Positions 1 to 64,000 of a stretch of 64,000 nucleotides of DNA are shown here, one piece after another. The stretch covers positions 30,738-94,737 of the forward strand of contig JAOAHX010000007.1 of assembly GCA_026415035.1 (NCBI GenBank), in the 5' to 3' direction. Numbering within the stretch: position 1 is the stretch's first letter; each line of letters opens with the position of its first letter. Source of the DNA: Thermodesulfobacteriota bacterium. Its GTDB lineage: Bacteria > Desulfobacterota > BSN033 > UBA1163. The notes under the pieces were generated by a model, which was not told the DNA's origin, did no database searches, and saw only the letters and a list, made by a program, of their open reading frames with translations. The position numbers and the translations under genes were made by a program.

Positions 1-707
1 TTCAAGGCCATCCTTTTTGCTCCTTCAAGGTCGCCGTTTCCGAGCATGGGGATCCCGCAGCATCCCTGGGCCGGCAGGACGACCTCGAAGCCATTGGCCT
101 CCAGGACCTCCACGGTCGCCCTGCCCACATCCACCTCGTTGGTGTTGATGAAACAGCCATAGAAATAGGCGATTTTTTCCCCCTCGCAGGGCGACCGTTT
201 CCTAAACCATTGCCTGAAGGTCGGGGATTGGAAGAAGGGAAGTTCTCTCCGGCGATCGATTCCCAAGAGGAGATGGAGGGTTCTTCTGACGATGCCGCTC
301 CTCCAAAGCGGGTTGAGAACCCGGGAGAGCCTGGAACCCATCTCGCCAAAGAGGTAAGTATGGGAGAGAAGCCAATCCCTGAGAGGCCTTCCTCTCTCGT
401 CGAGATGTTTGGCCCTGGCTATCAGGTTCATTTCGGAGATGGGGACCCCTGAAGGGCAGGCGAGATCGCAGAGGTGACAGCCGATGCAGAGGTCGGTCCA
501 TTCGCCTCCCGGATATGTTGAGGTTATTCGGAATCGCTCGGCCCCAGGTCCTGCCTGCTTCGGCCCCGGAAAGAAGGGGGTCACCCTCGAGACCGGGCAG
601 ACCGCCATGCAGGTGGCACAACGAATGCAGGCATCCGCTCCTCTCTTCGCTGAAAGGGCCCTTGTGGAATGTTCGGTCTTCGATCTGGAATGCTCATGGG
701 AAGGCAT
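1..707 (-). CDS. glpC: Anaerobic glycerol-3-phosphate dehydrogenase subunit C (3' end outside window)
   Basis: GlpC is the iron-sulfur subunit that anchors GlpAB to the membrane and passes electrons from glycerol-3-phosphate to the quinone pool. About 235 codons are visible. Two ferredoxin-type clusters are readable, CIRCATCMAVCP and CIGCHLCDLACP, followed by a Cys-rich segment containing YFYGCF and GCCGIP. The second Cys-rich repeat of the family lies beyond base 1. The ATG at 707 gives a 14-base overlap with the end of glpB, which implies translational coupling. The gene runs off the window, so its C-terminus is unknown. The identification is secure from the two 4Fe-4S motifs and the gene order A-B-C. 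Confidence 0.9.
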   Translation of the reverse strand, partial: MPSHEHSRSKTEHSTRALSAKRGADACIRCATCMAVCPVSRVTPFFPGPKQAGPGAERFRITSTYPGGEWTDLCIGCHLCDLACPSGVPISEMNLIARAKHLDERGRPLRDWLLSHTYLFGEMGSRLSRVLNPLWRSGIVRRTLHLLLGIDRRRELPFFQSPTFRQWFRKRSPCEGEKIAYFYGCFINTNEVDVGRATVEVLEANGFEVVLPAQGCCGIPMLGNGDLEGAKRMAL

Positions 708-1908
708 ACTTCGCTGCCCAATACCCTGTGACGATTTCAATCCCCTCTCTCGATTTTTCTTTAAGGAAATGATGGCCGGCAAGGAGGGTGCCAGCGATCC
801 GGACGTTTTCAAGGACGATGTTTCCCCTCTCATCCAAGGGGCGAAAAGAGGCATCGGTTGAGATTCCCATCCGGTGAATCGGATGATCGTCGAAGAAGGA
901 GGCCCCAAACCAATCCCTTGGGGAAAGAAAGGGGAAAACAGGGAGATGGAAGAGGGGTTCCCATACGCGATCTCGATCGGCCATCAACCCACCCCCCATA
1001 AAACGGCCCGTGGCAACGATATATTGTTCTGCCGTATCCAACCGGGTCACCGGAGGATGGCCGATTTCGATGCCTTCGCAACGTTTTCCTTTCAGGGTGG
1101 CCTTCGAAACCCAATGGCCCTGGAGAAAGGTCGCTCCCCGACGGATCAGCCACTCCTTGAAACGACCGAAGATTCTCAATCCGGGGATGGAGGGAGGGAG
1201 GATGGGAATCTCGAAGACGGCCACCCCGAGCCTCTTCTCGAGATCCCTTCTCGCCCTCATCGGATCGCGAATCCCCAAGACCGCGGGAAGCCCGACCATT
1301 TCCTCTCCCTTCAGCACGGCCTTTATTTCTCCGGCGACGAATTCCCGGAAGGGGGGCTGTTCCATCCACCTGGCCAGGGCAAGGGCCGAGACTTCGGTTC
1401 CGAAATCTCCCGGAAGGGGAAGAGTCGTTTGGCGGGACCCGTAGAGGTCAGCGAGGCGCCGGGGATGAAAATCTCTTAATCCTTTAAACCCTACGATGAG
1501 CGTCCTCTTCTCTCTGAGATGGATTCCCCTCATCAGGGTCGATGGGACGAGGTAGGTGGGCCTAAACGTTCCGGCCCCGGTAGGGATCAGGCTGTTCCTT
1601 CCGTCTCTCGCTTCAAAGGTGTAGGGCGGAGGAAAGAGGACCCCGAAGGAGGAGAGGGCCTCCTCGATCTTTTCCACCCCCACCCGGGCATAAGGGTGTT
1701 CAGGATGGTCATGGACCCAACCGTTCAGGGCTTCTCTCATCTTGCCTCCTTCCAGGGGGGTGCCGAGGAGGTCGATCGTATTGGAGAAGAGGGTGAGGCC
1801 GCCCATCCCTTTTCCCACGACCAAAACCTTCCTGCCTGCCTCGACGGCCGTTTTTGCCGCCATCAGTCCCGAAAGCCCCATCCCGATGACGATGAGATCG
1901 TAATGCAT
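694..1908 (-). CDS. glpB: Anaerobic glycerol-3-phosphate dehydrogenase subunit B
   Basis: GlpB is the FAD-binding flavoprotein subunit of the anaerobic GlpABC complex, which oxidises sn-glycerol-3-phosphate to dihydroxyacetone phosphate. The 404-residue product opens with a dinucleotide-binding fold, VIGMGLSGLMAAKTAVEAG, and has the family signature GMGGLTLFSNTIDLLG just after it. A second glycine-rich FAD stretch (ATGRFMGGG) lies in the C-terminal half. Length is near the usual 400-420 residues. It sits 60 bases after glpA and overlaps glpC. No clear Shine-Dalgarno is visible before the ATG, so translation may depend on coupling or on a weak site. Confidence 0.9.
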   Translation of the reverse strand: MHYDLIVIGMGLSGLMAAKTAVEAGRKVLVVGKGMGGLTLFSNTIDLLGTPLEGGKMREALNGWVHDHPEHPYARVGVEKIEEALSSFGVLFPPPYTFEARDGRNSLIPTGAGTFRPTYLVPSTLMRGIHLREKRTLIVGFKGLRDFHPRRLADLYGSRQTTLPLPGDFGTEVSALALARWMEQPPFREFVAGEIKAVLKGEEMVGLPAVLGIRDPMRARRDLEKRLGVAVFEIPILPPSIPGLRIFGRFKEWLIRRGATFLQGHWVSKATLKGKRCEGIEIGHPPVTRLDTAEQYIVATGRFMGGGLMADRDRVWEPLFHLPVFPFLSPRDWFGASFFDDHPIHRMGISTDASFRPLDERGNIVLENVRIAGTLLAGHHFLKEKSREGIEIVTGYWAAKYAFP

Positions 1909-1968
1909 AGGCCCGACCAGGATCAGAAATCGGAATCTCGAAGTTGGAAAGGAAAATTACCCAATGCC

Positions 1969-3477
1969 TTAAAGGTTGAAGATTCCCTTGTAGATCCCCT
2001 CGATCAATTCCTCTTCTTTTAAGGCCGCTCCCCAGAGGATCGGCCGGATTCCTCTCCACCTCTCCTCGAGAAACCCTTTCAATATCCCGATGGAATCTCC
2101 ATCGATCTTTCCCCTCTCGTGCAAAAGGCCCAAGAGTCGATAGACACAGAAGGCGCCCTGGCACGTCCCCTTGGCGAGCCGCGTCCGGTGGAGGATGTCC
2201 TGGAGGTTCTTCAGCTCTCTCTCCATGACCGCTTCTTCGATTTCGCCCTGAGAGACGAGCTCGCAATCGCAGAGGATTTCTCCGTGGCCAAGGGTTTTGA
2301 GCCGTTCGGCAAGGCCCGAAATTTTGAAAGCCTTCGGCAGGGGTTTCAGATGGGTGGTGCACGAGGCCGAAACCCCCATCTTCTGACAGATCAGGTCAGA
2401 GGTCTTTTCAGCCATCATTCGGTAGGTGGCGAGTTTTCCTCCCGTGATGGTGATCAAATTTTGGAGGCCGTCCCTCTCCCCATGATCGAGGAGGACGAAG
2501 CCCCTGCTAAGGGCACGGTCATCGCCCCTTTCTTCGGAGCGAAAGAGGGGTCGAATGCCGGCATAGGCGCGGAGGAATCGTGCCTCTTCTATGGCCGGGA
2601 TCATCCTCGATGTCTCCCGGATCAGATGGGAGACCTCGGAGGGGGTGACCTCGAAATTCTCGGGATCTTCGACGCGCACCGATGTGGTCCCAAGAATGGA
2701 GACGGTATGGTTGGGGACGATGATATCCCCATCCGATGGAGGCCGACAGCGATTGATCACCCGGCGCGAAAGCCTCTGGTTCGTGATGAGCATCGACCCT
2801 TTTGAAAGGGCCATGGGAAGACGGAGGTTTAACCGTCTCAGAAAACCCTCCGCCCAGGCCCCGGTGGCATTGATGAGGAAGGAGGTTTCGATCTGATGCT
2901 CTTCACCGCTGAGAAGGTCTCGGAGGATGGCCCTCCGCACCCGATCCCCCTCCACGTGGAGGCGGGTCACCTCGGTGTGGAGGAGGGCCTTGGCGCCGTG
3001 GTCCTCCGCATCCCTCACGTTGGAGAGGACGAGTTCGAAGGGGTCGATCGCGGCGTCGGGAACCTCAACGGCGCTGAGAATCGCGGGGTTGAGTTCCGGT
3101 TCGAGGCCCAGGGCTTCGTCCCTGGATAGAAGGCGCGCGGGGAGGCCAAGCGCATCACAGGCCGCTAAAAATCGCCCTCGGAAATCGAGGCCGTCTTCGG
3201 GAAGGGTGACGAAGAGGCCCCCGGTCTCTTCGATGCAGTGGGAGGCGATCTTTTTAAGGATCTTGTTCTCGGAGAGACATTCCCGGGCCGCCTCTGGGTC
3301 GGAGACCGCATATCTCGCCCCGCTATGAAGTAGACCGTGATTTCTTCCGGAAGCCCCGGAGAGGAGATCTCCCTTTTCCACAAGGAGGCAGGGGATGCCT
3401 CTCAAGGATAAATCCCTCAAAATGCCTGCCCCTGTGGCGCCTCCTCCGACGATCAATACCTCGGTCGTAAACTTCAT
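1969..3477 (-). CDS. glpA: Anaerobic glycerol-3-phosphate dehydrogenase subunit A
   Basis: GlpA is the catalytic FAD subunit. The product (502 residues from the ATG at 3477) has an N-terminal FAD site, VLIVGGGATGAGILRDLSLRG, the family motif SGASGRNHGLLHSGARYAV near residue 42, and a C-terminal BFD-like [2Fe-2S] domain with paired cysteines (CDC, then CQGAFC). A GTG six bases upstream could also start the frame, but it lies on the Shine-Dalgarno GAGG that is spaced five bases from the ATG, so I prefer the ATG. It is the first gene of glpABC, transcribed leftward and divergent from the kinase at 3658. GlpA rather than aerobic GlpD is supported by the BFD cysteines and by the presence of glpB and glpC. 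Confidence 0.93.
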   Translation of the reverse strand: MKFTTEVLIVGGGATGAGILRDLSLRGIPCLLVEKGDLLSGASGRNHGLLHSGARYAVSDPEAARECLSENKILKKIASHCIEETGGLFVTLPEDGLDFRGRFLAACDALGLPARLLSRDEALGLEPELNPAILSAVEVPDAAIDPFELVLSNVRDAEDHGAKALLHTEVTRLHVEGDRVRRAILRDLLSGEEHQIETSFLINATGAWAEGFLRRLNLRLPMALSKGSMLITNQRLSRRVINRCRPPSDGDIIVPNHTVSILGTTSVRVEDPENFEVTPSEVSHLIRETSRMIPAIEEARFLRAYAGIRPLFRSEERGDDRALSRGFVLLDHGERDGLQNLITITGGKLATYRMMAEKTSDLICQKMGVSASCTTHLKPLPKAFKISGLAERLKTLGHGEILCDCELVSQGEIEEAVMERELKNLQDILHRTRLAKGTCQGAFCVYRLLGLLHERGKIDGDSIGILKGFLEERWRGIRPILWGAALKEEELIEGIYKGIFNL

Positions 3478-3599
3478 GTCCACCTCTTAACGAGATTTTC
3501 CATCCCCTGTCAAGGAAGAAGTTCTCATGCCGGCCCGAAAGAAGGAACTTCTCCGGAGGAGGGGCTCGATTTTTCTCCGTCGGTTTTTAAAAGAAGTCC

Positions 3600-3627
3600 T
3601 TGACTTTTTGAGGGGGCTTCATAAAAT
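3600..3627 (+). promoter_or_regulatory. Sigma-70-type promoter for the PAS histidine kinase
   Basis: TTGACT (-35) and TAAAAT (-10) are separated by 16 bases, and the -10 lies about 30 bases before the ATG at 3658. The same TAAAAT -10 with a 16-base spacer recurs at 5283 and 22269. Confidence 0.6.
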
Positions 3628-3657
3628 TCTTTTATCTGTCTCCGATCCTGGCGAACC

Positions 3658-4785
3658 ATGGCCGAGCTCCTGCAGAACCGACATCCCCTGCTCGATTTGA
3701 TCCATGTCGCCTTCATCCTTACAGACCTCCATGCGAGAATCCTCTATGTGAACCGTTTCGGAGAATCCCTGTTCGGCTATTTGAGGGAGGAGATCGAGGG
3801 GGAGAGGATTCGAATCCTCTTTTTTGACGAGGACCTGAAATACTTCCTACCCAATATCCTCTACCTGGCGATCGACAAGGCGGGTTTCGAGGGAGAGGCC
3901 CTTCTCAGGCAGAAAGATGGCAGGGGGGTCTTTGTCTACCTCAGGGTCCAGGCCTTTCAAGAAGGTGGGGAGAAGTTTCTGGCCTTCTCGTTCCAAGAGA
4001 TTCAAAGGTTGAAGAGCCTGGAAAGGGAGAGGCTGGAGATGAGGCAGCAAGCAAACCTCGGATCGATGGTGGAGGAGATCGCTCATCAGATCAGGAATCC
4101 CGTGACCGTGATCGCGGGTTATATCCGGCGCCTTCGCAAAGCCTCCCTCACCACCGATCGGGTGGAGGCCTATCTACGGAGAGTCCTCAAGGAGACGGAA
4201 CGGCTGGAGGAGATGATCCGGCGGGTGGAAGAGTTGATCAAGATGCCCCGGCCGGTCTTCCGAAGGGAGAAGGTCCTGGAGGTCGTCGAGGGGATCGTTC
4301 AGACCCTCTCGGAAGAGGCCAAAGCCAGGGGAATCTCTTTTAGGCTGGAAGAGGGTTCCCTCGGAAAAGAGGAAAGCTTCTTTGTGGATCGAGCGCTGCT
4401 GGCTCGGACCCTTTCCCACCTGATCGAAAACAGTCTCGAATCCCTCAAAAGGATTCAGGCCAAAGGGATTCGAAAGGTGATTAAGGTCTCCCTCTCCTGT
4501 GATGAGGAGACCGTTGAGATCACCGTTTCGGATCGGGGCGAGGGGATTGCCAAAAAGAACCTCCCGCGGATCTTCGAACCCTTCTTCTCTACCCGGCCCG
4601 AGCGGGTGGGATTGGGGCTCACCTTTGTCAAGAAGGCGGTAGAAGACCACGGTGGCACGGTCCGGGTCGAAAGCCGTCTCCACCGAGGTACGACGGTCAA
4701 GCTTACCTTTCCGAAAGACCGTCGGCGTCCTATCCGAAGAGGTTGGATTTCTTCGGAGGCCCAGGGGGCAGCCGCCTCCACTTGA
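3658..4785 (+). CDS. PAS-domain sensor histidine kinase
   Basis: This is a soluble sensor kinase of 375 residues. Residues 10-115 form a PAS domain (ILTDLHARILYVNRFGESLF). HisKA follows with the phospho-accepting His143 in EEIAHQIRNPV. The ATP-binding domain shows the N box (HLIENSLESL), G1 (DRGEGI), F box (FEPFF) and G2 (GLGLTFV). No membrane segment is visible, so it probably senses a cytoplasmic signal, much as NtrB-like kinases do. No response regulator gene adjoins it, making it an orphan kinase. It has its own promoter and is followed at 47 bases by the thioesterase gene. The signal and partner regulator cannot be told from the sequence. Confidence 0.88.
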   Translation: MAELLQNRHPLLDLIHVAFILTDLHARILYVNRFGESLFGYLREEIEGERIRILFFDEDLKYFLPNILYLAIDKAGFEGEALLRQKDGRGVFVYLRVQAFQEGGEKFLAFSFQEIQRLKSLERERLEMRQQANLGSMVEEIAHQIRNPVTVIAGYIRRLRKASLTTDRVEAYLRRVLKETERLEEMIRRVEELIKMPRPVFRREKVLEVVEGIVQTLSEEAKARGISFRLEEGSLGKEESFFVDRALLARTLSHLIENSLESLKRIQAKGIRKVIKVSLSCDEETVEITVSDRGEGIAKKNLPRIFEPFFSTRPERVGLGLTFVKKAVEDHGGTVRVESRLHRGTTVKLTFPKDRRRPIRRGWISSEAQGAAAST

Positions 4786-4831
4786 GCCAGCGGGTTAGAG
4801 GGCATTCTCTTTTTCAGGGGGGAGACTCTCG

Positions 4832-5266
4832 ATGGATTTCAGGACCAAAAAGGCCTTTTTCGACGAGGTGAAGCGGGAACCCCTTGCCAAGAAACTTGGC
4901 ATGAGGTTGGTGGATGTCGACGAGGGCTATGCAAGGGTGGAGGTGAGGTTCACTCCGGATTTGGAGAACCTCTTCGGCATGGCCCATGGAGGCGCGATCT
5001 TTGCCCTGATCGATGAGGCCTTTGAGATTGCCTCCAATTCCCATGGAACATTGGCGGTGGCCTTGAGCATGAGCGTCACCTACCTCTCTTCGCCGACCCC
5101 GGAGAGCCTGTTGATGGCGGAGGCGAAAGAGGTTCATCAAACTCAAAAGACGTCCCTTTACGAGATCAAAGTGTTTGACGAAAAAAACAGGCTCATCGCT
5201 TCCTGCCAAGCCCTTGCCTATAAGAAGGGCATCCCCCATCCCTTCCTGAAATCGGAAAACGAATAG
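4832..5266 (+). CDS. PaaI-family hotdog-fold thioesterase
   Basis: The product (144 residues) is a single hotdog domain of the PaaI/YbgC-like acyl-CoA thioesterase type, expected to hydrolyse an acyl- or aryl-CoA. The hallmark NLFGMAHGGAIFALIDEAFE, with the HGG loop and the acidic residue on the central helix, is at residues 47-66. Length fits the family. The start has a GGGGGAG Shine-Dalgarno seven bases upstream. It follows the kinase at 47 bases and may be cotranscribed. The substrate cannot be inferred; no phenylacetate or fatty-acid genes are near. Confidence 0.82.
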   Translation: MDFRTKKAFFDEVKREPLAKKLGMRLVDVDEGYARVEVRFTPDLENLFGMAHGGAIFALIDEAFEIASNSHGTLAVALSMSVTYLSSPTPESLLMAEAKEVHQTQKTSLYEIKVFDEKNRLIASCQALAYKKGIPHPFLKSENE

Positions 5267-5282
5267 AACCCCTTTCTTTGGG

Positions 5283-5310
5283 TTGACATCTTTCCTGGAC
5301 AGGTTAAAAT
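5283..5310 (+). promoter_or_regulatory. Sigma-70-type promoter for the BFN-family gene
   Basis: TTGACA and TAAAAT are separated by 16 bases, and the -10 lies about 28 bases before the ATG at 5339. Both hexamers are close to consensus. Confidence 0.65.
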
Positions 5311-5338
5311 TGGTCTATCTTCATTAGAGGACCAGACT

Positions 5339-5845
5339 ATGGGGCTTGACCAGGAACTCTTAGAGATGAAGGTGATGGGGATCGTCCTCGATTCGAAGTC
5401 TTCGAACCCTGTTGTTGTCTTGACGGATCTTAACGGCGAAAAGGCCCTGCCCATCTGGATCGGCGTCTTTGAGGCCGAGGCGATTTCGAGAGGCCTCGAA
5501 GATACGATCACCCTCCGTCCTATGACCCACGATCTTCTCAAGCAGATTCTCGATACCCTCCACACCCCTCTCCTCCGGGTGATCATCCACGATCTCAAGG
5601 AGAACACTTATTATGCCCATCTCTATTTCGAGGTCGACGGAAAGGAGAGGGTTGTGGATAGTCGACCGAGCGACGCCATTGCCCTGGCCGTGAGGGTTAA
5701 GGCTCCCATTTATATCACCCGTTCCGTGCTTGAGGCGACGAAGAGTTTGGGCCTCCTGGCTTCCCGTCTCCTCGAGGAACAGGATGAACTGAAGGCCATT
5801 ATCGAAAACATGACGCCCGAGGATTTCGGCAAATATAAGATGTGA
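5339..5845 (+). CDS. Bifunctional nuclease (BFN/DUF151) family protein
   Basis: The 168-residue product matches the BFN/DUF151 family throughout. It begins with a beta-rich segment (MKVMGIVLDSKSSNPVVVL), then LPIWIGVFEAEAI, and carries the diagnostic VDSRPSDAIALAVRVKAPIY near residues 100-120. Members in plants and Thermotoga have been linked to RNase/DNase activity, but the bacterial role is poorly defined, so the name describes the family and not a proven activity. The gene has its own near-consensus promoter and appears monocistronic. A GAGG Shine-Dalgarno lies eight bases before the ATG. Confidence 0.85.
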   Translation: MGLDQELLEMKVMGIVLDSKSSNPVVVLTDLNGEKALPIWIGVFEAEAISRGLEDTITLRPMTHDLLKQILDTLHTPLLRVIIHDLKENTYYAHLYFEVDGKERVVDSRPSDAIALAVRVKAPIYITRSVLEATKSLGLLASRLLEEQDELKAIIENMTPEDFGKYKM

Positions 5846-5995
5846 TATTAACCCCCTCGGCCCTGAGCAAAATCTATCCAGAATCGAAAGCCTGTCAATT
5901 TTGACCCCAGCCTCCCACCCCAACACCCGCGCGTTGAAATAGACTTTCCTTTTTAAATTGTAAAGTTACGGACGAAAAAGCGAGACTTCATTTTT

Positions 5996-6011
5996 TGGCC
6001 TACCTTTTGCA
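5996..6011 (+). promoter_or_regulatory. Candidate sigma-54 promoter for the HTH-hybrid kinase operon
   Basis: TGGCCTACCTTTTGCA fits the -24 GG / -12 GC pattern with the exact sigma-54 spacing, although the A of TGGCA is a C here. The predicted start of transcription is near 6022, about 33 bases before the ATG at 6055. The surrounding 5846-6054 interval is an otherwise featureless AT-rich leader. Confidence 0.5.
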
Positions 6012-6054
6012 ATTAATCAATTGAGGAAAAGTGTGAGAAAGAGGGGGCAAATCG

Positions 6055-6243
6055 ATGTCTTTATCAAATAGGGATCAAGTCCTGACAACCGAGGATGCCA
6101 TTCGATACCTCAAGATCTCCAAACCCACCTTCCTGAAGTACGTCCATACCGGCAGGATCAAGGCCATAAAGGCGGGGAAAGGGTGGAGGGTCCTCCTTTC
6201 GGAGCTGAACCGGTTTTTAAGAGGGGAGGAATATCGAAGATGA
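6055..6243 (+). CDS. Excisionase-type (MerR-like) helix-turn-helix protein
   Basis: This small protein (62 residues) is a complete excisionase-family HTH_17 domain: LTTEDAIRYLKISKPTFLKY is the helix-turn-helix, followed by the wing IKAIKAGKGWRVLLSELNRF. Such domains bind DNA, either as recombination directionality factors or as small transcription regulators. No integrase or attachment site is near, so a regulatory role is more likely. A GAGGGGG Shine-Dalgarno precedes the ATG. The stop codon overlaps the start of the giant hybrid kinase (ATGA), which implies coupled translation and a shared function. Confidence 0.85.
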   Translation: MSLSNRDQVLTTEDAIRYLKISKPTFLKYVHTGRIKAIKAGKGWRVLLSELNRFLRGEEYRR

Positions 6244-9200
6244 AGGCCTTCTGGAAGAGCATCACCTTTAAGTGGATGGCCTTTTCGATCCTCCTGGCCA
6301 CCATCCCCCTTGCCATCGCAGGGACCAAGATCATCCAGTCCTACCAGAGAGATTTGAAGCATTCGATCATCAATCTCCAGAAGGAGAAGGCGACCCGGGT
6401 GGTCGAGAAGACTCGGGGCTACCTCGAAAAGACGAGGGATAAGCTACAGTCCATCTCAAAAGAGGCGCCCTTATTAAGATTGGGCATGTCGCATTACATC
6501 AAGGATTATTTCAAACATTTTCTCTTAACGGAAAAGGATATTATCGAACTTGCCCTTTTGGACGGGGACGGTTTTGAACAGCTTCGGGTTTCGAGACAGA
6601 ACGGGGAGGAAAGGCCTACCCGAAAGGATCTATCCATGAGCCCGGTATTCCAGAGGGCTTCCAAAGGGGAAATTTATTATGGAGGGTTTCATTACACCCC
6701 TGAGGGCAAGCCTTCGCTGATCATCGGGATCCCTCTTCGGGGGTCCCAGGGGGAGCCGGTCTGGGTGGTTAAAGGCAAGGGCCATCTCGAGCCATTAATC
6801 GACCTCCTGAGACAGATGAGGATCGGGGAGAACGGCTCCACCTATGTGGTCGACCATGAAGGTTATCTCATAGCGACCAACCAAGATCAACGGATCCTTT
6901 TGGGACCTTTTGTGGATTGGGTTCTGTCCGGGAAGGAGGGGAGCCTGGAGTTTGAGGATCAAAGAGGTCGAAGATTCCTGGTGTCCTATGAACCCATCCC
7001 TGAATTGAAGTGGGGGGTCATCCTCCATGTGCCCCTGGAAGAGGCCTACCGACCTCTGCAGGAGGTCACCTGGACCGCCCTGAAATGGATAGGGATTGCA
7101 TCCGCCTTCGCCTTTCTCTTCAGCCTCTTTCTCACCCGTCGGTTTACGGCCCCCATCAAATATTTGTCCAGAGAGATGTCCAAGGTCTCCGGGGGCAATC
7201 TGGAGGTCCAGATAAGGCCCTCCACCAATGACGAAATAGGGGAGCTGACTCATAACTTCAACCGGATGATCTTCGCGTTGAGACAATCGCAGGAATCGAT
7301 CCAGGAGGCGAAGAAGATCTACCAGGCCATCTTCGAAAATTCGAAGGACATGATCTATATCACCTCCAAAGAGGGCCGGTTCCTTGATGTCAACCCGGCC
7401 GGGGTCGAGATGTTAGGATACGGTTCCAAAGAAGAGCTGATGGGGGTGGAGGTCCGAGAGATTTACCGGGATCCTGAGGAACGAGGCCGTTTCCAGGAGA
7501 GGATCGCCGAAAAAGGGTTCATCAAAGACTTCGAAGTCCAATTGAAGAGGAAGGACGGAACCCTTCTCGACTGTCTCATTACCGCCACGGTGAGAAGAGG
7601 ACAGGATGGGAGGATCATCGGGTATGAGGGGACGATCAAGGACATCACCGACCGGAAACGGATGGAGGAGGAACTGTTCCGCAGAACCCGAGAGCTTGAA
7701 ACCCTCTATGAACTGAGCAACCTGGTCAACGAGAGCCTGAATTTGGAGCAGATGATGCCCTTAGCCCTCGAACGGGTATTATCCCTTACCGGATTCGAGA
7801 TGGGGACGATTTACCTCCTCAGCGACGATGGGGAATGGCTGGAGTTGAAATACCATCACAATTACCCCCGCCATTTGGCCGAGACGGTGAGAAGGCTCAA
7901 GGTCGGGGAAGGGGTGGCGGGAGCTGCGGTCCAACGGAAAGAGGTGGTCATCTGCCCGATCGAGGAGTATCCCTCCGCACGGATCCTGCCCAGTTTGATT
8001 CAGGAGAAGGTGAAAATGCTTGTGGGAATTCCGCTGATCTCCAAAGGCAACGTCATCGGAGGTTTCTGTCTGACCAGCCGGAAAGCCCACCTTTTCGGAG
8101 AGAGGGAGGTTCGTCTCTTACAGAGCGTAGGAAACCAAATCGGCATGGCCCTCGAGCATGCCCACCTTTTCACCTCCGTCTCCAAAGCGAAGGCCGAATG
8201 GGAGGCCACCTTCGATTCGGTCACCGATATCATCTCCATCAAGGACCGGCAATTCAGGGTCCTTCGGGGAAACCGGGCTTTTTTCAATCGTTATAGAATG
8301 AAGCCGGAGGACGTCGTGGGACGGAAGTGTTACGAGGTCCTCTACCATCGAGACCTCCCCTGCGAGGGCTGTCAGGTGAACGAGACGTTCAAGACCCATA
8401 GGCCGTCTTTTCGGGAATATTGGTCCGAACTTTTGAAAGGGGTCTTCGAGAACTTCACGTTTCCTGTTTTTGACGAGTCCGGGGAAATCGTGGCGGCGAT
8501 CGATATGATGAGGGAGGTCACCGAAAAGAAGAGGCTGGAGAAGGAGAAGGAGGTGATTCACCAGGTTTCCAGAACCTTGGCCTTAAGCCTGGATATCCGG
8601 GAGGTTTTCAAGGCGGTCCACAAGGAATTGAAAGAGGTTCTCGGCAGCGATCGAATGGTGGTGACCCTTTTCGATGAGGACGGAGAGCGTTTCCGGATCT
8701 TCGCCAGGGATGGGGAGAATGAGACGGATGGCCTTCAAGAGGGGAAGGCCTACCCCCTGGAGGGGACCCCTCTACAAAAAGTGGCCGAGACAGGATTCCC
8801 CGTCCTCGTCTCTTGTACCGTGGAAAATGAGGACGGATACTGCCAGCCCCTGGCGAAGGAGGGGGTGGGTTCGATCCTGGTCTATCCCCTCGAGTCTCAG
8901 GGGAGGATCTTCGGAACCCTCACGTTCGGGGCCAGGGACGTCAATCATTTTTCCGAGAGACATCTCACCATCCTCCAGCAGCTCGCCCCCGGATTATCCA
9001 TTTCTGTTCAGAACTCCCTTCTCCTGGAGGCCATCAAGGGTTCCGAAGAGAAATATCGGCGCGTGGTCGAAGGGGCTCTTGATGGCGTGCTGCTCGTGGG
9101 AGAGGATTATCGGATCAGGTTCGTCAACGGAAGGCTTGCCGAAATCCTGGGCTACACCGTGACCGAATTGATGGGCATGGATTTCCGGCGGCTTCTCGAT

Positions 9201-10532
9201 GAAGAGAGCAGGGCCCTCGTCGAGGACCGCTACCTTCGGCGACAGGAAGGGGAGGAGGTCCCTCCGCAGTACGAAATTAAGGCGATTCGAAAGGACGGGA
9301 CGATTCGGCATGTGGAGATCAGCGCCAATCTCATGAGGGATTCGAAGGGGGCGGTCCAGACCATCGCCTTCGTCAAGGACGTGACCGAAAAGAAGAAGAT
9401 GGAGGAACAGCTCCTCCAGGCGGAAAAGCTCCGGGCCCTGGGAGAGATGGCGAGCGGCGTGGCCCACGATTTCAACAATGCCCTGGCCTCCATCCTCGGA
9501 AACACCCAGCTTCTCCTTTATACCGTCAAGGACGAGGAGGTTCGGGAGACGTTGAAGACGATCGAGAAGGTGGCCAAGGACAGCGCCCAGACCGTCAAAA
9601 GGCTTCAGGAGTTCACCCGTAGGAAGGCCCGGGAGGAGCTCTTCAAAGTGGACCTCAACCCCGTCGTCCGGGACGTCATCGAGATCACACGACCGAGGTG
9701 GAAGGACGAGGCCCAAAGGAGAGGGATACCGATCGACGTGCGGTTCCATCCCGAAGAGGTCCCCACCGTCTCCGGCCATGCCTCGGAAATGCGCGAGGTC
9801 CTCACCAACCTGATCCTCAATGCCATCGAGGCGATGCCCGAGGGAGGTAGGATTGAGATTCGGACCTATCAGAAGGCCACTCGGGTTTGCCTCGAGATCA
9901 CCGATACGGGGATCGGCATGACCGAGGAGGTGAAGAAGAGGATTTTCGAGCCCTTCTTTACGACGAAGCCTTTCACCAATTCAGGCCTCGGGCTGAGCAT
10001 GTCCTACGGGATCATCAAGCGGTTTGGAGGCGAGATCGAGGTCGAGAGCCAGGTCGGTTCGGGGACGACCTTTAGGATCCTCCTTCCGGTTTCGGAGGAA
10101 GGGATCGAGGAGAGGGCCTCCGACCCCGTTCCCCGGGAGATGCCTTCTGCCCGCATCTTGGTCATCGACGACGAAGAACCGGTCAGAAATGTCCTCTCCA
10201 AAATCCTCTCCCAATTCCACCACCGGGTGGTGACCGCACAGAGCGGTGAGGAGGGGGTTCGAATTTTCGGGGAGGATCGATTCGACATGGTCTTGACCGA
10301 CCTGGGAATGCCCGGTCTTTCCGGCTGGGAGGTCTGCCGCCGGATTAAAGGGGTGGACCCTTCCGTCCCCGTGGGAATGATCACGGGATGGGGACTCGAA
10401 ATCGAAGAGGAAAAGAGAAAGGAGTCCGGCCTCGATTTCATCCTCACCAAGCCTTTCGAGATCAAACAGGTGTTTCAGGTGGTCTCCATGGCCTTGAGAA
10501 AGAAGGGCCCCAATCTTCGTTCCTCCCCTTGA
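6240..10532 (+). CDS. Multi-sensor hybrid histidine kinase with receiver domain
   Basis: This is a membrane-bound hybrid kinase of 1430 residues. Domain order: TM at about 11-30; extracytoplasmic Cache-like sensor at 35-275; TM at 280-299; HAMP at 298-350; PAS (360-480); GAF (505-660); PAS with a Cys pair, CEGC (665-785); GAF (795-950); PAS (950-1070); HisKA with the His in GVAHDFNN; HATPase with DTGIGM, FEPFFTTKP and GLGLSM; and a C-terminal receiver with VIDDEE, acceptor Asp in TDLGMPG, and LTKPF. The ATG at 6240 overlaps the preceding stop as ATGA; the GTG at 6183 lies inside the HTH gene and is rejected. No separate output regulator adjoins; the coupled HTH protein is the closest candidate partner. 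Confidence 0.9.
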   Translation: MKAFWKSITFKWMAFSILLATIPLAIAGTKIIQSYQRDLKHSIINLQKEKATRVVEKTRGYLEKTRDKLQSISKEAPLLRLGMSHYIKDYFKHFLLTEKDIIELALLDGDGFEQLRVSRQNGEERPTRKDLSMSPVFQRASKGEIYYGGFHYTPEGKPSLIIGIPLRGSQGEPVWVVKGKGHLEPLIDLLRQMRIGENGSTYVVDHEGYLIATNQDQRILLGPFVDWVLSGKEGSLEFEDQRGRRFLVSYEPIPELKWGVILHVPLEEAYRPLQEVTWTALKWIGIASAFAFLFSLFLTRRFTAPIKYLSREMSKVSGGNLEVQIRPSTNDEIGELTHNFNRMIFALRQSQESIQEAKKIYQAIFENSKDMIYITSKEGRFLDVNPAGVEMLGYGSKEELMGVEVREIYRDPEERGRFQERIAEKGFIKDFEVQLKRKDGTLLDCLITATVRRGQDGRIIGYEGTIKDITDRKRMEEELFRRTRELETLYELSNLVNESLNLEQMMPLALERVLSLTGFEMGTIYLLSDDGEWLELKYHHNYPRHLAETVRRLKVGEGVAGAAVQRKEVVICPIEEYPSARILPSLIQEKVKMLVGIPLISKGNVIGGFCLTSRKAHLFGEREVRLLQSVGNQIGMALEHAHLFTSVSKAKAEWEATFDSVTDIISIKDRQFRVLRGNRAFFNRYRMKPEDVVGRKCYEVLYHRDLPCEGCQVNETFKTHRPSFREYWSELLKGVFENFTFPVFDESGEIVAAIDMMREVTEKKRLEKEKEVIHQVSRTLALSLDIREVFKAVHKELKEVLGSDRMVVTLFDEDGERFRIFARDGENETDGLQEGKAYPLEGTPLQKVAETGFPVLVSCTVENEDGYCQPLAKEGVGSILVYPLESQGRIFGTLTFGARDVNHFSERHLTILQQLAPGLSISVQNSLLLEAIKGSEEKYRRVVEGALDGVLLVGEDYRIRFVNGRLAEILGYTVTELMGMDFRRLLDEESRALVEDRYLRRQEGEEVPPQYEIKAIRKDGTIRHVEISANLMRDSKGAVQTIAFVKDVTEKKKMEEQLLQAEKLRALGEMASGVAHDFNNALASILGNTQLLLYTVKDEEVRETLKTIEKVAKDSAQTVKRLQEFTRRKAREELFKVDLNPVVRDVIEITRPRWKDEAQRRGIPIDVRFHPEEVPTVSGHASEMREVLTNLILNAIEAMPEGGRIEIRTYQKATRVCLEITDTGIGMTEEVKKRIFEPFFTTKPFTNSGLGLSMSYGIIKRFGGEIEVESQVGSGTTFRILLPVSEEGIEERASDPVPREMPSARILVIDDEEPVRNVLSKILSQFHHRVVTAQSGEEGVRIFGEDRFDMVLTDLGMPGLSGWEVCRRIKGVDPSVPVGMITGWGLEIEEEKRKESGLDFILTKPFEIKQVFQVVSMALRKKGPNLRSSP

Positions 10533-10557
10533 CCCGCCCTCTTTTTTCTTTTATAGA
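10529..10557 (+). promoter_or_regulatory. Sigma-70-type promoter for livK
   Basis: TTGACC and TATAGA are separated by 17 bases; the -35 overlaps the stop codon of the hybrid kinase. It predicts a leader of about 75 bases before livK. Confidence 0.6.
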
Positions 10558-10640
10558 TCGATGGAAGGTCTTTTCCAACGCTTCTCCGATGGAGGGAGAT
10601 AGGGGAAAAGGCGAATCGAGGTTTTCTGAGGAGGGGTGTT

Positions 10641-11813
10641 ATGAAAAAGTTCACTTACATAGGATTATTTGCAGTCATTCTCCTTTCCATCCTTACCTCT
10701 GCACAAGCCCAGGAGGCGATCCGGATCGGGTTTTTTGCCCCGATCACGGGGCCGGCCGCAGCCGACGGGATGAGCGCCAAAAACGCGGTGGAACTGGCCT
10801 TGAAGGAGGTGAACGAGGCCGGTGGCATCCGCGGGAGGAAGGTGGAGCTGATCATCTACGATGATCGGCTCAACCCCCAGGAGGCCGTGGCGATCGCCAA
10901 CAAATTGATCGAAAAAGACAAGGTCATCGGTGTGGTCAGCGGTTCTTACAGCGGTCCCACCCGGGTGACGGCTCCCATCTTTCAGAAGGCGGGGATTCCC
11001 ATGGTGGTCGGCTATGCGGTCCATCCCGATGTGACGTGGGATCCGAAGGAGAAGAAACCGAACGACTTCATCTTTCGAAACGGGTTCCTCGGAGAGGTCG
11101 AGGGGGCTGCGGCAGCCGAGTTTGCGGTCAAACATTTGAAGGCCAAGCGGATCTCCATCATCTCCATGGACAACGATTTCGGAAGGGCCATCTCCGCGGG
11201 GTTTGCCGAGAGGGCAGAGAAGTTAGGATCGCAGATCCTCACCAAACAGATGTATAAATTCCCAGGGGAGAAGGACTTCCGGCCCTTCCTCACCCGAATC
11301 AAAGAAGGAAACCCGGACCTGATCTTTGCCGCAGGGTACTACAACGAGGCGGCCTCGATCGTCCGCCAAGCCAAAGAGCTCGGCATTACCACGCAGATCC
11401 TCGGTGAAGAGGGTTTCGACTCCCCGAAGTTTTTAGAGATCGCAGGCCCGGCGGCTGAAGGCGTCATCATTGCCACCAACCTCGACCGCGACGACCCCAG
11501 GCCGGTCGTCCAGAACTTCTTGACCAATTATCGGAAGGCTTATAACGAGGATGCGGATATGGTGGGCGCCTCCAGCTACGATGCCTTTATGATCCTCGTC
11601 GATGCGATCCGCAAAGCCGGAACCGATCCCAAGGCGATTCAGAAGGCCCTGCTTGAGACCAAGGACTACAATGGCTTGACCGGAAAGATCAGCCGGTTCG
11701 TCCAGGGTGAGGTGATTAAGCCCGTTCAAATCCAGATCGTCCGGGGCGGCAAATTCCGAAGGCTTGCCGTGATCGATAACCCCGAGGTGATCCCCCCGCC
11801 TCCGAAACAGTAG
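10641..11813 (+). CDS. livK: Branched-chain amino acid-type ABC transporter, substrate-binding protein
   Basis: This is the periplasmic receptor of a Liv/HAAT-type ABC importer, a type I periplasmic fold of 390 residues. The signal peptide MKKFTYIGLFAVILLSILTS ends at AQA before QEAIRIG. The next segment, GFFAPITGPAAADG, is the classic LivK/AmiC start. It heads livKHMGF, which runs into hutUH, so histidine or urocanate is a plausible ligand; true Leu/Ile/Val binding cannot be excluded. An intrinsic-terminator-like hairpin follows directly, which would let the receptor be made in excess over the permeases. Confidence 0.9.
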   Translation: MKKFTYIGLFAVILLSILTSAQAQEAIRIGFFAPITGPAAADGMSAKNAVELALKEVNEAGGIRGRKVELIIYDDRLNPQEAVAIANKLIEKDKVIGVVSGSYSGPTRVTAPIFQKAGIPMVVGYAVHPDVTWDPKEKKPNDFIFRNGFLGEVEGAAAAEFAVKHLKAKRISIISMDNDFGRAISAGFAERAEKLGSQILTKQMYKFPGEKDFRPFLTRIKEGNPDLIFAAGYYNEAASIVRQAKELGITTQILGEEGFDSPKFLEIAGPAAEGVIIATNLDRDDPRPVVQNFLTNYRKAYNEDADMVGASSYDAFMILVDAIRKAGTDPKAIQKALLETKDYNGLTGKISRFVQGEVIKPVQIQIVRGGKFRRLAVIDNPEVIPPPPKQ

Positions 11814-11819
11814 CTGAAA

Positions 11820-11861
11820 GAGGGGATCGCCCCCCGGAAGGCCTCGATCCCCTCCCTTTTT
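11820..11861 (+). terminator. Partial terminator (attenuator) between livK and livH
   Basis: A perfect 10-bp stem, GAGGGGATCG with CGATCCCCTC, spans a 15-base loop and is followed within two bases by TTTTT. It lies between receptor and permease genes of one transporter, so it is probably leaky. Confidence 0.65.
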
Positions 11862-11873
11862 GATATACCTCTT

Positions 11874-12731
11874 ATGCTCATCCAGCAACTCGCCAACGGG
11901 ATCGCCATGGGGAGCGTCTATGCCCTTGTCTCCTTGGGCCTGACCATGGTCTATGGCATCCTCCGGATCCTCCACGTGGCCCATGCAGGGGTCTATGCCC
12001 TGGGCGCCTACATCGGCCTCTTCTCCTTCAAGCTCACGGGAGATTTCTGGGTTTCGTTGCTGATCGGGATGGCAGGGTCAGCCCTTGCAGGCTACCTCAT
12101 CGAGCGCCTCCTCTATTCGCCCCTCCTTCATCTGCCGAGGATTGCGCCCCTTATCGTCTCCATCGGCCTCTTCATCGCGATGGAGGAGGCCTTCCGGATC
12201 ATCGCCGGCCCCCATACCCTCACCTACAATGCCCGGATCGGAATCGGGGACGTCTCGATCGGAAGCTTCCGTCTCACCGAGACGCAGATCCTCATCCTCC
12301 TGGTGACCTTTGGGGCCCTGATCTTCCTCTGGGTCTTCCTCACCCGGACGAGGACCGGCCTGGCCATGCGGGCCTGTGCCCAGGATGCTGAAACCGCCTC
12401 GGCCTTCGGCGTCAACGTGAGGGCGATCATCGCCATCAACTTCCTCTTCGGGTCGGCCATGGCCGGGGCTGCAGGCGTCCTCATCGGCGTTTACGACAAT
12501 CAGGTCTGGCCCACCATGGGCGCGATTCCGGCCTACAAGGCCTTGGCCATCGTCGTCCTTGGAGGGCTGGGAAACATCCCGGGAACGGTGCTGGCTGCCC
12601 TCGGCGTAGGGCTGGCCGAGACCTTCTTCATCGGCATCTTGGCCATTCCTTTTCCGAGGGATGCGGTGGCCTTCATCGCGATGATCCTGGTGTTGATGTT
12701 CAAGCCTTATGGATTGTTAGGGAAGGGGTAA
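11874..12731 (+). CDS. livH: Branched-chain amino acid-type ABC transporter, permease
   Basis: LivH-type inner-membrane permease of 285 residues with about eight hydrophobic segments. The N-terminus LIQQLANGIAMGSVYALVSL and the following GLTMVYGILRILHVAHAGVY are the family hallmark; the C-terminal GGLGNIPGTVLAALGVGLAE is the loop that contacts the ATPases. Length matches the family. The ATG at 11874 lacks a strong Shine-Dalgarno but matches homologue N-termini in pattern. It works with LivM, LivG and LivF to move the ligand delivered by LivK. Confidence 0.9.
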   Translation: MLIQQLANGIAMGSVYALVSLGLTMVYGILRILHVAHAGVYALGAYIGLFSFKLTGDFWVSLLIGMAGSALAGYLIERLLYSPLLHLPRIAPLIVSIGLFIAMEEAFRIIAGPHTLTYNARIGIGDVSIGSFRLTETQILILLVTFGALIFLWVFLTRTRTGLAMRACAQDAETASAFGVNVRAIIAINFLFGSAMAGAAGVLIGVYDNQVWPTMGAIPAYKALAIVVLGGLGNIPGTVLAALGVGLAETFFIGILAIPFPRDAVAFIAMILVLMFKPYGLLGKG

Positions 12732-12738
12732 CCCTGAG

Positions 12739-13632
12739 ATGATCAGCGGCTATCTCATCACCATCCTCATCACCCTCCTGATCTATGCCATGCTGGCACA
12801 CAGCCTTAACATCATCACCGGCCAGGCAGGCCAGATCTCCCTCGGCCATGCGGCCTTCATGGCGATCGGCGCCTACACCTCGGCCATGCTTTACACGGAG
12901 GCCGGTTTTTCCTTCTGGTTCAGCCTCCCCCTGGCGGGCCTCGTGGCCGGAGCGATCGGAGCCCTTCTCTCCATCCCCTGCCTGCGAGTCCGGGATGACT
13001 TTCTGGCCATCACCACGATGGGAATCGGCTTTGTGGCGGAGGCGGTTTTCCTCTATACTCCTTTTTTCGGAGGCGCCATGGGCATCGGGGGGATCGATCT
13101 CCCGAAATGGTTTGGCAGGGAGATGACCAAGCCCGAATATTTCTTGCTCATCGTCGTGGTCTTCGGGCTTCTCCTCCTCTTGGATCACCGGTTAGGGCGA
13201 TCCTGGATCGGTCTGGCCTGGGCCTCCATTCGCGAGGACGAACTGGCCGCGGGAGCCCTGGGAGTCCACGTCGTCCGATTTAAAGTCCTCGCCTTCGTCT
13301 TGGGAAGCGCAATTGCCGGCCTCGCGGGAGGGTTTTACGCCCACTTTTTGAGCTTCATCATGCCCCAGAATTTCGGCTTCGGTCAATCGATCGCCATCCT
13401 CTGCATGGTCGTCTTCGGCGGGATCGGAACACGTTGGGGGCCGATTCTGGGCGCGGTCATCCTGGGCCTACTCCCCGAACTCTTCCGACCCATCATGGAA
13501 TATCGGACCCTACTTTACGGGCTGCTCCTTTTGGCGATGATGCGGTTTCAGCCCGGAGGTCTCCTCGGGGAAGAATCGACGATCCCAAAAACCCTGAAGC
13601 GGTTCTTTCTCCGCCGCAGGGGGGGTGAGTGA
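12739..13632 (+). CDS. livM: Branched-chain amino acid-type ABC transporter, permease
   Basis: LivM-type permease of 297 residues, the second membrane subunit of the importer. YAMLAHSLNIITGQAGQISL and GHAAFMAIGAYTSAML near the N-terminus are typical, as is the C-terminal GGIGTRWGPILGAVILGLLP coupling loop. It starts seven bases after livH and its stop lies two bases before the ATG chosen for livG, so the operon is tightly packed. Confidence 0.9.
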   Translation: MISGYLITILITLLIYAMLAHSLNIITGQAGQISLGHAAFMAIGAYTSAMLYTEAGFSFWFSLPLAGLVAGAIGALLSIPCLRVRDDFLAITTMGIGFVAEAVFLYTPFFGGAMGIGGIDLPKWFGREMTKPEYFLLIVVVFGLLLLLDHRLGRSWIGLAWASIREDELAAGALGVHVVRFKVLAFVLGSAIAGLAGGFYAHFLSFIMPQNFGFGQSIAILCMVVFGGIGTRWGPILGAVILGLLPELFRPIMEYRTLLYGLLLLAMMRFQPGGLLGEESTIPKTLKRFFLRRRGGE

Positions 13633-13634
13633 CG

Positions 13635-14381
13635 ATGCCCCTGCTCGAAGTCTCGAATCTCGGCAAGGAGTTCGATGGACTGAAGGCCCTCGACGGGGTC
13701 AGTTTTTCAGCCGAACCCGGAGAGATCCTCGGCCTCATCGGACCCAACGGCGCGGGGAAGACGACCCTTTTCAATATCATCACCGGGATCTTTCCCCCCA
13801 CAGCGGGAGAGATATTCTTCCAGGGAAAGGCCATCCACACCCTCAAGACCCACGAGATCAGTCGGCTTGGAATCAGCCGGACCTTTCAGATCGTCCGGCC
13901 TTTTCAGAATCTCGATGTGGAGACCAATATCCTGATCGCCCTCGGGCACGCCTCCTATCCCTCCCTGAGAAGGTCCTTGGGACTGTGCCGGACTCCGGAT
14001 CATCTTCGGGAGGTCCAGAGGTTGATCGATCGAACCGGCTTAGGGCCATTCGCCGGTCAGTTGGCGAAAAACCTCCCCCTCGGGATTAAGAAACGACTGG
14101 AGATCGCCCGGGCCCTGGCCCTGAAGCCCAGGCTGCTCCTTCTGGACGAGCCCTCCGGGGGGCTTCGTTTCGAAGAGTCGGTTCAATTGATGGGGCTGAT
14201 CCGACAGATCCGGGAGGAGGGGATCGGGGTGTTGCTCATCGAACATAACATGCAGGTGATCATGGATCTCTGCAAGAGGATCGTGGTGCTCGATCATGGG
14301 ACGAAGATTGCAGAAGGCTCTCCGGAGGAGATCCGTTCGAATCCGCTGGTGATTCAGGCCTATTTAGGAAAGGAAGCCTGA
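13635..14381 (+). CDS. livG: Branched-chain amino acid-type ABC transporter, ATP-binding protein
   Basis: LivG-type ATPase of 248 residues. Walker A is GPNGAGKTT, the Walker B region is LLLLDEPSGGL, and the switch histidine is in LLIEHNM. The signature loop is unusual: the stretch before Walker B reads NLPLGIKKRLEIARAL, where LSxGxxxR is typical, so the family LPxGxQRRLEIARAL form is only partly kept. The ATG at 13635 has a GGTGAG Shine-Dalgarno five bases upstream; a GTG six bases earlier overlaps the livM stop and is less likely. Confidence 0.9.
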   Translation: MPLLEVSNLGKEFDGLKALDGVSFSAEPGEILGLIGPNGAGKTTLFNIITGIFPPTAGEIFFQGKAIHTLKTHEISRLGISRTFQIVRPFQNLDVETNILIALGHASYPSLRRSLGLCRTPDHLREVQRLIDRTGLGPFAGQLAKNLPLGIKKRLEIARALALKPRLLLLDEPSGGLRFEESVQLMGLIRQIREEGIGVLLIEHNMQVIMDLCKRIVVLDHGTKIAEGSPEEIRSNPLVIQAYLGKEA

Positions 14382-14382
14382 G

Positions 14383-15090
14383 ATGCTCGAGGTGCGTCAG
14401 ATCGAGGTGGCCTATGGCGAGTTCTTAGCTCTCAAAGGGGTGAGCTTTACGGTGAGGGAGGGTGAACTGGTCACCATCATTGGAGCCAATGGAGCGGGAA
14501 AGAGTACGATCCTTCGGACGGTCATGGGTCTGGAGAGGTGCCGAAAAGGGGCCATCCTCTTTCAGGGAGAGGAGATCACCGGGACTCCTTCCCATGTCCG
14601 GGCGCGGCTGGGCATCAGCATGGTCCCGGAGGGGAGGAAATCCTTTCCGGACCTCACCGTGGTCGAAAATCTGCTCATGGGCGGTTATATTGAGAAGGAC
14701 CGGAAGAAGCTCCAAAACCGGATGGAAGAAGCTTTCCAGCTCTTTCCGGTGCTCCGGGAGAGACAGAATCAGGTGAGCAAGACCCTGAGCGGAGGGGAAC
14801 AACAGATGCTGGCCATCGCCCGGGCCCTCATGTCGAAACCCAGGGTCATTTTGATGGACGAGGTCTCCTTGGGGTTGATGCCGATCTACGTGGAGGAAAC
14901 CTTTAGGGTGATCCGGGACCTTCATCGTCAGGGCGTGACGATCCTTCTTGTGGAGCAGAACGCCCGAAAGGCCCTTTCCGTGGCAGACCGGGGTTATGTG
15001 CTCGAAACGGGAGAGGTGATCTTGAGCGATACGAGCGAGGTCCTCGCCAACCACCCCCTGGTGAAGAAGGCCTATCTCGGGGGAGCATGA
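14383..15090 (+). CDS. livF: Branched-chain amino acid-type ABC transporter, ATP-binding protein
   Basis: LivF-type ATPase of 235 residues. Walker A is GANGAGKST, the signature is LSGGEQQMLAIARAL, Walker B is VILMDEVSLGL, and the switch histidine position reads LLVEQNA (Gln), as is normal for LivF. It begins one base after the livG stop codon. The gap to hutU is only 26 bases without a terminator, so hutU and hutH are probably on the same transcript. Confidence 0.92.
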   Translation: MLEVRQIEVAYGEFLALKGVSFTVREGELVTIIGANGAGKSTILRTVMGLERCRKGAILFQGEEITGTPSHVRARLGISMVPEGRKSFPDLTVVENLLMGGYIEKDRKKLQNRMEEAFQLFPVLRERQNQVSKTLSGGEQQMLAIARALMSKPRVILMDEVSLGLMPIYVEETFRVIRDLHRQGVTILLVEQNARKALSVADRGYVLETGEVILSDTSEVLANHPLVKKAYLGGA

Positions 15091-15116
15091 GGGGACCTCT
15101 CTTTTCGAGGTGAATT

Positions 15117-16829
15117 ATGGAAAAGACGAAAGTTGGGGTGAAAGAGAGAGAAGAGACGATGGTCGGCGTTCAGGTGGGGATTCGGGCACCGAGGGGAACC
15201 CAATTGACCTGCAAGAGCTGGCAGACCGAAGCGGCCTTGAGGATGCTGATGAACAACCTCGATCCGGAGGTGGCCGAAAAGCCGGCCGAGCTGATCGTCT
15301 ACGGAGGCTCGGGCAAGGCCGCACGAAACTGGGAGGCCTACCACCTGCTGGTCAAATGCCTCATGGATCTGGAGAAGGACGAGACCTTGCTTGTGCAGTC
15401 GGGCAAACCGGTGGGAATCTTCAAAACCCATGAGGACGCGCCCAGGGTCCTCATCTCCAATGCGATGCTCGTCCCCCACTGGGCCAACTGGGAGAAATTT
15501 AGGGAACTCGAAGAGCTCGGGCTCACGATGTATGGTCAGATGACTGCCGGCAGCTGGATCTACATCGGCACCCAGGGGATCCTTCAAGGGACCTATGAGA
15601 CCTTTGCCGCTGCGGCAAAAAAGCACTTCGGCGGGTCCCTCAGGGGTAGGCTCGTCCTCTCCGGAGGGCTGGGGGGGATGGGCGGGGCCCAGCCCCTTGC
15701 GGCCACCATGAACGAGGGCGTTTTCATCGGCGTGGAGGTGGATCCGAATCGGATCAAACGCCGCCTCGAGACGGGCTACCTCGATGTGATGACGGACCGG
15801 CTTGAGGATGCGCTCATCATGGCCCTGAGCGCAAAGGAGAAGGGGATGGCGAAGTCGATCGGCCTCGTCGGAAATACGGCCGAGGGGCTTCCCGAAATCG
15901 TGAAGAGGGGGATCATCCCAGACCTCGTCACCGACCAGACCTCCGCCCACGATGCGCTCAATGGGTATGTGCCGGCGGGCTTGGGCCTCGATCAGGCTCT
16001 CGAACTCCGTAAAAAGGATCCCCAGGAGTACATCCGGAGGTCGATGGAGTCGATGGCAATTCATGTCAGGGCCATGCTCGACTTCCAAAAGAGAGGGGCC
16101 ATCGTCTTCGACTACGGCAACAATCTCCGGGCCCAGGCCTATCAGGCAGGGGTGAAGGAGGCCTTCGATTATCCGGGGTTTGTCCCGGCCTTCATCCGGC
16201 CCCTCTTCTGCGAAGGCAAAGGCCCCTTCCGATGGGCCGCCCTTTCAGGAGACCCTGAAGATATCTACAAGACGGACGAGGCGATCCTCAGGACCTTTCC
16301 CGACGATGTCTCCTTGACCAGGTGGATCCGTCTGGCAAGGGAGAAGGTCAAATTTCAGGGCCTGCCTGCACGGATCTGCTGGTTGGGCTATGGTCAGAGG
16401 GCGCGCATCGGCAAGGTCTTCAACGATATGGTGGCCAGGGGGGAGTTGAAAGCCCCTCTGGTGATCGGAAGGGACCATCTTGATAGCGGCTCGGTGGCCT
16501 CGCCCTATCGCGAGACCGAAGGGATGAAGGACGGAAGCGATGCCATCGCGGACTGGCCCATCCTCAACGCCCTTCTCAACGTGGCTGCCGGTGCCACTTG
16601 GGTCTCGGTCCATCATGGCGGAGGGGTGGGGATCGGTTATTCCATCCATGCGGGCATGGTCGTGGTCGTGGATGGGACGAAGGAGGCGGAGCGGAGGCTG
16701 GAACGGGTCCTCACGACCGATCCCGGTACAGGCGTGATGCGGCATGCCGATGCCGGCTACGAGGAGGCGATCGAGACGGCCAAAGAGAAGGGGATCAAGA
16801 TTCCAGGCATAACCCTCTATCAGAAATGA
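15117..16829 (+). CDS. hutU: Urocanate hydratase
   Basis: HutU is the NAD-dependent urocanase that converts urocanate to 4-imidazolone-5-propanoate, the second step of histidine breakdown. The 570-residue protein has the family [11 protein letters not shown] near residue 62, the NAD-binding [17 protein letters not shown] at 182, and a C-terminal catalytic region with [14 protein letters not shown] and [20 protein letters not shown]. Length is slightly above the usual 550-560 because of a short N-terminal extension; an internal ATG at codon 15 is an alternative start. The stop overlaps the hutH start (ATGA). Confidence 0.95.
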
Positions 16830-18385
16830 AGACCCAGAGAGGAAACGAAAAAAGGACAAAGACCATCGTACTGGACGGTCACTCTCTCAGCCTGGAAGAG
16901 GTTCGGGAGGTGGCCGAGGGAAGGGCGATCGTCGAGATTTCTCCCGAGGCCGTTGAACGGGTCCGGCGATGCCGGGAATTTGTCGAGCGGGCCCTGGCGC
17001 AGGGCGAGAAGATGTACGGGGTGACGACGGGGTTCGGCCTCCTTGCCGATCAGGTGATCGATCACTCCCAGATCGAGGCCCTTCAGAGAAACCTCATCCG
17101 GAGCCACTGCGTGGGAGTGGGGCCCTATTTCGACGAAGAGACGACGCGGGCCATCATGCTGCTTCGGGCCAACGTCCTCGCCAAGGGCCATTCGGGGGTT
17201 CGGCCGGAGGTCGTCCAGACCCTCCTTGCGATGATCAACCTCGGCGTCCATCCCTTGCTCCCGGAACAGGGGTCGGTGGGCGCAAGCGGAGATCTTGCCC
17301 CCCTGGCCCATTTGGCCTCCGTGCTCATGGGAGAGGGCGAGGCCCTCTACCATGGGAAACGGATGTCGGGGAGGAAGGCCATGGAGAAGGCCGGGATTCC
17401 CATCCTCACGCTGAAGGCCAAAGAGGGCCTCTCCCTGATCAACGGCACGCAGGTGATGACCGCGGTGGCCATCCTCTCCCTGTTGCGCGCGGAGCGGCTC
17501 TGCAAGATGGCCGATATCATCGGGGCCTGCACCCTGGATGCCCTGAAAGGCAGTTTCCGGGCCTTTGACCTCGATATCGACCGGGTCAGGCCCTATCCCG
17601 GCTCCTTTGCCGTCTCGAGGAACTTCAAGAAGCTGGGCCAGAGGGACGAGATCGCCGAGTCGCATAAGTCCTGTTCCAAGATCCAGGACGCCTACTCCCT
17701 GAGGTGCATCCCCCAGGTCCACGGCGCGGTGAGGGATGCCTTGGCCTTCGTCCGGAAGACCCTCGAGATCGAGGTCAATGCCTCGACCGACAACCCCCTC
17801 ATCTTCCCTGATAAGGGCAAGATCCTCAACTGCGGAAACTTTCACGGAGAGCCCGTGGCCTTCGCCATGGACCTTTTGGGAATCGTCGTCTCCGAGCTGG
17901 GAAGCATCTCGGAGCGGAGGATCGAGAAGCTGATCAATCCCGCCCTCTCCGGGCTTCCCGCCTTCCTCACCACCGAGGGAGGGCTCCACTCGGGGCTGAT
18001 GATGGTGCAGGTCAGCGCAGCCTCCCTCGCCTCGGAAAATAAAGTGCTCGCCCATCCGGCAAGCGTCGATACCATTCCCACCTCCGCGGACAAAGAGGAT
18101 CATGTCTCCATGGGGACGATCGCCGCAAGAAAAGGCCGTGAGATCGTCCGAAACGTCGAACACATCCTGGCGATGGAGCTCCTCTGCGCCACCCAGGGAT
18201 TGGAGTTTCACCTCCCCCTTCGGCCGGGATTGGGGATCCACGAGGCCTACCGTGCCGTCCGGGAGAGGGTCCCGGCCATCAAAGGGGATCGACGGTTCAG
18301 CAAGGACATTCAGGTGATCTACCAGATGATCGCCTCGGGAGAGCTGCTTCAACGGGTCGAGAAGGTCGTGGGGGAATTAGATTAA
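16826..18385 (+). CDS. hutH: Histidine ammonia-lyase
   Basis: HutH deaminates histidine to urocanate. The 519-residue protein carries the Ala-Ser-Gly triplet (residues 153-155, in [15 protein letters not shown]) that cyclises to the MIO electrophile, the active-site tyrosine loop YGVTTGFG at about 64-71, and the C-terminal [12 protein letters not shown] signature. I chose the ATG at 16826 because it overlaps the hutU stop as ATGA; longer in-frame reading upstream lies inside hutU. The gene ends in a 9-base convergent overlap with the methyltransferase gene on the other strand. Confidence 0.95.
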
Positions 18386-19054
18386 GACCTCGAAGAAGAG
18401 ACTGGACTCGTCCACCTCTTGGAGGGTGATCTCCCTCTGGGGGCCGGGAAGCAGGGCGAGGAAATCCGCAGGCCCATAGGTCGTCGCCCTGAACCCATCG
18501 CGGCAGACGATGACCCCGTCACGGGTGAGGCCCCAGTCGATCTCACCGATCAGCCCCGCCTCCGCCTGTCGGACAAACCACTCCAGTCGGTCTTTCCAGA
18601 ACTTTTCGGAATAGCTCGAGAAGAGGACCCTTCCTCCGACCCGGGTGATCCGGAGGCTCTCCCGCAACAGCTCCTTCGGATCGACCTTGAAGGCCGAGAT
18701 CCCGTTCTGGATACAGACGACCCGGTCGAACGATCGATCCGCAAAGCCAAGGCAGGCCGCATCCATCTGAAGGAGGAAGCAGTGGGAAAGTTGGGCGAGA
18801 CGCTCCCTGGCGAGCCTCAGACTGGCCCAAGAGGTGTCGATGCCGACGACCTTTCTGGCCTTCTGCGCCAGCCTTTCGAGGACCCGGCCGTAACCGCATC
18901 CCAGCTCCAGGACGAGATGGGAGGAGTCGATCTGGCTCAGGACGTGCTCGATTTCGGCCTCCAGATATTGCTTCACCCTTGGAGGAGCGATGTCGTAGCA
19001 TTGTCTTAATCGTTCGCCCGAAAGTTGGGTGGTGTAGTACCGATCCGGAGGCAA
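18377..19054 (-). CDS. Class I SAM-dependent methyltransferase
   Basis: The product (225 residues) has a Rossmann methyltransferase core: motif I VLELGCGYGRVLERL, the acidic end of beta 2 in VVGIDTS, and a post-I region with MDAACLGFADRSFDRVVC. The substrate is unknown. The start is a TTG preceded by an AGGAGGG Shine-Dalgarno at five bases, the best site in the area. It lies 49 bases after dctM on the same strand and may be cotranscribed with the TRAP genes. It overlaps the end of hutH by 9 bases tail to tail. Confidence 0.82.
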   Translation of the reverse strand: MPPDRYYTTQLSGERLRQCYDIAPPRVKQYLEAEIEHVLSQIDSSHLVLELGCGYGRVLERLAQKARKVVGIDTSWASLRLARERLAQLSHCFLLQMDAACLGFADRSFDRVVCIQNGISAFKVDPKELLRESLRITRVGGRVLFSSYSEKFWKDRLEWFVRQAEAGLIGEIDWGLTRDGVIVCRDGFRATTYGPADFLALLPGPQREITLQEVDESSLFFEVLI

Positions 19055-19103
19055 GGGGACCCTCCTGTCCGAGAGGTCCGGGGTTTTTCTACGCCTCTTT
19101 CAT

Positions 19104-20426
19104 TTAACTGAAGAGCAGCCCCGGGAGCCAGGTCGCAATGGGAGGGAAGAAGAAGACCAGTGCCAGTCCGATCATCTGGAGGATCATGAAATCGATCATG
19201 CCCCGGTAGATGTCCTTCAGTTCCCATTGGGGAGCGACGGCTTTAAGGTAGTAGGCGGCCATCGCCACCGGCGGCGAGAGAAAGGCGGTCTGAAGGTTTA
19301 CCGCGACCAGCGTCGTGAACCAGAGCAGGTCCATCTTCAACTCCTGGACGACCGGGAGAAAGATGGGGAGGAAGATGAAGACGATGGCCGGCCATTCGAG
19401 GGGCCACCCCAACAGGAAGATGATGAGCATGACCAAGGCGATAAGCCCCAGGGGAGGGATCTGGAGGCCGAGGAGCGATTTGGCGATCATCGTGCTCGTC
19501 CCGAGGCGGGTGAAGACGGCCCCGTAAATATTGGAGGCCATCCCCAAGAAGAGGATCATGCTGGAGGTCTGGAGGGTCTTGTAAACGGCCTCTTTGAGGG
19601 TCGACCAGGTCAGGCGGCGGTAGGCCAGGGTCAGGAGGAGGGAGGCCGTTGAGGCCATGGCCGCAGCCTCGGTGGGCGTCGCAAGCCCGAGGATGATGCT
19701 CCCCAAGGCCGAAAAGATGATGAAGGCCATGGGAAGGATGCCCGACATAAATTCACCCACGATCTTTCGGCTCGAGGTGAGCCGCTGCTCCGGCGGAAGG
19801 GGGGGGCCAAGCTCGGGGTTGAGATAGCTTCTGATCATGGCATAACTGATATAGAGAACCGAGAGCAGGAGGCCTGGAAGGATCGCCGCGCCGAAGAGCT
19901 TGACCACCGACACTCCGGCCACCGGGCCCATCACCACGAGCATCACGCTGGGGGGGATGAGGATGCCCAGCGTCCCTCCAGCCGTGATCGTCCCTGCTGA
20001 GAGCCTCACGTCATACTTGCTCTTCATCATGGCGGGAGCCGCCATAATGCCGATCACCGTGACCGAAGCACCGATGATACCGGTGGCGGTGGCAAAGATC
20101 GTGGCGGTCAGAAGGACGCCCAGGTAGAGAGACCCTCTCACCCCACCCAGCAGGTGCTGGAAGGAGGTGAAGAGGCGTTCCATCAACCCCGCCTTCTCGA
20201 GAAGATGGCCCATGAAGATGAAGAGGGGAACCGCCGCCAGGGTCTCCTCTTTCATGACGCCGAGGGTCTGATAGACCATCAGGGGGAAGACGGTTTCTCC
20301 GAATCCGATATAGCCGAAGACGATGGAGAGGATGATCAGGGTGAAGGCGATCGGAAACCCCGCGAAGATGCCGACGAGAAGGGCGGCCAGAAAAATCAAC
20401 CCTAACTGCTCGGAGCTCATATCCAC
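19104..20426 (-). CDS. dctM: TRAP transporter large permease (DctM type)
   Basis: This is the ion-coupled transport subunit of a tripartite ATP-independent periplasmic importer: 440 residues, about twelve hydrophobic segments. Family features include the N-terminal FLAALLVGIFAGFPIAFTLI, the central GILIPPSVMLVVMG, and the C-terminal LSPPVAMAAYYLKAV. It overlaps dctQ by 10 bases, as is usual. It uses a sodium or proton gradient to move the solute delivered by DctP. Confidence 0.92.
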   Translation of the reverse strand: MDMSSEQLGLIFLAALLVGIFAGFPIAFTLIILSIVFGYIGFGETVFPLMVYQTLGVMKEETLAAVPLFIFMGHLLEKAGLMERLFTSFQHLLGGVRGSLYLGVLLTATIFATATGIIGASVTVIGIMAAPAMMKSKYDVRLSAGTITAGGTLGILIPPSVMLVVMGPVAGVSVVKLFGAAILPGLLLSVLYISYAMIRSYLNPELGPPLPPEQRLTSSRKIVGEFMSGILPMAFIIFSALGSIILGLATPTEAAAMASTASLLLTLAYRRLTWSTLKEAVYKTLQTSSMILFLGMASNIYGAVFTRLGTSTMIAKSLLGLQIPPLGLIALVMLIIFLLGWPLEWPAIVFIFLPIFLPVVQELKMDLLWFTTLVAVNLQTAFLSPPVAMAAYYLKAVAPQWELKDIYRGMIDFMILQMIGLALVFFFPPIATWLPGLLFS

Positions 20427-20944
20427 TCTCCCTTCAGGGCGGCGTGGAGGCTCTTAAGAAATTCGGAGACGCCTTGAATCATCAAGAGAAGGGCGGTCAG
20501 CGGGATGACGGTCTTAAAGGGGTAGAGCGGGGGCCGCCAGGGGCTGAGGTCCGACTTTTCGAGGATCGCCCAGGAGTGGATCGTCACCTCCAGCCCGGAG
20601 ATGAAGAAGAAGATCATCCCCGGAAAGAAGAGGAAGAAATAGGAGATGACGTTGACCCATCCCTGCTTTCTCGGAGACCAGCGATCGTAGAGCATATCCG
20701 TCCGGATGTGGCCGTTGTTTTTCAACGTGTACATCGCGCCCAACATGAAAAGGGTCCCATAGAGCATGTAGGAGATATCGAAGGCCCAGACGGTGGGCGA
20801 CTTGAACCCGTATCGGGCGATGACCTCGTAGGTGAGGCTGAAGACGAGAGGGAGGATCAACCATCCCACAATCCTTCCTGACCATTCTCCGATGGCATCG
20901 ATGGTGCGTATTACCCTTTGTAGGACTTTAGGATAGGAATTCAT
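20417..20944 (-). CDS. dctQ: TRAP transporter small permease (DctQ type)
   Basis: Small TRAP membrane subunit of 175 residues with four predicted membrane segments. The family motif is visible as EVIARYGFKSPTVWAFDISY, and the NGHIRTDMLYDRWSP segment, with its conserved Arg-x-Asp, follows the second helix. It lies between dctP, 112 bases upstream and separated by a terminator-like hairpin, and dctM, which it overlaps. Confidence 0.9.
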   Translation of the reverse strand: MNSYPKVLQRVIRTIDAIGEWSGRIVGWLILPLVFSLTYEVIARYGFKSPTVWAFDISYMLYGTLFMLGAMYTLKNNGHIRTDMLYDRWSPRKQGWVNVISYFFLFFPGMIFFFISGLEVTIHSWAILEKSDLSPWRPPLYPFKTVIPLTALLLMIQGVSEFLKSLHAALKGEWI

Positions 20945-20982
20945 ACGAAGCCCTCCCCTCCCAGGAGCTTCGCCTGACCCGG

Positions 20983-21019
20983 AAAAAACCCTCCGCTCCC
21001 CTCTGAAGGGGGAGCGGAG
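20983..21019 (-). terminator. Partial terminator (attenuator) between dctP and dctQM
   Basis: Read on the minus strand, an 11-bp GC-rich stem (CTCCGCTCCCC with GGGGAGCGGAG) is followed by GG and TTTTTT. It lies in the dctP-dctQ gap, so it probably reduces permease expression relative to the binding protein. Confidence 0.7.
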
Positions 21020-21056
21020 CTTCGGTTTTGGCCACCCTTGAGTCGGTTGATAGGAA

Positions 21057-22184
21057 TTAAGGTTTGATCACCTTAAAGGGATTGGCCCCTTTCCAGTAGT
21101 AGTCAGCGACCATATCATACGGGGGATGGCTCACCTGACGGAAGGGGACCATGCGGTTGGCCCAGGCCTTCTGGGAGGCCAACACCTTGGCAAAGAAGGG
21201 GCTCTCCTTCGATTTGCGCTCGGCCAGCCGGTCCCAGGCCTTGAGCATCTCCAAAAGCATCTCCCTCGGCGTCTCCACGACGTTGACCCCGTGTTTGGTC
21301 ACCATCGTCTCGAGGTCTTTGACGTTCTGTTCCAGATGCTTCAGGGAGAAGTGGAGGGTTTCGGCAAGGCAGGCCCCCCTGACGATGGCCTTCAGATCGG
21401 GGGGGAGTTCCTCCCACTTTTTGCGGTTGATGAGGATCTCCATGTTGCCGGTGGGTTGATGGAGGCTCGGCATATGGAAGTACTTGCGAACATTATGGAT
21501 CCCGATGGACATGTCCGCACTGGGGGAATGGAATTCCGCCCCATCGATCACGCCCCGTTCAAGGGAGGGGACGATGTCGCCACTGGGGAGGATGACCACC
21601 GACATTCCCATCTCTTTGAACAATTCGGCGGCCAGCCCTGCGGTGCGGAATTTGACCCCCTTGAATTCGGCCGTGGTCTTCATCGCCTTCTTGAACCAGC
21701 CCAGGGGTTCCGGAGGGTCGATGGAGCTCGGAAAGGCGACGACGTCGAACTTCAGCTCCTTCTGAAGGAGCTCGTTGTAGAGCTCGACCCCCCCTCCGAT
21801 GAAGAGCCAGCTCATGTACTCCTCGTTGCTCATTCCGAAGGGACCGCCGCCCGGGGAGCCGAAGAGGGCGACGGCGGGATGTTTTCCTCCCCAGAAACCT
21901 GCCCAACCGTGGCCTGCATCGAGGACCCCTTTGTGGACGGCATCGAGGACTTCAAAGGCGGGGACCACGGCCCCTGCCGGGAGCAGTTCGATCTTCAATC
22001 GGCCCCCTGACATCTCCTCGATCCTGGCGACCAGGTCTTTGGGGTTCACGTACTCATAGGCTCCGGAGGTAAAGGCGCTCTGCATCTTCCAGGTGTAGAC
22101 CTTGGGTTGGGCCGAGGCCGTCCCCTCGAAGCCGAGGATGACCACTAAGAAAAATACCCAGACCAAGCCGACCGATTTCTTCAT
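21057..22184 (-). CDS. dctP: TRAP transporter substrate-binding protein (DctP/TakP type)
   Basis: Periplasmic receptor of the TRAP system, 375 residues from the ATG at 22184. A signal peptide ends near GTASA before QPKVYTWKMQ. The body resembles the TakP-like subfamily that binds keto or hydroxy acids (GVLDAGHGWAGFWGGKHPA, GGGPFGMSNEEYMSWLF), and the conserved Arg that grips a carboxylate lies in KFRTAGLAAELFKEMG. An AGGAGG Shine-Dalgarno precedes this ATG; the GTG at 22193 overlaps it. The gene is divergent from the hisC-like gene and has a candidate operator at its transcription start. The ligand is unknown. Confidence 0.9.
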   Translation of the reverse strand: MKKSVGLVWVFFLVVILGFEGTASAQPKVYTWKMQSAFTSGAYEYVNPKDLVARIEEMSGGRLKIELLPAGAVVPAFEVLDAVHKGVLDAGHGWAGFWGGKHPAVALFGSPGGGPFGMSNEEYMSWLFIGGGVELYNELLQKELKFDVVAFPSSIDPPEPLGWFKKAMKTTAEFKGVKFRTAGLAAELFKEMGMSVVILPSGDIVPSLERGVIDGAEFHSPSADMSIGIHNVRKYFHMPSLHQPTGNMEILINRKKWEELPPDLKAIVRGACLAETLHFSLKHLEQNVKDLETMVTKHGVNVVETPREMLLEMLKAWDRLAERKSKESPFFAKVLASQKAWANRMVPFRQVSHPPYDMVADYYWKGANPFKVIKP

Positions 22185-22210
22185 TCCCAGCACCTCCTCT
22201 GAGGAAATTC

Positions 22211-22224
22211 AATCACCTGTGATT
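22211..22224. promoter_or_regulatory. Palindromic candidate operator at the dctP promoter
   Basis: AATCACCTGTGATT is a perfect 6-2-6 inverted repeat. It abuts the -10 of the dctP promoter and covers its predicted start of transcription, a position typical of repressor sites. The regulator is not known and no regulator gene adjoins. Confidence 0.45.
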
Positions 22225-22249
22225 TAATACGTTCGGTTTCGTTTGTCAA
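22222..22249 (-). promoter_or_regulatory. Sigma-70-type promoter for the TRAP operon
   Basis: On the minus strand TTGACA and TTAAAT are separated by 16 bases, giving a leader of about 30 bases before the dctP ATG at 22184. Confidence 0.6.
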
Positions 22250-22268
22250 ATCGCCTCCCAGCCTTTCC

Positions 22269-22296
22269 TTGACATACCCACCGGATTCATTAAAAT
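22269..22296 (+). promoter_or_regulatory. Sigma-70-type promoter for the hisC-hutI operon
   Basis: TTGACA and TAAAAT are separated by 16 bases. The -10 covers the ATG at 22295, so that ATG cannot be the start for this transcript; this decides the downstream GTG as the hisC start. Confidence 0.65.
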
Positions 22297-22336
22297 GAAC
22301 ACCATGCGACCAATCTCCGAGGGAGGAGAAGGATAC

Positions 22337-23431
22337 GTGAAGATCGAAAGGTTGACGAGGAAAGGCATCCTGAACATCGCCCCTTATATCCCTGGAAAGT
22401 CGATCGAGGAGGTCCAGAAGACCTACGGAAAGAAGCGCTGGGTCAAGCTGGCCTCGAACGAGAATGTCTTGGGACCTTCTCCGAAGGCGGTGGAGGCGAT
22501 TCGGGAGGAACTTCTGAACCTCCATCTCTATCCCGAGGGGCCCTGCCCGGACTTGAGGGCCGCCCTCGCTCGGAGATTTTCATTGTCGGAGAGAGAGGTG
22601 GTCATCTCCAACGGTGCGGACAACCTCATCCTGATGATCGCCAACGCCTTCGTGAATGAGGGCGACGAGGTGGTGATGGCCGATCCCACCTTCCCGGTCT
22701 ATACGAACGTGACCCAGATCATGGGAGGAAGACCCCTCCGGGTAAAGCTTAAGGATTTCACCCACGACCTCGAAGGGATGTTGAGGCGGGTGACCCGGAA
22801 GACGAAACTGGTCTTCCTCTGCAACCCGAACAACCCCACGGGCACGACGGTCAGGAAAGACCAGTTCGAGGCCTTTCTCTCGGCACTCCCAGATCGGGTC
22901 ATCGTCGTCCTCGACGAGGCCTATGGAGAGTTTGTCACCGATCCATCGAGCCCGCGGGGCCTCGACTATTTGTGGAAGAGACCGGTGATCCTCCTCAGGA
23001 CCTTCTCGAAGGTCCACGGCCTGGCCGGGTTGAGGATCGGGTATGCCCTCGGACGGGAGGACCTCATCGATGCCCTCTACCGTGTGAGAGATCCTTTCCC
23101 GGTTAACCGCCTTGCCCAGGTGGCGGCCCTGGCCGCCTTGGGGGATGAGGCCCATGTCCAACGGACCATCCAGATGGTTCGCGAGGGGAGGGAATATCTC
23201 TACCAAGGGCTGGATGAGATGGGTCTTCCCTATGTTTCCAGTCAGGCCAATTTCGTCTTCATCGATTTCAAGAGGGATTCGGAAGAGGTCTTCCAGGCCC
23301 TTCTCGAGAAGGGCGTGATCATCCGACCGGGAAAGGCATGGGGTTATCCGACCTTTGGAAGGGTGACGGTCGGAAGGAGGATGGAGAATCGCCGATTCCT
23401 TCACGCCCTGAAGGACCTTTATGGGCGATAG
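22337..23431 (+). CDS. hisC: Histidinol-phosphate aminotransferase-like PLP enzyme
   Basis: A fold-type I aminotransferase of the HisC family, 364 residues. It shows WVKLASNENVLGPSPKA, YPEGPCPDLRAALA, the NPNNPTGT loop, the Asp in VVLDEAYGEF and the PLP lysine in RTFSKVHGLAGLRIGYALG. I chose the GTG at 22337, which has GGAGGAG eight bases upstream; the earlier ATG lies inside the -10. In biosynthesis HisC makes histidinol phosphate, but here the gene heads an operon of histidine-degradation genes (hutI 9 bases downstream) and faces a TRAP importer. It may instead act on histidine or another aromatic amino acid. Family assignment is firm; the role is open. Confidence 0.82.
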   Translation: MKIERLTRKGILNIAPYIPGKSIEEVQKTYGKKRWVKLASNENVLGPSPKAVEAIREELLNLHLYPEGPCPDLRAALARRFSLSEREVVISNGADNLILMIANAFVNEGDEVVMADPTFPVYTNVTQIMGGRPLRVKLKDFTHDLEGMLRRVTRKTKLVFLCNPNNPTGTTVRKDQFEAFLSALPDRVIVVLDEAYGEFVTDPSSPRGLDYLWKRPVILLRTFSKVHGLAGLRIGYALGREDLIDALYRVRDPFPVNRLAQVAALAALGDEAHVQRTIQMVREGREYLYQGLDEMGLPYVSSQANFVFIDFKRDSEEVFQALLEKGVIIRPGKAWGYPTFGRVTVGRRMENRRFLHALKDLYGR

Positions 23432-23440
23432 AGACCGAGG

Positions 23441-24709
23441 ATGAGCGAAAGGCTGATCATCAAGAAGGCGAAGGAACTCCTCACCCTCTCCCCAGCCTTT
23501 TCGGACGAATCCGGGCTGGGAATCCTCCGGGATGGCGCCGTGGTTCTCAATCAAGGGAGGATCGAGTGGGTCGGAAGGACGGAGGAGTTGCCCACGGCCC
23601 TTTCCAAGGAATCGGAGGGGAGGGTGATCGAGGCCACCGGAAAGGTGGTGATGCCCGGGCTGATCGATTCCCACACCCATCTCGTCTTTGCGGGTTCGAG
23701 GGAGAACGAATTTGAACAGAGGATTCGGGGGCGATCCTACCTCGAGATCGCGGCAGAGGGAGGGGGGATCCTTTCCACGGTTGAGGCGACCCGAAAGGCC
23801 GCATTCGAAGAGCTTTTCTGGCTGGGGATGAGTAGGCTTGACCGACTTCTCTCGATGGGGGTGACGACGATCGAGGCCAAAAGCGGTTACGGCCTCTCGC
23901 TCGAGGACGAATTGAAAATCCTTCGGGTGGTCCGGTCCCTGGCCCGCGAGCATTGGATTGAGATCGTCCCCACCTTTTTGGGGGCCCATGCCCTTCCGCG
24001 GGAATACAAGGCCGATCGAAAGGGTTACCTCGATCTTCTGACCAAGGAGATGATCCCCGAGGTGGCCAGGGAAGGCCTGGCGGAGTTCTGCGATGTCTTC
24101 TGCGAGGAGAAGGCCTTCACCCTGGAGGAGTCGAGGGAGATCCTCGAAACCGGAAAGCGGCATGGCCTCAAGCCGAAGATCCACGCAGACCAGCTCACCC
24201 CCGGGAAGGGCGCGGAACTGGCCGCAGAGGTCGGCGCCTATTCCGCAGATCATCTCGAATACGTGAGCCCTGAAGGGATGGAGCGAATGGCAGAGAGGGG
24301 CGTTGTGGCCGTGCTCCTGCCCGGCGCCAGCTTCTCCCTTTCGATGAAGAGGTATCCACCGGCAAGGGAGATGATCGAGAAGGGCCTCGCCGTCGCCCTT
24401 TCCACCGATCTCAACCCAGGCTCCTCCATGACCGAATCCCTTCCCCTCATGATGACCATGGGATGCCTCCTCTACCGGATGACCCCTGCGGAGGCGATCA
24501 AGGCCGTGACGATCCATGCGGCCAAGGCGATCGATCGGGAGAGGGAGATCGGGAGCTTGGAGCCTGGGAAAAAAGGCGATCTTGTCCTGCTCGATATTCC
24601 CAACTACCGATACCTTCCCTATCATTTCGGTGTGAACCATGTCGAGAAGGTGATCAAGGGAGGGCGGGTAGTCTATACGAGGCCCCCTATTTCCGAAAGC
24701 AAGGCATGA
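23441..24709 (+). CDS. hutI: Imidazolonepropionase
   Basis: HutI hydrolyses imidazolone-5-propanoate to N-formimino-L-glutamate, the third step of histidine breakdown. The 422-residue amidohydrolase carries the metal-binding HTH in GLIDSHTHLVFAGSREN, further metal ligands in FLGAHALP and IHADQL, and the catalytic Asp in ALSTDLNPGSS. It starts 9 bases after hisC and is followed 33 bases later by the formimidoyltransferase. Length is normal. Confidence 0.95.
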   Translation: MSERLIIKKAKELLTLSPAFSDESGLGILRDGAVVLNQGRIEWVGRTEELPTALSKESEGRVIEATGKVVMPGLIDSHTHLVFAGSRENEFEQRIRGRSYLEIAAEGGGILSTVEATRKAAFEELFWLGMSRLDRLLSMGVTTIEAKSGYGLSLEDELKILRVVRSLAREHWIEIVPTFLGAHALPREYKADRKGYLDLLTKEMIPEVAREGLAEFCDVFCEEKAFTLEESREILETGKRHGLKPKIHADQLTPGKGAELAAEVGAYSADHLEYVSPEGMERMAERGVVAVLLPGASFSLSMKRYPPAREMIEKGLAVALSTDLNPGSSMTESLPLMMTMGCLLYRMTPAEAIKAVTIHAAKAIDREREIGSLEPGKKGDLVLLDIPNYRYLPYHFGVNHVEKVIKGGRVVYTRPPISESKA

Positions 24710-24742
24710 GGCTTCAAAGGCGGAGAAGGAAGGGAATAGAGG

Positions 24743-25639
24743 ATGAGACTTCTGGAGTGCGTCCCCAACGTGAGCGAAGGAAGGGATGAAGGGAAGATCG
24801 CCTCGATGGCGCGGGAGATCACACGGCATCGCGGGGTGAGGCTTCTCGATATTTCTTCAGACCCGGACCATCATCGGAGCGTCTTCACCTTTGTCGGGGA
24901 GCCCGAGGGGGTCAAAGAGGCCGCCCTCTCGTTCGCCTTCAAGGCGATCGAGCTGATCGACATGAGGGGCCATCGGGGCGAGCATCCCCGCCTGGGAGCG
25001 GTCGATGTCGTTCCCTTCGTCCCCCTTTCGGGCGTGGAGATGGCCGAGGCCGTTGAGATCGCCAGGGAAGTCGGCAGGAGGCTTGGGGAAGGAGGCATCC
25101 CGGTCTTTTTTTACGAGGAGGCGGCCTCAAGACCGGAGAGGAAGGAACTTCCCGCCATCCGAAAAGGAGAATACGAGGGGCTTCCCGACAAACTGAGGGA
25201 TCCCCTCTGGCAACCTGACGAAGGCCCTGCCCAGTTTAATCCGAAGTCCGGGGCCACGGTCGTGGGGGCCCGTTATCCCCTGATCGCCTACAATGTCAAT
25301 CTCAAGAGTCAGGACCTCTCCTTGGCCAAGGAGATCGCAAGAAAGGTGAGATACAAAGACGGCGGTTTTCCTCGAGTCAGGGCGATGGGCGTAGAGCTGA
25401 AGGAGAGGGGATGGGTTCAGGTCTCGATGAACCTGACCGATTACCGGGTGACGAATATTCCGACGGTCTACAATTTTATAGAAGCGGAGGCCCGGAAGCA
25501 CGGGGTGGAGGTGGCGGGGTCCGAGATCGTGGGGCTCGTCCCCCTTGGGGTCTTGGAGGGTGTGATCCAACATTACCTGAAGTGCCCTGAATTTTCGATC
25601 CGCCAGGTGATTGAACAGCGGATCCTCGAGTTCGAATAG
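24743..25639 (+). CDS. ftcD: Glutamate formimidoyltransferase
   Basis: This enzyme moves the formimino group of N-formimino-glutamate to tetrahydrofolate, releasing glutamate. The 298-residue protein equals the transferase half of mammalian FTCD: it starts LLECVPNVSEGRDEGKI, with DPDHHRSVFTFVG and RGHRGEHPRLGAVDVVPFVP near the active site. The cyclodeaminase half is a separate gene immediately downstream. Together they end the folate-dependent hut route, which saves a one-carbon unit and does not release formamide or formate. Confidence 0.93.
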   Translation: MRLLECVPNVSEGRDEGKIASMAREITRHRGVRLLDISSDPDHHRSVFTFVGEPEGVKEAALSFAFKAIELIDMRGHRGEHPRLGAVDVVPFVPLSGVEMAEAVEIAREVGRRLGEGGIPVFFYEEAASRPERKELPAIRKGEYEGLPDKLRDPLWQPDEGPAQFNPKSGATVVGARYPLIAYNVNLKSQDLSLAKEIARKVRYKDGGFPRVRAMGVELKERGWVQVSMNLTDYRVTNIPTVYNFIEAEARKHGVEVAGSEIVGLVPLGVLEGVIQHYLKCPEFSIRQVIEQRILEFE

Positions 25640-25675
25640 GCTTTCTAAATCTTAAAACGATGGGGGAGAGTGAAG

Positions 25676-26284
25676 ATGGACATCGAACAATTTTTGGAGG
25701 ACCTCGCCTCGGATCGGCCGACCCCAGGGGGAGGGAGCGCCTCCGCACTGGCGGGGGCCCTTTCCGCTGCCCTGGTGGCCATGGTGGCCGGCCTGTCGCT
25801 CAGGAAGGACTCGAAGAACCGGAAGGCCATGGCAGCGATCCAGAAGAAGGCCACGGCCCTTCGGAAGCGGCTCTCCTCGGCCATGGTTGAGGATGCAAGG
25901 GCCTTCGAGGAGGTGATGAGGGCGTTTCAACTCCCTCGGATGACGGAGAAGGAACGGTCGATCCGGACGAGGGCGATCGAGAAGGCCTACCGGAAGGCCA
26001 CGGTCACCCCGAAACTCGTATGCGAGCATTCCATTCGGCTCCTCGAAGCTTCGCGATTTCTCATTCACCATGGCAATCCCAATGCGATCAGCGACACAGG
26101 GGTGGCGGCCTTCCTTGCCGATGCCGCGCTGGCCGGGGGGTTGCTCAATATCGGGATCAACCTTCCTCCGGTGAAGGACAAGGCCTTTTTGAAGAAGACC
26201 CAATCCGAGATGAGGCAATGGGTCAAGCAGCGAAATCGACTGATGAGTGAGATCGTGAGCAGTCTGGCAAAGATTGGGCGTTGA
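25676..26284 (+). CDS. fchA: Formimidoyltetrahydrofolate cyclodeaminase
   Basis: A helical cyclodeaminase of 202 residues that converts 5-formimino-tetrahydrofolate to 5,10-methenyl-tetrahydrofolate and ammonia. The family hallmark PTPGGGSASALAGALSAAL is at residues 15-33 and NPNAISDTGVAAFLADAAL near residue 135. The ATG at 25676 has a GGGGGAG Shine-Dalgarno seven bases upstream; the GTG at 25670 sits too close to that site. The gene ends the hisC-hutI-ftcD-fchA operon and a strong terminator follows at 26335. Confidence 0.92.
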   Translation: MDIEQFLEDLASDRPTPGGGSASALAGALSAALVAMVAGLSLRKDSKNRKAMAAIQKKATALRKRLSSAMVEDARAFEEVMRAFQLPRMTEKERSIRTRAIEKAYRKATVTPKLVCEHSIRLLEASRFLIHHGNPNAISDTGVAAFLADAALAGGLLNIGINLPPVKDKAFLKKTQSEMRQWVKQRNRLMSEIVSSLAKIGR

Positions 26285-26334
26285 GATTTCGGAAGGACCT
26301 GCGTTCCTTCTTGCTCTCTCGAAAAGAGGATAAA

Positions 26335-26379
26335 CGGAAAGCCATTCCCCCGGTTGGAAGAATGGCTTCCGTTTTTTTT
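26335..26379 (+). terminator. Rho-independent terminator of the hut operon
   Basis: CGGAA and GCCATTC on the left pair with GAATGGC and TTCCG on the right, with one bulged A, followed by eight T. On the minus strand the T run is missing, so it serves mainly the rightward operon. Confidence 0.85.
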
Positions 26380-26402
26380 AGGGATAGGAAAGTCGCCCGG
26401 GA

Positions 26403-26705
26403 CTACTTTTTGGGCGGGACGATGGCGTCTTTACAAGACTTGGCAATCCTCATCTTAACGACGGTCTTCGCGGGGATGTTGATGGGCTGGCCGGTGGCGG
26501 GGTTTCGCCCCACGCGGGCCTTTCGCTTCACCAGGACGAGCTTGCCGATGCCAGGAAAGGTGAAGGCACCGGCCTTCTTCGTCTCGCTAATGGCCAAAGC
26601 CGCCATCTCATCGATGATGGCTCCGGCCATCTTTTTAGAGAGTTCGAACTTTTTTGCAAAATAGGCCACGATCTGGGACTTGGTAAGGGGTTTCTTAGCT
26701 GGCAT
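26403..26705 (-). CDS. hup: HU-family DNA-binding protein
   Basis: A 100-residue histone-like nucleoid protein of the HU/IHF family. The dimerisation helices start LTKSQIVAYFAKKFELSKK, and the DNA-binding arm shows GRNPATGQPINIPAK with the intercalating Pro in the RNPATG turn. The N-terminus (MPAKK) and C-terminus (VPPKK) carry short basic extensions. A GAGGAGGG Shine-Dalgarno and a good promoter lie upstream. It is monocistronic. Whether it forms homo- or heterodimers cannot be told. Confidence 0.92.
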   Translation of the reverse strand: MPAKKPLTKSQIVAYFAKKFELSKKMAGAIIDEMAALAISETKKAGAFTFPGIGKLVLVKRKARVGRNPATGQPINIPAKTVVKMRIAKSCKDAIVPPKK

Positions 26706-26739
26706 AGATGTGCCCTCCTCGAAAATTTAATTTTTGATG

Positions 26740-26767
26740 ATTATACCGATCCCGTTCAAAAAAGCAA
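26740..26767 (-). promoter_or_regulatory. Sigma-70-type promoter for the HU gene
   Basis: On the minus strand TTGCTT and a perfect TATAAT are separated by 16 bases, giving a leader of about 28 bases. Confidence 0.65.
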
Positions 26768-26777
26768 GAAAAAAATT

Positions 26778-26853
26778 TGGAGCGGGCAACGGGGATCGAA
26801 CCCGCGACCCTCGGCTTGGGAAGCCGATGCTCTACCAGCTGAGCTATGCCCGC
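26778..26853 (-). tRNA. tRNA-Gly (CCC)
   Basis: A complete 76-base cloverleaf with encoded CCA. The acceptor stem GCGGGCA pairs with TGCCCGC, the D-loop region is TAGCTCAGCTGGTAGAGCA, the anticodon loop TTCCCAA reads CCC inside a TCGGC/GCCGA stem, and the T-arm contains GGTTCGATCC. Confidence 0.96.
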
Positions 26854-26907
26854 CTGGAGGTTTCTCGATCCGAAATCCCCCTATGGAGGAAACCGTTGGA
26901 CTGGAAC

Positions 26908-26936
26908 AATATAAGAAATTCTTCCGCAACGGTCAA
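26908..26936 (-). promoter_or_regulatory. Sigma-70-type promoter for tRNA-Gly
   Basis: On the minus strand TTGACC and TATATT are separated by 17 bases, just beyond the end of the peptidase gene and about 50 bases before the tRNA 5' end. Confidence 0.6.
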
Positions 26937-26944
26937 GAGGATTT

Positions 26945-28030
26945 TTAAATCATCGTCAGCTCCCGGGGAAGGGGGGTTAAGACCTCGGCCCCATCCTGGG
27001 TGACCAGGACCATGTCCTCGATCCGAACCCCTCCCCAGTTCGGGAGATAGATGCCCGGTTCGACCGTGAAGACCATACCGGCCTGGATCAAACCCATATT
27101 TTCTCCGTTCACCACGGGGTCTTCGTGAACCGCAAGGCCGATGCCATGGCCCAATCCGTGGCCGAAATAGTCTCCGTATCCCTGACGTTTGATATGTTCC
27201 CTTGCGACCCGGTCGATTTCGGAGAACGGCACCCCGGGCCGGATCGCCTCGATAGCCAGATCGTGGGCTTCTTTGACGATCTGAAAGATCTCCTCCTGTT
27301 TTGGATCGGGTCGCCCCCAAACGAAGGTCCGGGTCTGGTCGGCATGATAGCCCTGGAACCTGACTCCGAAATCGACGAGGATCAATTCTCCCCTTAGGAT
27401 CCGCTTCTGGCTCGCCCTTCCGTGAGGGAGGGCAGATCGACTTCCCGAGGCGACGATGAGGTCGAACCCCGTTCCTTCTGCCCCGTTTTTCTTCATGAAG
27501 ATTTCCATCTCGAGGGCGAGGTCCCTCTCGGCCACCCCGTCTCTGATTCCCTGGATCATCTGGAGGAAGGATTTCGTCGAAAGATCGATGGCCTTCCTGA
27601 TGAGGGAGAGTTCTTGGGCATCCTTGATCGCCCTTAAATCTTTCAGCTCCCCTTCGAGGGGGACCATCTCCAATGCGGTTCCCAATCTTTCGGTGAGCGC
27701 TCGATAGAAGGAGAGGGGTAGGGAAGGGCCCTCCACTCCCACCCGCTTCAAACCCAGATCAGAGAGGAGGGAAGCGACCCCCTCCAGTTTCTTCTTATAA
27801 TGGACGATCTTGGCCCCTCTGACCTCCTCTTCGGCCTGGGTCCAGTATCGGGAATCGGTGAGAAAATAAGTCCCCTCGCGATCGATGAGGAGGGCTCCGT
27901 CGCTTCCCGTAAAACCACAGCAGTATCGAATGTTCTCCAGGCTGGTGAAGAGGAGCCCCTCGAGCTGGTTCAACCGGAGGATTTCCCGAACCGATTGCTG
28001 TCTGGCCTCGAAGGTCGAAGCCTCTATCAT
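26945..28030 (-). CDS. M24-family metallopeptidase (Xaa-Pro aminopeptidase type)
   Basis: A cytoplasmic two-metal peptidase of 361 residues that removes N-terminal residues before proline. The N-terminal creatinase-like domain contains YCCGFTGSDGALLI. The catalytic pita-bread domain shows the metal ligands: Asp in VDFGVRFQGYHADQTRTF (two Asp), His in FGHGLGHGIGLAVHEDP, and Glu in FTVEPGIYL and IEDMVLV. All five ligands are present. Its start overlaps the stop of a small TPR-like gene (ATGA), so the two are coupled. Confidence 0.9.
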   Translation of the reverse strand: MIEASTFEARQQSVREILRLNQLEGLLFTSLENIRYCCGFTGSDGALLIDREGTYFLTDSRYWTQAEEEVRGAKIVHYKKKLEGVASLLSDLGLKRVGVEGPSLPLSFYRALTERLGTALEMVPLEGELKDLRAIKDAQELSLIRKAIDLSTKSFLQMIQGIRDGVAERDLALEMEIFMKKNGAEGTGFDLIVASGSRSALPHGRASQKRILRGELILVDFGVRFQGYHADQTRTFVWGRPDPKQEEIFQIVKEAHDLAIEAIRPGVPFSEIDRVAREHIKRQGYGDYFGHGLGHGIGLAVHEDPVVNGENMGLIQAGMVFTVEPGIYLPNWGGVRIEDMVLVTQDGAEVLTPLPRELTMI

Positions 28031-28281
28031 CTCTTCTTCCTTTTTTGAATGTTAGAGAGCCACCGTTGGAGGAATTCGATCCTCTCTTTCCTCGAACGGG
28101 GAAGGGTTGGGGTCCAAGAGGGAGAGGGATGGGTCAGCCGATTCAGTTCGTCCAGCCGTTGCTGGATTTCAGGATCGGAAGGGTCTTGCTCCGCGAGGAT
28201 CTCATAGATCTCCCGCGCCTTCTGGAGGTCGCCCTGTGTTCGATAGATCTCTGCAAGCGTCTTCGTCGCGATTTGCACCAT
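28027..28281 (-). CDS. Small TPR-like protein
   Basis: An 84-residue protein from the ATG at 28281. Residues 7-38 read as one TPR unit (LAEIYRTQGDLQKAREIYEI with a following DPSDPEIQ turn), then a proline-rich linker and a basic, amphipathic C-terminus ending in a run of Lys and Arg. It is translationally coupled to the downstream peptidase gene. I do not recognise a named family; a scaffold or adaptor role is only a guess. A TTG two codons earlier is a possible alternative start. Confidence 0.65.
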   Translation of the reverse strand: MVQIATKTLAEIYRTQGDLQKAREIYEILAEQDPSDPEIQQRLDELNRLTHPSPSWTPTLPRSRKERIEFLQRWLSNIQKRKKR

Positions 28282-28356
28282 GGCCAATAACGGGGTATCA
28301 TAAACGGGGGAAGGAAGTCAAGCCCTCTCCTTCGAAAGGGGGAAAGTCCTCCAATA

Positions 28357-28385
28357 TTGACATGTCCCCGGATATCCAATAATAT
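28357..28385 (+). promoter_or_regulatory. Sigma-70-type promoter for the aminotransferase-serA-purA operon
   Basis: TTGACA and TAATAT are separated by 17 bases. The predicted start of transcription (near 28392) supports the ATG at 28411 and not the in-frame ATG at 28357. Confidence 0.65.
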
Positions 28386-28410
28386 ATTTCGGCCCATCAT
28401 GGAGGTTCCT

Positions 28411-29553
28411 ATGGAAAAAAAGTACCTTTTCTCCCCAGGCCCGACCATGCTCCCGCCCGAAGTTCTTCTGAAGATGGCCGAACCCATCATGCATCACCGG
28501 GAGCCCGAGTTCGAGAAGATCTACGAGGAGATCCGAAAAGGATTGAAATATCTCTTCCAGACGAAGAACGAGGTCCTCGTGTTTACCTCCTCCGGCACGG
28601 GAGCCATGGAGGGAGCGGTCTCCAACCTCCTGTCGAAAGGGGACAAGGCCCTCGTGGTCAGGGGAGGGAAGTTCGGTGAGCGATGGGGAGAAATCTGCAA
28701 GGCTTACGGAATCGAATTCGTCCCGATCGATGTGGAATGGGGAAGGGCGGTCGATCCCGAGCTGATCCGGCAGAGACTGGCCTCGGATCCCTCCATCCGG
28801 GCTGTGTATACCCAAGCGAGCGAAACCTCCACCGGTGTCAGGCACCCCATCCGTGAGATTGCTCAGGTTTTAAAGGATTACGAAGACAAGGTGATCGTCG
28901 TGGATGCGATCACCGCCATCGGTGTCTTCGACCTTCCCATGGATGCCTGGGGGCTCGATGTCGTGGTGAGCGGTTCGCAAAAGGCCCTGATGCTGCCTCC
29001 CGGTCTCTCCTTCGTGGCCCTGAGCCAAAAGGCCTGGAAGCTGGTCGAGCGGTCCGATCTCCCCAAATATTACTTCGACTTCAAGAAAGAGTTGAAATCG
29101 ACGCAGAAGAACCAGAGCTCCTATACCCCGGCCATCTCCCTCTTCGTGGGGCTGAGGGAGTCTCTCCGAATGATTCAAGAGGAGGGTCTCGAAGCCCTCT
29201 TCCGGAGGCATGCGAAGCTGGCCAGGGCGACTCGGGAGGCTGTCAAGGCCCTGGGCCTGGAGCTTTACGCTCCGGAATCGCCGAGCGATGCGGTGACCGC
29301 GGTCAAAATCCCCGAGGGGATCGATGGGGAACGATTGAAGGATCTCTTCTTCGAGAGGTTCGGGATCACGGTGGCGGAGGGACAGGATCGGGCCAAGGGA
29401 AAGATCATCCGTATCGCCCACCTTGGCTATTATGACCGCTTGGACATGGTCATGGTCATCTCCGCGCTGGAGATGCTCTTGAAGGAGATGGGCCATCGCT
29501 TCGAATTGGGGACAGGGGTGAGGCGAATGGAAGAGGTCTTCCTGGAACCCTGA
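28411..29553 (+). CDS. Class V aminotransferase (serine/alanine-glyoxylate or phosphoserine type)
   Basis: A 380-residue PLP enzyme of the class V group that includes serine-glyoxylate and alanine-glyoxylate aminotransferases and the archaeal-type phosphoserine aminotransferase. The start KYLFSPGPTMLPPEVL is typical, as are SSGTGAMEGAVSNL and the PLP lysine in VVSGSQKALMLPPGL. A GGAGG Shine-Dalgarno lies five bases before the ATG. The gene stands 50 bases before serA, and no other serC is visible, so it may supply the second step of serine synthesis. Glyoxylate transamination is the alternative. Confidence 0.85.
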   Translation: MEKKYLFSPGPTMLPPEVLLKMAEPIMHHREPEFEKIYEEIRKGLKYLFQTKNEVLVFTSSGTGAMEGAVSNLLSKGDKALVVRGGKFGERWGEICKAYGIEFVPIDVEWGRAVDPELIRQRLASDPSIRAVYTQASETSTGVRHPIREIAQVLKDYEDKVIVVDAITAIGVFDLPMDAWGLDVVVSGSQKALMLPPGLSFVALSQKAWKLVERSDLPKYYFDFKKELKSTQKNQSSYTPAISLFVGLRESLRMIQEEGLEALFRRHAKLARATREAVKALGLELYAPESPSDAVTAVKIPEGIDGERLKDLFFERFGITVAEGQDRAKGKIIRIAHLGYYDRLDMVMVISALEMLLKEMGHRFELGTGVRRMEEVFLEP

Positions 29554-29603
29554 GGGGTTTCGAAAAGGGGAGGCCAAATTCCCTCTTTGAGAGGTGAGGC
29601 ATC

Positions 29604-31196
29604 ATGGACTATAAATGGAAGGTTTTGGTAAGCGATCCCCTATCGAAGAGCGGTCTGGAGATCCTCGAGGCGGCCAAGGAGATCACCTATGAGGTCAAGA
29701 CCGGCCTTTCGGCCGAGGCGTTGAAGCAGATCATCGGTGAGTACGATGCCATCATCATCCGGAGCGAGACCAAGCTGAAGGCCGATCTCATCGAGGCAGG
29801 GAATCGACTCCGGGTGATCGGAAGGGCAGGAATCGGGCTGGACAATGTCGATATCCCGGCCGCGACAAAGAAGGGGATCGTCGTGATGAACACCCCCCAG
29901 GAGAATGCCATCGCGGCAGCGGAACATACGATCGCCCTGATGCTCTCCATCGCGAGGAAGATCCCCCAGGCGACCGCCTCGATGAGGGCGGGCAAGTGGG
30001 AGAAGAAGAAGTTCATGGGGGTCGAACTCTACCAGAAGACCCTCGGCCTCGTAGGGATCGGGGTCATCGGGACGATCGTCGCCGACCGGGCCAGGGGCTT
30101 AAAGATGAAGGTGATCGGTTACGATCCCTACCTGTCTCCGGAGATCGCTGAAAAGCGGGGGGTCGAACTGGTCTCCTTTGACGAGCTGTTAAGACGCTCC
30201 GACTTCATCAGCGTCCATACGCCCTTGACCGAGGAGACCCGGAATCTGATCGACCACCGGGCCATCGAGAAGATGAAGCGAGGGGTCATTTTGATCAACT
30301 GTGCCCGGGGGGGCATCATCAACGAAAGAGACCTCTACGAGGCCCTCCAGTCCGGAAAGGTCGCAGGGGCTGCCCTCGATGTCTTCGAGGAGGAACCGGC
30401 CATCGGAAACCCCCTCGTGGGACTGGAGCAGGTGGTCTGCACCCCTCATTTAGGGGCATCCACGGAGGAGGCCCAAGAGAACGTAGCCATCGCCATCTGC
30501 CGACAGGTGGTGGACTACCTGGTCCACGGAGAGATTCGAAATGCGGTCAATATCCCCGCGGTGAGCCCGGACCAGCTTCTCCTGTTGAGGCCTTACCTGA
30601 GACTCGGGGAGAAGCTGGGAAGCTTCCTCGGCCAGATCTCCAATTACGCCATCGAGGAAGTCCTGATCGAATATCACGGGGAGATCCTGGCCAACGGGAC
30701 GAAGCCGATCACCACCTCGATCCTCAAGGGGCTACTCACCCCCTTCGTCGGCGAGACGGTAAATTTTGTCAACGCCCCTGTGATGGCCAGGGAGCGGGGG
30801 ATTCGGGTGACCGAAATGGTCCGGGAAGAGGCGGAGGATTTCACCACCCTGATCGCCCTGACCGTCAGGTCGAAGATGGAGCAGAACTACATCGCCGGAA
30901 CGCTTTTCGGAAGGAAGGAGCTGAGGATCGTCAAACTGAACGACTTCTTCATCGAAGCCCTGCCAGAGGGGCACATCCTCCTGATCAGCAATTACGACCG
31001 CCCGGGCGTCATCGGAAATATCGGGACGACCCTTGGGAGCAGGGACATCAACATCGCCACCATGCAGTTCGGACGGGATCGAATGGGGGGGAGGGCCATC
31101 TCCCTCCTCCATCTCGATTCTCCCCTGCCCCCCGGGATGCTGGGCGAGATCCTGCGGTTGCCCAACATCATCTCCGTGCGCCAGATCGAACTCTAA
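29604..31196 (+). CDS. serA: D-3-phosphoglycerate dehydrogenase
   Basis: SerA catalyses the first step of serine synthesis. The 530-residue protein is the long form: substrate- and NAD-binding domains with GRAGIGLDNVDI, nucleotide loop GLVGIGVIGTIVADRARG, CARGGIINERDL and the catalytic His in CTPHLGAST, then an intervening allosteric substrate-binding domain, and a C-terminal ACT domain (LLISNYDRPGVIGNIGTTLG). The ACT domain suggests feedback control by serine. It lies between the aminotransferase and purA, 21 bases before purA. Confidence 0.95.
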   Translation: MDYKWKVLVSDPLSKSGLEILEAAKEITYEVKTGLSAEALKQIIGEYDAIIIRSETKLKADLIEAGNRLRVIGRAGIGLDNVDIPAATKKGIVVMNTPQENAIAAAEHTIALMLSIARKIPQATASMRAGKWEKKKFMGVELYQKTLGLVGIGVIGTIVADRARGLKMKVIGYDPYLSPEIAEKRGVELVSFDELLRRSDFISVHTPLTEETRNLIDHRAIEKMKRGVILINCARGGIINERDLYEALQSGKVAGAALDVFEEEPAIGNPLVGLEQVVCTPHLGASTEEAQENVAIAICRQVVDYLVHGEIRNAVNIPAVSPDQLLLLRPYLRLGEKLGSFLGQISNYAIEEVLIEYHGEILANGTKPITTSILKGLLTPFVGETVNFVNAPVMARERGIRVTEMVREEAEDFTTLIALTVRSKMEQNYIAGTLFGRKELRIVKLNDFFIEALPEGHILLISNYDRPGVIGNIGTTLGSRDINIATMQFGRDRMGGRAISLLHLDSPLPPGMLGEILRLPNIISVRQIEL

Positions 31197-32498
<1,302 letters not shown>

Positions 32499-32513
32499 AG
32501 GGGTGCCCATCCC

Positions 32514-32543
32514 TTGACAAGTTGGAAACCGATCTCTTAATGT
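32514..32543 (+). promoter_or_regulatory. Promoter for the tRNA-Lys/tRNA-Glu unit
   Basis: TTGACA lies 18 bases before TAATGT, or 16 before CTTAAT, ending about 10 bases ahead of the tRNA-Lys 5' end. Confidence 0.5.
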
Positions 32544-32552
32544 AAACCGATA

Positions 32553-32628
32553 GGGCCGTTAACTCAGGAGGTAGAGTATCTGCCTTTTAAGCAGAGAGTC
32601 ACTGGTTCGAGTCCAGTACGGCCCACCA
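32553..32628 (+). tRNA. tRNA-Lys (TTT)
   Basis: A 76-base cloverleaf with encoded CCA. Acceptor GGGCCGT pairs with ACGGCCC, the anticodon loop CTTTTAA reads TTT inside a TCTGC/GCAGA stem, and the T-arm is CTGGTTCGAGTCCAG. Confidence 0.96.
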
Positions 32629-32649
32629 GAGAATCAAAAGACCGAAAAC

Positions 32650-32725
32650 GTCCCCATCGTCTAGAGGCCAAGGACACCGGCCTTTCACGCCGGCAACACG
32701 GGTTCGACTCCCGTTGGGGACGCCA
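32650..32725 (+). tRNA. tRNA-Glu (TTC)
   Basis: A 76-base cloverleaf with encoded CCA. Acceptor GTCCCCA pairs with TGGGGAC, the anticodon loop CTTTCAC reads TTC inside a CCGGC/GCCGG stem, and the T-arm is CGGGTTCGACTCCCG. It lies 21 bases after tRNA-Lys and shares its transcript. Confidence 0.96.
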
Positions 32726-32733
32726 GAGAAAGG

Positions 32734-32762
32734 AAAACCCTGACCCTGTTCAGGGTTTTTTT
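32734..32762 (+). terminator. Rho-independent terminator of the tRNA unit
   Basis: AAACCCTGA pairs with TCAGGGTTT around a 6-base loop, followed by a run of T. It closes the tRNA-Lys/tRNA-Glu transcript. Confidence 0.85.
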
Positions 32763-32913
32763 GTGGAAATCGGAAGGAAGAGAGGGGCAGAAAAGGCCGA
32801 GGGGAGGAAATTCTTTCCCGAAGCGGGAGGGGTTGGGGATGGGGGAAAAGGCCGAAGAAAAAGGATCTCCTCGATATCACAGAGGAATTAAAAACCGTGG
32901 TCCAATGCCCCGC

Positions 32914-32930
32914 TGGCATAAGGGTTGCTA
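32914..32930 (+). promoter_or_regulatory. Sigma-54 promoter upstream of fliK
   Basis: TGGCATAAGGGTTGCTA matches the -24/-12 consensus with correct spacing (GG and GC twelve bases apart). It lies at the end of the 180-base gap after the tRNA terminator and directs transcription into fliK-flgD-flgE. The predicted start near 32940 is only a few bases before the fliK ATG. Confidence 0.75.
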
Positions 32931-32943
32931 AACCCATGGGCAA

Positions 32944-34485
32944 ATGTCAGGGCTTCTTCCCATTCTGGATCTTAAAATCGATTTCAACGCGGAAAGCGTC
33001 TCTCTTCCGATCCAAGACTTCCTTTGGGAGAGCTTTTATAGCCATCTCCTCATTCGGTTGGTTGTTCCGGAACCGGCTAACGCGTTGGAGCCTTCCGAGC
33101 CTCCTGATTCAACCTCTAAACCGGCCCCTTTGCCCTCTCCTCCCATAACGCCCTTTTTTAATCCATCCTCACCCATAGTGAAAGAGATGGTTTCACCCCC
33201 TCAAATGGCCATCGTTGGCCCAGGGGATGAGGGAATTACCGTTTCTCCTCTGTTATATGGGGAGAAAGCGGCTTGGCCTTCCGAACACCTCTCAAGGGAA
33301 GGAGCTCCAGCAGATCTTGACGGAGCAAAGACCTTGGGCCTCCCATTCAACTCAGCTCCCCCTTCTTCCAAGGAGTGGGGGGAACCGCTTGCCCTGCCAT
33401 TAGACCGCGTTCAGAAGGGAGGACCTCCGCCCTTTAAATACACCCCTATTGTTGAAGAAGGGGTGGCCCATCCACCCACTGTTGCCCCTGAGAACCCGAA
33501 CCACTCCGTTTTAAGGCCACCAGAGTCTCATCCTTGGCCGGAGATCGACCTTTCGGACAAAAAGGCCGTGTTCCTAAAAGAAACGGGAGAGAAGACGGTG
33601 GAGGCGGTGAAGGGGGAAGATTTTCCCATCCCGCCCGAACCCCCACCGAGGGGCGAAGGGGAGGCATGGAGAAGGCCCGATCTTCTCGGGGAGAGACCTC
33701 AACGTGAAATCAATCAACTTGAAATAAATTTGGAGGATGACGGAGGCCCCCCAAAGGGATCGAACGCTGGGTTCGAGACGGATCGGAAGGGACGATCGGA
33801 GGCCCCTTCCCTCCGACCGATCCTCCATCTCAAAAGGGATGAAGTTTTTCACCTCGAGCCATCCGAAAGCGAGGGAGTTAACAGAGGGGAGGCTTTTAAT
33901 CCTCTCCTCGGAGGGGGGCACGAGAAGGTGGGTTTGCCGAAGGAATCTTCTTCCCTTTCCACTCCCCCCTTGTCCCCGGAAAAAATCCTCTCCGTGAAAG
34001 AGCCCCCCTCCATAGGAGGAGCCAAACCGGTTCTGTATCACACCTCCCATGGGACCGATATGCTGGAGAGGATCGGTAGGACGGTCGCCTGGGCGGTACG
34101 GAAGGGCGAGGAAAGGATCGAGATGAGGCTTGAGCCTCCCGAGCTCGGCCCCCTTTTGATCAAAATCACGAGGGAGAAAGATCTCCTGAGGGCCACCTTC
34201 TGGACCGAAAACCAATCGGTGAAAGAGTTGCTCGAGGCCCAGCAAGCCGAATTTCGCCGAATTCTGGGAGAAGATGGGCTGAGATTGGAGAGGTGTGAGG
34301 TCTTTCTCGAGCCCGATCTAACTCAGATGGAGGAGCGGCAGGGGTTTTCCTTCCGCGAAACTCCCTGGCAGGAGAGAGAGACGAACGAGGAGGAGAACTT
34401 TCGAGGGGGGCAATCCGTGCAGGCCCCTGTGGTGGAAAGGCCTCGTTCATCAAGCGGCCATGGTCGAATCGACCGAATCGTCTAA
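32944..34485 (+). CDS. fliK: Flagellar hook-length control protein
   Basis: FliK is exported while the hook grows and triggers the switch of export specificity. The 513-residue protein has a long Pro/Glu-rich, low-complexity central region (about residues 40-340) that fits the disordered ruler. A conserved C-terminal Flg_hook domain (about 375-480) shows RIEMRLEPPELGPLLIKI and FRRILGEDGLRLERCEV. An in-frame TAA lies five codons upstream, so the ATG at 32944 is the earliest start. It heads fliK-flgD-flgE behind a sigma-54 promoter, with almost no 5' leader. Confidence 0.88.
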   Translation: MSGLLPILDLKIDFNAESVSLPIQDFLWESFYSHLLIRLVVPEPANALEPSEPPDSTSKPAPLPSPPITPFFNPSSPIVKEMVSPPQMAIVGPGDEGITVSPLLYGEKAAWPSEHLSREGAPADLDGAKTLGLPFNSAPPSSKEWGEPLALPLDRVQKGGPPPFKYTPIVEEGVAHPPTVAPENPNHSVLRPPESHPWPEIDLSDKKAVFLKETGEKTVEAVKGEDFPIPPEPPPRGEGEAWRRPDLLGERPQREINQLEINLEDDGGPPKGSNAGFETDRKGRSEAPSLRPILHLKRDEVFHLEPSESEGVNRGEAFNPLLGGGHEKVGLPKESSSLSTPPLSPEKILSVKEPPSIGGAKPVLYHTSHGTDMLERIGRTVAWAVRKGEERIEMRLEPPELGPLLIKITREKDLLRATFWTENQSVKELLEAQQAEFRRILGEDGLRLERCEVFLEPDLTQMEERQGFSFRETPWQERETNEEENFRGGQSVQAPVVERPRSSSGHGRIDRIV

Positions 34486-34502
34486 AGGGAAGGAGGATGT
34501 CC

Positions 34503-35180
34503 ATGAGTATCCCTTCGGTTTCGCCGGCCAACCAAGCCAAACAGATCCCTCAGGCCTCCCATTCCGGTAAGGAGAGGACGAGCCTCGGCCAGCAGGATTT
34601 TTTAAACCTTTTCATCACCCAGCTGAAGAATCAAAACCCCCTTAACCCCTTGGACCATTTCCAGATGGCTTCCCAACTCGTCCAGTTTAATCAACTCGAC
34701 CTCCTTGTCCGGCTCCACCAATCGATGGAGACCACGAACGCTTATCAGTCCTCCATCCACGGACTGCAGGCCGCCCACCTGATTGGAAAGAGGATGGCCT
34801 TCGAAACTTCCCACCTCTTCCTCAAGGACGGAAGGGCCTCCGAAGGAAGCTATCAGCTTTCAAGGCCCGGGTGGGTGCGCATCGAGATTCACAACGAGAT
34901 GGGACAGCTCGTCCGAATCCTCGAGGAGGGGTTCAAGGGTACCGACAGACAGACATTTGTCTGGGATGGAAAATCTCAAGGAGGGTTGAGTCAGCCTGAC
35001 GGGAAATACTTCTTCAAGATCCTTGCCGTGGATGATCGGGGGGGGCCGATCCCTGTAGATCGCTCGAGGCTCGAGACGATCACCGGGGTCCAATTTGACA
35101 ACGGGACGATCTATCTCTTCGGAGGATCCGAAAGGGTTTCGCTGAGTGAGGTCAGGGCGATCCTCAACGGGTCACAATAG
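34503..35180 (+). CDS. flgD: Flagellar hook assembly (cap) protein
   Basis: FlgD caps the growing hook and guides FlgE polymerisation. The 225-residue protein has the conserved N-terminal motif LGQQDFLNLFITQLKNQNPL, then MASQLVQFNQLDLL, and a C-terminal FlgD Ig-like/tudor part with the FVWDGKSQGGLSQPDGKYFF loop. The ATG at 34503 has AGGAGG six bases upstream; the ATG at 34497 overlaps that site and is rejected. It lies between fliK and flgE. Confidence 0.93.
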   Translation: MSIPSVSPANQAKQIPQASHSGKERTSLGQQDFLNLFITQLKNQNPLNPLDHFQMASQLVQFNQLDLLVRLHQSMETTNAYQSSIHGLQAAHLIGKRMAFETSHLFLKDGRASEGSYQLSRPGWVRIEIHNEMGQLVRILEEGFKGTDRQTFVWDGKSQGGLSQPDGKYFFKILAVDDRGGPIPVDRSRLETITGVQFDNGTIYLFGGSERVSLSEVRAILNGSQ

Positions 35181-35211
35181 GAAATCCATTAAAGGAAAGG
35201 AGGTTTTCACC

Positions 35212-36483
35212 ATGTCCATTACATCGTCCTTTTATTCGGGACTTTCGGGGCTCGACAGCCATGCGACGGCCATGCGCGTCATCGGAGACAACATCGCCAA
35301 TCTCCACACCACAGGGTTCAAAAGCAGCACCGCCCATTTCGAAGATGTCCTCGGAGTTTCGCTCACCGGCGTCTCAGGGGGAAACCAAACCGGAGCCGGA
35401 GTGAAGGTGGCGACCGTGGATGCCAACTTCATCCAAGGTTCGTTGATGACGACAGACGTCTCCACCGATGTCGCCGTCAACGGAAAAGGGTTTTTCATCG
35501 TGGAGGATCCCCTTTCAGAGGAGATGTTCTATACCCGGGCCGGCCATTTCCATATCGACAACCAGGGCTACTATGTGAATAATCTCGGTTATCGTGTCCA
35601 GGGATATCTCTACGATAGCACGGGCACGAGCCTCATCGAGACGCTCTCCGATATCCAGATTAACATGAACAGTATGGTTCCTCCCCGGGTCACCAGCCTG
35701 GTCAACATGGTGCTCAACCTGAACGCCACCGAATCGAGTCTCACCTTCGACCCCAACAACCCGTCTCGAACGTCCCATTTTTCCACGGCCCTCAATATCT
35801 ATGACTCCCTTGGCCAATCCCACCAGATTCGGGTCTATTTCACCAAAACCGCCGATCAGACCTGGCAATGGAACGCCCTGATCGACGGCGCCGATGTCGA
35901 GGGCGGGACCCCGGGGGTTCCTGTGGCCTATGGATCTGGCAGCTTGAACTTCGATACAGACGGACAGTTGACCACAGGGATGCCGGTCGATTTTTACGTG
36001 GCTCAGAACCCACCCATCACCTTCGCCAACGGTTTGACCCCGCCTCCGACAAGGGTGGATTTTACCGGGACGACCCAATACGGTTCTCCGTCTGCCATCC
36101 AGGTTCTGTCCCACGATGGATATGCGGCCGGGACGGTCTCTGGGGTAAGCATCGACGAGGAGGGCAATATCATTGCCAGCTATACGAATGGGACGAGGCG
36201 TAAGATCGCCTGCCTCGCCCTGGCCGATTTTCCCAATCTCAACGGCCTGACCCGAAAAGGGGCCAACCTCTTTCAGGCGACCACCGCCTCCGGAGAACCC
36301 CTCTTCAACCGGCCCAAGGTGGGGGGGATGGGAACGATCTCTGCTTCCATGCTCGAGGAGTCGAATGTAGATATGGCTGCCGAATTTATCAAGATGATCA
36401 TCATTCAGAGAGGCTATCAGGCCAATACCAAGGTGATCACCACCACGGACGAGATGCTTTCCCAGTTGATCAATATCCGATAG
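35212..36483 (+). CDS. flgE: Flagellar hook protein
   Basis: FlgE builds the hook, the universal joint between rod and filament. The 423-residue protein has the axial-protein N-terminus (SSFYSGLSGLDSHATAMRVI, then GDNIANLHTTGFKSS) and the C-terminal EESNVDMAAEFIKMIIIQRG coiled-coil end, with a variable D1/D2 centre. AGGAGG lies eight bases before the ATG at 35212; longer upstream reading lies inside flgD. It ends the first flagellar operon, after which a GC-rich inverted repeat occurs. Confidence 0.95.
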   Translation: MSITSSFYSGLSGLDSHATAMRVIGDNIANLHTTGFKSSTAHFEDVLGVSLTGVSGGNQTGAGVKVATVDANFIQGSLMTTDVSTDVAVNGKGFFIVEDPLSEEMFYTRAGHFHIDNQGYYVNNLGYRVQGYLYDSTGTSLIETLSDIQINMNSMVPPRVTSLVNMVLNLNATESSLTFDPNNPSRTSHFSTALNIYDSLGQSHQIRVYFTKTADQTWQWNALIDGADVEGGTPGVPVAYGSGSLNFDTDGQLTTGMPVDFYVAQNPPITFANGLTPPPTRVDFTGTTQYGSPSAIQVLSHDGYAAGTVSGVSIDEEGNIIASYTNGTRRKIACLALADFPNLNGLTRKGANLFQATTASGEPLFNRPKVGGMGTISASMLEESNVDMAAEFIKMIIIQRGYQANTKVITTTDEMLSQLINIR

Positions 36484-36502
36484 CCTAATTGGTGATTACG
36501 TT

Positions 36503-36531
36503 GGAGGGGGGAGGAAGGCCTTCCCTCCTCC
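36503..36531. repeat. GC-rich imperfect inverted repeat after flgE
   Basis: An imperfect palindrome, GGAGGGGGGAGGAAGG with CCTTCCCTCCTCC, lies 20 bases past the flgE stop. There is no T run, so it is at best an mRNA 3' end structure. The rest of the gap to 36684 shows nothing else I can support. Confidence 0.35.
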
Positions 36532-36684
36532 CGACCCCCGCATAGCATGAGCCCCCTCCATTCTGTCAAACCATTGACGAAAAGCCTGAATCTTGACGGC
36601 CTCCTCTTTTCTCCCGCCCATCGGCAGTTGTGAAAAATTCAATCTTCTCAGAGGATTAAACAGTTTCCAGACCATTTCATCCCT

Positions 36685-36700
36685 TGGCATAACAGTTGCT
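36685..36700 (+). promoter_or_regulatory. Sigma-54 promoter upstream of fliL
   Basis: TGGCATAACAGTTGCT is a near-perfect -24/-12 element. Predicted transcription starts near 36711, which rules out the in-frame ATG at 36696 and supports the fliL ATG at 36738. Confidence 0.8.
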
Positions 36701-36737
36701 CTTTCCCTCTTCAAAAATCGATCCCGGACCTCAAAAG

Positions 36738-37250
36738 ATGGCAGAAGAGAAAGAGAAGGTAAAAGAGGCCGATTCAGCGGCCAAAGGGGCTAAAAAAGGG
36801 AGTAAGTTGCTCCTCCTCGTCGGGATCTTTGGCCTCTTGATCGTGGTTGCGGTCGGAGCGGTGGTCTTTCTGGCGCCCTCGCTCTTGCCCATCAAGGGGA
36901 AGAAGGGAGAGGAGTCGAGCCTCGAAAAAGGGTCGGGGAGTCCCTCCCAGGGCCATCTCTACAGCCTGGAGTCGATGATCGTCAATCTGGCCGACACCGA
37001 TTTTCCCAGGTATCTGAAGGTCAAGATCGACCTCGAAAGTGACTCTTCGAAGCCCCAGGAGGAGTTTGAAAAGCGTCTTCCGCAGTTGAAGGACCTGCTT
37101 CTGAGCATCCTGACGAGCAAGACCTATGCGGAGATCGCCGATGCCTCCGGGAAGATGAGGTTGAAGGAGGAAATCCTCCAGCAAGCCAACCAAGTCTTCA
37201 GCACGCTGAAGATCAAGACCGTCTATTTTACTGAGTTCGTGGTTCAATAA
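36738..37250 (+). CDS. fliL: Flagellar basal body-associated protein FliL
   Basis: FliL is a single-pass inner-membrane protein that surrounds the stator units and affects motor torque. The 170-residue product has a basic N-terminal tail, one TM helix (LLLLVGIFGLLIVVAVGAVV, about residues 24-43), and a periplasmic domain with YSLESMIVNLADTDFPRYLK and the C-terminal VYFTEFVVQ, which is the family ending. The start codon was chosen from the position of the sigma-54 promoter. Its stop overlaps the fliM ATG (TAATG). Confidence 0.92.
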   Translation: MAEEKEKVKEADSAAKGAKKGSKLLLLVGIFGLLIVVAVGAVVFLAPSLLPIKGKKGEESSLEKGSGSPSQGHLYSLESMIVNLADTDFPRYLKVKIDLESDSSKPQEEFEKRLPQLKDLLLSILTSKTYAEIADASGKMRLKEEILQQANQVFSTLKIKTVYFTEFVVQ

Positions 37251-38230
37251 TGGCACCCGAAAAGATTCTGTCCCAGGAAGAGATCGATGCCCTCTTGAGG
37301 GGGATGGAGAACGGGGAGGTGGCCGCTTCGCCGGAACCCGTCGAGCGGTCCGATCTCAGGCTTTATGACTTTGCCAACCAGGACCGGGTCATCCGTGGCC
37401 GAATGGCCAGTCTCGAGGTGATCAACGATCAATTTTGCAGGCTCTTCCGGGGAAGCCTCTCGACCGCTTTACGAAGGGAGGTCGATATCGTTCCGAAGAG
37501 TATCGAGATGAAGAAATTCGGGGAGTTCATGAAGACCCTTCCCCTCCCCAGCAGCCTCCATGTCTTTCGCATGGATCCCCTCCGGGGATACTCCGTCCTC
37601 TCCTTGGAAGCCAAACTGATCTTTACGCTTCTCGATATTTTTTTCGGGGGGACCGGAAAGACCCATTATCGGGTGGAGGGAAGGGAGTTTACGGCCATCG
37701 AATTGAGGCTGATTCAGAAGATCGTTTCCTTGGTATTCGCCGACCTTCAAAAGGCCTGGAACCTGGTGCACCCGATCACCTTTCAGCATGTCCGAAGCGA
37801 GATCAACCCCCAATTCGTCACCATCGTCCCCGGCAGCGATCTCGTGGTCCAGGTCCCTTTCGAGGTGGAGCTGGAGCAGGCGATCGGAGAGATCCTCCTC
37901 TGCATCCCCTACGCGGTGATCGAACCGATCAAAGAAAAACTTTACGCCGGCTTCCAGAGCGACCAGCTGGAGGTGGACCAGACCTGGATCTCGAGGCTTT
38001 TCGAAAGATTGCAGGGGGCCGAGGTGGAGGTCAGGGTGGAACTGGGACGGTCGAGGGTGAGGGTTCAAGATCTGTTGAATTGGAAGGCGGGTGACGTGAT
38101 CCCCTTAGACCAGGACCCTGCAAGCCCCCTTATCGTCGAAGTGGAGGGGGTCCCGAAATTTTTGGCGAGGCCAGGGATTTTAAAAGGGAACAAGGCGATC
38201 CAGATCGAAGGGAGGATAAATTCGGCTTAA
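37250..38230 (+). CDS. fliM: Flagellar motor switch protein FliM
   Basis: FliM forms the C-ring and binds phosphorylated CheY. The 326-residue protein begins with the CheY-binding and switch segment ILSQEEIDALLRGM, then the CheC-like middle domain (LYDFANQDRVIRGRMASLEV, with PLRGYSVLSLEAKLIF) and a C-terminal SpoA domain (VRVELGRSRVRVQDLLNWKAGDVI). Complete and of standard length. It follows fliL with a one-base stop/start overlap and precedes fliN. Confidence 0.95.
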   Translation: MAPEKILSQEEIDALLRGMENGEVAASPEPVERSDLRLYDFANQDRVIRGRMASLEVINDQFCRLFRGSLSTALRREVDIVPKSIEMKKFGEFMKTLPLPSSLHVFRMDPLRGYSVLSLEAKLIFTLLDIFFGGTGKTHYRVEGREFTAIELRLIQKIVSLVFADLQKAWNLVHPITFQHVRSEINPQFVTIVPGSDLVVQVPFEVELEQAIGEILLCIPYAVIEPIKEKLYAGFQSDQLEVDQTWISRLFERLQGAEVEVRVELGRSRVRVQDLLNWKAGDVIPLDQDPASPLIVEVEGVPKFLARPGILKGNKAIQIEGRINSA

Positions 38231-38302
38231 GGCCTCTATGAGCCCAAAGGCCGGCCCCGATCTGGCCATCATTCCATGATCAAGGAGGGAAGGAGGTCTG
38301 CG

Positions 38303-38647
38303 ATGGAGCAGGAGGGACAGAAGGTCCAGGAGACCATGGGTCGGGAGTTAAAGTTGAGCGAGGAGGGTTCTTCCCCTAAGGCCCATCCCAATCTCGATTT
38401 CATCCTCGATATTCCCCTGGAGGTCTCCGTGGAGTTAGGTCGGACGAAGATCCTGATCGGTGACCTCCTCCAGCTGGGCCAGGGATCGGTGATCGAACTC
38501 TCCAAACTGGCCGGAGAACCCTTGGAGATCCTGGTGAATCAGAAGCTGGTGGCCCGTGGGGAGGTGGTGGTTGTCAACGAGAAGTTCGCCGTCCGACTGA
38601 CCGACATCATCAGCCCCGCCGAGAGGGTAAAACAGTTAGGGAGTTGA
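38303..38647 (+). CDS. fliN: Flagellar motor switch protein FliN
   Basis: FliN builds the lower C-ring with FliM and helps dock the export ATPase complex. The 114-residue protein is an acidic N-terminal arm plus one SpoA domain: FILDIPLEVSVELGRTKILI, then VIELSKLAGEPLEILVNQKL and VVNEKFAVRLTDI. GGAGG lies six bases before the ATG at 38303; an ATG nine codons earlier is a weaker alternative. It sits between fliM and the fliOPQR export genes. Confidence 0.94.
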   Translation: MEQEGQKVQETMGRELKLSEEGSSPKAHPNLDFILDIPLEVSVELGRTKILIGDLLQLGQGSVIELSKLAGEPLEILVNQKLVARGEVVVVNEKFAVRLTDIISPAERVKQLGS

Positions 38648-38652
38648 GGAAG

Positions 38653-39039
38653 ATGACCTGGGCCATTGTAAAGATGATGCTCGTCTTGGGAGGGATGCTC
38701 GTTTTTCTCTTCCTTTTGAGCGGGTTCCTGAAGAGGGGGCGGGCTCGCTTCGCGGGATCGGTGCCTCATCCGGAGGTCCGGATCTTGGCCACCCAGTGTC
38801 TTGCGCCCCAGAAGTACCTCTCCCTGGTGGAGATCGGTGGAGAGGTCCTGGCCCTGGGGATTTCGGATGCGGCCATCACCCTTCTCACCAAGATCGAAAA
38901 CAGGGAGTGGATCGACCGGCTGGTGATCCCCGAAGAGAAGAAACCGCCTGGGCCCCTTTCCCATCCTTCCCTTCCGCCCCTTTTCCAGAAACCCGGGGAA
39001 AGAAGGAGCAGGTGGACGAGGTGGATTTATGGGACGTAA
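38653..39039 (+). CDS. fliO: Flagellar biosynthetic protein FliO
   Basis: FliO helps assemble the FliPQR export gate. The 128-residue product has one N-terminal TM helix (about residues 5-25), then the FliO beta-domain with VRILATQCLAPQKYLSLVEI and VLALGISDAAITLLTKIE, and a Pro/Arg-rich tail. A TTG three codons upstream is an alternative start that would overlap fliN. Its end overlaps fliP by 11 bases. The position between fliN and fliP supports the call. Confidence 0.88.
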   Translation: MTWAIVKMMLVLGGMLVFLFLLSGFLKRGRARFAGSVPHPEVRILATQCLAPQKYLSLVEIGGEVLALGISDAAITLLTKIENREWIDRLVIPEEKKPPGPLSHPSLPPLFQKPGERRSRWTRWIYGT

Positions 39040-39805
39040 GGCAGGAGCCATCTTTCCTCTTCTCTGCGGGATCTGCATCCTCCTTTTCTTCCTCCTCCCC
39101 TCGGAGGTCGCAGGCCAATCCTCCCCCCTCACCTTTCCCACCCTTAAGATCGGGGTCGAGGGCTCGAAAAAGGGAGGGGATGCCTCGGTGGCCATCCAGA
39201 TCCTGTTTCTGCTGACCGTTCTCACGCTGGCCCCCGCCATTTTGATCATGATGACCTCCTTCACCCGGCTGATCATCGTCTTCTCCTTTTTAAGAAATGC
39301 GATCGGAATCCATCAGATGCCCCCCAATCAGGTCCTGATCGGCCTGTCGCTCTTTCTCACCTTCTTCATCATGAGTCCGGTCTGGCAGGCCATTAAAGAG
39401 AACGCCTATCTCCCCTACATGGAGAAGAAGCTCTCTCAGGAGAAGGCCCTCGAGGAGGCCATCAAACCGATCCGCCAATTCATGTTCCGGCAGACCCGGG
39501 AGAAGGACCTCGCCCTCTTCGTCAGCCTCTCCAAGATGCCGAGGCCGAAAAACATGGAGGAGGTCCCTACGGCCGTTCTCCTTCCGGCCTTCATGATCAG
39601 CGAACTGAAGACCGCTTTCCAGATGGGTTTCGTCCTGTTCATTCCTTTTTTGGTGATCGATATGGTGGTCTCGAGCATCCTCTTATCGATGGGCATGATG
39701 ATGCTCCCTCCGGTGATGATCTCCCTTCCTTTCAAGATCCTTCTCTTCGTCCTGGTGGATGGGTGGCATCTCATCGTGGGTTCCATCGTGAAGAGTTTTT
39801 ATTAG
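39029..39805 (+). CDS. fliP: Flagellar type III export gate protein FliP
   Basis: FliP is the core of the flagellar export gate (five copies with FliQ and FliR). The 258-residue precursor has a cleavable-looking signal segment ending near EVAGQ, then QILFLLTVLTLAPAILIMMT and the family signature SFTRLIIVFSFLRNAIG, and a C-terminal DMVVSSILLSMGMMMLPPVM. All hallmark segments are present. Confidence 0.96.
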   Translation: MGRKAGAIFPLLCGICILLFFLLPSEVAGQSSPLTFPTLKIGVEGSKKGGDASVAIQILFLLTVLTLAPAILIMMTSFTRLIIVFSFLRNAIGIHQMPPNQVLIGLSLFLTFFIMSPVWQAIKENAYLPYMEKKLSQEKALEEAIKPIRQFMFRQTREKDLALFVSLSKMPRPKNMEEVPTAVLLPAFMISELKTAFQMGFVLFIPFLVIDMVVSSILLSMGMMMLPPVMISLPFKILLFVLVDGWHLIVGSIVKSFY

Positions 39806-39818
39806 CGGGATTGCGCCC

Positions 39819-40088
39819 ATGAATACGGAGTTGGTGCTCCACCTGGCCAAAGAGGCGATCGAGATGACCCTCTTTCTCTCCCTTCCCATCATGGGGGTGG
39901 GGTTGGTGGTGGGATTTCTCATCAGCCTCTTCCAAGCCGTCACCCAGATGCACGAGATGACCCTCTCCTTCGTTCCAAAGATCGTGGCCGTTTTGGTCAG
40001 CGTCCTCTTTTTGGGGCCGTGGATGCTTCAGAAAATGGTCACCTATATGGAAGGGTTGCTGACCCAGTTGCCTGGATGGGTGCGATGA
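39819..40088 (+). CDS. fliQ: Flagellar type III export gate protein FliQ
   Basis: A small export-gate subunit of 89 residues with two hydrophobic helices. It shows the family pattern LPIMGVGLVVGFLISLFQAV followed by TQMHEMTLSFVPKI. Length is exact for FliQ. Its stop codon overlaps the fliR start (ATGA). Confidence 0.95.
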   Translation: MNTELVLHLAKEAIEMTLFLSLPIMGVGLVVGFLISLFQAVTQMHEMTLSFVPKIVAVLVSVLFLGPWMLQKMVTYMEGLLTQLPGWVR

Positions 40089-40894
40089 GCGGAGAAATTC
40101 ATCTGGTCAACGATCTCTCTCGGTGGACCCTCCCCATGGTCCAGCAGTGGCTCTTCGTGGTGGTGCGGGTCGCCCCCATCGTCTTCCTGATGCCCCTCTT
40201 TCAATCGCGGAATGTGCCGCAACGGGTGAAGGCGGCCATCACCCTGATCCTCAGCCTGGTTCTTTTTCCCTCCGTCGCGATCGAGGAGACGGCCTTTCCG
40301 AGCGAGCCCGTGGGTTTCGGGCTCCTCGTCTTCTCCGAGATGGCCATCGGATTGGTCTTGGGGCTTTCGATCCGCATGGTTTTCGCTGGGCTCCAGCTGG
40401 CGGGTGAGATCGCGGGCACCCAGATGGGGTTCGGAATGGCCAGGGTGATGGACCCCCAGTTCGGATCGGAATCGACGGTGATGACCGAATTTTACTTTCT
40501 GATCGGGCTGCTCCTCTTTCTCTCCGTCGATGGCCATCACTGGTTTTTCCGGGCCTTGGCCCAAAGCTTCCAACTCATCCGGCCCGGCGGGATCCATCTC
40601 CAAGAGGGCCTCTTCGATCAGTTTCTCCGGCTCTCCGGGAGGATGTTCGTCCTGGCGATCCAGATCGTGGCCCCCCTCTTGGCGATTTTGCTGTTGATCA
40701 AGATCGCCCTGGGGATCATCGCCCGGACGATGCCCCAGATGAATTTATTGATGGCCAGTTTTCCTCTGACGATCGGGCTGGGGTTGATCATGATCGGCCT
40801 CTCACTGGACCTTTTCTGGGTAAGCCTGGGAAAGTGGATGGATGAGTCGGGCCGGAGGTTGGTGACCACCCTCTTGCCCCTCATGAAGGAGTGA
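40085..40894 (+). CDS. fliR: Flagellar type III export gate protein FliR
   Basis: FliR completes the FliP5Q4R1 export gate. The 269-residue integral membrane protein shows VVVRVAPIVFLMPLFQSRNV, the GLQLAGEIAGTQMGFGMA signature and FPLTIGLGLIMIGLSLDLFW. I chose the ATG at 40085 because it overlaps the fliQ stop; an ATG three codons upstream is possible. flhB follows two bases after its stop. Confidence 0.94.
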   Translation: MSGEIHLVNDLSRWTLPMVQQWLFVVVRVAPIVFLMPLFQSRNVPQRVKAAITLILSLVLFPSVAIEETAFPSEPVGFGLLVFSEMAIGLVLGLSIRMVFAGLQLAGEIAGTQMGFGMARVMDPQFGSESTVMTEFYFLIGLLLFLSVDGHHWFFRALAQSFQLIRPGGIHLQEGLFDQFLRLSGRMFVLAIQIVAPLLAILLLIKIALGIIARTMPQMNLLMASFPLTIGLGLIMIGLSLDLFWVSLGKWMDESGRRLVTTLLPLMKE

Positions 40895-40896
40895 CC

Positions 40897-41964
40897 ATGG
40901 CGGAGGAGTCCTTTTCGGAACGGACGGAACAGGCGACGCCGAAGAAGCGGGAGGAGGCCCGGCGAAAGGGCCACGTGGCCAAGAGCCGGGAGATCCCCTC
41001 GGTCGCTCTCCTCCTCGGAGGAGGTTCCTTCCTCGTCCTCCTGGGCTCCTATGTTTGTCGCCACCTGTCCGACCTCATGGTCCTCTCTTTTCAAAGGGTC
41101 GGGGCCAGGACCTTCTCCTCGGAGGCCGTTCTCCTGATGAGCGAAGAGGTGGTTCGATCCGTCTTGACGATCCTCCTCCCCCTCCTCACCGTGCTCCTTT
41201 TGATCTCGGTCGGAAGCCATTACGTCCAGAGCGGAACGTTGATCACGGCCGAGGCGTTGAAGTGGGATTGGAACCGACTGAATCCGATCGCCGGATTGAA
41301 GCGCCTCTTATCGAAGCAATCGGTGGCGGAGCTTTTCAAATCGATCTTCAAATTGATCATCATCGGTGGGATGGCCTACCTGACGATCCAAAAGGCGCTG
41401 CCCGATCTTCTCCTGCTCATGGATCGATCGCCCGAGGCCATTTTTAGTTCGGTGGGGTCCCTCGCCTGGGGCCTCCTGCTCCGGACGGGCGCTCTGATGG
41501 GCCTCTTGGCGGGTTTGGATTACCTCTTCCAACGATGGACCTATGAGCGAAATCTTCGGATGACGAGGCAGGAGGTGAAGGAGGAGTTCAAGCAGACCGA
41601 GGGCGATCCGATGGTCAAGGCGCGGCTCCGGAGCCTCCAGCGCCAGATCGCCCGGAGGAGGATGATGGCGGAGGTGCCGAAGGCCGATGTCATCATCACC
41701 AACCCCACCCACCTGGCCGTTGCCCTCCTCTACCGAATGAAGAAGATGGAAGCCCCCAAGGTGGTGGCCAAAGGTTCGGGATGGATCGCCGAAAAGATCG
41801 TCGAGATCGCCCGACATCACCAGGTCCCGGTGATCGAGAACCCCCCCCTGGCCCGACTCCTCTATAAGACGGTCGAGGTGGGGCAGATGATCCCTTCCCA
41901 GTTTTACCAGGCCGTGGCCGATATTTTGGCCTATGTCTATCGCTTGAAGAACCGGAGAGGTTGA
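40897..41964 (+). CDS. flhB: Flagellar export switch protein FlhB
   Basis: FlhB sets export substrate specificity after self-cleavage. The 355-residue protein begins ERTEQATPKKREEARRKG, has four TM helices, and carries the cleavage motif NPTH in VIITNPTHLAVALLY near residue 268. The cytoplasmic C-terminus (APKVVAKGSGWIAEKIVEIA) is full length. AAGGAG lies five bases before the ATG. A paralogue of the C-terminal part alone occurs at 49251. Confidence 0.96.
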   Translation: MAEESFSERTEQATPKKREEARRKGHVAKSREIPSVALLLGGGSFLVLLGSYVCRHLSDLMVLSFQRVGARTFSSEAVLLMSEEVVRSVLTILLPLLTVLLLISVGSHYVQSGTLITAEALKWDWNRLNPIAGLKRLLSKQSVAELFKSIFKLIIIGGMAYLTIQKALPDLLLLMDRSPEAIFSSVGSLAWGLLLRTGALMGLLAGLDYLFQRWTYERNLRMTRQEVKEEFKQTEGDPMVKARLRSLQRQIARRRMMAEVPKADVIITNPTHLAVALLYRMKKMEAPKVVAKGSGWIAEKIVEIARHHQVPVIENPPLARLLYKTVEVGQMIPSQFYQAVADILAYVYRLKNRRG

Positions 41965-41968
41965 GACC

Positions 41969-44059
41969 ATGGGCGGACCGGAGGGTTTCCTTTCCATTTT
42001 CAAAGGGGTTCGAAAGATCCAACAGGCCGATCTCTATCTGGCCACAGGGGTGGTTTCGATTCTCCTCGTCATGATCCTGCCCCTACCTGCGCTCCTGATC
42101 GATCTTCTCCTTTCGGTGAGCCTCACCTTCTCGCTGATCATCCTGCTGACCTCCCTCTACATCAAGACCCCTCTTGAGTTTTCCACCTTCCCCTCGCTCC
42201 TGCTGATGACCACCCTTTTCCGACTCTCCCTCAATATCGCCACGACCCGCCTGATTCTCCTCCACGGAAACGAGGGGACAACGGCAGCCGGCTATGTGAT
42301 CCGGTCCTTCGGCCATTTCGTCATCGGCGGAAACTACTTCGTGGGTTTCGTCATCTTCATCATTTTGGTCATCATCAATTTCATCGTCATCACCAAGGGA
42401 AGCGGCCGGATTGCCGAGGTGGCTGCCCGGTTCACCCTCGACGCCATGCCCGGCAAACAGATGAGCATTGATGCCGACCTCAATGCCGGGTTGATCGACG
42501 AAAAGGAGGCGAGGAAGCGGAGGGCCCAGATTGCCCGGGAGGCCGACTTCTACGGCGCGATGGACGGGGCCAGCAAATTCGTGAGGGGAGAGGCCGTGGC
42601 AGGCCTGCTCATCATGCTCATCAACATCGTCGGAGGGTTTCTCATCGGGGTCTTTCAGCACCGGATGCCTTTTTTAACCGCTGCCGAGACCTTCACGGTC
42701 CTGACGATCGGGGATGGCCTGGTCTCTCAGATACCCGCCTTGATGATCTCCACAGCCGCGGGAATCATTGTGAGCCGGGCGGCCTCGGAGCACCATATGG
42801 GGAGGGAACTGGGAAACCAGATCCGGCTCCAGCCCCAGGCCATCACCCTTTCGGCAGGCATCCTCTTCTTTTTGGGACTGATTCCAGGGCTTCCCCATCT
42901 GCCCTTCATCGGCCTCTCCTTAGTCGTCGGCCTTCTCAGCTACCTCGTCTACAAGGAGCAGAGCCGGGTGGAGAGGCGACAGGCCGAGGAGGCCCGAAAA
43001 TTGGTTCCCCCCACCGCACCGGAGCCGGTGGAATCCTTCTTGAACCTCGACCGGCTCGAGCTGGAAGTGGGATACGGTCTGATCCCGATCGTGGACGAGG
43101 AGCAGAACGGAGACCTCCTGGATCGCATCCGATCGATCCGGCGCCAGTTCGCCCTTGAGATGGGGTTCATCGTTCCCCCTCTGCGGGTCAGGGATAATCT
43201 CCAGCTGAAGCCGGGGGAGTATCGCATCCTCGTCAAAGGGAATGAGGTGGCCCGGGGCGAGGTGATGCCGGGCTTTGTGATGGCCCTCAGCGCGGGGGAG
43301 GTCAAACGGGATCTCGAGGGGATTCCGACCCGTGAACCGGTCTTCGGACTTCCCGCCCTCTGGCTCCCTGAGAAGCGGAAGGACGAGGCCCAGTTCGCGG
43401 GGTATACCGTGGTCGACGTCTCCACGATCATCACCACCCATCTGACGGAGGTCCTTCGATCCCATGCCGATGAGCTCCTGGGACGGCAAGATGTCCAGAA
43501 ATTGCTCGATCGCCTGGGCCAACAATATCCGAAGGCCGTGGAAGAGTTGACCCCCCAGCTTCTTTCTCTGGGCACGATCCAGAGGGTCTTGCAGAACCTC
43601 TTGAAAGAACGGGTCTCCATCCGGGATCTGCTGACCATCGTGGAGACGTTGGCGGATTATGCCCCCCTGACCAAAGACCCCGATCTCTTAACCGAATATG
43701 TCCGGCAGCGGCTGGCCCGGACCATCGTCAAACAGTATGAGACGCCGGAAGGGGTCCTGCCCCTCATCACCCTGGATCAGCAGACCGAAGACCTGCTGCG
43801 GGACCGAATCCAGAAAGGAGACTATGGGACGACCCTCGTTCTGGAGCCAAGCCTGGTTCAGAAGATCGTCTCCAACCTCCACCAGATTCTCGAAAGGATG
43901 ACCCAACTCAATTATCAACCCGTTCTCCTCTGTTCGCCGGTGCTGCGGAGGCATTTGAAACGCCTGCTCGACCGACTGCTTCCCCAGATCGCGGTCCTCT
44001 CCCATACCGAATTGCCTCCGCATACCAAGATTCAATCGTTGGGGACGGTGACGATTTGA
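41969..44059 (+). CDS. flhA: Flagellar export apparatus protein FlhA
   Basis: FlhA is the ion-conducting nonameric export component and docks chaperone-substrate complexes. The 696-residue protein has about eight N-terminal TM helices, the FHIPEP-type cytoplasmic loop with RFTLDAMPGKQMSIDADLNA, then a four-subdomain cytoplasmic part from about residue 340, ending with HTELPPHTKIQSLGTVTI. Length and features are standard. The gene starts four bases after flhB and precedes flhF. Confidence 0.96.
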   Translation: MGGPEGFLSIFKGVRKIQQADLYLATGVVSILLVMILPLPALLIDLLLSVSLTFSLIILLTSLYIKTPLEFSTFPSLLLMTTLFRLSLNIATTRLILLHGNEGTTAAGYVIRSFGHFVIGGNYFVGFVIFIILVIINFIVITKGSGRIAEVAARFTLDAMPGKQMSIDADLNAGLIDEKEARKRRAQIAREADFYGAMDGASKFVRGEAVAGLLIMLINIVGGFLIGVFQHRMPFLTAAETFTVLTIGDGLVSQIPALMISTAAGIIVSRAASEHHMGRELGNQIRLQPQAITLSAGILFFLGLIPGLPHLPFIGLSLVVGLLSYLVYKEQSRVERRQAEEARKLVPPTAPEPVESFLNLDRLELEVGYGLIPIVDEEQNGDLLDRIRSIRRQFALEMGFIVPPLRVRDNLQLKPGEYRILVKGNEVARGEVMPGFVMALSAGEVKRDLEGIPTREPVFGLPALWLPEKRKDEAQFAGYTVVDVSTIITTHLTEVLRSHADELLGRQDVQKLLDRLGQQYPKAVEELTPQLLSLGTIQRVLQNLLKERVSIRDLLTIVETLADYAPLTKDPDLLTEYVRQRLARTIVKQYETPEGVLPLITLDQQTEDLLRDRIQKGDYGTTLVLEPSLVQKIVSNLHQILERMTQLNYQPVLLCSPVLRRHLKRLLDRLLPQIAVLSHTELPPHTKIQSLGTVTI

Positions 44060-44092
44060 GAGGGGTGAGGGAGAAGGGAAGAGGGGATTGGT

Positions 44093-45100
44093 ATGCAGAT
44101 TAAACCGTATTCAGGAAAAGACATGCAAGAAGTCCTGAGGAAGGTGAAGGAGGAGATGGGCCAGGAGGCGATCATCCTTTCGACCCGGAAGGTCAAAGGG
44201 GGGATCGAAGTCGTCGCCGCCATCGATCGTCCTCCTGCCGGGGCATCGGAGACCCCGATCCCTCCCCGTTTTTACCAGCTTTCCCCCTCCGAGGGCGCGG
44301 TTTTATCCGGGAGGTCGGAAGAGGAACGCTTTCTTCAGAAACTCACCTCTGCGGGCCTCTATCCTAAATTCGTCCAGGAGCTGGCCGAGGCGATCCATGA
44401 CCTCCATCAAAGGCCTCTTGCCGTTCCCCTCCCGGAGGCCTACCGGGGTCTTCTCAACTGGAGATTGATGGAACAGGTGGAGGTGATGGTCCCCTCCCCG
44501 AGCCGGCCAAGGGTTTGGGCCTTTGTCGGGCCCACCGGAATCGGAAAGACGACCACGATGGTGAAGTTGGCGGCCCATTACCGGTTGAAGGAGACCGATC
44601 GGGTCACGCTGATCACGACCGACACCTACCGCATCGGCGCGGTGGAACAGTTGAAACAGTATGCCCAGCTCTTGCGCCTTCCTCTCGAGGTGGCCTATCG
44701 GCCCGATGACCTGAGACGGATCATCGAACAGCATCAGGACCGGGACCTCCTCCTGATCGACACGGCCGGCCGAAGTCCGAAGAGTCCCGAGGCCATGGAG
44801 GAACTGAAAGATTTTATGACCGCGCATCCGAAGATCGAGAATCACCTCCTCCTCAGCGCGACGATGAAAGAGACCGACCTCGCTTGGATCGTGGACCGGT
44901 TCCGGGTGATCCCCATCGCCAGCTACATCTTCACCAAGCTGGACGAAACGACCCATTATATCCCCCTTTTCAATCAACTGATGCGATACAAGAGGCCCCT
45001 GTCCTACCTGACCCATGGCCAGAACGTCCCCGAGGACATAGAACAGGCCACCAAGTCCCGGGTGGCCCACATGGTGCTCGATACGCTCCTATTCCATTGA
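44093..45100 (+). CDS. flhF: Flagellar biosynthesis GTPase FlhF
   Basis: FlhF is an SRP-family GTPase that marks the site of polar flagella. The 335-residue protein starts with the B domain KPYSGKDMQEVLRKVKEEMG, followed by an N-domain and a G domain: P-loop GPTGIGKTTTMVKLAAHY, TTDTYRIGAVEQLKQYA, LLIDTAGRSP and TKLDET. It is on the short side for the family because the linker after the B domain is short. Its pairing with flhG suggests polar and number-controlled flagella. Confidence 0.93.
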   Translation: MQIKPYSGKDMQEVLRKVKEEMGQEAIILSTRKVKGGIEVVAAIDRPPAGASETPIPPRFYQLSPSEGAVLSGRSEEERFLQKLTSAGLYPKFVQELAEAIHDLHQRPLAVPLPEAYRGLLNWRLMEQVEVMVPSPSRPRVWAFVGPTGIGKTTTMVKLAAHYRLKETDRVTLITTDTYRIGAVEQLKQYAQLLRLPLEVAYRPDDLRRIIEQHQDRDLLLIDTAGRSPKSPEAMEELKDFMTAHPKIENHLLLSATMKETDLAWIVDRFRVIPIASYIFTKLDETTHYIPLFNQLMRYKRPLSYLTHGQNVPEDIEQATKSRVAHMVLDTLLFH

Positions 45101-45113
45101 AGAGGTGAAGAGG

Positions 45114-46052
45114 ATGGATCAAGCAGAAGGACTGCGAACGCTGATGGCCCCGTCTTTGGATGGGAGAACCGGCTACCTTCCTGGCCGGGAGAGGGAGCAG
45201 AAGGAGGGCCTGAGGGGCTCTCCACGGGTCATCTCCGTCACGAGCGGGAAGGGCGGGGTGGGGAAGACGAACGTGGTGGTCAATCTGGCCCTGGCCCTCA
45301 GTCGATTGGGGAAGAAGGTTTTGGTCCTCGATGCCGACCTGGGGTTGGCCAACATCGACGTCCTGTTAGGTCTGGTTCCGCGGTTTACGATCGAGCATTT
45401 CTTCCAACGTCAGAAGACCCTTCCAGAGATTCTCATCGAGGGGCCCGGCGGGATCCGCATCCTCCCCGCCAGCTCGGGCGTCTCGAGCCTTGTCCACCTC
45501 GACGAGACCCAGAAACTCTTCCTGTTGGAGGAGGTGGAGCTTCTGGCCGAGGAGATCGACCTCCTTTTGATCGACACGGGGGCCGGGATCTCCTCCAACG
45601 TCCTCTACTTCAACATGGCGGCCCAGGAGTCGATCGTGGTGGTCACGCCCGAGCCGACCTCGTTGACCGATGCCTATGCCCTCATCAAGGTCTTATCGAC
45701 CCACTTCGAGAAGAGGCATTTCATGGTGCTGGTCAATTTCGTCTCGAGCGAAGAGGAGGCGAAACGGGTCTTTCGGAAGATCAGCAAGGTGATCGACCGG
45801 TTTTTGAAGAGCCTTTCCATCGATTATCTGGGGTTTATTCCCTTCGATGAAAAGCTGCCGCAAGCGGTGAGACATCAGAAGCCCGTGCTGGAGGTCTTTC
45901 CCGCGGCCCAGTCGAGCCGGCGCTTTGAGGATCTTGCCCGGGTTCTCCAAGACCGACTTTTGCCTCCGCTGCCCACGGGCGGGATCCAGTTCTTCTGGAA
46001 GAGCTTATTCCAGGCGCAGAACCGTCTCGAATTGGAAAGGGGGATGGTGTGA
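45114..46052 (+). CDS. flhG: Flagellar number regulator FlhG (MinD-like ATPase)
   Basis: FlhG (FleN, YlxH) is a MinD-like ATPase that limits flagellar number and stimulates FlhF GTPase. The 312-residue protein has the deviant Walker A SGKGGVGKTNVVVNLALAL, DADLGLANIDVLLG and LLIDTGAGIS. The N-terminal region before the Walker box, which activates FlhF in other species, has the Gln-containing segment QAEGLRTLM. I chose the ATG at 45114; a GTG at 45105 is an alternative. Its stop overlaps the fliA GTG start. Confidence 0.93.
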   Translation: MDQAEGLRTLMAPSLDGRTGYLPGREREQKEGLRGSPRVISVTSGKGGVGKTNVVVNLALALSRLGKKVLVLDADLGLANIDVLLGLVPRFTIEHFFQRQKTLPEILIEGPGGIRILPASSGVSSLVHLDETQKLFLLEEVELLAEEIDLLLIDTGAGISSNVLYFNMAAQESIVVVTPEPTSLTDAYALIKVLSTHFEKRHFMVLVNFVSSEEEAKRVFRKISKVIDRFLKSLSIDYLGFIPFDEKLPQAVRHQKPVLEVFPAAQSSRRFEDLARVLQDRLLPPLPTGGIQFFWKSLFQAQNRLELERGMV

Positions 46053-46894
46053 AACCGAAAACCCTATACCGAACCCGACCGGAGCCAGCGGTGGATCCAG
46101 CCTCCGCCCCTTTTTCTTCCTCGGAAGATCGAAACGAGGTCATCCTGCGCTATGCGCCCTTGATCAAGCATGTCGCCCATCGGCTGGCCATGAGGCTTCC
46201 CTCCCACATCTGCGTGGACGATTTGATCAGCGCAGGGGTCATCGGTCTGATGGACGCCGTATCGAAGTTCGATCCCGAGAAGAAGGTAGAGTTTAAAACC
46301 TATGCCGAATTCCGGATCCGCGGGGCGATGATCGACGAGCTGAGGACCATGGACTGGGTCCCGCGTTCCCTCCGGCAGAAGGCCACCCAGATCGAACGGA
46401 CGATCCAGCAATTGGAGAGGCGAAACGGGAGGGCCGTTGAAGACGAGGAGATCGCCTCTGCGATGGGCCTCTCCCTGGACGAGTACTACCGGACCCTCAA
46501 GGATCTCCAGGGCCTCTCTCCCATCGATCCCGAGGAGGTCCTGAGGCGATGCCCCCGGGTCTCCATCGAGGACGTCGTGGAGATCCTTGCCGGAGAGGAA
46601 GAGAACAACCCTTTTCATCAATACAGCCTCAACGAGCTGAAAGGGCTCCTCTCCAGGGCGATCGACACCCTTTCGGAAAAGGAACGGACCGTCCTATCCC
46701 TATACTACTACGAGGAGCTCACGTTGAAGGAGATCGGTGAGGTCCTGGGCCTCACCGAATCGAGGATCTGTCAGATTCATGCCAAGGCGATCTTGAAACT
46801 GAGGTCTCGCCTGAAGGCCTACCTGAGAGAAGACGAAGAGGCCCCAGGGCCTCTTCCATCTCATGCCAAAGGAGAAGTCCGATGCCCAACTTAA
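46049..46894 (+). CDS. fliA: RNA polymerase sigma-28 factor FliA
   Basis: FliA directs transcription of late flagellar genes. The 281-residue protein shows region 2 ([20 protein letters not shown], then [19 protein letters not shown]), region 3 and region 4 ([20 protein letters not shown], then [19 protein letters not shown]). The GTG start overlaps the flhG stop. Its antagonist FlgM is at 57955 in this window, behind a perfect FliA-type promoter. The C-terminus extends a little past region 4 with an acidic tail and overlaps cheY by 13 bases. Confidence 0.95.
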
Positions 46895-47265
46895 CGATGA
46901 ACATTTTGGTGGTGGATGACTTTTCAACCATGCGGAGGATCATCAAAAACGTCCTCAAACAGCTTGGCTACGCCAACATCTTCGAGGCCGAGGATGGGAT
47001 GGCCGCCTTGGAGGTCCTCAAGCGGGAGAAGATCGATTTTATCATCTCCGACTGGAACATGCCTCAGATGACCGGGCTTGAACTCTTGAAGGCGGTGCGG
47101 GAAAGCCAGGCGTGGAAGGACATCCCTTTCCTCATGGTGACCGCCGAAGGGCAGAAAGAGAATGTGATCGAGGCGGTCAAGTATCGGGTGAACAACTATG
47201 TGGTGAAACCCTTCACCGCAGAGACCCTTACGGAAAAGATCAATAAAATCTTCGAGGGAAGGTGA
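46882..47265 (+). CDS. cheY: Chemotaxis response regulator CheY
   Basis: A single-domain receiver of 127 residues. Acidic pocket Asp12/Asp13 ([13 protein letters not shown]), acceptor Asp57 ([13 protein letters not shown]), the switch Thr in MVTAEGQ and the Lys in VVKPF are all present. [15 protein letters not shown] is very typical of true CheY. Its place behind fliA and its sequence type support binding to FliM. No CheA, CheB or CheR gene is in the window. Confidence 0.93.
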
Positions 47266-47270
47266 TCCTC

Positions 47271-47492
47271 ATGTCCGAAGAGATCGGCTCCTCGACCCCG
47301 CTTGGCCAACTTCGGCCGATGGATCGCTCCAAGGACACGGGTCAGAGGCCCTCCGAACGGGACCTCCCCCTTCAGAGGCGGAGACCAAAGGTGAAGGAGA
47401 GCCCAGAGGAAGAGGAGAAGGGCCATCGGCGAGGGCCTGAGGAGGGAGGAGAGCCCTCCTCCGCTGGCAAGATCGTTGACATCGTCATCTGA
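47271..47492 (+). CDS. Small hydrophilic protein of the flagellar operon
   Basis: A 73-residue, highly charged product without membrane segments or recognisable domain. The middle is rich in Arg, Glu and Pro (about residues 20-60), and the end GKIVDIVI looks like a short beta strand. It lies five bases after cheY and 33 bases before the DUF2802-like gene, on the same strand, and an AAGGTGA site is spaced correctly before the ATG at 47271. I do not recognise a family. The coding call rests on operon position and the ribosome site. Confidence 0.55.
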   Translation: MSEEIGSSTPLGQLRPMDRSKDTGQRPSERDLPLQRRRPKVKESPEEEEKGHRRGPEEGGEPSSAGKIVDIVI

Positions 47493-47525
47493 GCCGAATT
47501 GTCTCAATCGAAAAGGAGGGAGCGC

Positions 47526-48011
47526 ATGGTGAACTTGAATTCTCTTTTCAGTTCTTTGGAGTCCGGATACCTCTTGTTGACCGGGAGCATCTTCCTTCTG
47601 ATCGTGGCTATGGTGGTCTATTTTAGGAAGATTTTAGCCCTTCTCAGGCCCGCAGGGACCGCGGGAAGAAACCCCGAAGGTCTGGCCCAGTGGGTTCAGG
47701 AATCGGAGCGCCTCTATGAGGAGCTTTCCAAGGTTCTCGAAGAGCGGAAGAAGATCGCAGAAGGATTGATCGCCCAACTGGACGAGAGGATCGAGGCCCT
47801 GCGGGCGATGAAGATCGATCTGGACCGATATGATCGTCCGATCGCCGAGGAGGTCTCCCCGAAAGAATCGGAGGAAGAGGTGCTTAAGATGGCCCAGGAG
47901 GGGAAAGACTATTCAGAGATCGCCAAGGAGACCGGGCTTTCCGTCGGAGCCATCCAATTCATCATGAACCTGAGGCGATACGAGGAGGCGTCCCCCTTCA
48001 AGAGCCCTTGA
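47526..48011 (+). CDS. DUF2802/DUF6115-like membrane-anchored protein
   Basis: A 161-residue protein with one N-terminal TM helix (YLLLTGSIFLLIVAMVVYF, about residues 15-33), a long coiled coil (about 55-100) and a C-terminal helix-turn-helix-like segment, DYSEIAKETGLSVGAIQFIM. This layout matches proteins of the DUF2802/DUF6115 type that often sit in flagellar operons; their role is unknown. AGGAGGG lies five bases before the ATG at 47526. It may link a membrane site to DNA or to another protein, but this is inference. Confidence 0.72.
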   Translation: MVNLNSLFSSLESGYLLLTGSIFLLIVAMVVYFRKILALLRPAGTAGRNPEGLAQWVQESERLYEELSKVLEERKKIAEGLIAQLDERIEALRAMKIDLDRYDRPIAEEVSPKESEEEVLKMAQEGKDYSEIAKETGLSVGAIQFIMNLRRYEEASPFKSP

Positions 48012-48048
48012 GGGTTGACCCTGCCCTCCTTGTCCTCCACTCCCTAAC

Positions 48049-49185
48049 GTGAAAACGCTCTTTTCCCCGACATCCACCACCGCTGGGCTGATTCGCCTCG
48101 ATGCAACCTCGATGAAGGCCCTTCTCCCTTTGGAGATAGGCCAGGTCCTCAAGGGGAAGGTCCTCGAGGTGATCGATGGCCGACAGGCGATCCTTCAAGT
48201 GAAGGAGTCTGTTTTCAAGGTGGAGAGCCGGATCCCTCTCCGGGAGGGCATGGAGGGAAGGTTTGAGGTGACGGCCCTCCGGCCCCACATCCTTCTCAAA
48301 CTCCTTCCCGGAGAAGAGGAGATGCTTTCGAGCGAGGCCAAGCGAGGCCTCGCCTCCCTTCTCACAGCCCTCCCTTCGGAAGCGCTCTCCCAGCGGCTCC
48401 ATCAAATCTGGGAGTGGGCGAGAGAGAAGGGCCCTCCTCAGATTCGAGCGACGATAGAGCGTCTGTGGCAATTGGGGACGTCGATTTCTCCGGGGCCATC
48501 GGGTTTGATCGGTCCCGAACAGATCGAGAGATGGATCGCCGGAAGCGGCCTCTTCTTCGGGGTCCTTTTCGGAGAGGTGGTCAAAGAGGGAAAACTGAAC
48601 CGCAACGAGGAAAGGTGGCCTCGAGATCTCAAAGGCCTCTTGATGAGATTGAAGGGCCAGCTCCTCCATGAACGAAAGGGATTGGAAGCCTCGGCCTTAG
48701 GGCCAAGGGAATTGGAGGAACTCCTTGAAGGCGTAGACCTCCTTCTTCAGAGGATCGAGGCCTATCAACAACTCTCGGCCGCTTCTTTCCAGACCGGAGG
48801 GAAGCTCTTTCTCCTCCTCCCCCTTTGGATGGACGGCTTCCTCCGATTTGTCGATCTTCAGGTGTCCCTCCATCGCCGCCAAGATCCGCAGCCCTCCGAA
48901 GGCGAGGGAAGGACGATCCAATTTCTTCTTCACCTGCCGGAGTGGGGGAAGGTGAGCATCGAGGTTCAGACGATCGGCAGGCGGCTTCTCGGACGGTGTC
49001 TTTTCAGCCAGGAGGACGTGGCGACCTTCTTCAGAGAGAATCTTCCCGATCTTCTGGAAAGGCTGGTAGGGCTTGGATTTCAACCCGAGATCGAGGTGAC
49101 CACTCAAAGGGCCGAGAAGATTTTGGAGAATTTTTTGGCCGAGATCAAGGGAGGGGAAAGGCCCTTTCTGGATCTCATCGTTTGA
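48049..49185 (+). CDS. Second FliK-like hook-length control family protein
   Basis: A 378-residue product with an N-terminal beta-rich segment (about 20-90: GQVLKGKVLEVIDGRQAILQ) and a C-terminal region (about 270-375) that fits the Flg_hook domain of FliK: LLHLPEWGKVSIEVQTIGRR and LPDLLERLVGLGFQPEIEV. It lacks the Pro-rich middle of the fliK at 32944. It is followed by an FlhB C-terminal paralogue, a pairing consistent with export switching. The GTG at 48049 has no clear Shine-Dalgarno; an ATG at 48112 is an alternative start. Confidence 0.72.
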   Translation: MKTLFSPTSTTAGLIRLDATSMKALLPLEIGQVLKGKVLEVIDGRQAILQVKESVFKVESRIPLREGMEGRFEVTALRPHILLKLLPGEEEMLSSEAKRGLASLLTALPSEALSQRLHQIWEWAREKGPPQIRATIERLWQLGTSISPGPSGLIGPEQIERWIAGSGLFFGVLFGEVVKEGKLNRNEERWPRDLKGLLMRLKGQLLHERKGLEASALGPRELEELLEGVDLLLQRIEAYQQLSAASFQTGGKLFLLLPLWMDGFLRFVDLQVSLHRRQDPQPSEGEGRTIQFLLHLPEWGKVSIEVQTIGRRLLGRCLFSQEDVATFFRENLPDLLERLVGLGFQPEIEVTTQRAEKILENFLAEIKGGERPFLDLIV

Positions 49186-49250
49186 CCTCTTCTGTTAGGC
49201 CTCCCGGGCCACGGGTCCTGGGCAAGGGAGAGCCGGGAGAGAGGACTTCT

Positions 49251-49622
49251 ATGGGAAAACCCACCTCACCATTGCGATCGCTCAAAAAGGCCGTGGCTCT
49301 CAGGTACCGGCCCAAAAAGGATCGGGCCCCGAAGGTGACGGCCAAAGGGGAGGGTTGGTTGGCGGAGAAGATCATCGCCCTGGCCAGGGAACATGGGATT
49401 CCCATCCGGGAAGACCCTGCGTTGGTTCAGATCCTCTCTCAGCTCGACCTCCAACAAGAGATCCCTCCGGAGACCTACCGGATCGTTGCCGAGATCCTCG
49501 CTTTTGTTTACCGGGTGAACCAGAAGTGGAAGGCCTCGAGGGTCAAGACCGAAGGGGGCAAAAATTTCCCCATGCCGGAGCGCTCTTTGCCCGATCGGGT
49601 CGGAAAAGGGCCCGTCCGATGA
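49251..49622 (+). CDS. FlhB C-terminal domain paralogue (FhlB/YscU-C-like)
   Basis: A 123-residue cytoplasmic protein equal to the C-terminal domain of FlhB: KKAVALRYRPKKDRAPKVTA and GWLAEKIIALAREHGIPI align closely with APKVVAKGSGWIAEKIVEIA of the full FlhB at 40897. The NPTH cleavage site is absent, so it cannot self-process and resembles the already cleaved fragment. Such stand-alone genes (ylqH/fhlB type) are known beside FliK-like genes. A GAGAGGA site precedes the ATG. A Lys/Arg-rich tail follows the conserved part. Confidence 0.87.
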   Translation: MGKPTSPLRSLKKAVALRYRPKKDRAPKVTAKGEGWLAEKIIALAREHGIPIREDPALVQILSQLDLQQEIPPETYRIVAEILAFVYRVNQKWKASRVKTEGGKNFPMPERSLPDRVGKGPVR

Positions 49623-49702
49623 GCGTTATCTGGCCGGAATCGAAGGAGACTACCTTGGCACAGGCCTTGCAAATTTTGGGATTAAAGGAGAGACGACGAT
49701 GA
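49619..49702 (+). CDS. Possible 27-codon ORF bridging the FlhB paralogue and flgF
   Basis: The ATG at 49619 overlaps the preceding stop (ATGA) and its own stop overlaps the flgF ATG (ATGA), so ribosomes could pass through without a break. The peptide contains a helix-like ETTLAQALQILGLKERRR. The same bases hold the flgF sigma-54 promoter, so the reading frame may be fortuitous or serve only to couple translation. Confidence 0.3.
   Translation: MSVIWPESKETTLAQALQILGLKERRR
49656..49671 (+). promoter_or_regulatory. Sigma-54 promoter upstream of flgF
   Basis: TGGCACAGGCCTTGCA matches the sigma-54 consensus closely. Transcription is predicted to start near 49682, leaving the AAGGAG ribosome site of flgF within a leader of about 17 bases. 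Confidence 0.78.
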
Positions 49703-50403
49703 GATCGCTTGATCTATCCGCTGCAGGGGCGCTCCGTGAAGAGAGACGATTTCACCTGATCTCCCACAATCTGAGCAATGCCCAGGTCGTGGGCTATAAG
49801 AAGGACGTTCCCCGTTTCTCCCTCCTCTTGGCCCAGGCCCTGACCCCCTTGGAGGCCGAGAGGGCCGACACTTCGAGGACCTCCTTTCAGCAAGGGAATA
49901 TCCTAAAGACCGGGAACGATCTCGACCTTGCCATCGAAGGAGAGGGGTTTTTTAAGGTGATGACGCCGAGGGGGGTTCGTTATACCCGGTCCGGTCAGTT
50001 CAGGTTGGATCGAGAGGGTAGGTTGGTCTCGGCCAGCGGATTTCCGGTCCTCGGCCAGAAGGGGGAGATCAAGGTCAGTGGAAAGGCGATGGTCATCGAG
50101 AAAGATGGAAGGGTTAAGCTGGACGGGGAAGAGGCGGACCGGATCGCCCTGGTCACCTTCGATGATCTGACCCAACTGACCAAAGAAAGCCTCACCCTCT
50201 TCGCCCCGAAAATGGCCCAACAGGAGAGGGAGGTGGAGGCCCCCCTGGTCCTCCAGGGCTACCTCGAGGAGTCGAACGTCAATGCTCTACAGGAGATGGT
50301 CAACCTGATCGACACCCTCCGCTCCTATGAGGCCAATATGAAGGTGATTCAGGCCAAGGACGAGCTCACCGGGAAGGTGGTCAATGAAATGGGAAGGGTC
50401 TAA
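49699..50403 (+). CDS. flgF: Flagellar proximal rod protein FlgF
   Basis: FlgF is a component of the rod between MS ring and hook. The 234-residue protein has the axial N-terminus (AAGALREERRFHLISHNLSN, then AQVVGYKKD), the DLAIEGEGFFKVMTPRGVRY signature, and the C-terminal LEESNVNALQEMVNLIDTLR coiled end. AAGGAG is eight bases upstream. It heads flgFG-AHIJ-NKL. FlgF and not FlgG is supported by shorter length and by the FlgG gene next to it. Confidence 0.92.
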   Translation: MRSLDLSAAGALREERRFHLISHNLSNAQVVGYKKDVPRFSLLLAQALTPLEAERADTSRTSFQQGNILKTGNDLDLAIEGEGFFKVMTPRGVRYTRSGQFRLDREGRLVSASGFPVLGQKGEIKVSGKAMVIEKDGRVKLDGEEADRIALVTFDDLTQLTKESLTLFAPKMAQQEREVEAPLVLQGYLEESNVNALQEMVNLIDTLRSYEANMKVIQAKDELTGKVVNEMGRV

Positions 50404-50425
50404 TTCGATGAGGAGGAGGTAGACG

Positions 50426-51208
50426 ATGCTTCGAGGGCTTTGGACCGCAGCCACAGGCATGGCCTGTCAGCAGACCAATATCGATGTGGTGGCCCACAAC
50501 CTTGCCAATGTAAACACGAATGGGTTCAAGAAGAGCCGGGCCAATTTTCAGGACCTGATGTATCAGAACCTCCGGACGGCCGGCGCCACCACCGCCGACG
50601 GCGGGCAGGTCCCCTCCGGGATTCAGGTGGGGATGGGGGCGAAGGTGGTCTCCGTCGAGAAACTCTTCATCCAGGGAGACTATGTCAACACGAAGAACGA
50701 GCTCGACGTGGCGATCGAGGGGAAGGGGTTTTTTAAACTGATCAACAATGGCCGCGAGGTCTACACCCGATCCGGCGCCTTCAAACTGGACAAGGATGGC
50801 TATATTTGTGACAGCCATGGAAATCGGCTCCAGCCCGAATTTGCCGTCCCTCCGAGGACGGCCACGATCACCATCGACTCCGGAGGACGGCTGGTCGCCT
50901 CAGGGCCGGACGGAAGGGAGCTCGGAAGCGTCCAGATCCAGCTGTTCAACTTCCCGAACCCCGCAGGGTTGAGAAGTATCGGCCAGAACCTGTTCCTCCC
51001 GAGCGAGGCCTCAGGAGATCCCACCCAGGGCAATCCCGGGACCGATGAATTTGGGACCCTCGCCCAGGGCTTTTTGGAGATGTCGAACGTGGACGTCGTG
51101 GAGGAGATGATCCACATGATCATGGCCCAGAGGGCTTATGAGATCGGGAGCAAGGTGATCCAGGCGGGTGACGACATGCTCCAGATGGCCAATAACCTGA
51201 AGCGATAG
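50426..51208 (+). CDS. flgG: Flagellar distal rod protein FlgG
   Basis: FlgG forms the distal rod that crosses the periplasm. The 260-residue protein starts MLRGLWTAATGMACQQTNID, with VVAHNLANVNTNGFKKSRAN, DVAIEGKGFFKLINNGREVY and the C-terminal EMSNVDVVEEMIHMIMAQRA. Length of 260 is exact for the family. It is 22 bases downstream of flgF and 10 bases upstream of flgA. Confidence 0.96.
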   Translation: MLRGLWTAATGMACQQTNIDVVAHNLANVNTNGFKKSRANFQDLMYQNLRTAGATTADGGQVPSGIQVGMGAKVVSVEKLFIQGDYVNTKNELDVAIEGKGFFKLINNGREVYTRSGAFKLDKDGYICDSHGNRLQPEFAVPPRTATITIDSGGRLVASGPDGRELGSVQIQLFNFPNPAGLRSIGQNLFLPSEASGDPTQGNPGTDEFGTLAQGFLEMSNVDVVEEMIHMIMAQRAYEIGSKVIQAGDDMLQMANNLKR

Positions 51209-51218
51209 GAGGCTTCGG

Positions 51219-51983
51219 ATGAGAAACCCGAAGAAAAAGATCTTCCTCCTCTTCCTTTCGGGCATAACCGGCGGGACCCTCTTCTTGATGGCCTCCGCGG
51301 CCACGGGACAGACCTCTCTTTCCTTCGAGGTCTTCCATGAAGGGAATGGGTTCGAACCAGAAACGGTGAAAAAGAGCTTAATCACCGCCTATCAGCTTCT
51401 CTACCCTGAAAAACGGTTCCGGGTCGAGGTCAAGGCCATTCACCTCAACGAAAAAGTCGTGCTCCCCCCAGGGCCCCTTCTGGCCGAGCTCACTCTTCCG
51501 GAGCAGGCTCGACGCGGGGGGACGATCTCTACTTCGATCCTCTTTCGGGCCCAAGGGAAAGAAGCGGGGAAGATCAGGGTGAGCGGAAGGGTTGAGGTCT
51601 ACACCGACGTCCTCGCGGCAGGCCAATATATGGGCAAACATCAAGAGATCCAGGAGAAGGATCTCCAGTGGGTGAGCCGAAGCCTCAACCTCCTCCCCCC
51701 GGATTACCTCGTCGAGAAAAGCGATGTGGTCGGGAAACGGGTGACCATTTCGATCAACCGTGGGGAGGTGTTAAGGGCGGGGATCGTAGAGGAACCTCCC
51801 CTGCTCAGGCGAGGGGACCGGGTCATCCTCCTCTTTGAGAGCCCCAAGCTCCGGATCACCGCATTAGGGGAGGCCAAGGAGGAGGGAAGGAGGGGAGATC
51901 GGATCCGGCTGATCAACCTCACGAGCCGAAAAGAGGTGACCGGCAGGGTGATGAACGAGCAGATGGTGGAGGTCGACTTTTAG
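51219..51983 (+). CDS. flgA: Flagellar P-ring chaperone FlgA
   Basis: FlgA assists P-ring assembly in the periplasm. The 254-residue precursor has an N-terminal signal peptide (KKIFLLFLSGITGGTLFLM) and a C-terminal SAF-type domain with VYTDVLAAGQYMGKHQEIQ, the KRVTISINRGEVLRAGIVE segment and a final RDRIRLINLTSRKEV-like stretch (seen as GDRIRLINLTSRKEVTGRV). It lies between flgG and flgH, as in many Gram-negative clusters. Confidence 0.9.
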   Translation: MRNPKKKIFLLFLSGITGGTLFLMASAATGQTSLSFEVFHEGNGFEPETVKKSLITAYQLLYPEKRFRVEVKAIHLNEKVVLPPGPLLAELTLPEQARRGGTISTSILFRAQGKEAGKIRVSGRVEVYTDVLAAGQYMGKHQEIQEKDLQWVSRSLNLLPPDYLVEKSDVVGKRVTISINRGEVLRAGIVEEPPLLRRGDRVILLFESPKLRITALGEAKEEGRRGDRIRLINLTSRKEVTGRVMNEQMVEVDF

Positions 51984-52010
51984 AAATAAGAGATTGATGA
52001 GGATGGGCCG

Positions 52011-52727
52011 ATGATGGCGAAATGGTCTCGGATCGGAAAGGGGTTCTGGCTCTTTCTGGGAGGCGCGCTGGTTCTTTCGGGTTGCGTGACGAGCGAGGTT
52101 CACCGGTTGATCCCACATAAGGTCGACAAGGAAGGGCTCGCTCACCCATCCCCCGCTCTCCCTTCCCAGGAAGAGGGAAGCCTCTGGTCCCCTTCTCACT
52201 CGGCCAATCTTTATAGCGATGTGAAGGCCAGAAATGTGGGCGACATCGTCACGATCAGCATTGTGGAGTCGGCCAGGGCCTCGAAGAACGCCGAGACCAA
52301 GACCGCCAGGGATTCCGGCCTGAACGCCAGCTGGACGGGGATATTCGAACTCATCACCAAAGGATGGAAGTTCCATAAGACCCCCATCGGGACCAGCCAC
52401 CAGATCGACTTTTCCAATCAATTCGATGGAAAAGGGGAGACCACCCGCTCCTCCTCCATGAACGCCTATATCACCGCCAGGGTGGTGCAGGTCTTCCCCA
52501 ACGGCAATCTCCTGATCCGTGGGACGAGGTTGATCCAGATTAACAACGAGAACCAGTATATCTCCATCGAGGGGATCGTCCGGCCGGAGGATATCTCCTC
52601 GACCAACGTCGTGTTATCGACCTATATCGCAGAGGCCAAGATCGAGTTGACCGGCTATGGGGCGATCAGCGACAAGCAGAGGCCCGGCTGGTTGGTCCAC
52701 CTTCTCGACTGGTTATGGCCTTTTTAG
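52011..52727 (+). CDS. flgH: Flagellar L-ring lipoprotein FlgH
   Basis: FlgH forms the outer-membrane L ring. The 238-residue precursor has a lipoprotein signal with the lipobox LSGC near residue 25 (LVLSGCVTSEV). Family segments are SLWSPSHSANLYSDVKARNV, GDIVTISIVESARASKNAET and VFPNGNLLIRGTRLIQINN. This gene shows that the cell has an outer membrane. Two ATGs in tandem (52011 and 52014) can serve as start. Confidence 0.95.
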   Translation: MMAKWSRIGKGFWLFLGGALVLSGCVTSEVHRLIPHKVDKEGLAHPSPALPSQEEGSLWSPSHSANLYSDVKARNVGDIVTISIVESARASKNAETKTARDSGLNASWTGIFELITKGWKFHKTPIGTSHQIDFSNQFDGKGETTRSSSMNAYITARVVQVFPNGNLLIRGTRLIQINNENQYISIEGIVRPEDISSTNVVLSTYIAEAKIELTGYGAISDKQRPGWLVHLLDWLWPF

Positions 52728-52742
52728 GAGGTGCACGGTGGG

Positions 52743-53912
52743 GTGAAGACGACCGTCGTAATCCTGACCCTTCTCTTTTTCTCGGCCCTGCCCGCCGAAG
52801 CGGCACGGTTGAAGGACATCTCGGCCTTCAAAGGGGTCCGGACCAACCCCCTCTTCGGGTACGGGCTCGTGGTAGGGCTCAACGGAACCGGGGACGGTTC
52901 CGGGAGCGAATTCACCATCCGCTCGATCATCAACATGCTTGAACGGATGGGCGTCCATATCGACCGGGACAAATTGAGTCAGGTGAAACCGAAGAACGTC
53001 GCGGCCGTCATGGTGACCGCGGTCCTCCCCCCCTTTGCAAAGGTCGGAACGAGGGTCGATGTGACCGTCTCCTCCATCGGAGATGCCAAGAACCTCCAAG
53101 GCGGAACCCTCCTGCTCACCCCCCTTAAAGGCGTGGATCAGCAGGTCTATGCCCTCGCCCAGGGCCAGGTCCTGACCGGAGGCTTCGCCGCAGGTGGAGC
53201 GGCGGGAGGGGGCGTCCAGAAGAACCACCCGACCGTTGGGATGATCACCAAAGGGGCGCACATCGAGCGGGAGCTGCCCCAGAACTTGAACGGAAGGAAA
53301 GAACTCCTTCTCACCCTGTTCAATCCCGATTTTTCCACGGCCGTCAAGATCAAAGAGTCGATCAATCAGGTTCTGAACGGGCCTTATGCCCGGCCCCTCG
53401 ATTCGGCCACCCTCTCCATCACCGTTCCCGATCCCTATCAGGAGAGGGTCGCCGAGTTGATCGCCCTGCTGGAGAAGGTGGAGGTCGTGCCGGATGCGGT
53501 GGCCAAGGTCATCATCAACGAAAGGACCGGCACGATCGTGCTCGGAGAGCATGTCCGAATTTCCACCGTTGCCATCGCCCATGGCTCCCTCCATATCCAG
53601 GTGAAGGAATCCTTCAACGTCTCCCAACCCCCTCCTCTCGCACCTCCGCCGCCCCGGGGCTCGGCCACGACCGTTGTTCCCCCGGAAGGGGGGATAGTGG
53701 TGGCACCCGGCGGTTCCACCGTGGTCACTCCTGAGTCGACCGTGACGGTGAAGGAGGAGGGTCAGCCCCTGAAGATTGTTCAGGGGGGGGTGAGCCTGGG
53801 GGAATTGATCCGTGCCCTCAATGCCATTGGCGCAAGCCCCAGGGATCTCATCTCGATCCTTCAAAGCATCAAGGCAGCCGGTGCGCTCCAGGCCGATCTT
53901 GAGATCCTATGA
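52743..53912 (+). CDS. flgI: Flagellar P-ring protein FlgI
   Basis: FlgI forms the P ring around the rod in the peptidoglycan layer. The 389-residue precursor has a signal peptide ending at PAEA before ARLKD, then GVRTNPLFGYGLVVGLNGTG, KNVAAVMVTAVLPPFAKVG and NERTGTIVLGEHVRIS. A Pro-rich loop (about residues 300-320) replaces the usual short Ser/Gly loop. The GTG at 52743 is preferred since the in-frame GTG at 52731 lies on the AGGAGG site. Confidence 0.94.
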   Translation: MKTTVVILTLLFFSALPAEAARLKDISAFKGVRTNPLFGYGLVVGLNGTGDGSGSEFTIRSIINMLERMGVHIDRDKLSQVKPKNVAAVMVTAVLPPFAKVGTRVDVTVSSIGDAKNLQGGTLLLTPLKGVDQQVYALAQGQVLTGGFAAGGAAGGGVQKNHPTVGMITKGAHIERELPQNLNGRKELLLTLFNPDFSTAVKIKESINQVLNGPYARPLDSATLSITVPDPYQERVAELIALLEKVEVVPDAVAKVIINERTGTIVLGEHVRISTVAIAHGSLHIQVKESFNVSQPPPLAPPPPRGSATTVVPPEGGIVVAPGGSTVVTPESTVTVKEEGQPLKIVQGGVSLGELIRALNAIGASPRDLISILQSIKAAGALQADLEIL

Positions 53913-53933
53913 GGATCAAGAAGGGCGGACAAG

Positions 53934-54425
53934 ATGCCGATAAATAAGATAAATGATGCCCCCATAGGACAGGGAGATCCAAAATTACAAGGTCCCCGGG
54001 AGAGAGATCCAAAGAAACTGGAACAGGCGTGCCGGGATTTCGAGGCCATCCTGATCCAACAACTTTTTAAGACGATGCGGCAGACCCTTCCTCGCTCGGG
54101 CCTCTTCGAGGCAGGCCAGGAGAGAGAGGTCTTCCAGTCCCTTTTCGACGAAGAGATCAGCAAGACGATCTCGAGAAGGGGGGAAGGATTGGGCCTGGGC
54201 AAGGTTCTGTATCAACAATTTATGAGGAGGGAGAGAGCGATCCCGCTGAGAAAGGAGGTTCAACCCCAGGATGGAAGAGTGGAGGAAGGAGGTCGATACC
54301 CTCTATCGCCTTCTCGACCAGGAGGTGTCCCATTATCGTCAGCTGATCGGAGAAGTGAAAGAGGAGGCCCGGTGTCTGAGGTCGGGCGACCCAGAGGCCC
54401 TGATTCGGTCGGTCAGGGTGATTGA
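53934..54425 (+). CDS. flgJ: Flagellar rod-binding protein FlgJ (N-terminal domain only; 3' part doubtful)
   Basis: The first 100 residues are the FlgJ rod-cap/scaffold domain: LEQACRDFEAILIQQLFKTM, FEAGQEREVFQSLFDEEISK and GLGKVLYQQFMRRE. The muramidase domain of enteric FlgJ is absent, as in many other phyla. The open frame then continues for about 60 residues of Pro/Arg/Gly-rich sequence that overlaps flgN by 155 bases and looks like an out-of-frame reading of it. In another frame a stop occurs at 54247-54249, just before the flgN ribosome site, so the true gene may end there if one GA unit of GAGAGAG is miscounted or lost. Confidence 0.8.
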   Translation: MPINKINDAPIGQGDPKLQGPRERDPKKLEQACRDFEAILIQQLFKTMRQTLPRSGLFEAGQEREVFQSLFDEEISKTISRRGEGLGLGKVLYQQFMRRERAIPLRKEVQPQDGRVEEGGRYPLSPSRPGGVPLSSADRRSERGGPVSEVGRPRGPDSVGQGD

Positions 54426-54774
54426 GGATTGGACACATAAGATCCGAAACTTGGAAGAGGAGGTTCGGAAGAGGGCCCAAAAACTCCTTGGCTCCCTTGG
54501 GAAAGGCGGGGTGGACCATCCCCTTTCCTCCCTTCTGCCTCTTCTTCCACCGCCCCATCGAAGCAGGCTCTCCTCTTATCAAAAAGAGATCGATCACCTG
54601 AAGACTTGGCTCAAACAGATCAATGAACGGAATGTCATCTATATCCGCGACTGTCTGGACCTCCTTTCCAGTCTGATCAGACCGATGGTGGAGGGAGATG
54701 GGGCCTCGTCCCGTTACCCAGGCTATCGGCCCTTGAGGGCCACGGCTCCCATGGCCTTGAACCAGGAGGTGTGA
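54271..54774 (+). CDS. flgN: Flagellar export chaperone FlgN-like
   Basis: A 167-residue, mostly helical protein in the FlgN position, directly before flgK and flgL, whose products FlgN chaperones. The heptad-like helices (about residues 3-75) begin with LYRLLDQEVSHYRQLIGEVK, and a second helical half (100-140) includes RNVIYIRDCLDLLSSLIRP. FlgN proteins are poorly conserved, so the call rests on length, helix pattern and position. AAGGAGG lies 12 bases upstream, a long spacing. It overlaps the doubtful end of flgJ. Confidence 0.75.
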   Translation: MEEWRKEVDTLYRLLDQEVSHYRQLIGEVKEEARCLRSGDPEALIRSVRVIEDWTHKIRNLEEEVRKRAQKLLGSLGKGGVDHPLSSLLPLLPPPHRSRLSSYQKEIDHLKTWLKQINERNVIYIRDCLDLLSSLIRPMVEGDGASSRYPGYRPLRATAPMALNQEV

Positions 54775-54776
54775 GG

Positions 54777-56228
54777 ATGAGCGGGATCCGGAACGTCATC
54801 GACATTGCCAAGGGGGCCCTCCTGGCCAACCAGAAGGCGATGACCGTGATCAGCCACAATATCGCCAATGTGAACACACCGGGTTATACCCGACAGAGGA
54901 TGATCCTCGAGGCCAATCCTCCCTATTTTGCGAACCGGTTGAAGATCGGAATGGGGGTGAAGGCCGAATCGGTGGTCCAGTTCGTCGATCCCTTTGTGAA
55001 CCGCAGCATCCATCAGAAAACCTCCCTCCTGAAGGAGCACGAGACCCGGGCCTCCGTCCTGTCTCAGATGGAGGTCATTTTCAATGAGACCAAGGGTCAG
55101 GGTTTGGTTCAGGCCCTGAACGAATTCTGGAACGCCTGGCAGGATGTGGCGAGCTCCCCCAACGGGATTTCCGAGAGGACCGCCCTCCTGGCCAAAGGGG
55201 AGGTGCTGACGAGGCAATTCCATGTGATGAGCGAATCCCTTCATCAGATGAAGAGCGAGATGAACACCAACCTGAAGATCTCTCTCCAGGAGGTGAACCA
55301 GCTGGTTCGGCAGATCGCAGAGCTGAATGAGAAGATCGTCTTTGCGGAGTCGAACCAGACGATGGCCAACGATCTGAGGGATCAGCGTTCCAGCCATCTG
55401 GAGAGGCTCTCCGAGTATTTAGGGAATGTCTATGTGACCGATGCGCACGGGGCCTGGACCGTGATGACCCCCGACGGGATGATCCTGGTCGACGGGAAGC
55501 ATTACTGGCAGTTAAGGATGGAAGGGGATGCGATCTACTGGAACAACATCCCCAATGACATAAGCAAAAAAATTCAAGGGGGAAAGATCGGGGCCTGGCT
55601 CGATTTGAGGGATGATCTCATTCCGCAGACCATTGCCAATTTGGATGAGCTGGCCGGAGCCCTGATCCGGGAGGTCAATGCCTTGCACGTGAGAGGGTAT
55701 ACCCTTGGGGGGGAGACGGGGTTGAATTTCTTCGCCCCCTTCAAAGCCCCTCCGGAGACCCCTCACTTGAATGATTTTACGGGGGCGGCCTCCTATATCC
55801 GCTTGAGCGACGAGGTGAGAGGCCTGCCGGTCAATGTGGCGGCCGCCCGCGCTCCTGGCGCCCCGGGTGACAACGAGAATGCCTTGAGAATCGTCTCGCT
55901 CCAGACCGATGGGTCCCTCTCGCTTCGGCGATGGAACTACGCCCAACGGGGCCTCTCCATCTCGAGCACCCTCCAGATCGGCACCCTCGACGACTATTAC
56001 CGGATGATGGTGGGCGAGATCGGCATCCTTGTGGACGAAGCCTCTGAGAACCATGATTTTACGAAGGCCCTGATGGATCACCTCACGGCCTTAAGGGATT
56101 CGGTCTCCGGTGTCAATCTCGAGGAGGAGATGGTGGAGTTGATGAAGATCCAGAGGGCCCACGAGGCGGCCTCCAAGCTGGTGACGATCACCGACGAGAT
56201 GCTCCAGTCCCTCCTTGCCATGAGATAG
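54777..56228 (+). CDS. flgK: Flagellar hook-associated protein 1 FlgK
   Basis: FlgK is the first hook-filament junction protein. The 483-residue protein shows the axial N-terminus AKGALLANQKAMTVISHNIA, then NVNTPGYTRQRMI, GLVQALNEFWNAWQDVASSP and the C-terminal GVNLEEEMVELMKIQRAHEA. AGGAGG is seven bases before the ATG at 54777. It follows flgN at two bases and precedes flgL at 10 bases. Confidence 0.95.
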   Translation: MSGIRNVIDIAKGALLANQKAMTVISHNIANVNTPGYTRQRMILEANPPYFANRLKIGMGVKAESVVQFVDPFVNRSIHQKTSLLKEHETRASVLSQMEVIFNETKGQGLVQALNEFWNAWQDVASSPNGISERTALLAKGEVLTRQFHVMSESLHQMKSEMNTNLKISLQEVNQLVRQIAELNEKIVFAESNQTMANDLRDQRSSHLERLSEYLGNVYVTDAHGAWTVMTPDGMILVDGKHYWQLRMEGDAIYWNNIPNDISKKIQGGKIGAWLDLRDDLIPQTIANLDELAGALIREVNALHVRGYTLGGETGLNFFAPFKAPPETPHLNDFTGAASYIRLSDEVRGLPVNVAAARAPGAPGDNENALRIVSLQTDGSLSLRRWNYAQRGLSISSTLQIGTLDDYYRMMVGEIGILVDEASENHDFTKALMDHLTALRDSVSGVNLEEEMVELMKIQRAHEAASKLVTITDEMLQSLLAMR

Positions 56229-56238
56229 AGGTGAGACG

Positions 56239-57132
56239 ATGCGCGTGGCCACCCGATCGTTCTATCAATTCGTTCAGGAGAGGATCCTCAGGCTCACCGA
56301 GGAGCTGAAGCGGGTGAATGATAAGGTCTCTTCGGGGAAGAATCTGAACCGACCCTCGGATGATCCCCTTTCCCTCCTCGAATCGCTCAACCTCCGAACC
56401 GGCCTGGCCCAGATCGAGCAATATCAGAGGAACATGAGACGGGGGGAATCTTGGTTGAGTTTGAGCGAATCTGTCCTCACCCAGGCCCTTCTCCTGTTGG
56501 ACCGCGCCAAAGAGATTGCGGTTCAGATGGCCAGTGACACGCAGACGGCCGAGACCCGATCCTTTGGAGCGACTGAAATCGATCACCTCCTCCATCAGGC
56601 GATCTCTCTGGGCAATACCAGACTGGGAGGGGCCTACATCTTTTCCGGGTATCGGACGGAGACAGCCCCCTTCGCCAAGATAGAGGCCGGCGGAGTCGAG
56701 ACGGTCCAGTACCGAGGGGATGAGAACGATTTCCAGGTCATCATCGGCAGGGATGAGACTTTGACGATCGGGAAGAACGGTCAGCGGGTCTGGATGAACT
56801 CCGGGATCTTCGCCTCTCTCCTGAGGTTGAAACAGGCCCTCCAGACCAACGACAGAGAGGGAATCCGCCAGGAGATCGGGGAATTAGGAAGGGTGCAGGA
56901 TTACCTCAATAACGAGGTGGCGGACATCGGGGCGAAGACGAACCGGCTCGATGGAAAGCGGGAGGTCCTCCACCAGCTCGATTTGGATCTGAAGGACCGC
57001 CTCTCCCAGATCGAGGATGCCGATTATGCGAAGGTGATCACGGAGTTGAGGGCGAAGGAACTGGCTTATCAGGCCGCCCTTCTTGCCTCGACGAGGATTG
57101 CCGAATTGACGATCCTCAATTATTTCAAATAG
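56239..57132 (+). CDS. flgL: Flagellar hook-associated protein 3 FlgL
   Basis: FlgL joins FlgK to the filament. The 297-residue protein is flagellin-like at both ends: RVATRSFYQFVQERILRLTE and KVSSGKNLNRPSDDPLSLLE at the N-terminus, GGAYIFSGYRTETAPF in the middle, and LRAKELAYQAALLASTRIAE at the C-terminus. Its short central domain and location beside flgK separate it from flagellin. csrA follows 45 bases downstream. Confidence 0.94.
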   Translation: MRVATRSFYQFVQERILRLTEELKRVNDKVSSGKNLNRPSDDPLSLLESLNLRTGLAQIEQYQRNMRRGESWLSLSESVLTQALLLLDRAKEIAVQMASDTQTAETRSFGATEIDHLLHQAISLGNTRLGGAYIFSGYRTETAPFAKIEAGGVETVQYRGDENDFQVIIGRDETLTIGKNGQRVWMNSGIFASLLRLKQALQTNDREGIRQEIGELGRVQDYLNNEVADIGAKTNRLDGKREVLHQLDLDLKDRLSQIEDADYAKVITELRAKELAYQAALLASTRIAELTILNYFK

Positions 57133-57177
57133 GCACACGATGTCGGATCAGGGTCTATTGGCCAGGGAAGGTGAGGG

Positions 57178-57402
57178 ATGCTCCTTCTGACCCGCAAGGT
57201 CGGGGAATCGATCGTCATCGGCGAGCGGATCAAGATCCATGTCATCGAGATCAGGGGACAGCAGGTTCGTCTTGGAATTGAGGCCCCGACGGAGACTCCG
57301 GTGTTCCGCGAAGAGATCTTCCAAAAGATCGTTGAGGAGAACCGTCTGGCCTCAGGGGTCGAGCCTCACCACCTCCATCTTTGCCTCGGGAGAAAGGAGT
57401 AA
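57178..57402 (+). CDS. csrA: Carbon storage regulator CsrA
   Basis: CsrA binds GGA motifs in mRNA leaders and represses translation, classically of flagellin (hag). The 74-residue protein begins [20 protein letters not shown] and contains [20 protein letters not shown], with the conserved RNA-binding Leu4 and the Arg of VRLGIEAP. It lies six bases before fliW, whose product sequesters CsrA, so the pair forms the known FliW-CsrA-flagellin feedback switch. Confidence 0.95.
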
Positions 57403-57408
57403 ACTCGG

Positions 57409-57858
57409 TTGCAGCTTTTTACGGACCGTTTCGGAATGATCGAAATCGCAGAGGATCAGATCCTCCATCTTCCCGATGGGATGATCGGTTTCCCTGACGA
57501 AAAGCGATTTGTCCTTTTAAAACACAGCGAGGAATCCCCCTTCCTCTGGTTCCAGTCGGTCGATAACGGCCACCTGGCCTTCGTCGTGACCGACCCCTTC
57601 TGGTTTCAACCCGACTACGATTTTGAGATCGATCCTCAAGAGGCCGAGGTTCTCGAGCTCAAAGGCCATCCCGAGGAGGTCCAGACCTTGGTGGTGGTCA
57701 ATCTCCATCTCTCCAATGGCCCGCCCGTCATCACGGCCAACCTCCTTGGACCGATCGTCATCAATCTTCGGAAACGATTGGCGAAACAGCTCGTCCTCTA
57801 CCGGAGCGCCTACTCTCACCGACACCCGATTCCGCTTCAAAGTAATCAAAAGCCCTGA
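57409..57858 (+). CDS. fliW: Flagellar assembly factor FliW
   Basis: FliW binds CsrA, and also flagellin, and thereby ties flagellin translation to secretion. The 149-residue protein has TDRFGMIEIAEDQILHLPDG, GFPDEKRFVLLKHSEESPF and the C-terminal VITANLLGPIVINLRKRLAK, all family features. The start is a TTG with AAAGGAG nine bases upstream; the next ATG is ten codons inside and would cut the first strand. Its last codons form the left arm of the terminator that follows. Confidence 0.93.
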   Translation: MQLFTDRFGMIEIAEDQILHLPDGMIGFPDEKRFVLLKHSEESPFLWFQSVDNGHLAFVVTDPFWFQPDYDFEIDPQEAEVLELKGHPEEVQTLVVVNLHLSNGPPVITANLLGPIVINLRKRLAKQLVLYRSAYSHRHPIPLQSNQKP

Positions 57859-57891
57859 AGGATCTTCGGATGATCCTCAGGGCTTTCCTTT
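57848..57891 (+). terminator. Rho-independent terminator after fliW
   Basis: AAAGCCCTGA plus GGATC on the left pair with GATCC plus TCAGGGCTTT on the right, with one bulged A, and are followed by the T-rich TTTCCTTTAATTTT. It closes the flgF-to-fliW operon and includes the fliW stop codon. Confidence 0.8.
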
Positions 57892-57954
57892 AATTTTCAG
57901 AAAACCCATCGCTTTTCCAAAGGAGGAGGATGGGAGGAGAAGTTTTTTTGTGTC

Positions 57955-58263
57955 TTAAAGCAGATCGAGAAGAGACTCTTTTATAATCTTCTCGGCAAGG
58001 GCGTCCCTTTCCACATGGTAGCGGCCTTCCTCGATCTGTTTTTTCAGCTCCGCGACCCGCTCCGCCCGTATGTCAGGGGTGGATCGGAGGACCTCGTAAA
58101 CCTTCTGCATCTCTTTCGAGCGGGCCGAGAACTCGACGCGATCTCCGGACAAGGGCTTGGCCTCCATTTCCCCGGCCTTGGAAGGCCTCTCCGGTGGAGG
58201 GGTGGATTGGGACTGAGGGACGTTCTGCAAAGGGTTCTTCTGATGAAGGTCTGATATTTTCAT
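57955..58263 (-). CDS. flgM: Anti-sigma-28 factor FlgM
   Basis: FlgM holds FliA inactive until it is exported through the finished hook. The 102-residue protein has a disordered Pro/Ser-rich N-terminal half and the conserved FliA-binding C-terminal half (DRVEFSARSKEMQKVYEVLR, then VAELKKQIEEGRYHVERDAL and EKIIKESLLDLL). It follows a small unknown gene in an operon with a perfect FliA-type promoter, so FliA drives its own inhibitor, as in other bacteria. Confidence 0.93.
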   Translation of the reverse strand: MKISDLHQKNPLQNVPQSQSTPPPERPSKAGEMEAKPLSGDRVEFSARSKEMQKVYEVLRSTPDIRAERVAELKKQIEEGRYHVERDALAEKIIKESLLDLL

Positions 58264-58280
58264 GCCTCGCTCCTTCCCGC

Positions 58281-58700
58281 TCAGATGAGATGTTCGTGGA
58301 TGAACGATTTCGTCACCTCATACAGTTTATCCTTGAGGAATTTGTTCTCCTCGGGCGAGAGATACTCTTGGTATCCCCCATTGTTCTCAGAAAGGATTCT
58401 GAAAACCATCCCTTGGCCATCTTCTGAGGTGACATCAAGGGGCTTTCCGTACTCCTGGCTCAACCGGTTCAGGATGGCCTTCCCCGTTTCATTTCGTGGC
58501 GACCCGTTGACCAGCTGGGAGATGATCTCTTCGGCGATCTTGTCGATGATCAACATCTTTTTGCTCTCCTTGGAGATGGTCACCTCGTCCCGTTGCCCCG
58601 CCTGCTTGGCGAGTTTGTCCTTAGAAATCCGGGACTTCGCCGAAAGCTGCTGGGTATAAGCCCTCAAGACGTGCTGGACATGGTAGTCGGTGAGGATCAT
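58281..58700 (-). CDS. Unknown protein co-transcribed with flgM
   Basis: A 139-residue, charged, mostly helical product. The N-terminal part (TDYHVQHVLRAYTQQLSAKS) includes a pattern seen in small proteins next to flgM in sulfate-reducer-like genomes; I cannot name the family. No membrane segment or enzyme motif is visible. The sigma-28 -10 element at 58721-58728 puts transcription start near 58714, so the ATGs at 58769 and 58718 are excluded and the ATG at 58700 is the best start, with 58715 just possible. It is expressed with FlgM in the late class and may act in flagellar regulation. Confidence 0.72.
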   Translation of the reverse strand: MILTDYHVQHVLRAYTQQLSAKSRISKDKLAKQAGQRDEVTISKESKKMLIIDKIAEEIISQLVNGSPRNETGKAILNRLSQEYGKPLDVTSEDGQGMVFRILSENNGGYQEYLSPEENKFLKDKLYEVTKSFIHEHLI

Positions 58701-58720
58701 GGCCTTCTCGTTCATCATAC

Positions 58721-58747
58721 TTATCGGCTCCCCCCTGAAAAACTTTA
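58721..58747 (-). promoter_or_regulatory. Sigma-28 (FliA) promoter for the flgM operon
   Basis: On the minus strand TAAAGTTT and GCCGATAA are separated by exactly 11 bases, a perfect match to the FliA consensus. Confidence 0.88.
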
Positions 58748-58870
58748 ACCTTTTTTCCAAGAGCGGCAAAAATTTCCTTTCTCACACTAAAGAAATGGAT
58801 GTTCTTACCTTATTCAGAAATTTAAAAAGCATAACTATTTGTAATTTTAAGCATTTACATTGCAGTCATC

Positions 58871-58886
58871 TGGCATGAACCTTGCC
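58871..58886 (+). promoter_or_regulatory. Sigma-54 promoter for the AT-rich modification genes
   Basis: TGGCATGAACCTTGCC matches the -24/-12 consensus with correct spacing. Transcription is predicted to start near 58897, giving an AT-rich leader of about 110 bases before the ATG at 59009. Confidence 0.75.
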
Positions 58887-59008
58887 TAAATAGATAAGTG
58901 AACTCGATCGGTTTTTACTTAGGGAAAGTTGTAAAAAGAGGCTTTTAAAGAAATAAAGGAATGAATCAATAAGTCGATAAGTTAAAATGAATTAGGAATA
59001 GGAGGACC

Positions 59009-62000
59009 ATGGGAAAAACATTGAAGATTTTAGGAAGAGGAAAGGTTCCCCAACGCACCATTTTTAATGAAAGGTTTGTGGCAGAATGCTGTGAAACCTT
59101 CCATTTCCATATTAGGAATATCCGGCATGAATTTAAATGGGAAGATTTTTTAAAGTTAACACAAGCCTTTAAGGAAATTGATGAAACTTATTCCAGACAT
59201 GGGAGACCGAAGTCTCATCACCATCTTGAGTTGGGAAGGACGCTATTAAATCCTAATCATAGCTCCCAGGAACTTTTGGTTGAACTCTGTGAAAATATTT
59301 ACAAAAAATATCCGACAGGATGGGATTCTTATTTTCATGAAGAAGACTCATTCATCCATCTCCATTTTCGTGATCTTCGGATCGAGATGGGTAATGCCGA
59401 ATTCCTTGAGTTTGCGAAAATCATAAGCCAAGCCTATAGAGAATTGGTGGCTTTGAAAGCTAAAACTCTATCAGAAGTGTTTGATCTGCTCGATCAACAA
59501 AAAATCATTTATGCCGTGCTTCGAAACTGGGAAAACCTTCCAGAAAAGGTTGAAGTTGGGCCACACAGCGATCTGGATTTAATCATTCACCCAGACCATG
59601 TTGAAAGGTTTTGCGAACTCGTAAATGCACAATCAACTACCCAACTCCCCTATAGAGTCCAGCGACGGGTTATGATAATGGGCCCAGAAGGAGAGCAATC
59701 TTACATTCTCGTAGACCTTCGTCAACCTGGAGATGGCTACTTCCCAGATATTCTTGCCTACCAGATGCTCAATCGGAGGGTTCGCTTCAGAAACTTTTGG
59801 GTGTTACATCCAGAAGATCATTTGGTTGGGCTTGCTTACCATATCCTTTTCCACAAAGGATATGTGGGGGAGGGATATCTCGATCGATTGAAATGGTTAT
59901 CCAGTCATTTGGCCAAATGGCCCTGGCGCTCCATTCAAGGTCCCTCTCTTATGTCCTATCTAAAAAAAATATTGTCTGATAACAACGTTCATTATGTTTG
60001 TCCGGTCGATCTAACAGTTAGACCGACTTTACCTATGCTTTATCCAATTGAGTATGTAGTAAATCAGGGCTACCGGCGGGATGACAATGGTCAGCCTGTC
60101 TTTTCACGGGTGTATAAAGTGTTTTCTGAAAGGGGAGAGCCCTTTCTGGTGAAACAAGCCAGTGGCTCATTCGCAAAACATGAATTTAGGATTTTGAGCA
60201 AGTTGAACTCGGAATATTTCCCAAAGGCGTGGGGGTACGAGGAATATGAGGGGTACTCCATCTTCCAAGAAGAATATATTGAGGGGACCCCCTTGTCTGA
60301 AGCTCATCCGATGATATCGGCATGGGACTTCACAGAGGCAAAGGAATTTGTAGGAGGATGCATCAAAATACTCAAGGCCTTAACTTCGAGTGAGATCGAG
60401 CATAGGAATATTTGTGCAGACCACCTTTTGATATCCGGCAAAAGGCCGGTGTTGATAAGTTTTGGGCGGGCTAGGCCTAAAGAGAGACCCCTTGAAGGGC
60501 TAAATGGAAAAGAGAAAACTTCAGAGGACTGTTCTCCAAAAAACGATCTCTGCGATCCTTATGATATGGGATTGTTGTTACGGAATACTCTTGAACCTAT
60601 TTTCCCTCAATTCTCTCCATTGATCGAGACGTTACTGAAAAGTAGAAAAGAGAAGCCTGTGAACTGGGATACAGTGGATATTCTTTTCACCACCTTGGAG
60701 GAACCGACATTTTCATCATCTGAGGAAAAATTTTTAGCCTATTGCAATGCGGGACGATACCAAAAAGCCGAAGAGATTCTTCCCACTTTGGGAACATTTC
60801 AAGATGAGTCAATACGTTTTTGGATCTATTACCTCAAATTCATCAATCGGGAAGAGTCCATCGACTTTGCCCTTTCGATTCCCCAGTATATCAAGGAAAA
60901 TAAGGGTCTCCTATGTCGATTAATTCGAGAGTGTTTTGAAACAAAAAAGATAAACCAGGGAGCGACCCTAGTTAAACAATTTCTATCCACCTCCATCGCC
61001 CTTCACCCAGATTGGACCTTCTCGATCTTTATTGATTTGGGTGATCATTTTCTTGATGACCATTTTCATGAGTTATCCAAGGTCCTCCCTCCGAATATTT
61101 TAAAGGCCCTTTACGACGAGAGAGGGAGGAACCGGGAATGGGTCCGCCTTTGGATTTCCAATCTATGCAAATATGGTAATCTGTCCGATCTACAAATGGC
61201 GTTAGGCGAAATCAATATGGATCCAAAATCCCTGCCCCCCTCTTGCCTCTCCGAAATTGCTCAAAGGTTTTTTTCCGAGGGTGAGGAGGCAAATGCATTG
61301 CTTTATGCAAGTCGTGCCCTTGATGAGGATCCTTATTTTGCAGAGTGTGCGAAGATATTAGCCACTCTCCATGAAAAGCATGGCAACATTCTTGAAGCGG
61401 CTAAGTGGTGGAGACATTATCTGACGTTAAACCACGATGAAGATTCCTCAATAAAAAACTACATCGGATCGAGCGCTAAGTTTGAAGGTGACCATAAAGA
61501 GGAGGATCACCCGTGGATTCTGATCCCCAAGTTGACCGAAGATATCTATTCCAAAAATCTGGCGATGATGAAACGGCAGCTCGAGGAAATTTTACATACA
61601 GAGTTAGGTAATCATCCGATTCTTAAAAAGGAATACCAAGAAATTGTCGAAAGGATGAGTGTTGGCGAATCAGATCCTAATAAAAAGGCCCTCCTAAATT
61701 TAGAAAAAGTATTGCTGGAGTTTCCCAATAATGCACTCGTTCATAATGATTTAGGAGTGCTCTATTATAGGACAGGAGACCTTCAGAGGGCTATGAAATA
61801 TTTTGAGTTGGCCATAACCCTTGACCCCTGGAATTATGATTTTAAAAAGAACCTGGCCGACCTTTCTCTCGAGCTTCATCATTATCCCCAAGCCATAAAG
61901 TTATATCAAGAAATTTTGGCGAAAAGCTCCGAACAAACCGATGATTATTTAAAAGTCGGGTATTGTTACCTCCAGTTAGGTTCTCTGTCCAAAGCGTCTT

Positions 62001-62107
62001 ATTATTTCAAAAAAGTATTAGAACTTGATCCAGAAAATAAGATAGCTAAAGATTATCTTGCTCTCACGGGGAATACCACAAGAAACGGATGTTCCAATCA
62101 AGTTTAA
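59009..62107 (+). CDS. Large multidomain protein: NTase-like, degenerate kinase-like and TPR domains
   Basis: A 1032-residue soluble protein. Residues 31-52 and 115-137 repeat one motif (FHFHIRNIRHEF and IHLHFRDLRIEM). Residues 165-300 resemble an uncharacterised nucleotidyltransferase domain with VLRNWENLPEK and GPHSDLDLII (Asp188, Asp190). Residues 365-560 look like a protein-kinase fold: VKQ (Lys382), Glu392, then EHRNICADHLL and ISFGRA where active kinases have HRD and DFG, so catalysis is doubtful. From about 575 to the end are helical repeats, clearly TPR after residue 900 (LGVLYYRTGDLQRAMKYFEL). AGGAGG lies three bases before the ATG. Codon use is AT-rich, unlike the flagellar genes. 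A role in flagellin or surface-glycan modification is inferred from its sigma-54 promoter and neighbours. Confidence 0.75.
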   Translation: MGKTLKILGRGKVPQRTIFNERFVAECCETFHFHIRNIRHEFKWEDFLKLTQAFKEIDETYSRHGRPKSHHHLELGRTLLNPNHSSQELLVELCENIYKKYPTGWDSYFHEEDSFIHLHFRDLRIEMGNAEFLEFAKIISQAYRELVALKAKTLSEVFDLLDQQKIIYAVLRNWENLPEKVEVGPHSDLDLIIHPDHVERFCELVNAQSTTQLPYRVQRRVMIMGPEGEQSYILVDLRQPGDGYFPDILAYQMLNRRVRFRNFWVLHPEDHLVGLAYHILFHKGYVGEGYLDRLKWLSSHLAKWPWRSIQGPSLMSYLKKILSDNNVHYVCPVDLTVRPTLPMLYPIEYVVNQGYRRDDNGQPVFSRVYKVFSERGEPFLVKQASGSFAKHEFRILSKLNSEYFPKAWGYEEYEGYSIFQEEYIEGTPLSEAHPMISAWDFTEAKEFVGGCIKILKALTSSEIEHRNICADHLLISGKRPVLISFGRARPKERPLEGLNGKEKTSEDCSPKNDLCDPYDMGLLLRNTLEPIFPQFSPLIETLLKSRKEKPVNWDTVDILFTTLEEPTFSSSEEKFLAYCNAGRYQKAEEILPTLGTFQDESIRFWIYYLKFINREESIDFALSIPQYIKENKGLLCRLIRECFETKKINQGATLVKQFLSTSIALHPDWTFSIFIDLGDHFLDDHFHELSKVLPPNILKALYDERGRNREWVRLWISNLCKYGNLSDLQMALGEINMDPKSLPPSCLSEIAQRFFSEGEEANALLYASRALDEDPYFAECAKILATLHEKHGNILEAAKWWRHYLTLNHDEDSSIKNYIGSSAKFEGDHKEEDHPWILIPKLTEDIYSKNLAMMKRQLEEILHTELGNHPILKKEYQEIVERMSVGESDPNKKALLNLEKVLLEFPNNALVHNDLGVLYYRTGDLQRAMKYFELAITLDPWNYDFKKNLADLSLELHHYPQAIKLYQEILAKSSEQTDDYLKVGYCYLQLGSLSKASYYFKKVLELDPENKIAKDYLALTGNTTRNGCSNQV

Positions 62108-62258
62108 GGGGGAAGGCGACCTATGACTGTTCGGTTGAAAATAAATAAATGGAATTTCCTCATCGATTGAGCCGGAGGGCTGCCAACCGATGCATGCCCC
62201 GAGGCCGCTGGAAAAATGTTCTCAACATGATAACCATTTTGGAACGAAAGGATTTCCA

Positions 62259-64000
62259 ATGAAATTAAGTGAATTTCAATACGATTCGTTCAATCGCATC
62301 TATCTTCCAGATCGTTCTTCAAATCTCCCCAGCGAGGGGAAAAAGGAAGAGTCTCCTCAAGAAAAGATCGGAAAAAAGCAACCTACAAGTCATGATCCCC
62401 TCGATACAAATAATGAGACGTCCCTATTATTTGACGAACGAATCTATCTTATTGATGCAATAAAAGAATTATTGCCTTCCGGTGGAAAAGCGCTTGAGTT
62501 AGGGGCGAGCTCAGTGGGAATCAATCAAATTCTCTCAGGCTATTATGGGCAGATAGATGCCGTTGAAATAGATTTAGATCGAGCCAAAAATCTTAGCTTG
62601 CAAACGGAGAAAATGGGAAACATCAGAGTATTTGTTGGAGACATTTTCGATTTGGAATATCCCCATGAAGATTATCATTTGGTGATTTTATTAGGCGTAT
62701 TGAACCACCTTTTAAGTGATGGGGATGAAAATATTAAAGTCTCTCTATCCTCCTTTTTCAATAATATTTATCTCAGCCTAAAAAACGAAGGGATAATGTT
62801 AATTGCTTTAGACAATCCCTATGGCATGAAATTCCCCATTAACGGCCTCCAAGATCATCGACAAAAAATATTTTTAGACTGCAAAGGGTCTTCAGAAGAG
62901 GCTCCTTTGATATTTAGCCGAGATGGATTGGAGGCGGTCTTAAAATTAGCAGGGTTTAAAAATACTCAATATTACCATCTATTTCCAAATTGGAAAGCCC
63001 CAAAATTAATTATAAGAGAAGATGATGAATTTTATGGATTAAAACCAACAGGACTTTTAAGGGGTAATTTTGAAAATTACCCAATGGACAAGAGGCCGTA
63101 TGATTATCCCGATGCGCTTAGAATGGAATCAGCCATTAAAACTCGGCTCCTATTTCAATTGTCGAATTCTTTTCTAATCCTTTGCTCAAAAAATGAGCAG
63201 AAAAATTTGAGAACAAGGTATATGATTAGGAAATATTGGGATTATGCCAAAAATAATCCCGCGCTGCACCATGTTATCGACGTCGTAAAAAAACCAGACG
63301 CAGAGGCGCAAGTAGAAAGAAAATTTCTGTATCATTCGAAGACGGAGATGACCTTAAAAAAATTAAATATCAAAATGATTTCGTCAAAATGGATCAAGGG
63401 AGAATCCCTATTGAACGAAGCCTATCTTTCCATCCTCCGGAATGATTCCCTGCAATCCTTTCGCAATTTGCTAAGAGAACTATTGAACAATTTGATCATC
63501 AATTATGGGACTGGAAAAAAAGATCGAGAGGGATATCCTGAGGTAGATGGGGAGGCATTTGATTACACTTTTTGGAATATCAAAAGGGATGAGCACGGCC
63601 TTTGGCATTTTATCGATCCCAAGTGGACTTACTTGGAACCATTGCCAGCAGATTACATTTTATATAGGTCAATTATTGGTATTTATAACGAGATCAAGCC
63701 ACTTATCGCCTATAAAGATCACCAAACGTATCTATTAGATACACTAAAAGATATATTTCCAGAGTTTAATATGGATCGCCTCATGAATCATTTTCAAAGG
63801 GAACAAGAGAAAGAGGAGGAGTTAAAGAATAGTGTTTCTCATTGGTCGGAAGAAGAAACGAGCCACCTAAAGAGTGAGCCCGCGAGGAGTCAAATCGAAG
63901 TTATCTCAAATTCAGAGAGGGCGAAATCGGGACAAGTCAATTATCAAAGAAACACTAATTCTTTTTTGGCACCTGAGTCTTATCAGAAGCAGGCCTTTTT
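62259..64000 (+). CDS. SAM methyltransferase joined to a kinase-like domain (3' end outside window)
   Basis: An open frame of about 580 codons runs off the window. Residues 60-240 form a class I methyltransferase: motif I ALELGASSVGINQI, acidic motif II AVEIDLDRAK, and VGDIFDL before LVILLGVLNHLL. Residues 330-475 look like a small kinase fold: FDYTFWNIKRDEHGLWHFID has an Asp and Asn spaced as in a catalytic loop, then an Asp (FIDPKW) in the metal-binding position. The arrangement recalls WbdD-type methyltransferase-kinases that cap O-antigen chains. AAAGGA precedes the ATG at 62259; an in-frame ATG at 62190 is an alternative. The last visible 70 residues are a polar linker. Confidence 0.72.
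   Translation, partial: MKLSEFQYDSFNRIYLPDRSSNLPSEGKKEESPQEKIGKKQPTSHDPLDTNNETSLLFDERIYLIDAIKELLPSGGKALELGASSVGINQILSGYYGQIDAVEIDLDRAKNLSLQTEKMGNIRVFVGDIFDLEYPHEDYHLVILLGVLNHLLSDGDENIKVSLSSFFNNIYLSLKNEGIMLIALDNPYGMKFPINGLQDHRQKIFLDCKGSSEEAPLIFSRDGLEAVLKLAGFKNTQYYHLFPNWKAPKLIIREDDEFYGLKPTGLLRGNFENYPMDKRPYDYPDALRMESAIKTRLLFQLSNSFLILCSKNEQKNLRTRYMIRKYWDYAKNNPALHHVIDVVKKPDAEAQVERKFLYHSKTEMTLKKLNIKMISSKWIKGESLLNEAYLSILRNDSLQSFRNLLRELLNNLIINYGTGKKDREGYPEVDGEAFDYTFWNIKRDEHGLWHFIDPKWTYLEPLPADYILYRSIIGIYNEIKPLIAYKDHQTYLLDTLKDIFPEFNMDRLMNHFQREQEKEEELKNSVSHWSEEETSHLKSEPARSQIEVISNSERAKSGQVNYQRNTNSFLAPESYQKQAF

Follow-up and report, generated by a model that had tools for sequence, protein, structure and literature searches.

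The right end of the window (the whole 64,000-nucleotide stretch analysed, part of contig C7) raises the question of what two unusual genes, ORF1 and ORF2, modify directly after the flagellar operons, and how they came to lie there. A preliminary description of the DNA had proposed a sigma-54-driven flagellin or surface-glycan modification system, noting that such genes are often acquired horizontally. Taken as a whole, the locus is best explained as a flagellin-glycosylation slot whose front was exchanged for AT-rich DNA, and whose mosaic ORF2 would build a phosphate-capped glycan on FliC, a reading that we consider likely.

A variable slot beside fliC

Extension of the contig rightward past the window revealed the rest of ORF2, a GT2-TPR protein (ORF3), fliC, flaG, fliD and fliS, in agreement with the proposed modification system. 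fliC starts 115 bp after ORF3, and ORF3 and the C-terminal half of the giant ORF2 are glycosyltransferases adjacent to it. The fliC, fliD and glycosyltransferase genes expected downstream were thus present, whereas sugar-nucleotide synthesis genes, common but not universal in such islands, were absent between the DVU0524-family gene and fliC, so that the sugar donors must come from elsewhere. The slot is bounded by flgK-flgL-fliW/flgM on one side and fliC-flaG-fliD-fliS on the other, and the order of the DVU0524-family gene and flgM (Table 1) was also found in the related genomes G001, G002 and G007. These genomes and the present one (G000) have the flanks in common and differ in slot content, indicating variable content at a fixed position. 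Sugar-nucleotide and glycosyltransferase genes occupy the equivalent slot in G002 and G007, and partly in G001; G140 contains an analogous glycosyltransferase-megaenzyme slot near flagellin genes, and both G140 and G170 encode WbsX megaproteins in the neighbourhood of such genes. The GC-rich half of ORF2 is 58-59% identical to slot proteins of congeners, in which the counterparts of this half and of ORF3 are syntenic with fliC.

The sigma-54 element noted earlier proved to be an exact -24/-12 match, located at a plausible distance from ORF1, whose start codon lies 138 bp downstream. With at most one mismatch allowed, the window contains 12 matches to TGGCAY-N5-TTGC where 3.4 are expected, and none of 100 shuffles contained as many; for the 240-bp intergenic region the expectation is only ~0.0015 sites. 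A sigma-54-like site also heads the corresponding slot in G001, G002, G007 and G140, at a conserved position. The description "sigma-54-driven" is based on this site, and a sigma-54 promoter may be used at the slot. Because related genomes hold sugar-nucleotide and glycosyltransferase genes in the slot behind such a site, we read the locus as the variable flagellin-glycosylation locus of this genome, with the glycan predicted to be on flagellin.

Table 1. Coordinates of features at the flagellin slot (window positions unless marked C7)
Feature	Position	Strand	Details
flgM	57955-58263		follows DVU0524-family gene; FlgM PF04316
DVU0524-family FlgM-associated gene	58281..58769	-	NF041863 57.3 bits, cut-off 40; host-like left border of slot
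Zone with left edge of putatively imported AT-rich DNA	58737..59009	.	ML GC change point
Sigma-54 -24/-12 promoter-like site	58871-58885	+	TGGCATGAACCTTGC; exact match
ORF1	59009..62107	+	1032 aa; duplicated N-terminal motif (marginal DUF6686), NTase-like, predicted pseudokinase, TPR
NTase-like domain of ORF1	59435..60058	+	PF14907 E 6e-4, 19.9 bits, below 31.2 cut-off
Kinase-like domain of ORF1	60080..60478	+	PF00069 E 1.7e-4, below cut-off; MAD6 kinase segment E 2.4e-9; PD-T4-6 E 5e-7
C-terminal TPR block of ORF1	61622..62104	+	likeness to TPRs of flagellin-slot glycosyltransferases
ORF2	62190..64000 in window, end C7:98314	+	1795 aa; MTase-like, kinase-like, WbsX, TPR, GT2, GT2, TPR
Methyltransferase-like domain of ORF2	62436..63000	+	PF08241 21.5 bits, just above cut-off 21.2; Rossmann MTase fold
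Kinase-like domain of ORF2	63270..63815	+	conserved D458, N463, D476

Joints of the AT-rich segment

The abrupt compositional drop after the flagellar operons was confirmed. GC content fell from ~57% to 40% near 58.7-59.0 kb, with the left ML change point at ~58737 (GC 0.56 to 0.40, 2dLL 223; near-optimal range 58677-58767). The right ML change point lay within ORF2 at C7:94921, 184 bases beyond the window end (0.38 to 0.57, 2dLL 191). This step falls at codon ~665, where GC3 rises from about 0.4 to about 0.7, in a conserved block in the N-terminal part of the WbsX domain. Similarity to congeners reached about 58790, placing the true left joint between there and the ORF1 start. The AT-rich stretch is thus real, but the idea of an island made up of complete genes, with intergenic DNA at either edge, was dropped, since the right edge lies inside ORF2. 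The GC step and the absence from congeners support a horizontal origin for the front part, indicating that the AT-rich DNA was imported. As this DNA ends at a conserved WbsX block, a homologous exchange probably swapped the front module: ~5.2-5.4 kb at the front of the slot would have been replaced, with the right joint in the WbsX block and the left in the divergent promoter region. ORF2 would have emerged as a mosaic multi-enzyme in which a methyltransferase-kinase module of the O-antigen-terminator type precedes WbsX, TPR and two GT2 domains.

Domains and relatives of ORF1 and ORF2

The methyltransferase-kinase-like fusion of the preliminary description begins where it had been placed, but the window cuts the gene, and the full protein also carries WbsX, two GT2 and two TPR segments. 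Its SAM site is degenerate, with S107, H173 and, in place of GxGxG, GASSVG; relative to Y28, Y66, G91, G93, E112 and Y158 of the Klebsiella pneumoniae O7 protein (ORF6-O7), four of the six SAM-contact positions are lost and only the G91 and E112 equivalents are kept. The kinase Asp, Asn and Asp are invariant in alignments A1, A3 and A4, and in motif and spacing the first Asp is equivalent to D441 of ORF6-O7, as compared with the published residue rather than the sequence. The degraded SAM site together with the kept kinase residues leads us to predict a phosphate cap rather than a methyl-phosphate cap. The kinase half was unrecognised by Pfam and among the listed PDB fold matches; those listed for the ORF2 front cover the methyltransferase half only, and a PDB search with profile A1 returned only methyltransferases among the best 60. 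Segment 545-625 was modelled with low confidence.

In ORF1, described earlier as an NTase-like/kinase-like/TPR protein, the TPRs were confirmed, and the domain calls come mostly from matches below cut-off, including the weak NTase-like and kinase-like ones. The NTase-like domain contains HSDLDL at 59564 and LVDL at 59708, and matches a protein in a polysaccharide locus of G262 (43% over a short stretch). The catalytic motifs of the kinase-like part (residues 465-485) read HRN for HRD, His for the catalytic-loop Asn and SFG for DFG, and this part is predicted to be a pseudokinase. The TPR block showed 40% identity over 159-162 aa to that in the flagellin-slot megaenzyme of G007 and 48% over 79 aa to the first TPR block of ORF2. 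No full-length ORF1 relative was found in 40 relatives, phylum samples, a GTDB pattern scan or plasmids; its front was absent from the 40 relatives, the N-terminal 160 aa gave chance-level matches only in 297 phylum genomes, and a regular expression for the N-terminal motif matched only this genome's own copies. PDB sequence searches with ORF1 and ORF2 fragments returned nothing useful, and the single-sequence AlphaFold model of ORF1 (pLDDT 35) was unusable. The gene pair itself was found nowhere else, since ORF1 lacks a full-length homologue. Nearly all homologues of the ORF2 front half lie in flagellin or polysaccharide loci.

The ORF2 N-terminus belongs to a methyltransferase-kinase family whose usual home is O-antigen-type clusters, mostly beside Wzm/Wzt. 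Members with Wzm and/or Wzt neighbours occur in G143, G011, G187, G035 and L058-L061, and those of G053 and G333 lie in glycosyltransferase clusters with no ABC transporter in the stretch read. The context of the G228 relative received no assignment. The family adjoins fliC in G299, G408 and G301 (3 of the 10 carriers found in 331 genomes), representing two further bacterial families, and its tree requires a minimum of two placements at flagellin loci. In these three the SAM site is intact, and methyl-phosphate is predicted wherever this is so. The ORF2 N-terminus forms a long branch; relative to family norms, its N-terminal lid and methyltransferase diverged more than the kinase half, which diverged least. 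Alignment A1 was too diverse for pattern scanning, so A2 was used.

Judged by residue spacing and architecture, the ORF2 N-terminus fits the Klebsiella O7 chain terminator. The methyltransferase-kinase ORF6-O7 produces a methyl-phosphate cap (PMC11231755); like ORF2, it has an N-terminal methyltransferase followed by a kinase, two GT2 modules further C-terminal and the catalytic Asp in a D-x-x-x-x-N motif, with SAM-contact positions at spacing matching that of the ORF2 family. Unlike ORF6-O7, ORF2 adjoins fliC, bears WbsX and TPRs where O7 has a coiled-coil ruler, and keeps so few SAM contacts that we class it as a family relative, not as a methyl-phosphate terminator. WbdD of E. coli O9a (PMC3482155) resembles ORF2 in methyltransferase-kinase order and in the concept of phosphate and then methyl capping. 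However, no WbdD chain appeared among the best 60 PDB sequence matches of the profile, no coiled-coil ruler was seen in ORF2, and the O7-type kinase is stated to differ in sequence and structure (PMC11231755); membership of ORF2 in WbdD proper is unsupported by sequence.

Among flagellin systems, C. difficile type A and P. aeruginosa PAO1 (CD0241-CD0243, PA1088-PA1090; PMC4441256) offer an analogy, with genes for a phosphate-containing, methyltransferase-linked flagellin glycan beside a flagellin glycosyltransferase and flagellin; the C. difficile glycan bears phospho-N-methylthreonine. Those are separate small genes, in contrast to the giant multi-domain enzymes here. Caulobacter FlmG, whose TPR binds flagellin (PMC7591256), likewise combines TPR and glycosyltransferase in a single flagellin-modifying protein, but with a GT-B for pseudaminic acid instead of GT2, WbsX and several TPR blocks. 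In flagellin-glycosylation islands such as those of Geobacillus (PMC5109656) and Aeromonas (PMC7874193), gene content is also reported to vary at the flagellin locus; the present locus differs in its very large fused enzymes, its putative intra-domain recombination joint and the absence of recognisable maf or nonulosonic-acid genes. The literature searched yielded no paper that connects WbsX with flagellin.

Competing explanations and a possible pathway

The ORF1 and ORF2 N-terminal methyltransferase/kinase-like parts might be decaying relics, leaving only the GT2-TPR half and ORF3 to glycosylate flagellin. The degraded SAM site, the predicted pseudokinase, the long branch and the greater divergence of lid and methyltransferase are consistent with this; the long, uninterrupted reading frames, the retained kinase triad in the least diverged half and the intact sigma-54 site make it unlikely. 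It is less probable still that the locus acts on a polysaccharide of the cell surface (O-antigen, capsule or EPS) and adjoins fliC through a chance insertion. Most family relatives do lie in Wzm/Wzt polysaccharide clusters, and stand-alone WbsX proteins are also common outside flagellar loci, but the slot here holds no Wzm/Wzt, Wzx/Wzy or sugar genes, the synteny with fliC extends to congeners, the TPR type is common to other flagellin-slot glycosyltransferases, and the same module adjoins fliC in two other families.

It is very unlikely that assembly or binning created the AT-rich stretch as a chimera by joining DNA at conserved sequence. The assembly comprises 81 contigs, and a conserved block such as that at the right joint is a place where mis-joins could arise, yet ORF2 reads through this joint with no frame break, the genus order (flgKL-fliW-flgM ... 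GT-fliC) is kept on both flanks, the ORF1 TPR matches those of flagellin-slot glycosyltransferases in congeners, and a chimera would require mis-joining to have happened twice independently. The reading as a defence or toxin-like island built on a kinase and methyltransferase fusion was rejected as having almost no chance of being correct; ORF1 weakly matches PD-T4-6/MAD6-type kinases and ORF2 weakly matches mad2 (PADLOC), but these matches span only generic kinase or methyltransferase motifs far below family scores (36 bits for MAD6, where the cut-off is 460), and the context is flagellar, with glycosyltransferases.

Under the preferred reading of a phosphate-capped FliC glycan, TPR segments of ORF1, ORF2 and ORF3 would dock on flagellin and each other, FliC would receive a short glycan in the cytoplasm, assembled by WbsX and GT2 domains, and the ORF2 kinase-like domain would phosphorylate this glycan, the phosphate serving either as a cap or as a branch point. 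The ORF1 NTase-like domain may act on or beside the glycan phosphate, with the kinase-like part as scaffold. The swimming filament may thus carry phosphate-capped sugars. More tentatively, and with the odds against the claim in all its parts, O-antigen terminator kinase modules may have been repeatedly recruited to flagellin loci, capping flagellin glycans with phosphate or methyl-phosphate as on O-antigen chains; here the module would have arrived by crossover inside WbsX, with a dead methyltransferase, and ORF1 (NTase and pseudokinase) would extend or edit the phosphate, giving a new type of flagellin modification.

These results link O-antigen chain termination and flagellin glycosylation, usually studied apart, through one enzyme module that occurs in no fewer than three bacterial families and was placed separately at least twice on the tree. 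That GC changes stepwise within an open reading frame, in a conserved glycosyltransferase-domain block, points to module swapping by homologous recombination as a way in which such loci may diversify. The residue pattern also provides a directly testable prediction, namely phosphate here and methyl-phosphate where the SAM site is intact.

Synteny and variable content of the slot

We fetched a rightward extension of contig JAOAHX010000007.1 (C7) of the source genome (G000; 3.06 Mb, 81 contigs), namely C7:85000-104999 (locus L003; L003 position = window position - 54262). The slot, a probable variable flagellin-glycosylation locus, is bordered on its left by flgK, flgL, fliW, flgM and a DVU0524-family gene, in that order, and its three genes (ORF1-ORF3) are followed on the extended contig by fliC, flaG, fliD, fliS, a FlgN/FliT-like gene and a response regulator. 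The preliminary description, which proposed a sigma-54-driven modification island, had advised looking on the right for fliC, fliD and glycosyltransferase genes, among others; the first two are present, as is the GT2-TPR gene ORF3.

Positions of slot features and of comparison loci (window coordinates unless C7 or a fetched locus, L, is named)
Feature	Position	Remark
fliW	57409-57858	
flgM	57955-58263	minus
DVU0524-family FlgM-associated gene	58281-58769	minus
Divergent intergenic region with sigma-54 site	site at 58871	between DVU0524-family gene and ORF1
ORF1	59009-62107	
ORF2	62190 to C7:98314	1795 aa
ORF3	C7:98311-100092	593 aa; GT2-TPR
G007 and G002 slot loci	L019 and L104:11013-17501	DJ-1/PfpI-like, B12-radical SAM, cupin genes
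G140 WbsX megaprotein; 1674-aa GT protein	L130:2850-13700; 13697-18721	
MerR-family regulators	L049:5588-5953, L104:4482-4865, L130:667-1008	

At the same position in the congeners G007 and G002, the DVU0524 gene is followed by variable genes and then by GT2-TPR and fliC. These variable genes, some identified by Pfam scan and the others by eye, comprise a MerR regulator, NAD-epimerases, a nucleotidyltransferase, HAD-SIS, a GHMP kinase, a DegT aminotransferase, dehydrogenase E1-like, radical SAM and giant GT genes. DJ-1/PfpI-like, HAD, paired dehydrogenase E1-like, B12-radical SAM and cupin genes (mostly assigned by eye) also occur there, suggesting an unusual flagellin decoration in both congeners. 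In G001, where the slot is split between two contigs, a methyltransferase-like gene comes next after the DVU0524 gene. G140 and G170 belong to other families; each encodes a megaprotein with a WbsX domain (3616 and 1942 aa, respectively) no more than about 16 kb away from genes for flagellin and for FlbT-like and FlaF-like proteins (the latter two assigned by eye). The G140 megaprotein and its GT protein stand ahead of flbT/flaF-like genes and fliC, and its WbsX domain is the nearest to that of ORF2 among those found (70%).

In the source genome, as in G001, G002, G007 and G140, the first gene of the slot is headed by a sigma-54-like site. Four further TGGCAY-N5-TTGC sites occur in the window (793, minus strand; 32914; 36685; 49656), the last two directly ahead of genes recognised by eye as FliL-like and FlgF/G-like; the site at 793 has no assigned gene. 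As other flagellar genes in the window also have such sites in front of them, the slot is plausibly under sigma-54 control. A small MerR-family regulator stands first in the slot, directly behind the site, in G007, G002 and G140; the slot of the source genome lacks it, and ORF1 occupies that place.

Mosaic GC content and the joint within ORF2

Maximum-likelihood segmentation placed the left edge of the AT-rich stretch at about 58737 (near-optimal 58677-58767) and the right edge at C7:94921 (L003 9922; near-optimal about 9902-9947), at about codon 665 of ORF2. The abrupt compositional fall noted previously was recovered on the left; the AT-rich stretch is no whole-gene island, since its right edge lies inside ORF2. 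Alignment with congeners was host-like up to about 58790, which places the left joint somewhere from that point to the start of ORF1, an interval that includes the sigma-54 site; the site may therefore be either imported or resident.

Across the right joint, GC3 rises from about 0.3-0.45 to about 0.6-0.8. The joint falls within a WbsX stretch (33 residues) of the ORF2 WbsX domain (PF14307, residues 630-964, 475 bits). Among 22 WbsX domains, two of the better-conserved 15-residue windows begin at residues 630 and 640, just ahead of the joint; the most conserved one of all is elsewhere, at 939. The incoming DNA already coded the first ~35 residues of a WbsX domain, which suggests that two WbsX genes recombined by homologous exchange. 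A chimeric assembly or an illegitimate fusion is less likely, as the genus gene order is kept on both flanks.

Residue pattern and recurrence of the ORF2 front module beside fliC

The methyltransferase-kinase segment of ORF2 has relatives at 25-33% identity, and its family profile (A4) detected carriers in 10 of 331 phylum genomes. Among these and five GTDB loci (Methanobacteriota, Actinomycetota and a deltaproteobacterium), most adjoin a Wzm-like permease and/or Wzt-like ATPase of ABC transporters; nearly all relatives sit at flagellin or polysaccharide loci. A methyltransferase-kinase-TPR protein is divergent from the adjoining fliC in G299 (968 aa, with GT2) and in G408 (672 aa), a congener of G299, with fliW, flgL and flgK beyond. 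A split form, methyltransferase then kinase-GT protein, is likewise divergent and adjoins fliC, fliD and fliS in G301, where the two genes overlap (L154:3917-8379). No relatives of fliC, fliD, fliW, flgK or flgL were found in the O-antigen-type loci read. On a 14-row tree the flagellin label changes at least twice; G000 clusters with Wzt-linked sequences, though the G000 and G301 branches are long.

The family shares its layout with ORF6-O7, the Klebsiella pneumoniae O7 chain terminator, which adds first a phosphate and then a methyl group to the end of the chain, requires D441 for kinase activity and holds Y28, Y66, G91, G93, E112 and Y158 in its SAM site (PMC11231755). Relatives match this spacing (e.g. 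L050: 26, 62, 89, 91, 110, 156, 440), and SAM motifs are retained in G299, G408 and G301. In contrast, ORF2 lacks equivalents of Y28, Y66, G93 and Y158 while keeping the kinase Asp, Asn and Asp (D458, N463, D476), and relative to identities among other members, its N-terminal lid and methyltransferase have diverged more than its kinase. An AlphaFold model of the ORF2 front (pLDDT 63) matched class I methyltransferases in the PDB; the kinase half had no fold match among the matches listed. In a family member from Methanoregulaceae (L060:1000-2706), too, the positions equivalent to Y28 and Y158 are lost (IDHL, like LNHL in ORF2), so SAM-contact loss may have happened more than once.

ORF1 and the proposed mechanism

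The gene pair proposed earlier did not recur: the ORF1 front part was in none of 40 relatives and gave only short NTase-like matches, in three of 395 phylum genomes, and ORF1 had no match in the GTDB pattern scan or plasmids. Its N-terminus holds a duplicated motif (self-alignment score reached by 0/500 shuffles) and a marginal DUF6686 match. The two copies, H-x-H-[FI]-R-[ND]-[IL]-R-x-E (59078-59400), were not seen elsewhere among the fetched loci. The NTase-like domain retains HSDLDL; the kinase-like domain is a predicted pseudokinase, because HRN, His and SFG replace HRD, Asn and DFG. The TPR block is 40% identical to that of the megaenzyme in the G007 slot and 48% identical, over 79 aa, to that of ORF2, which argues that ORF1, either before its import or since, has operated in a setting where flagellin is modified.

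Sequence directly shows the architecture, the synteny, the mosaic GC, the residue pattern and the recurrence beside fliC; the mechanism is proposed on top of these. With FlmG (PMC7591256) as the model, the TPR segments would by analogy dock on flagellin. The WbsX/GT2 domains would build the glycan and the ORF2 kinase would add a phosphate cap, ORF2 probably bringing no methylation, and ORF1 may have a role in the modification.
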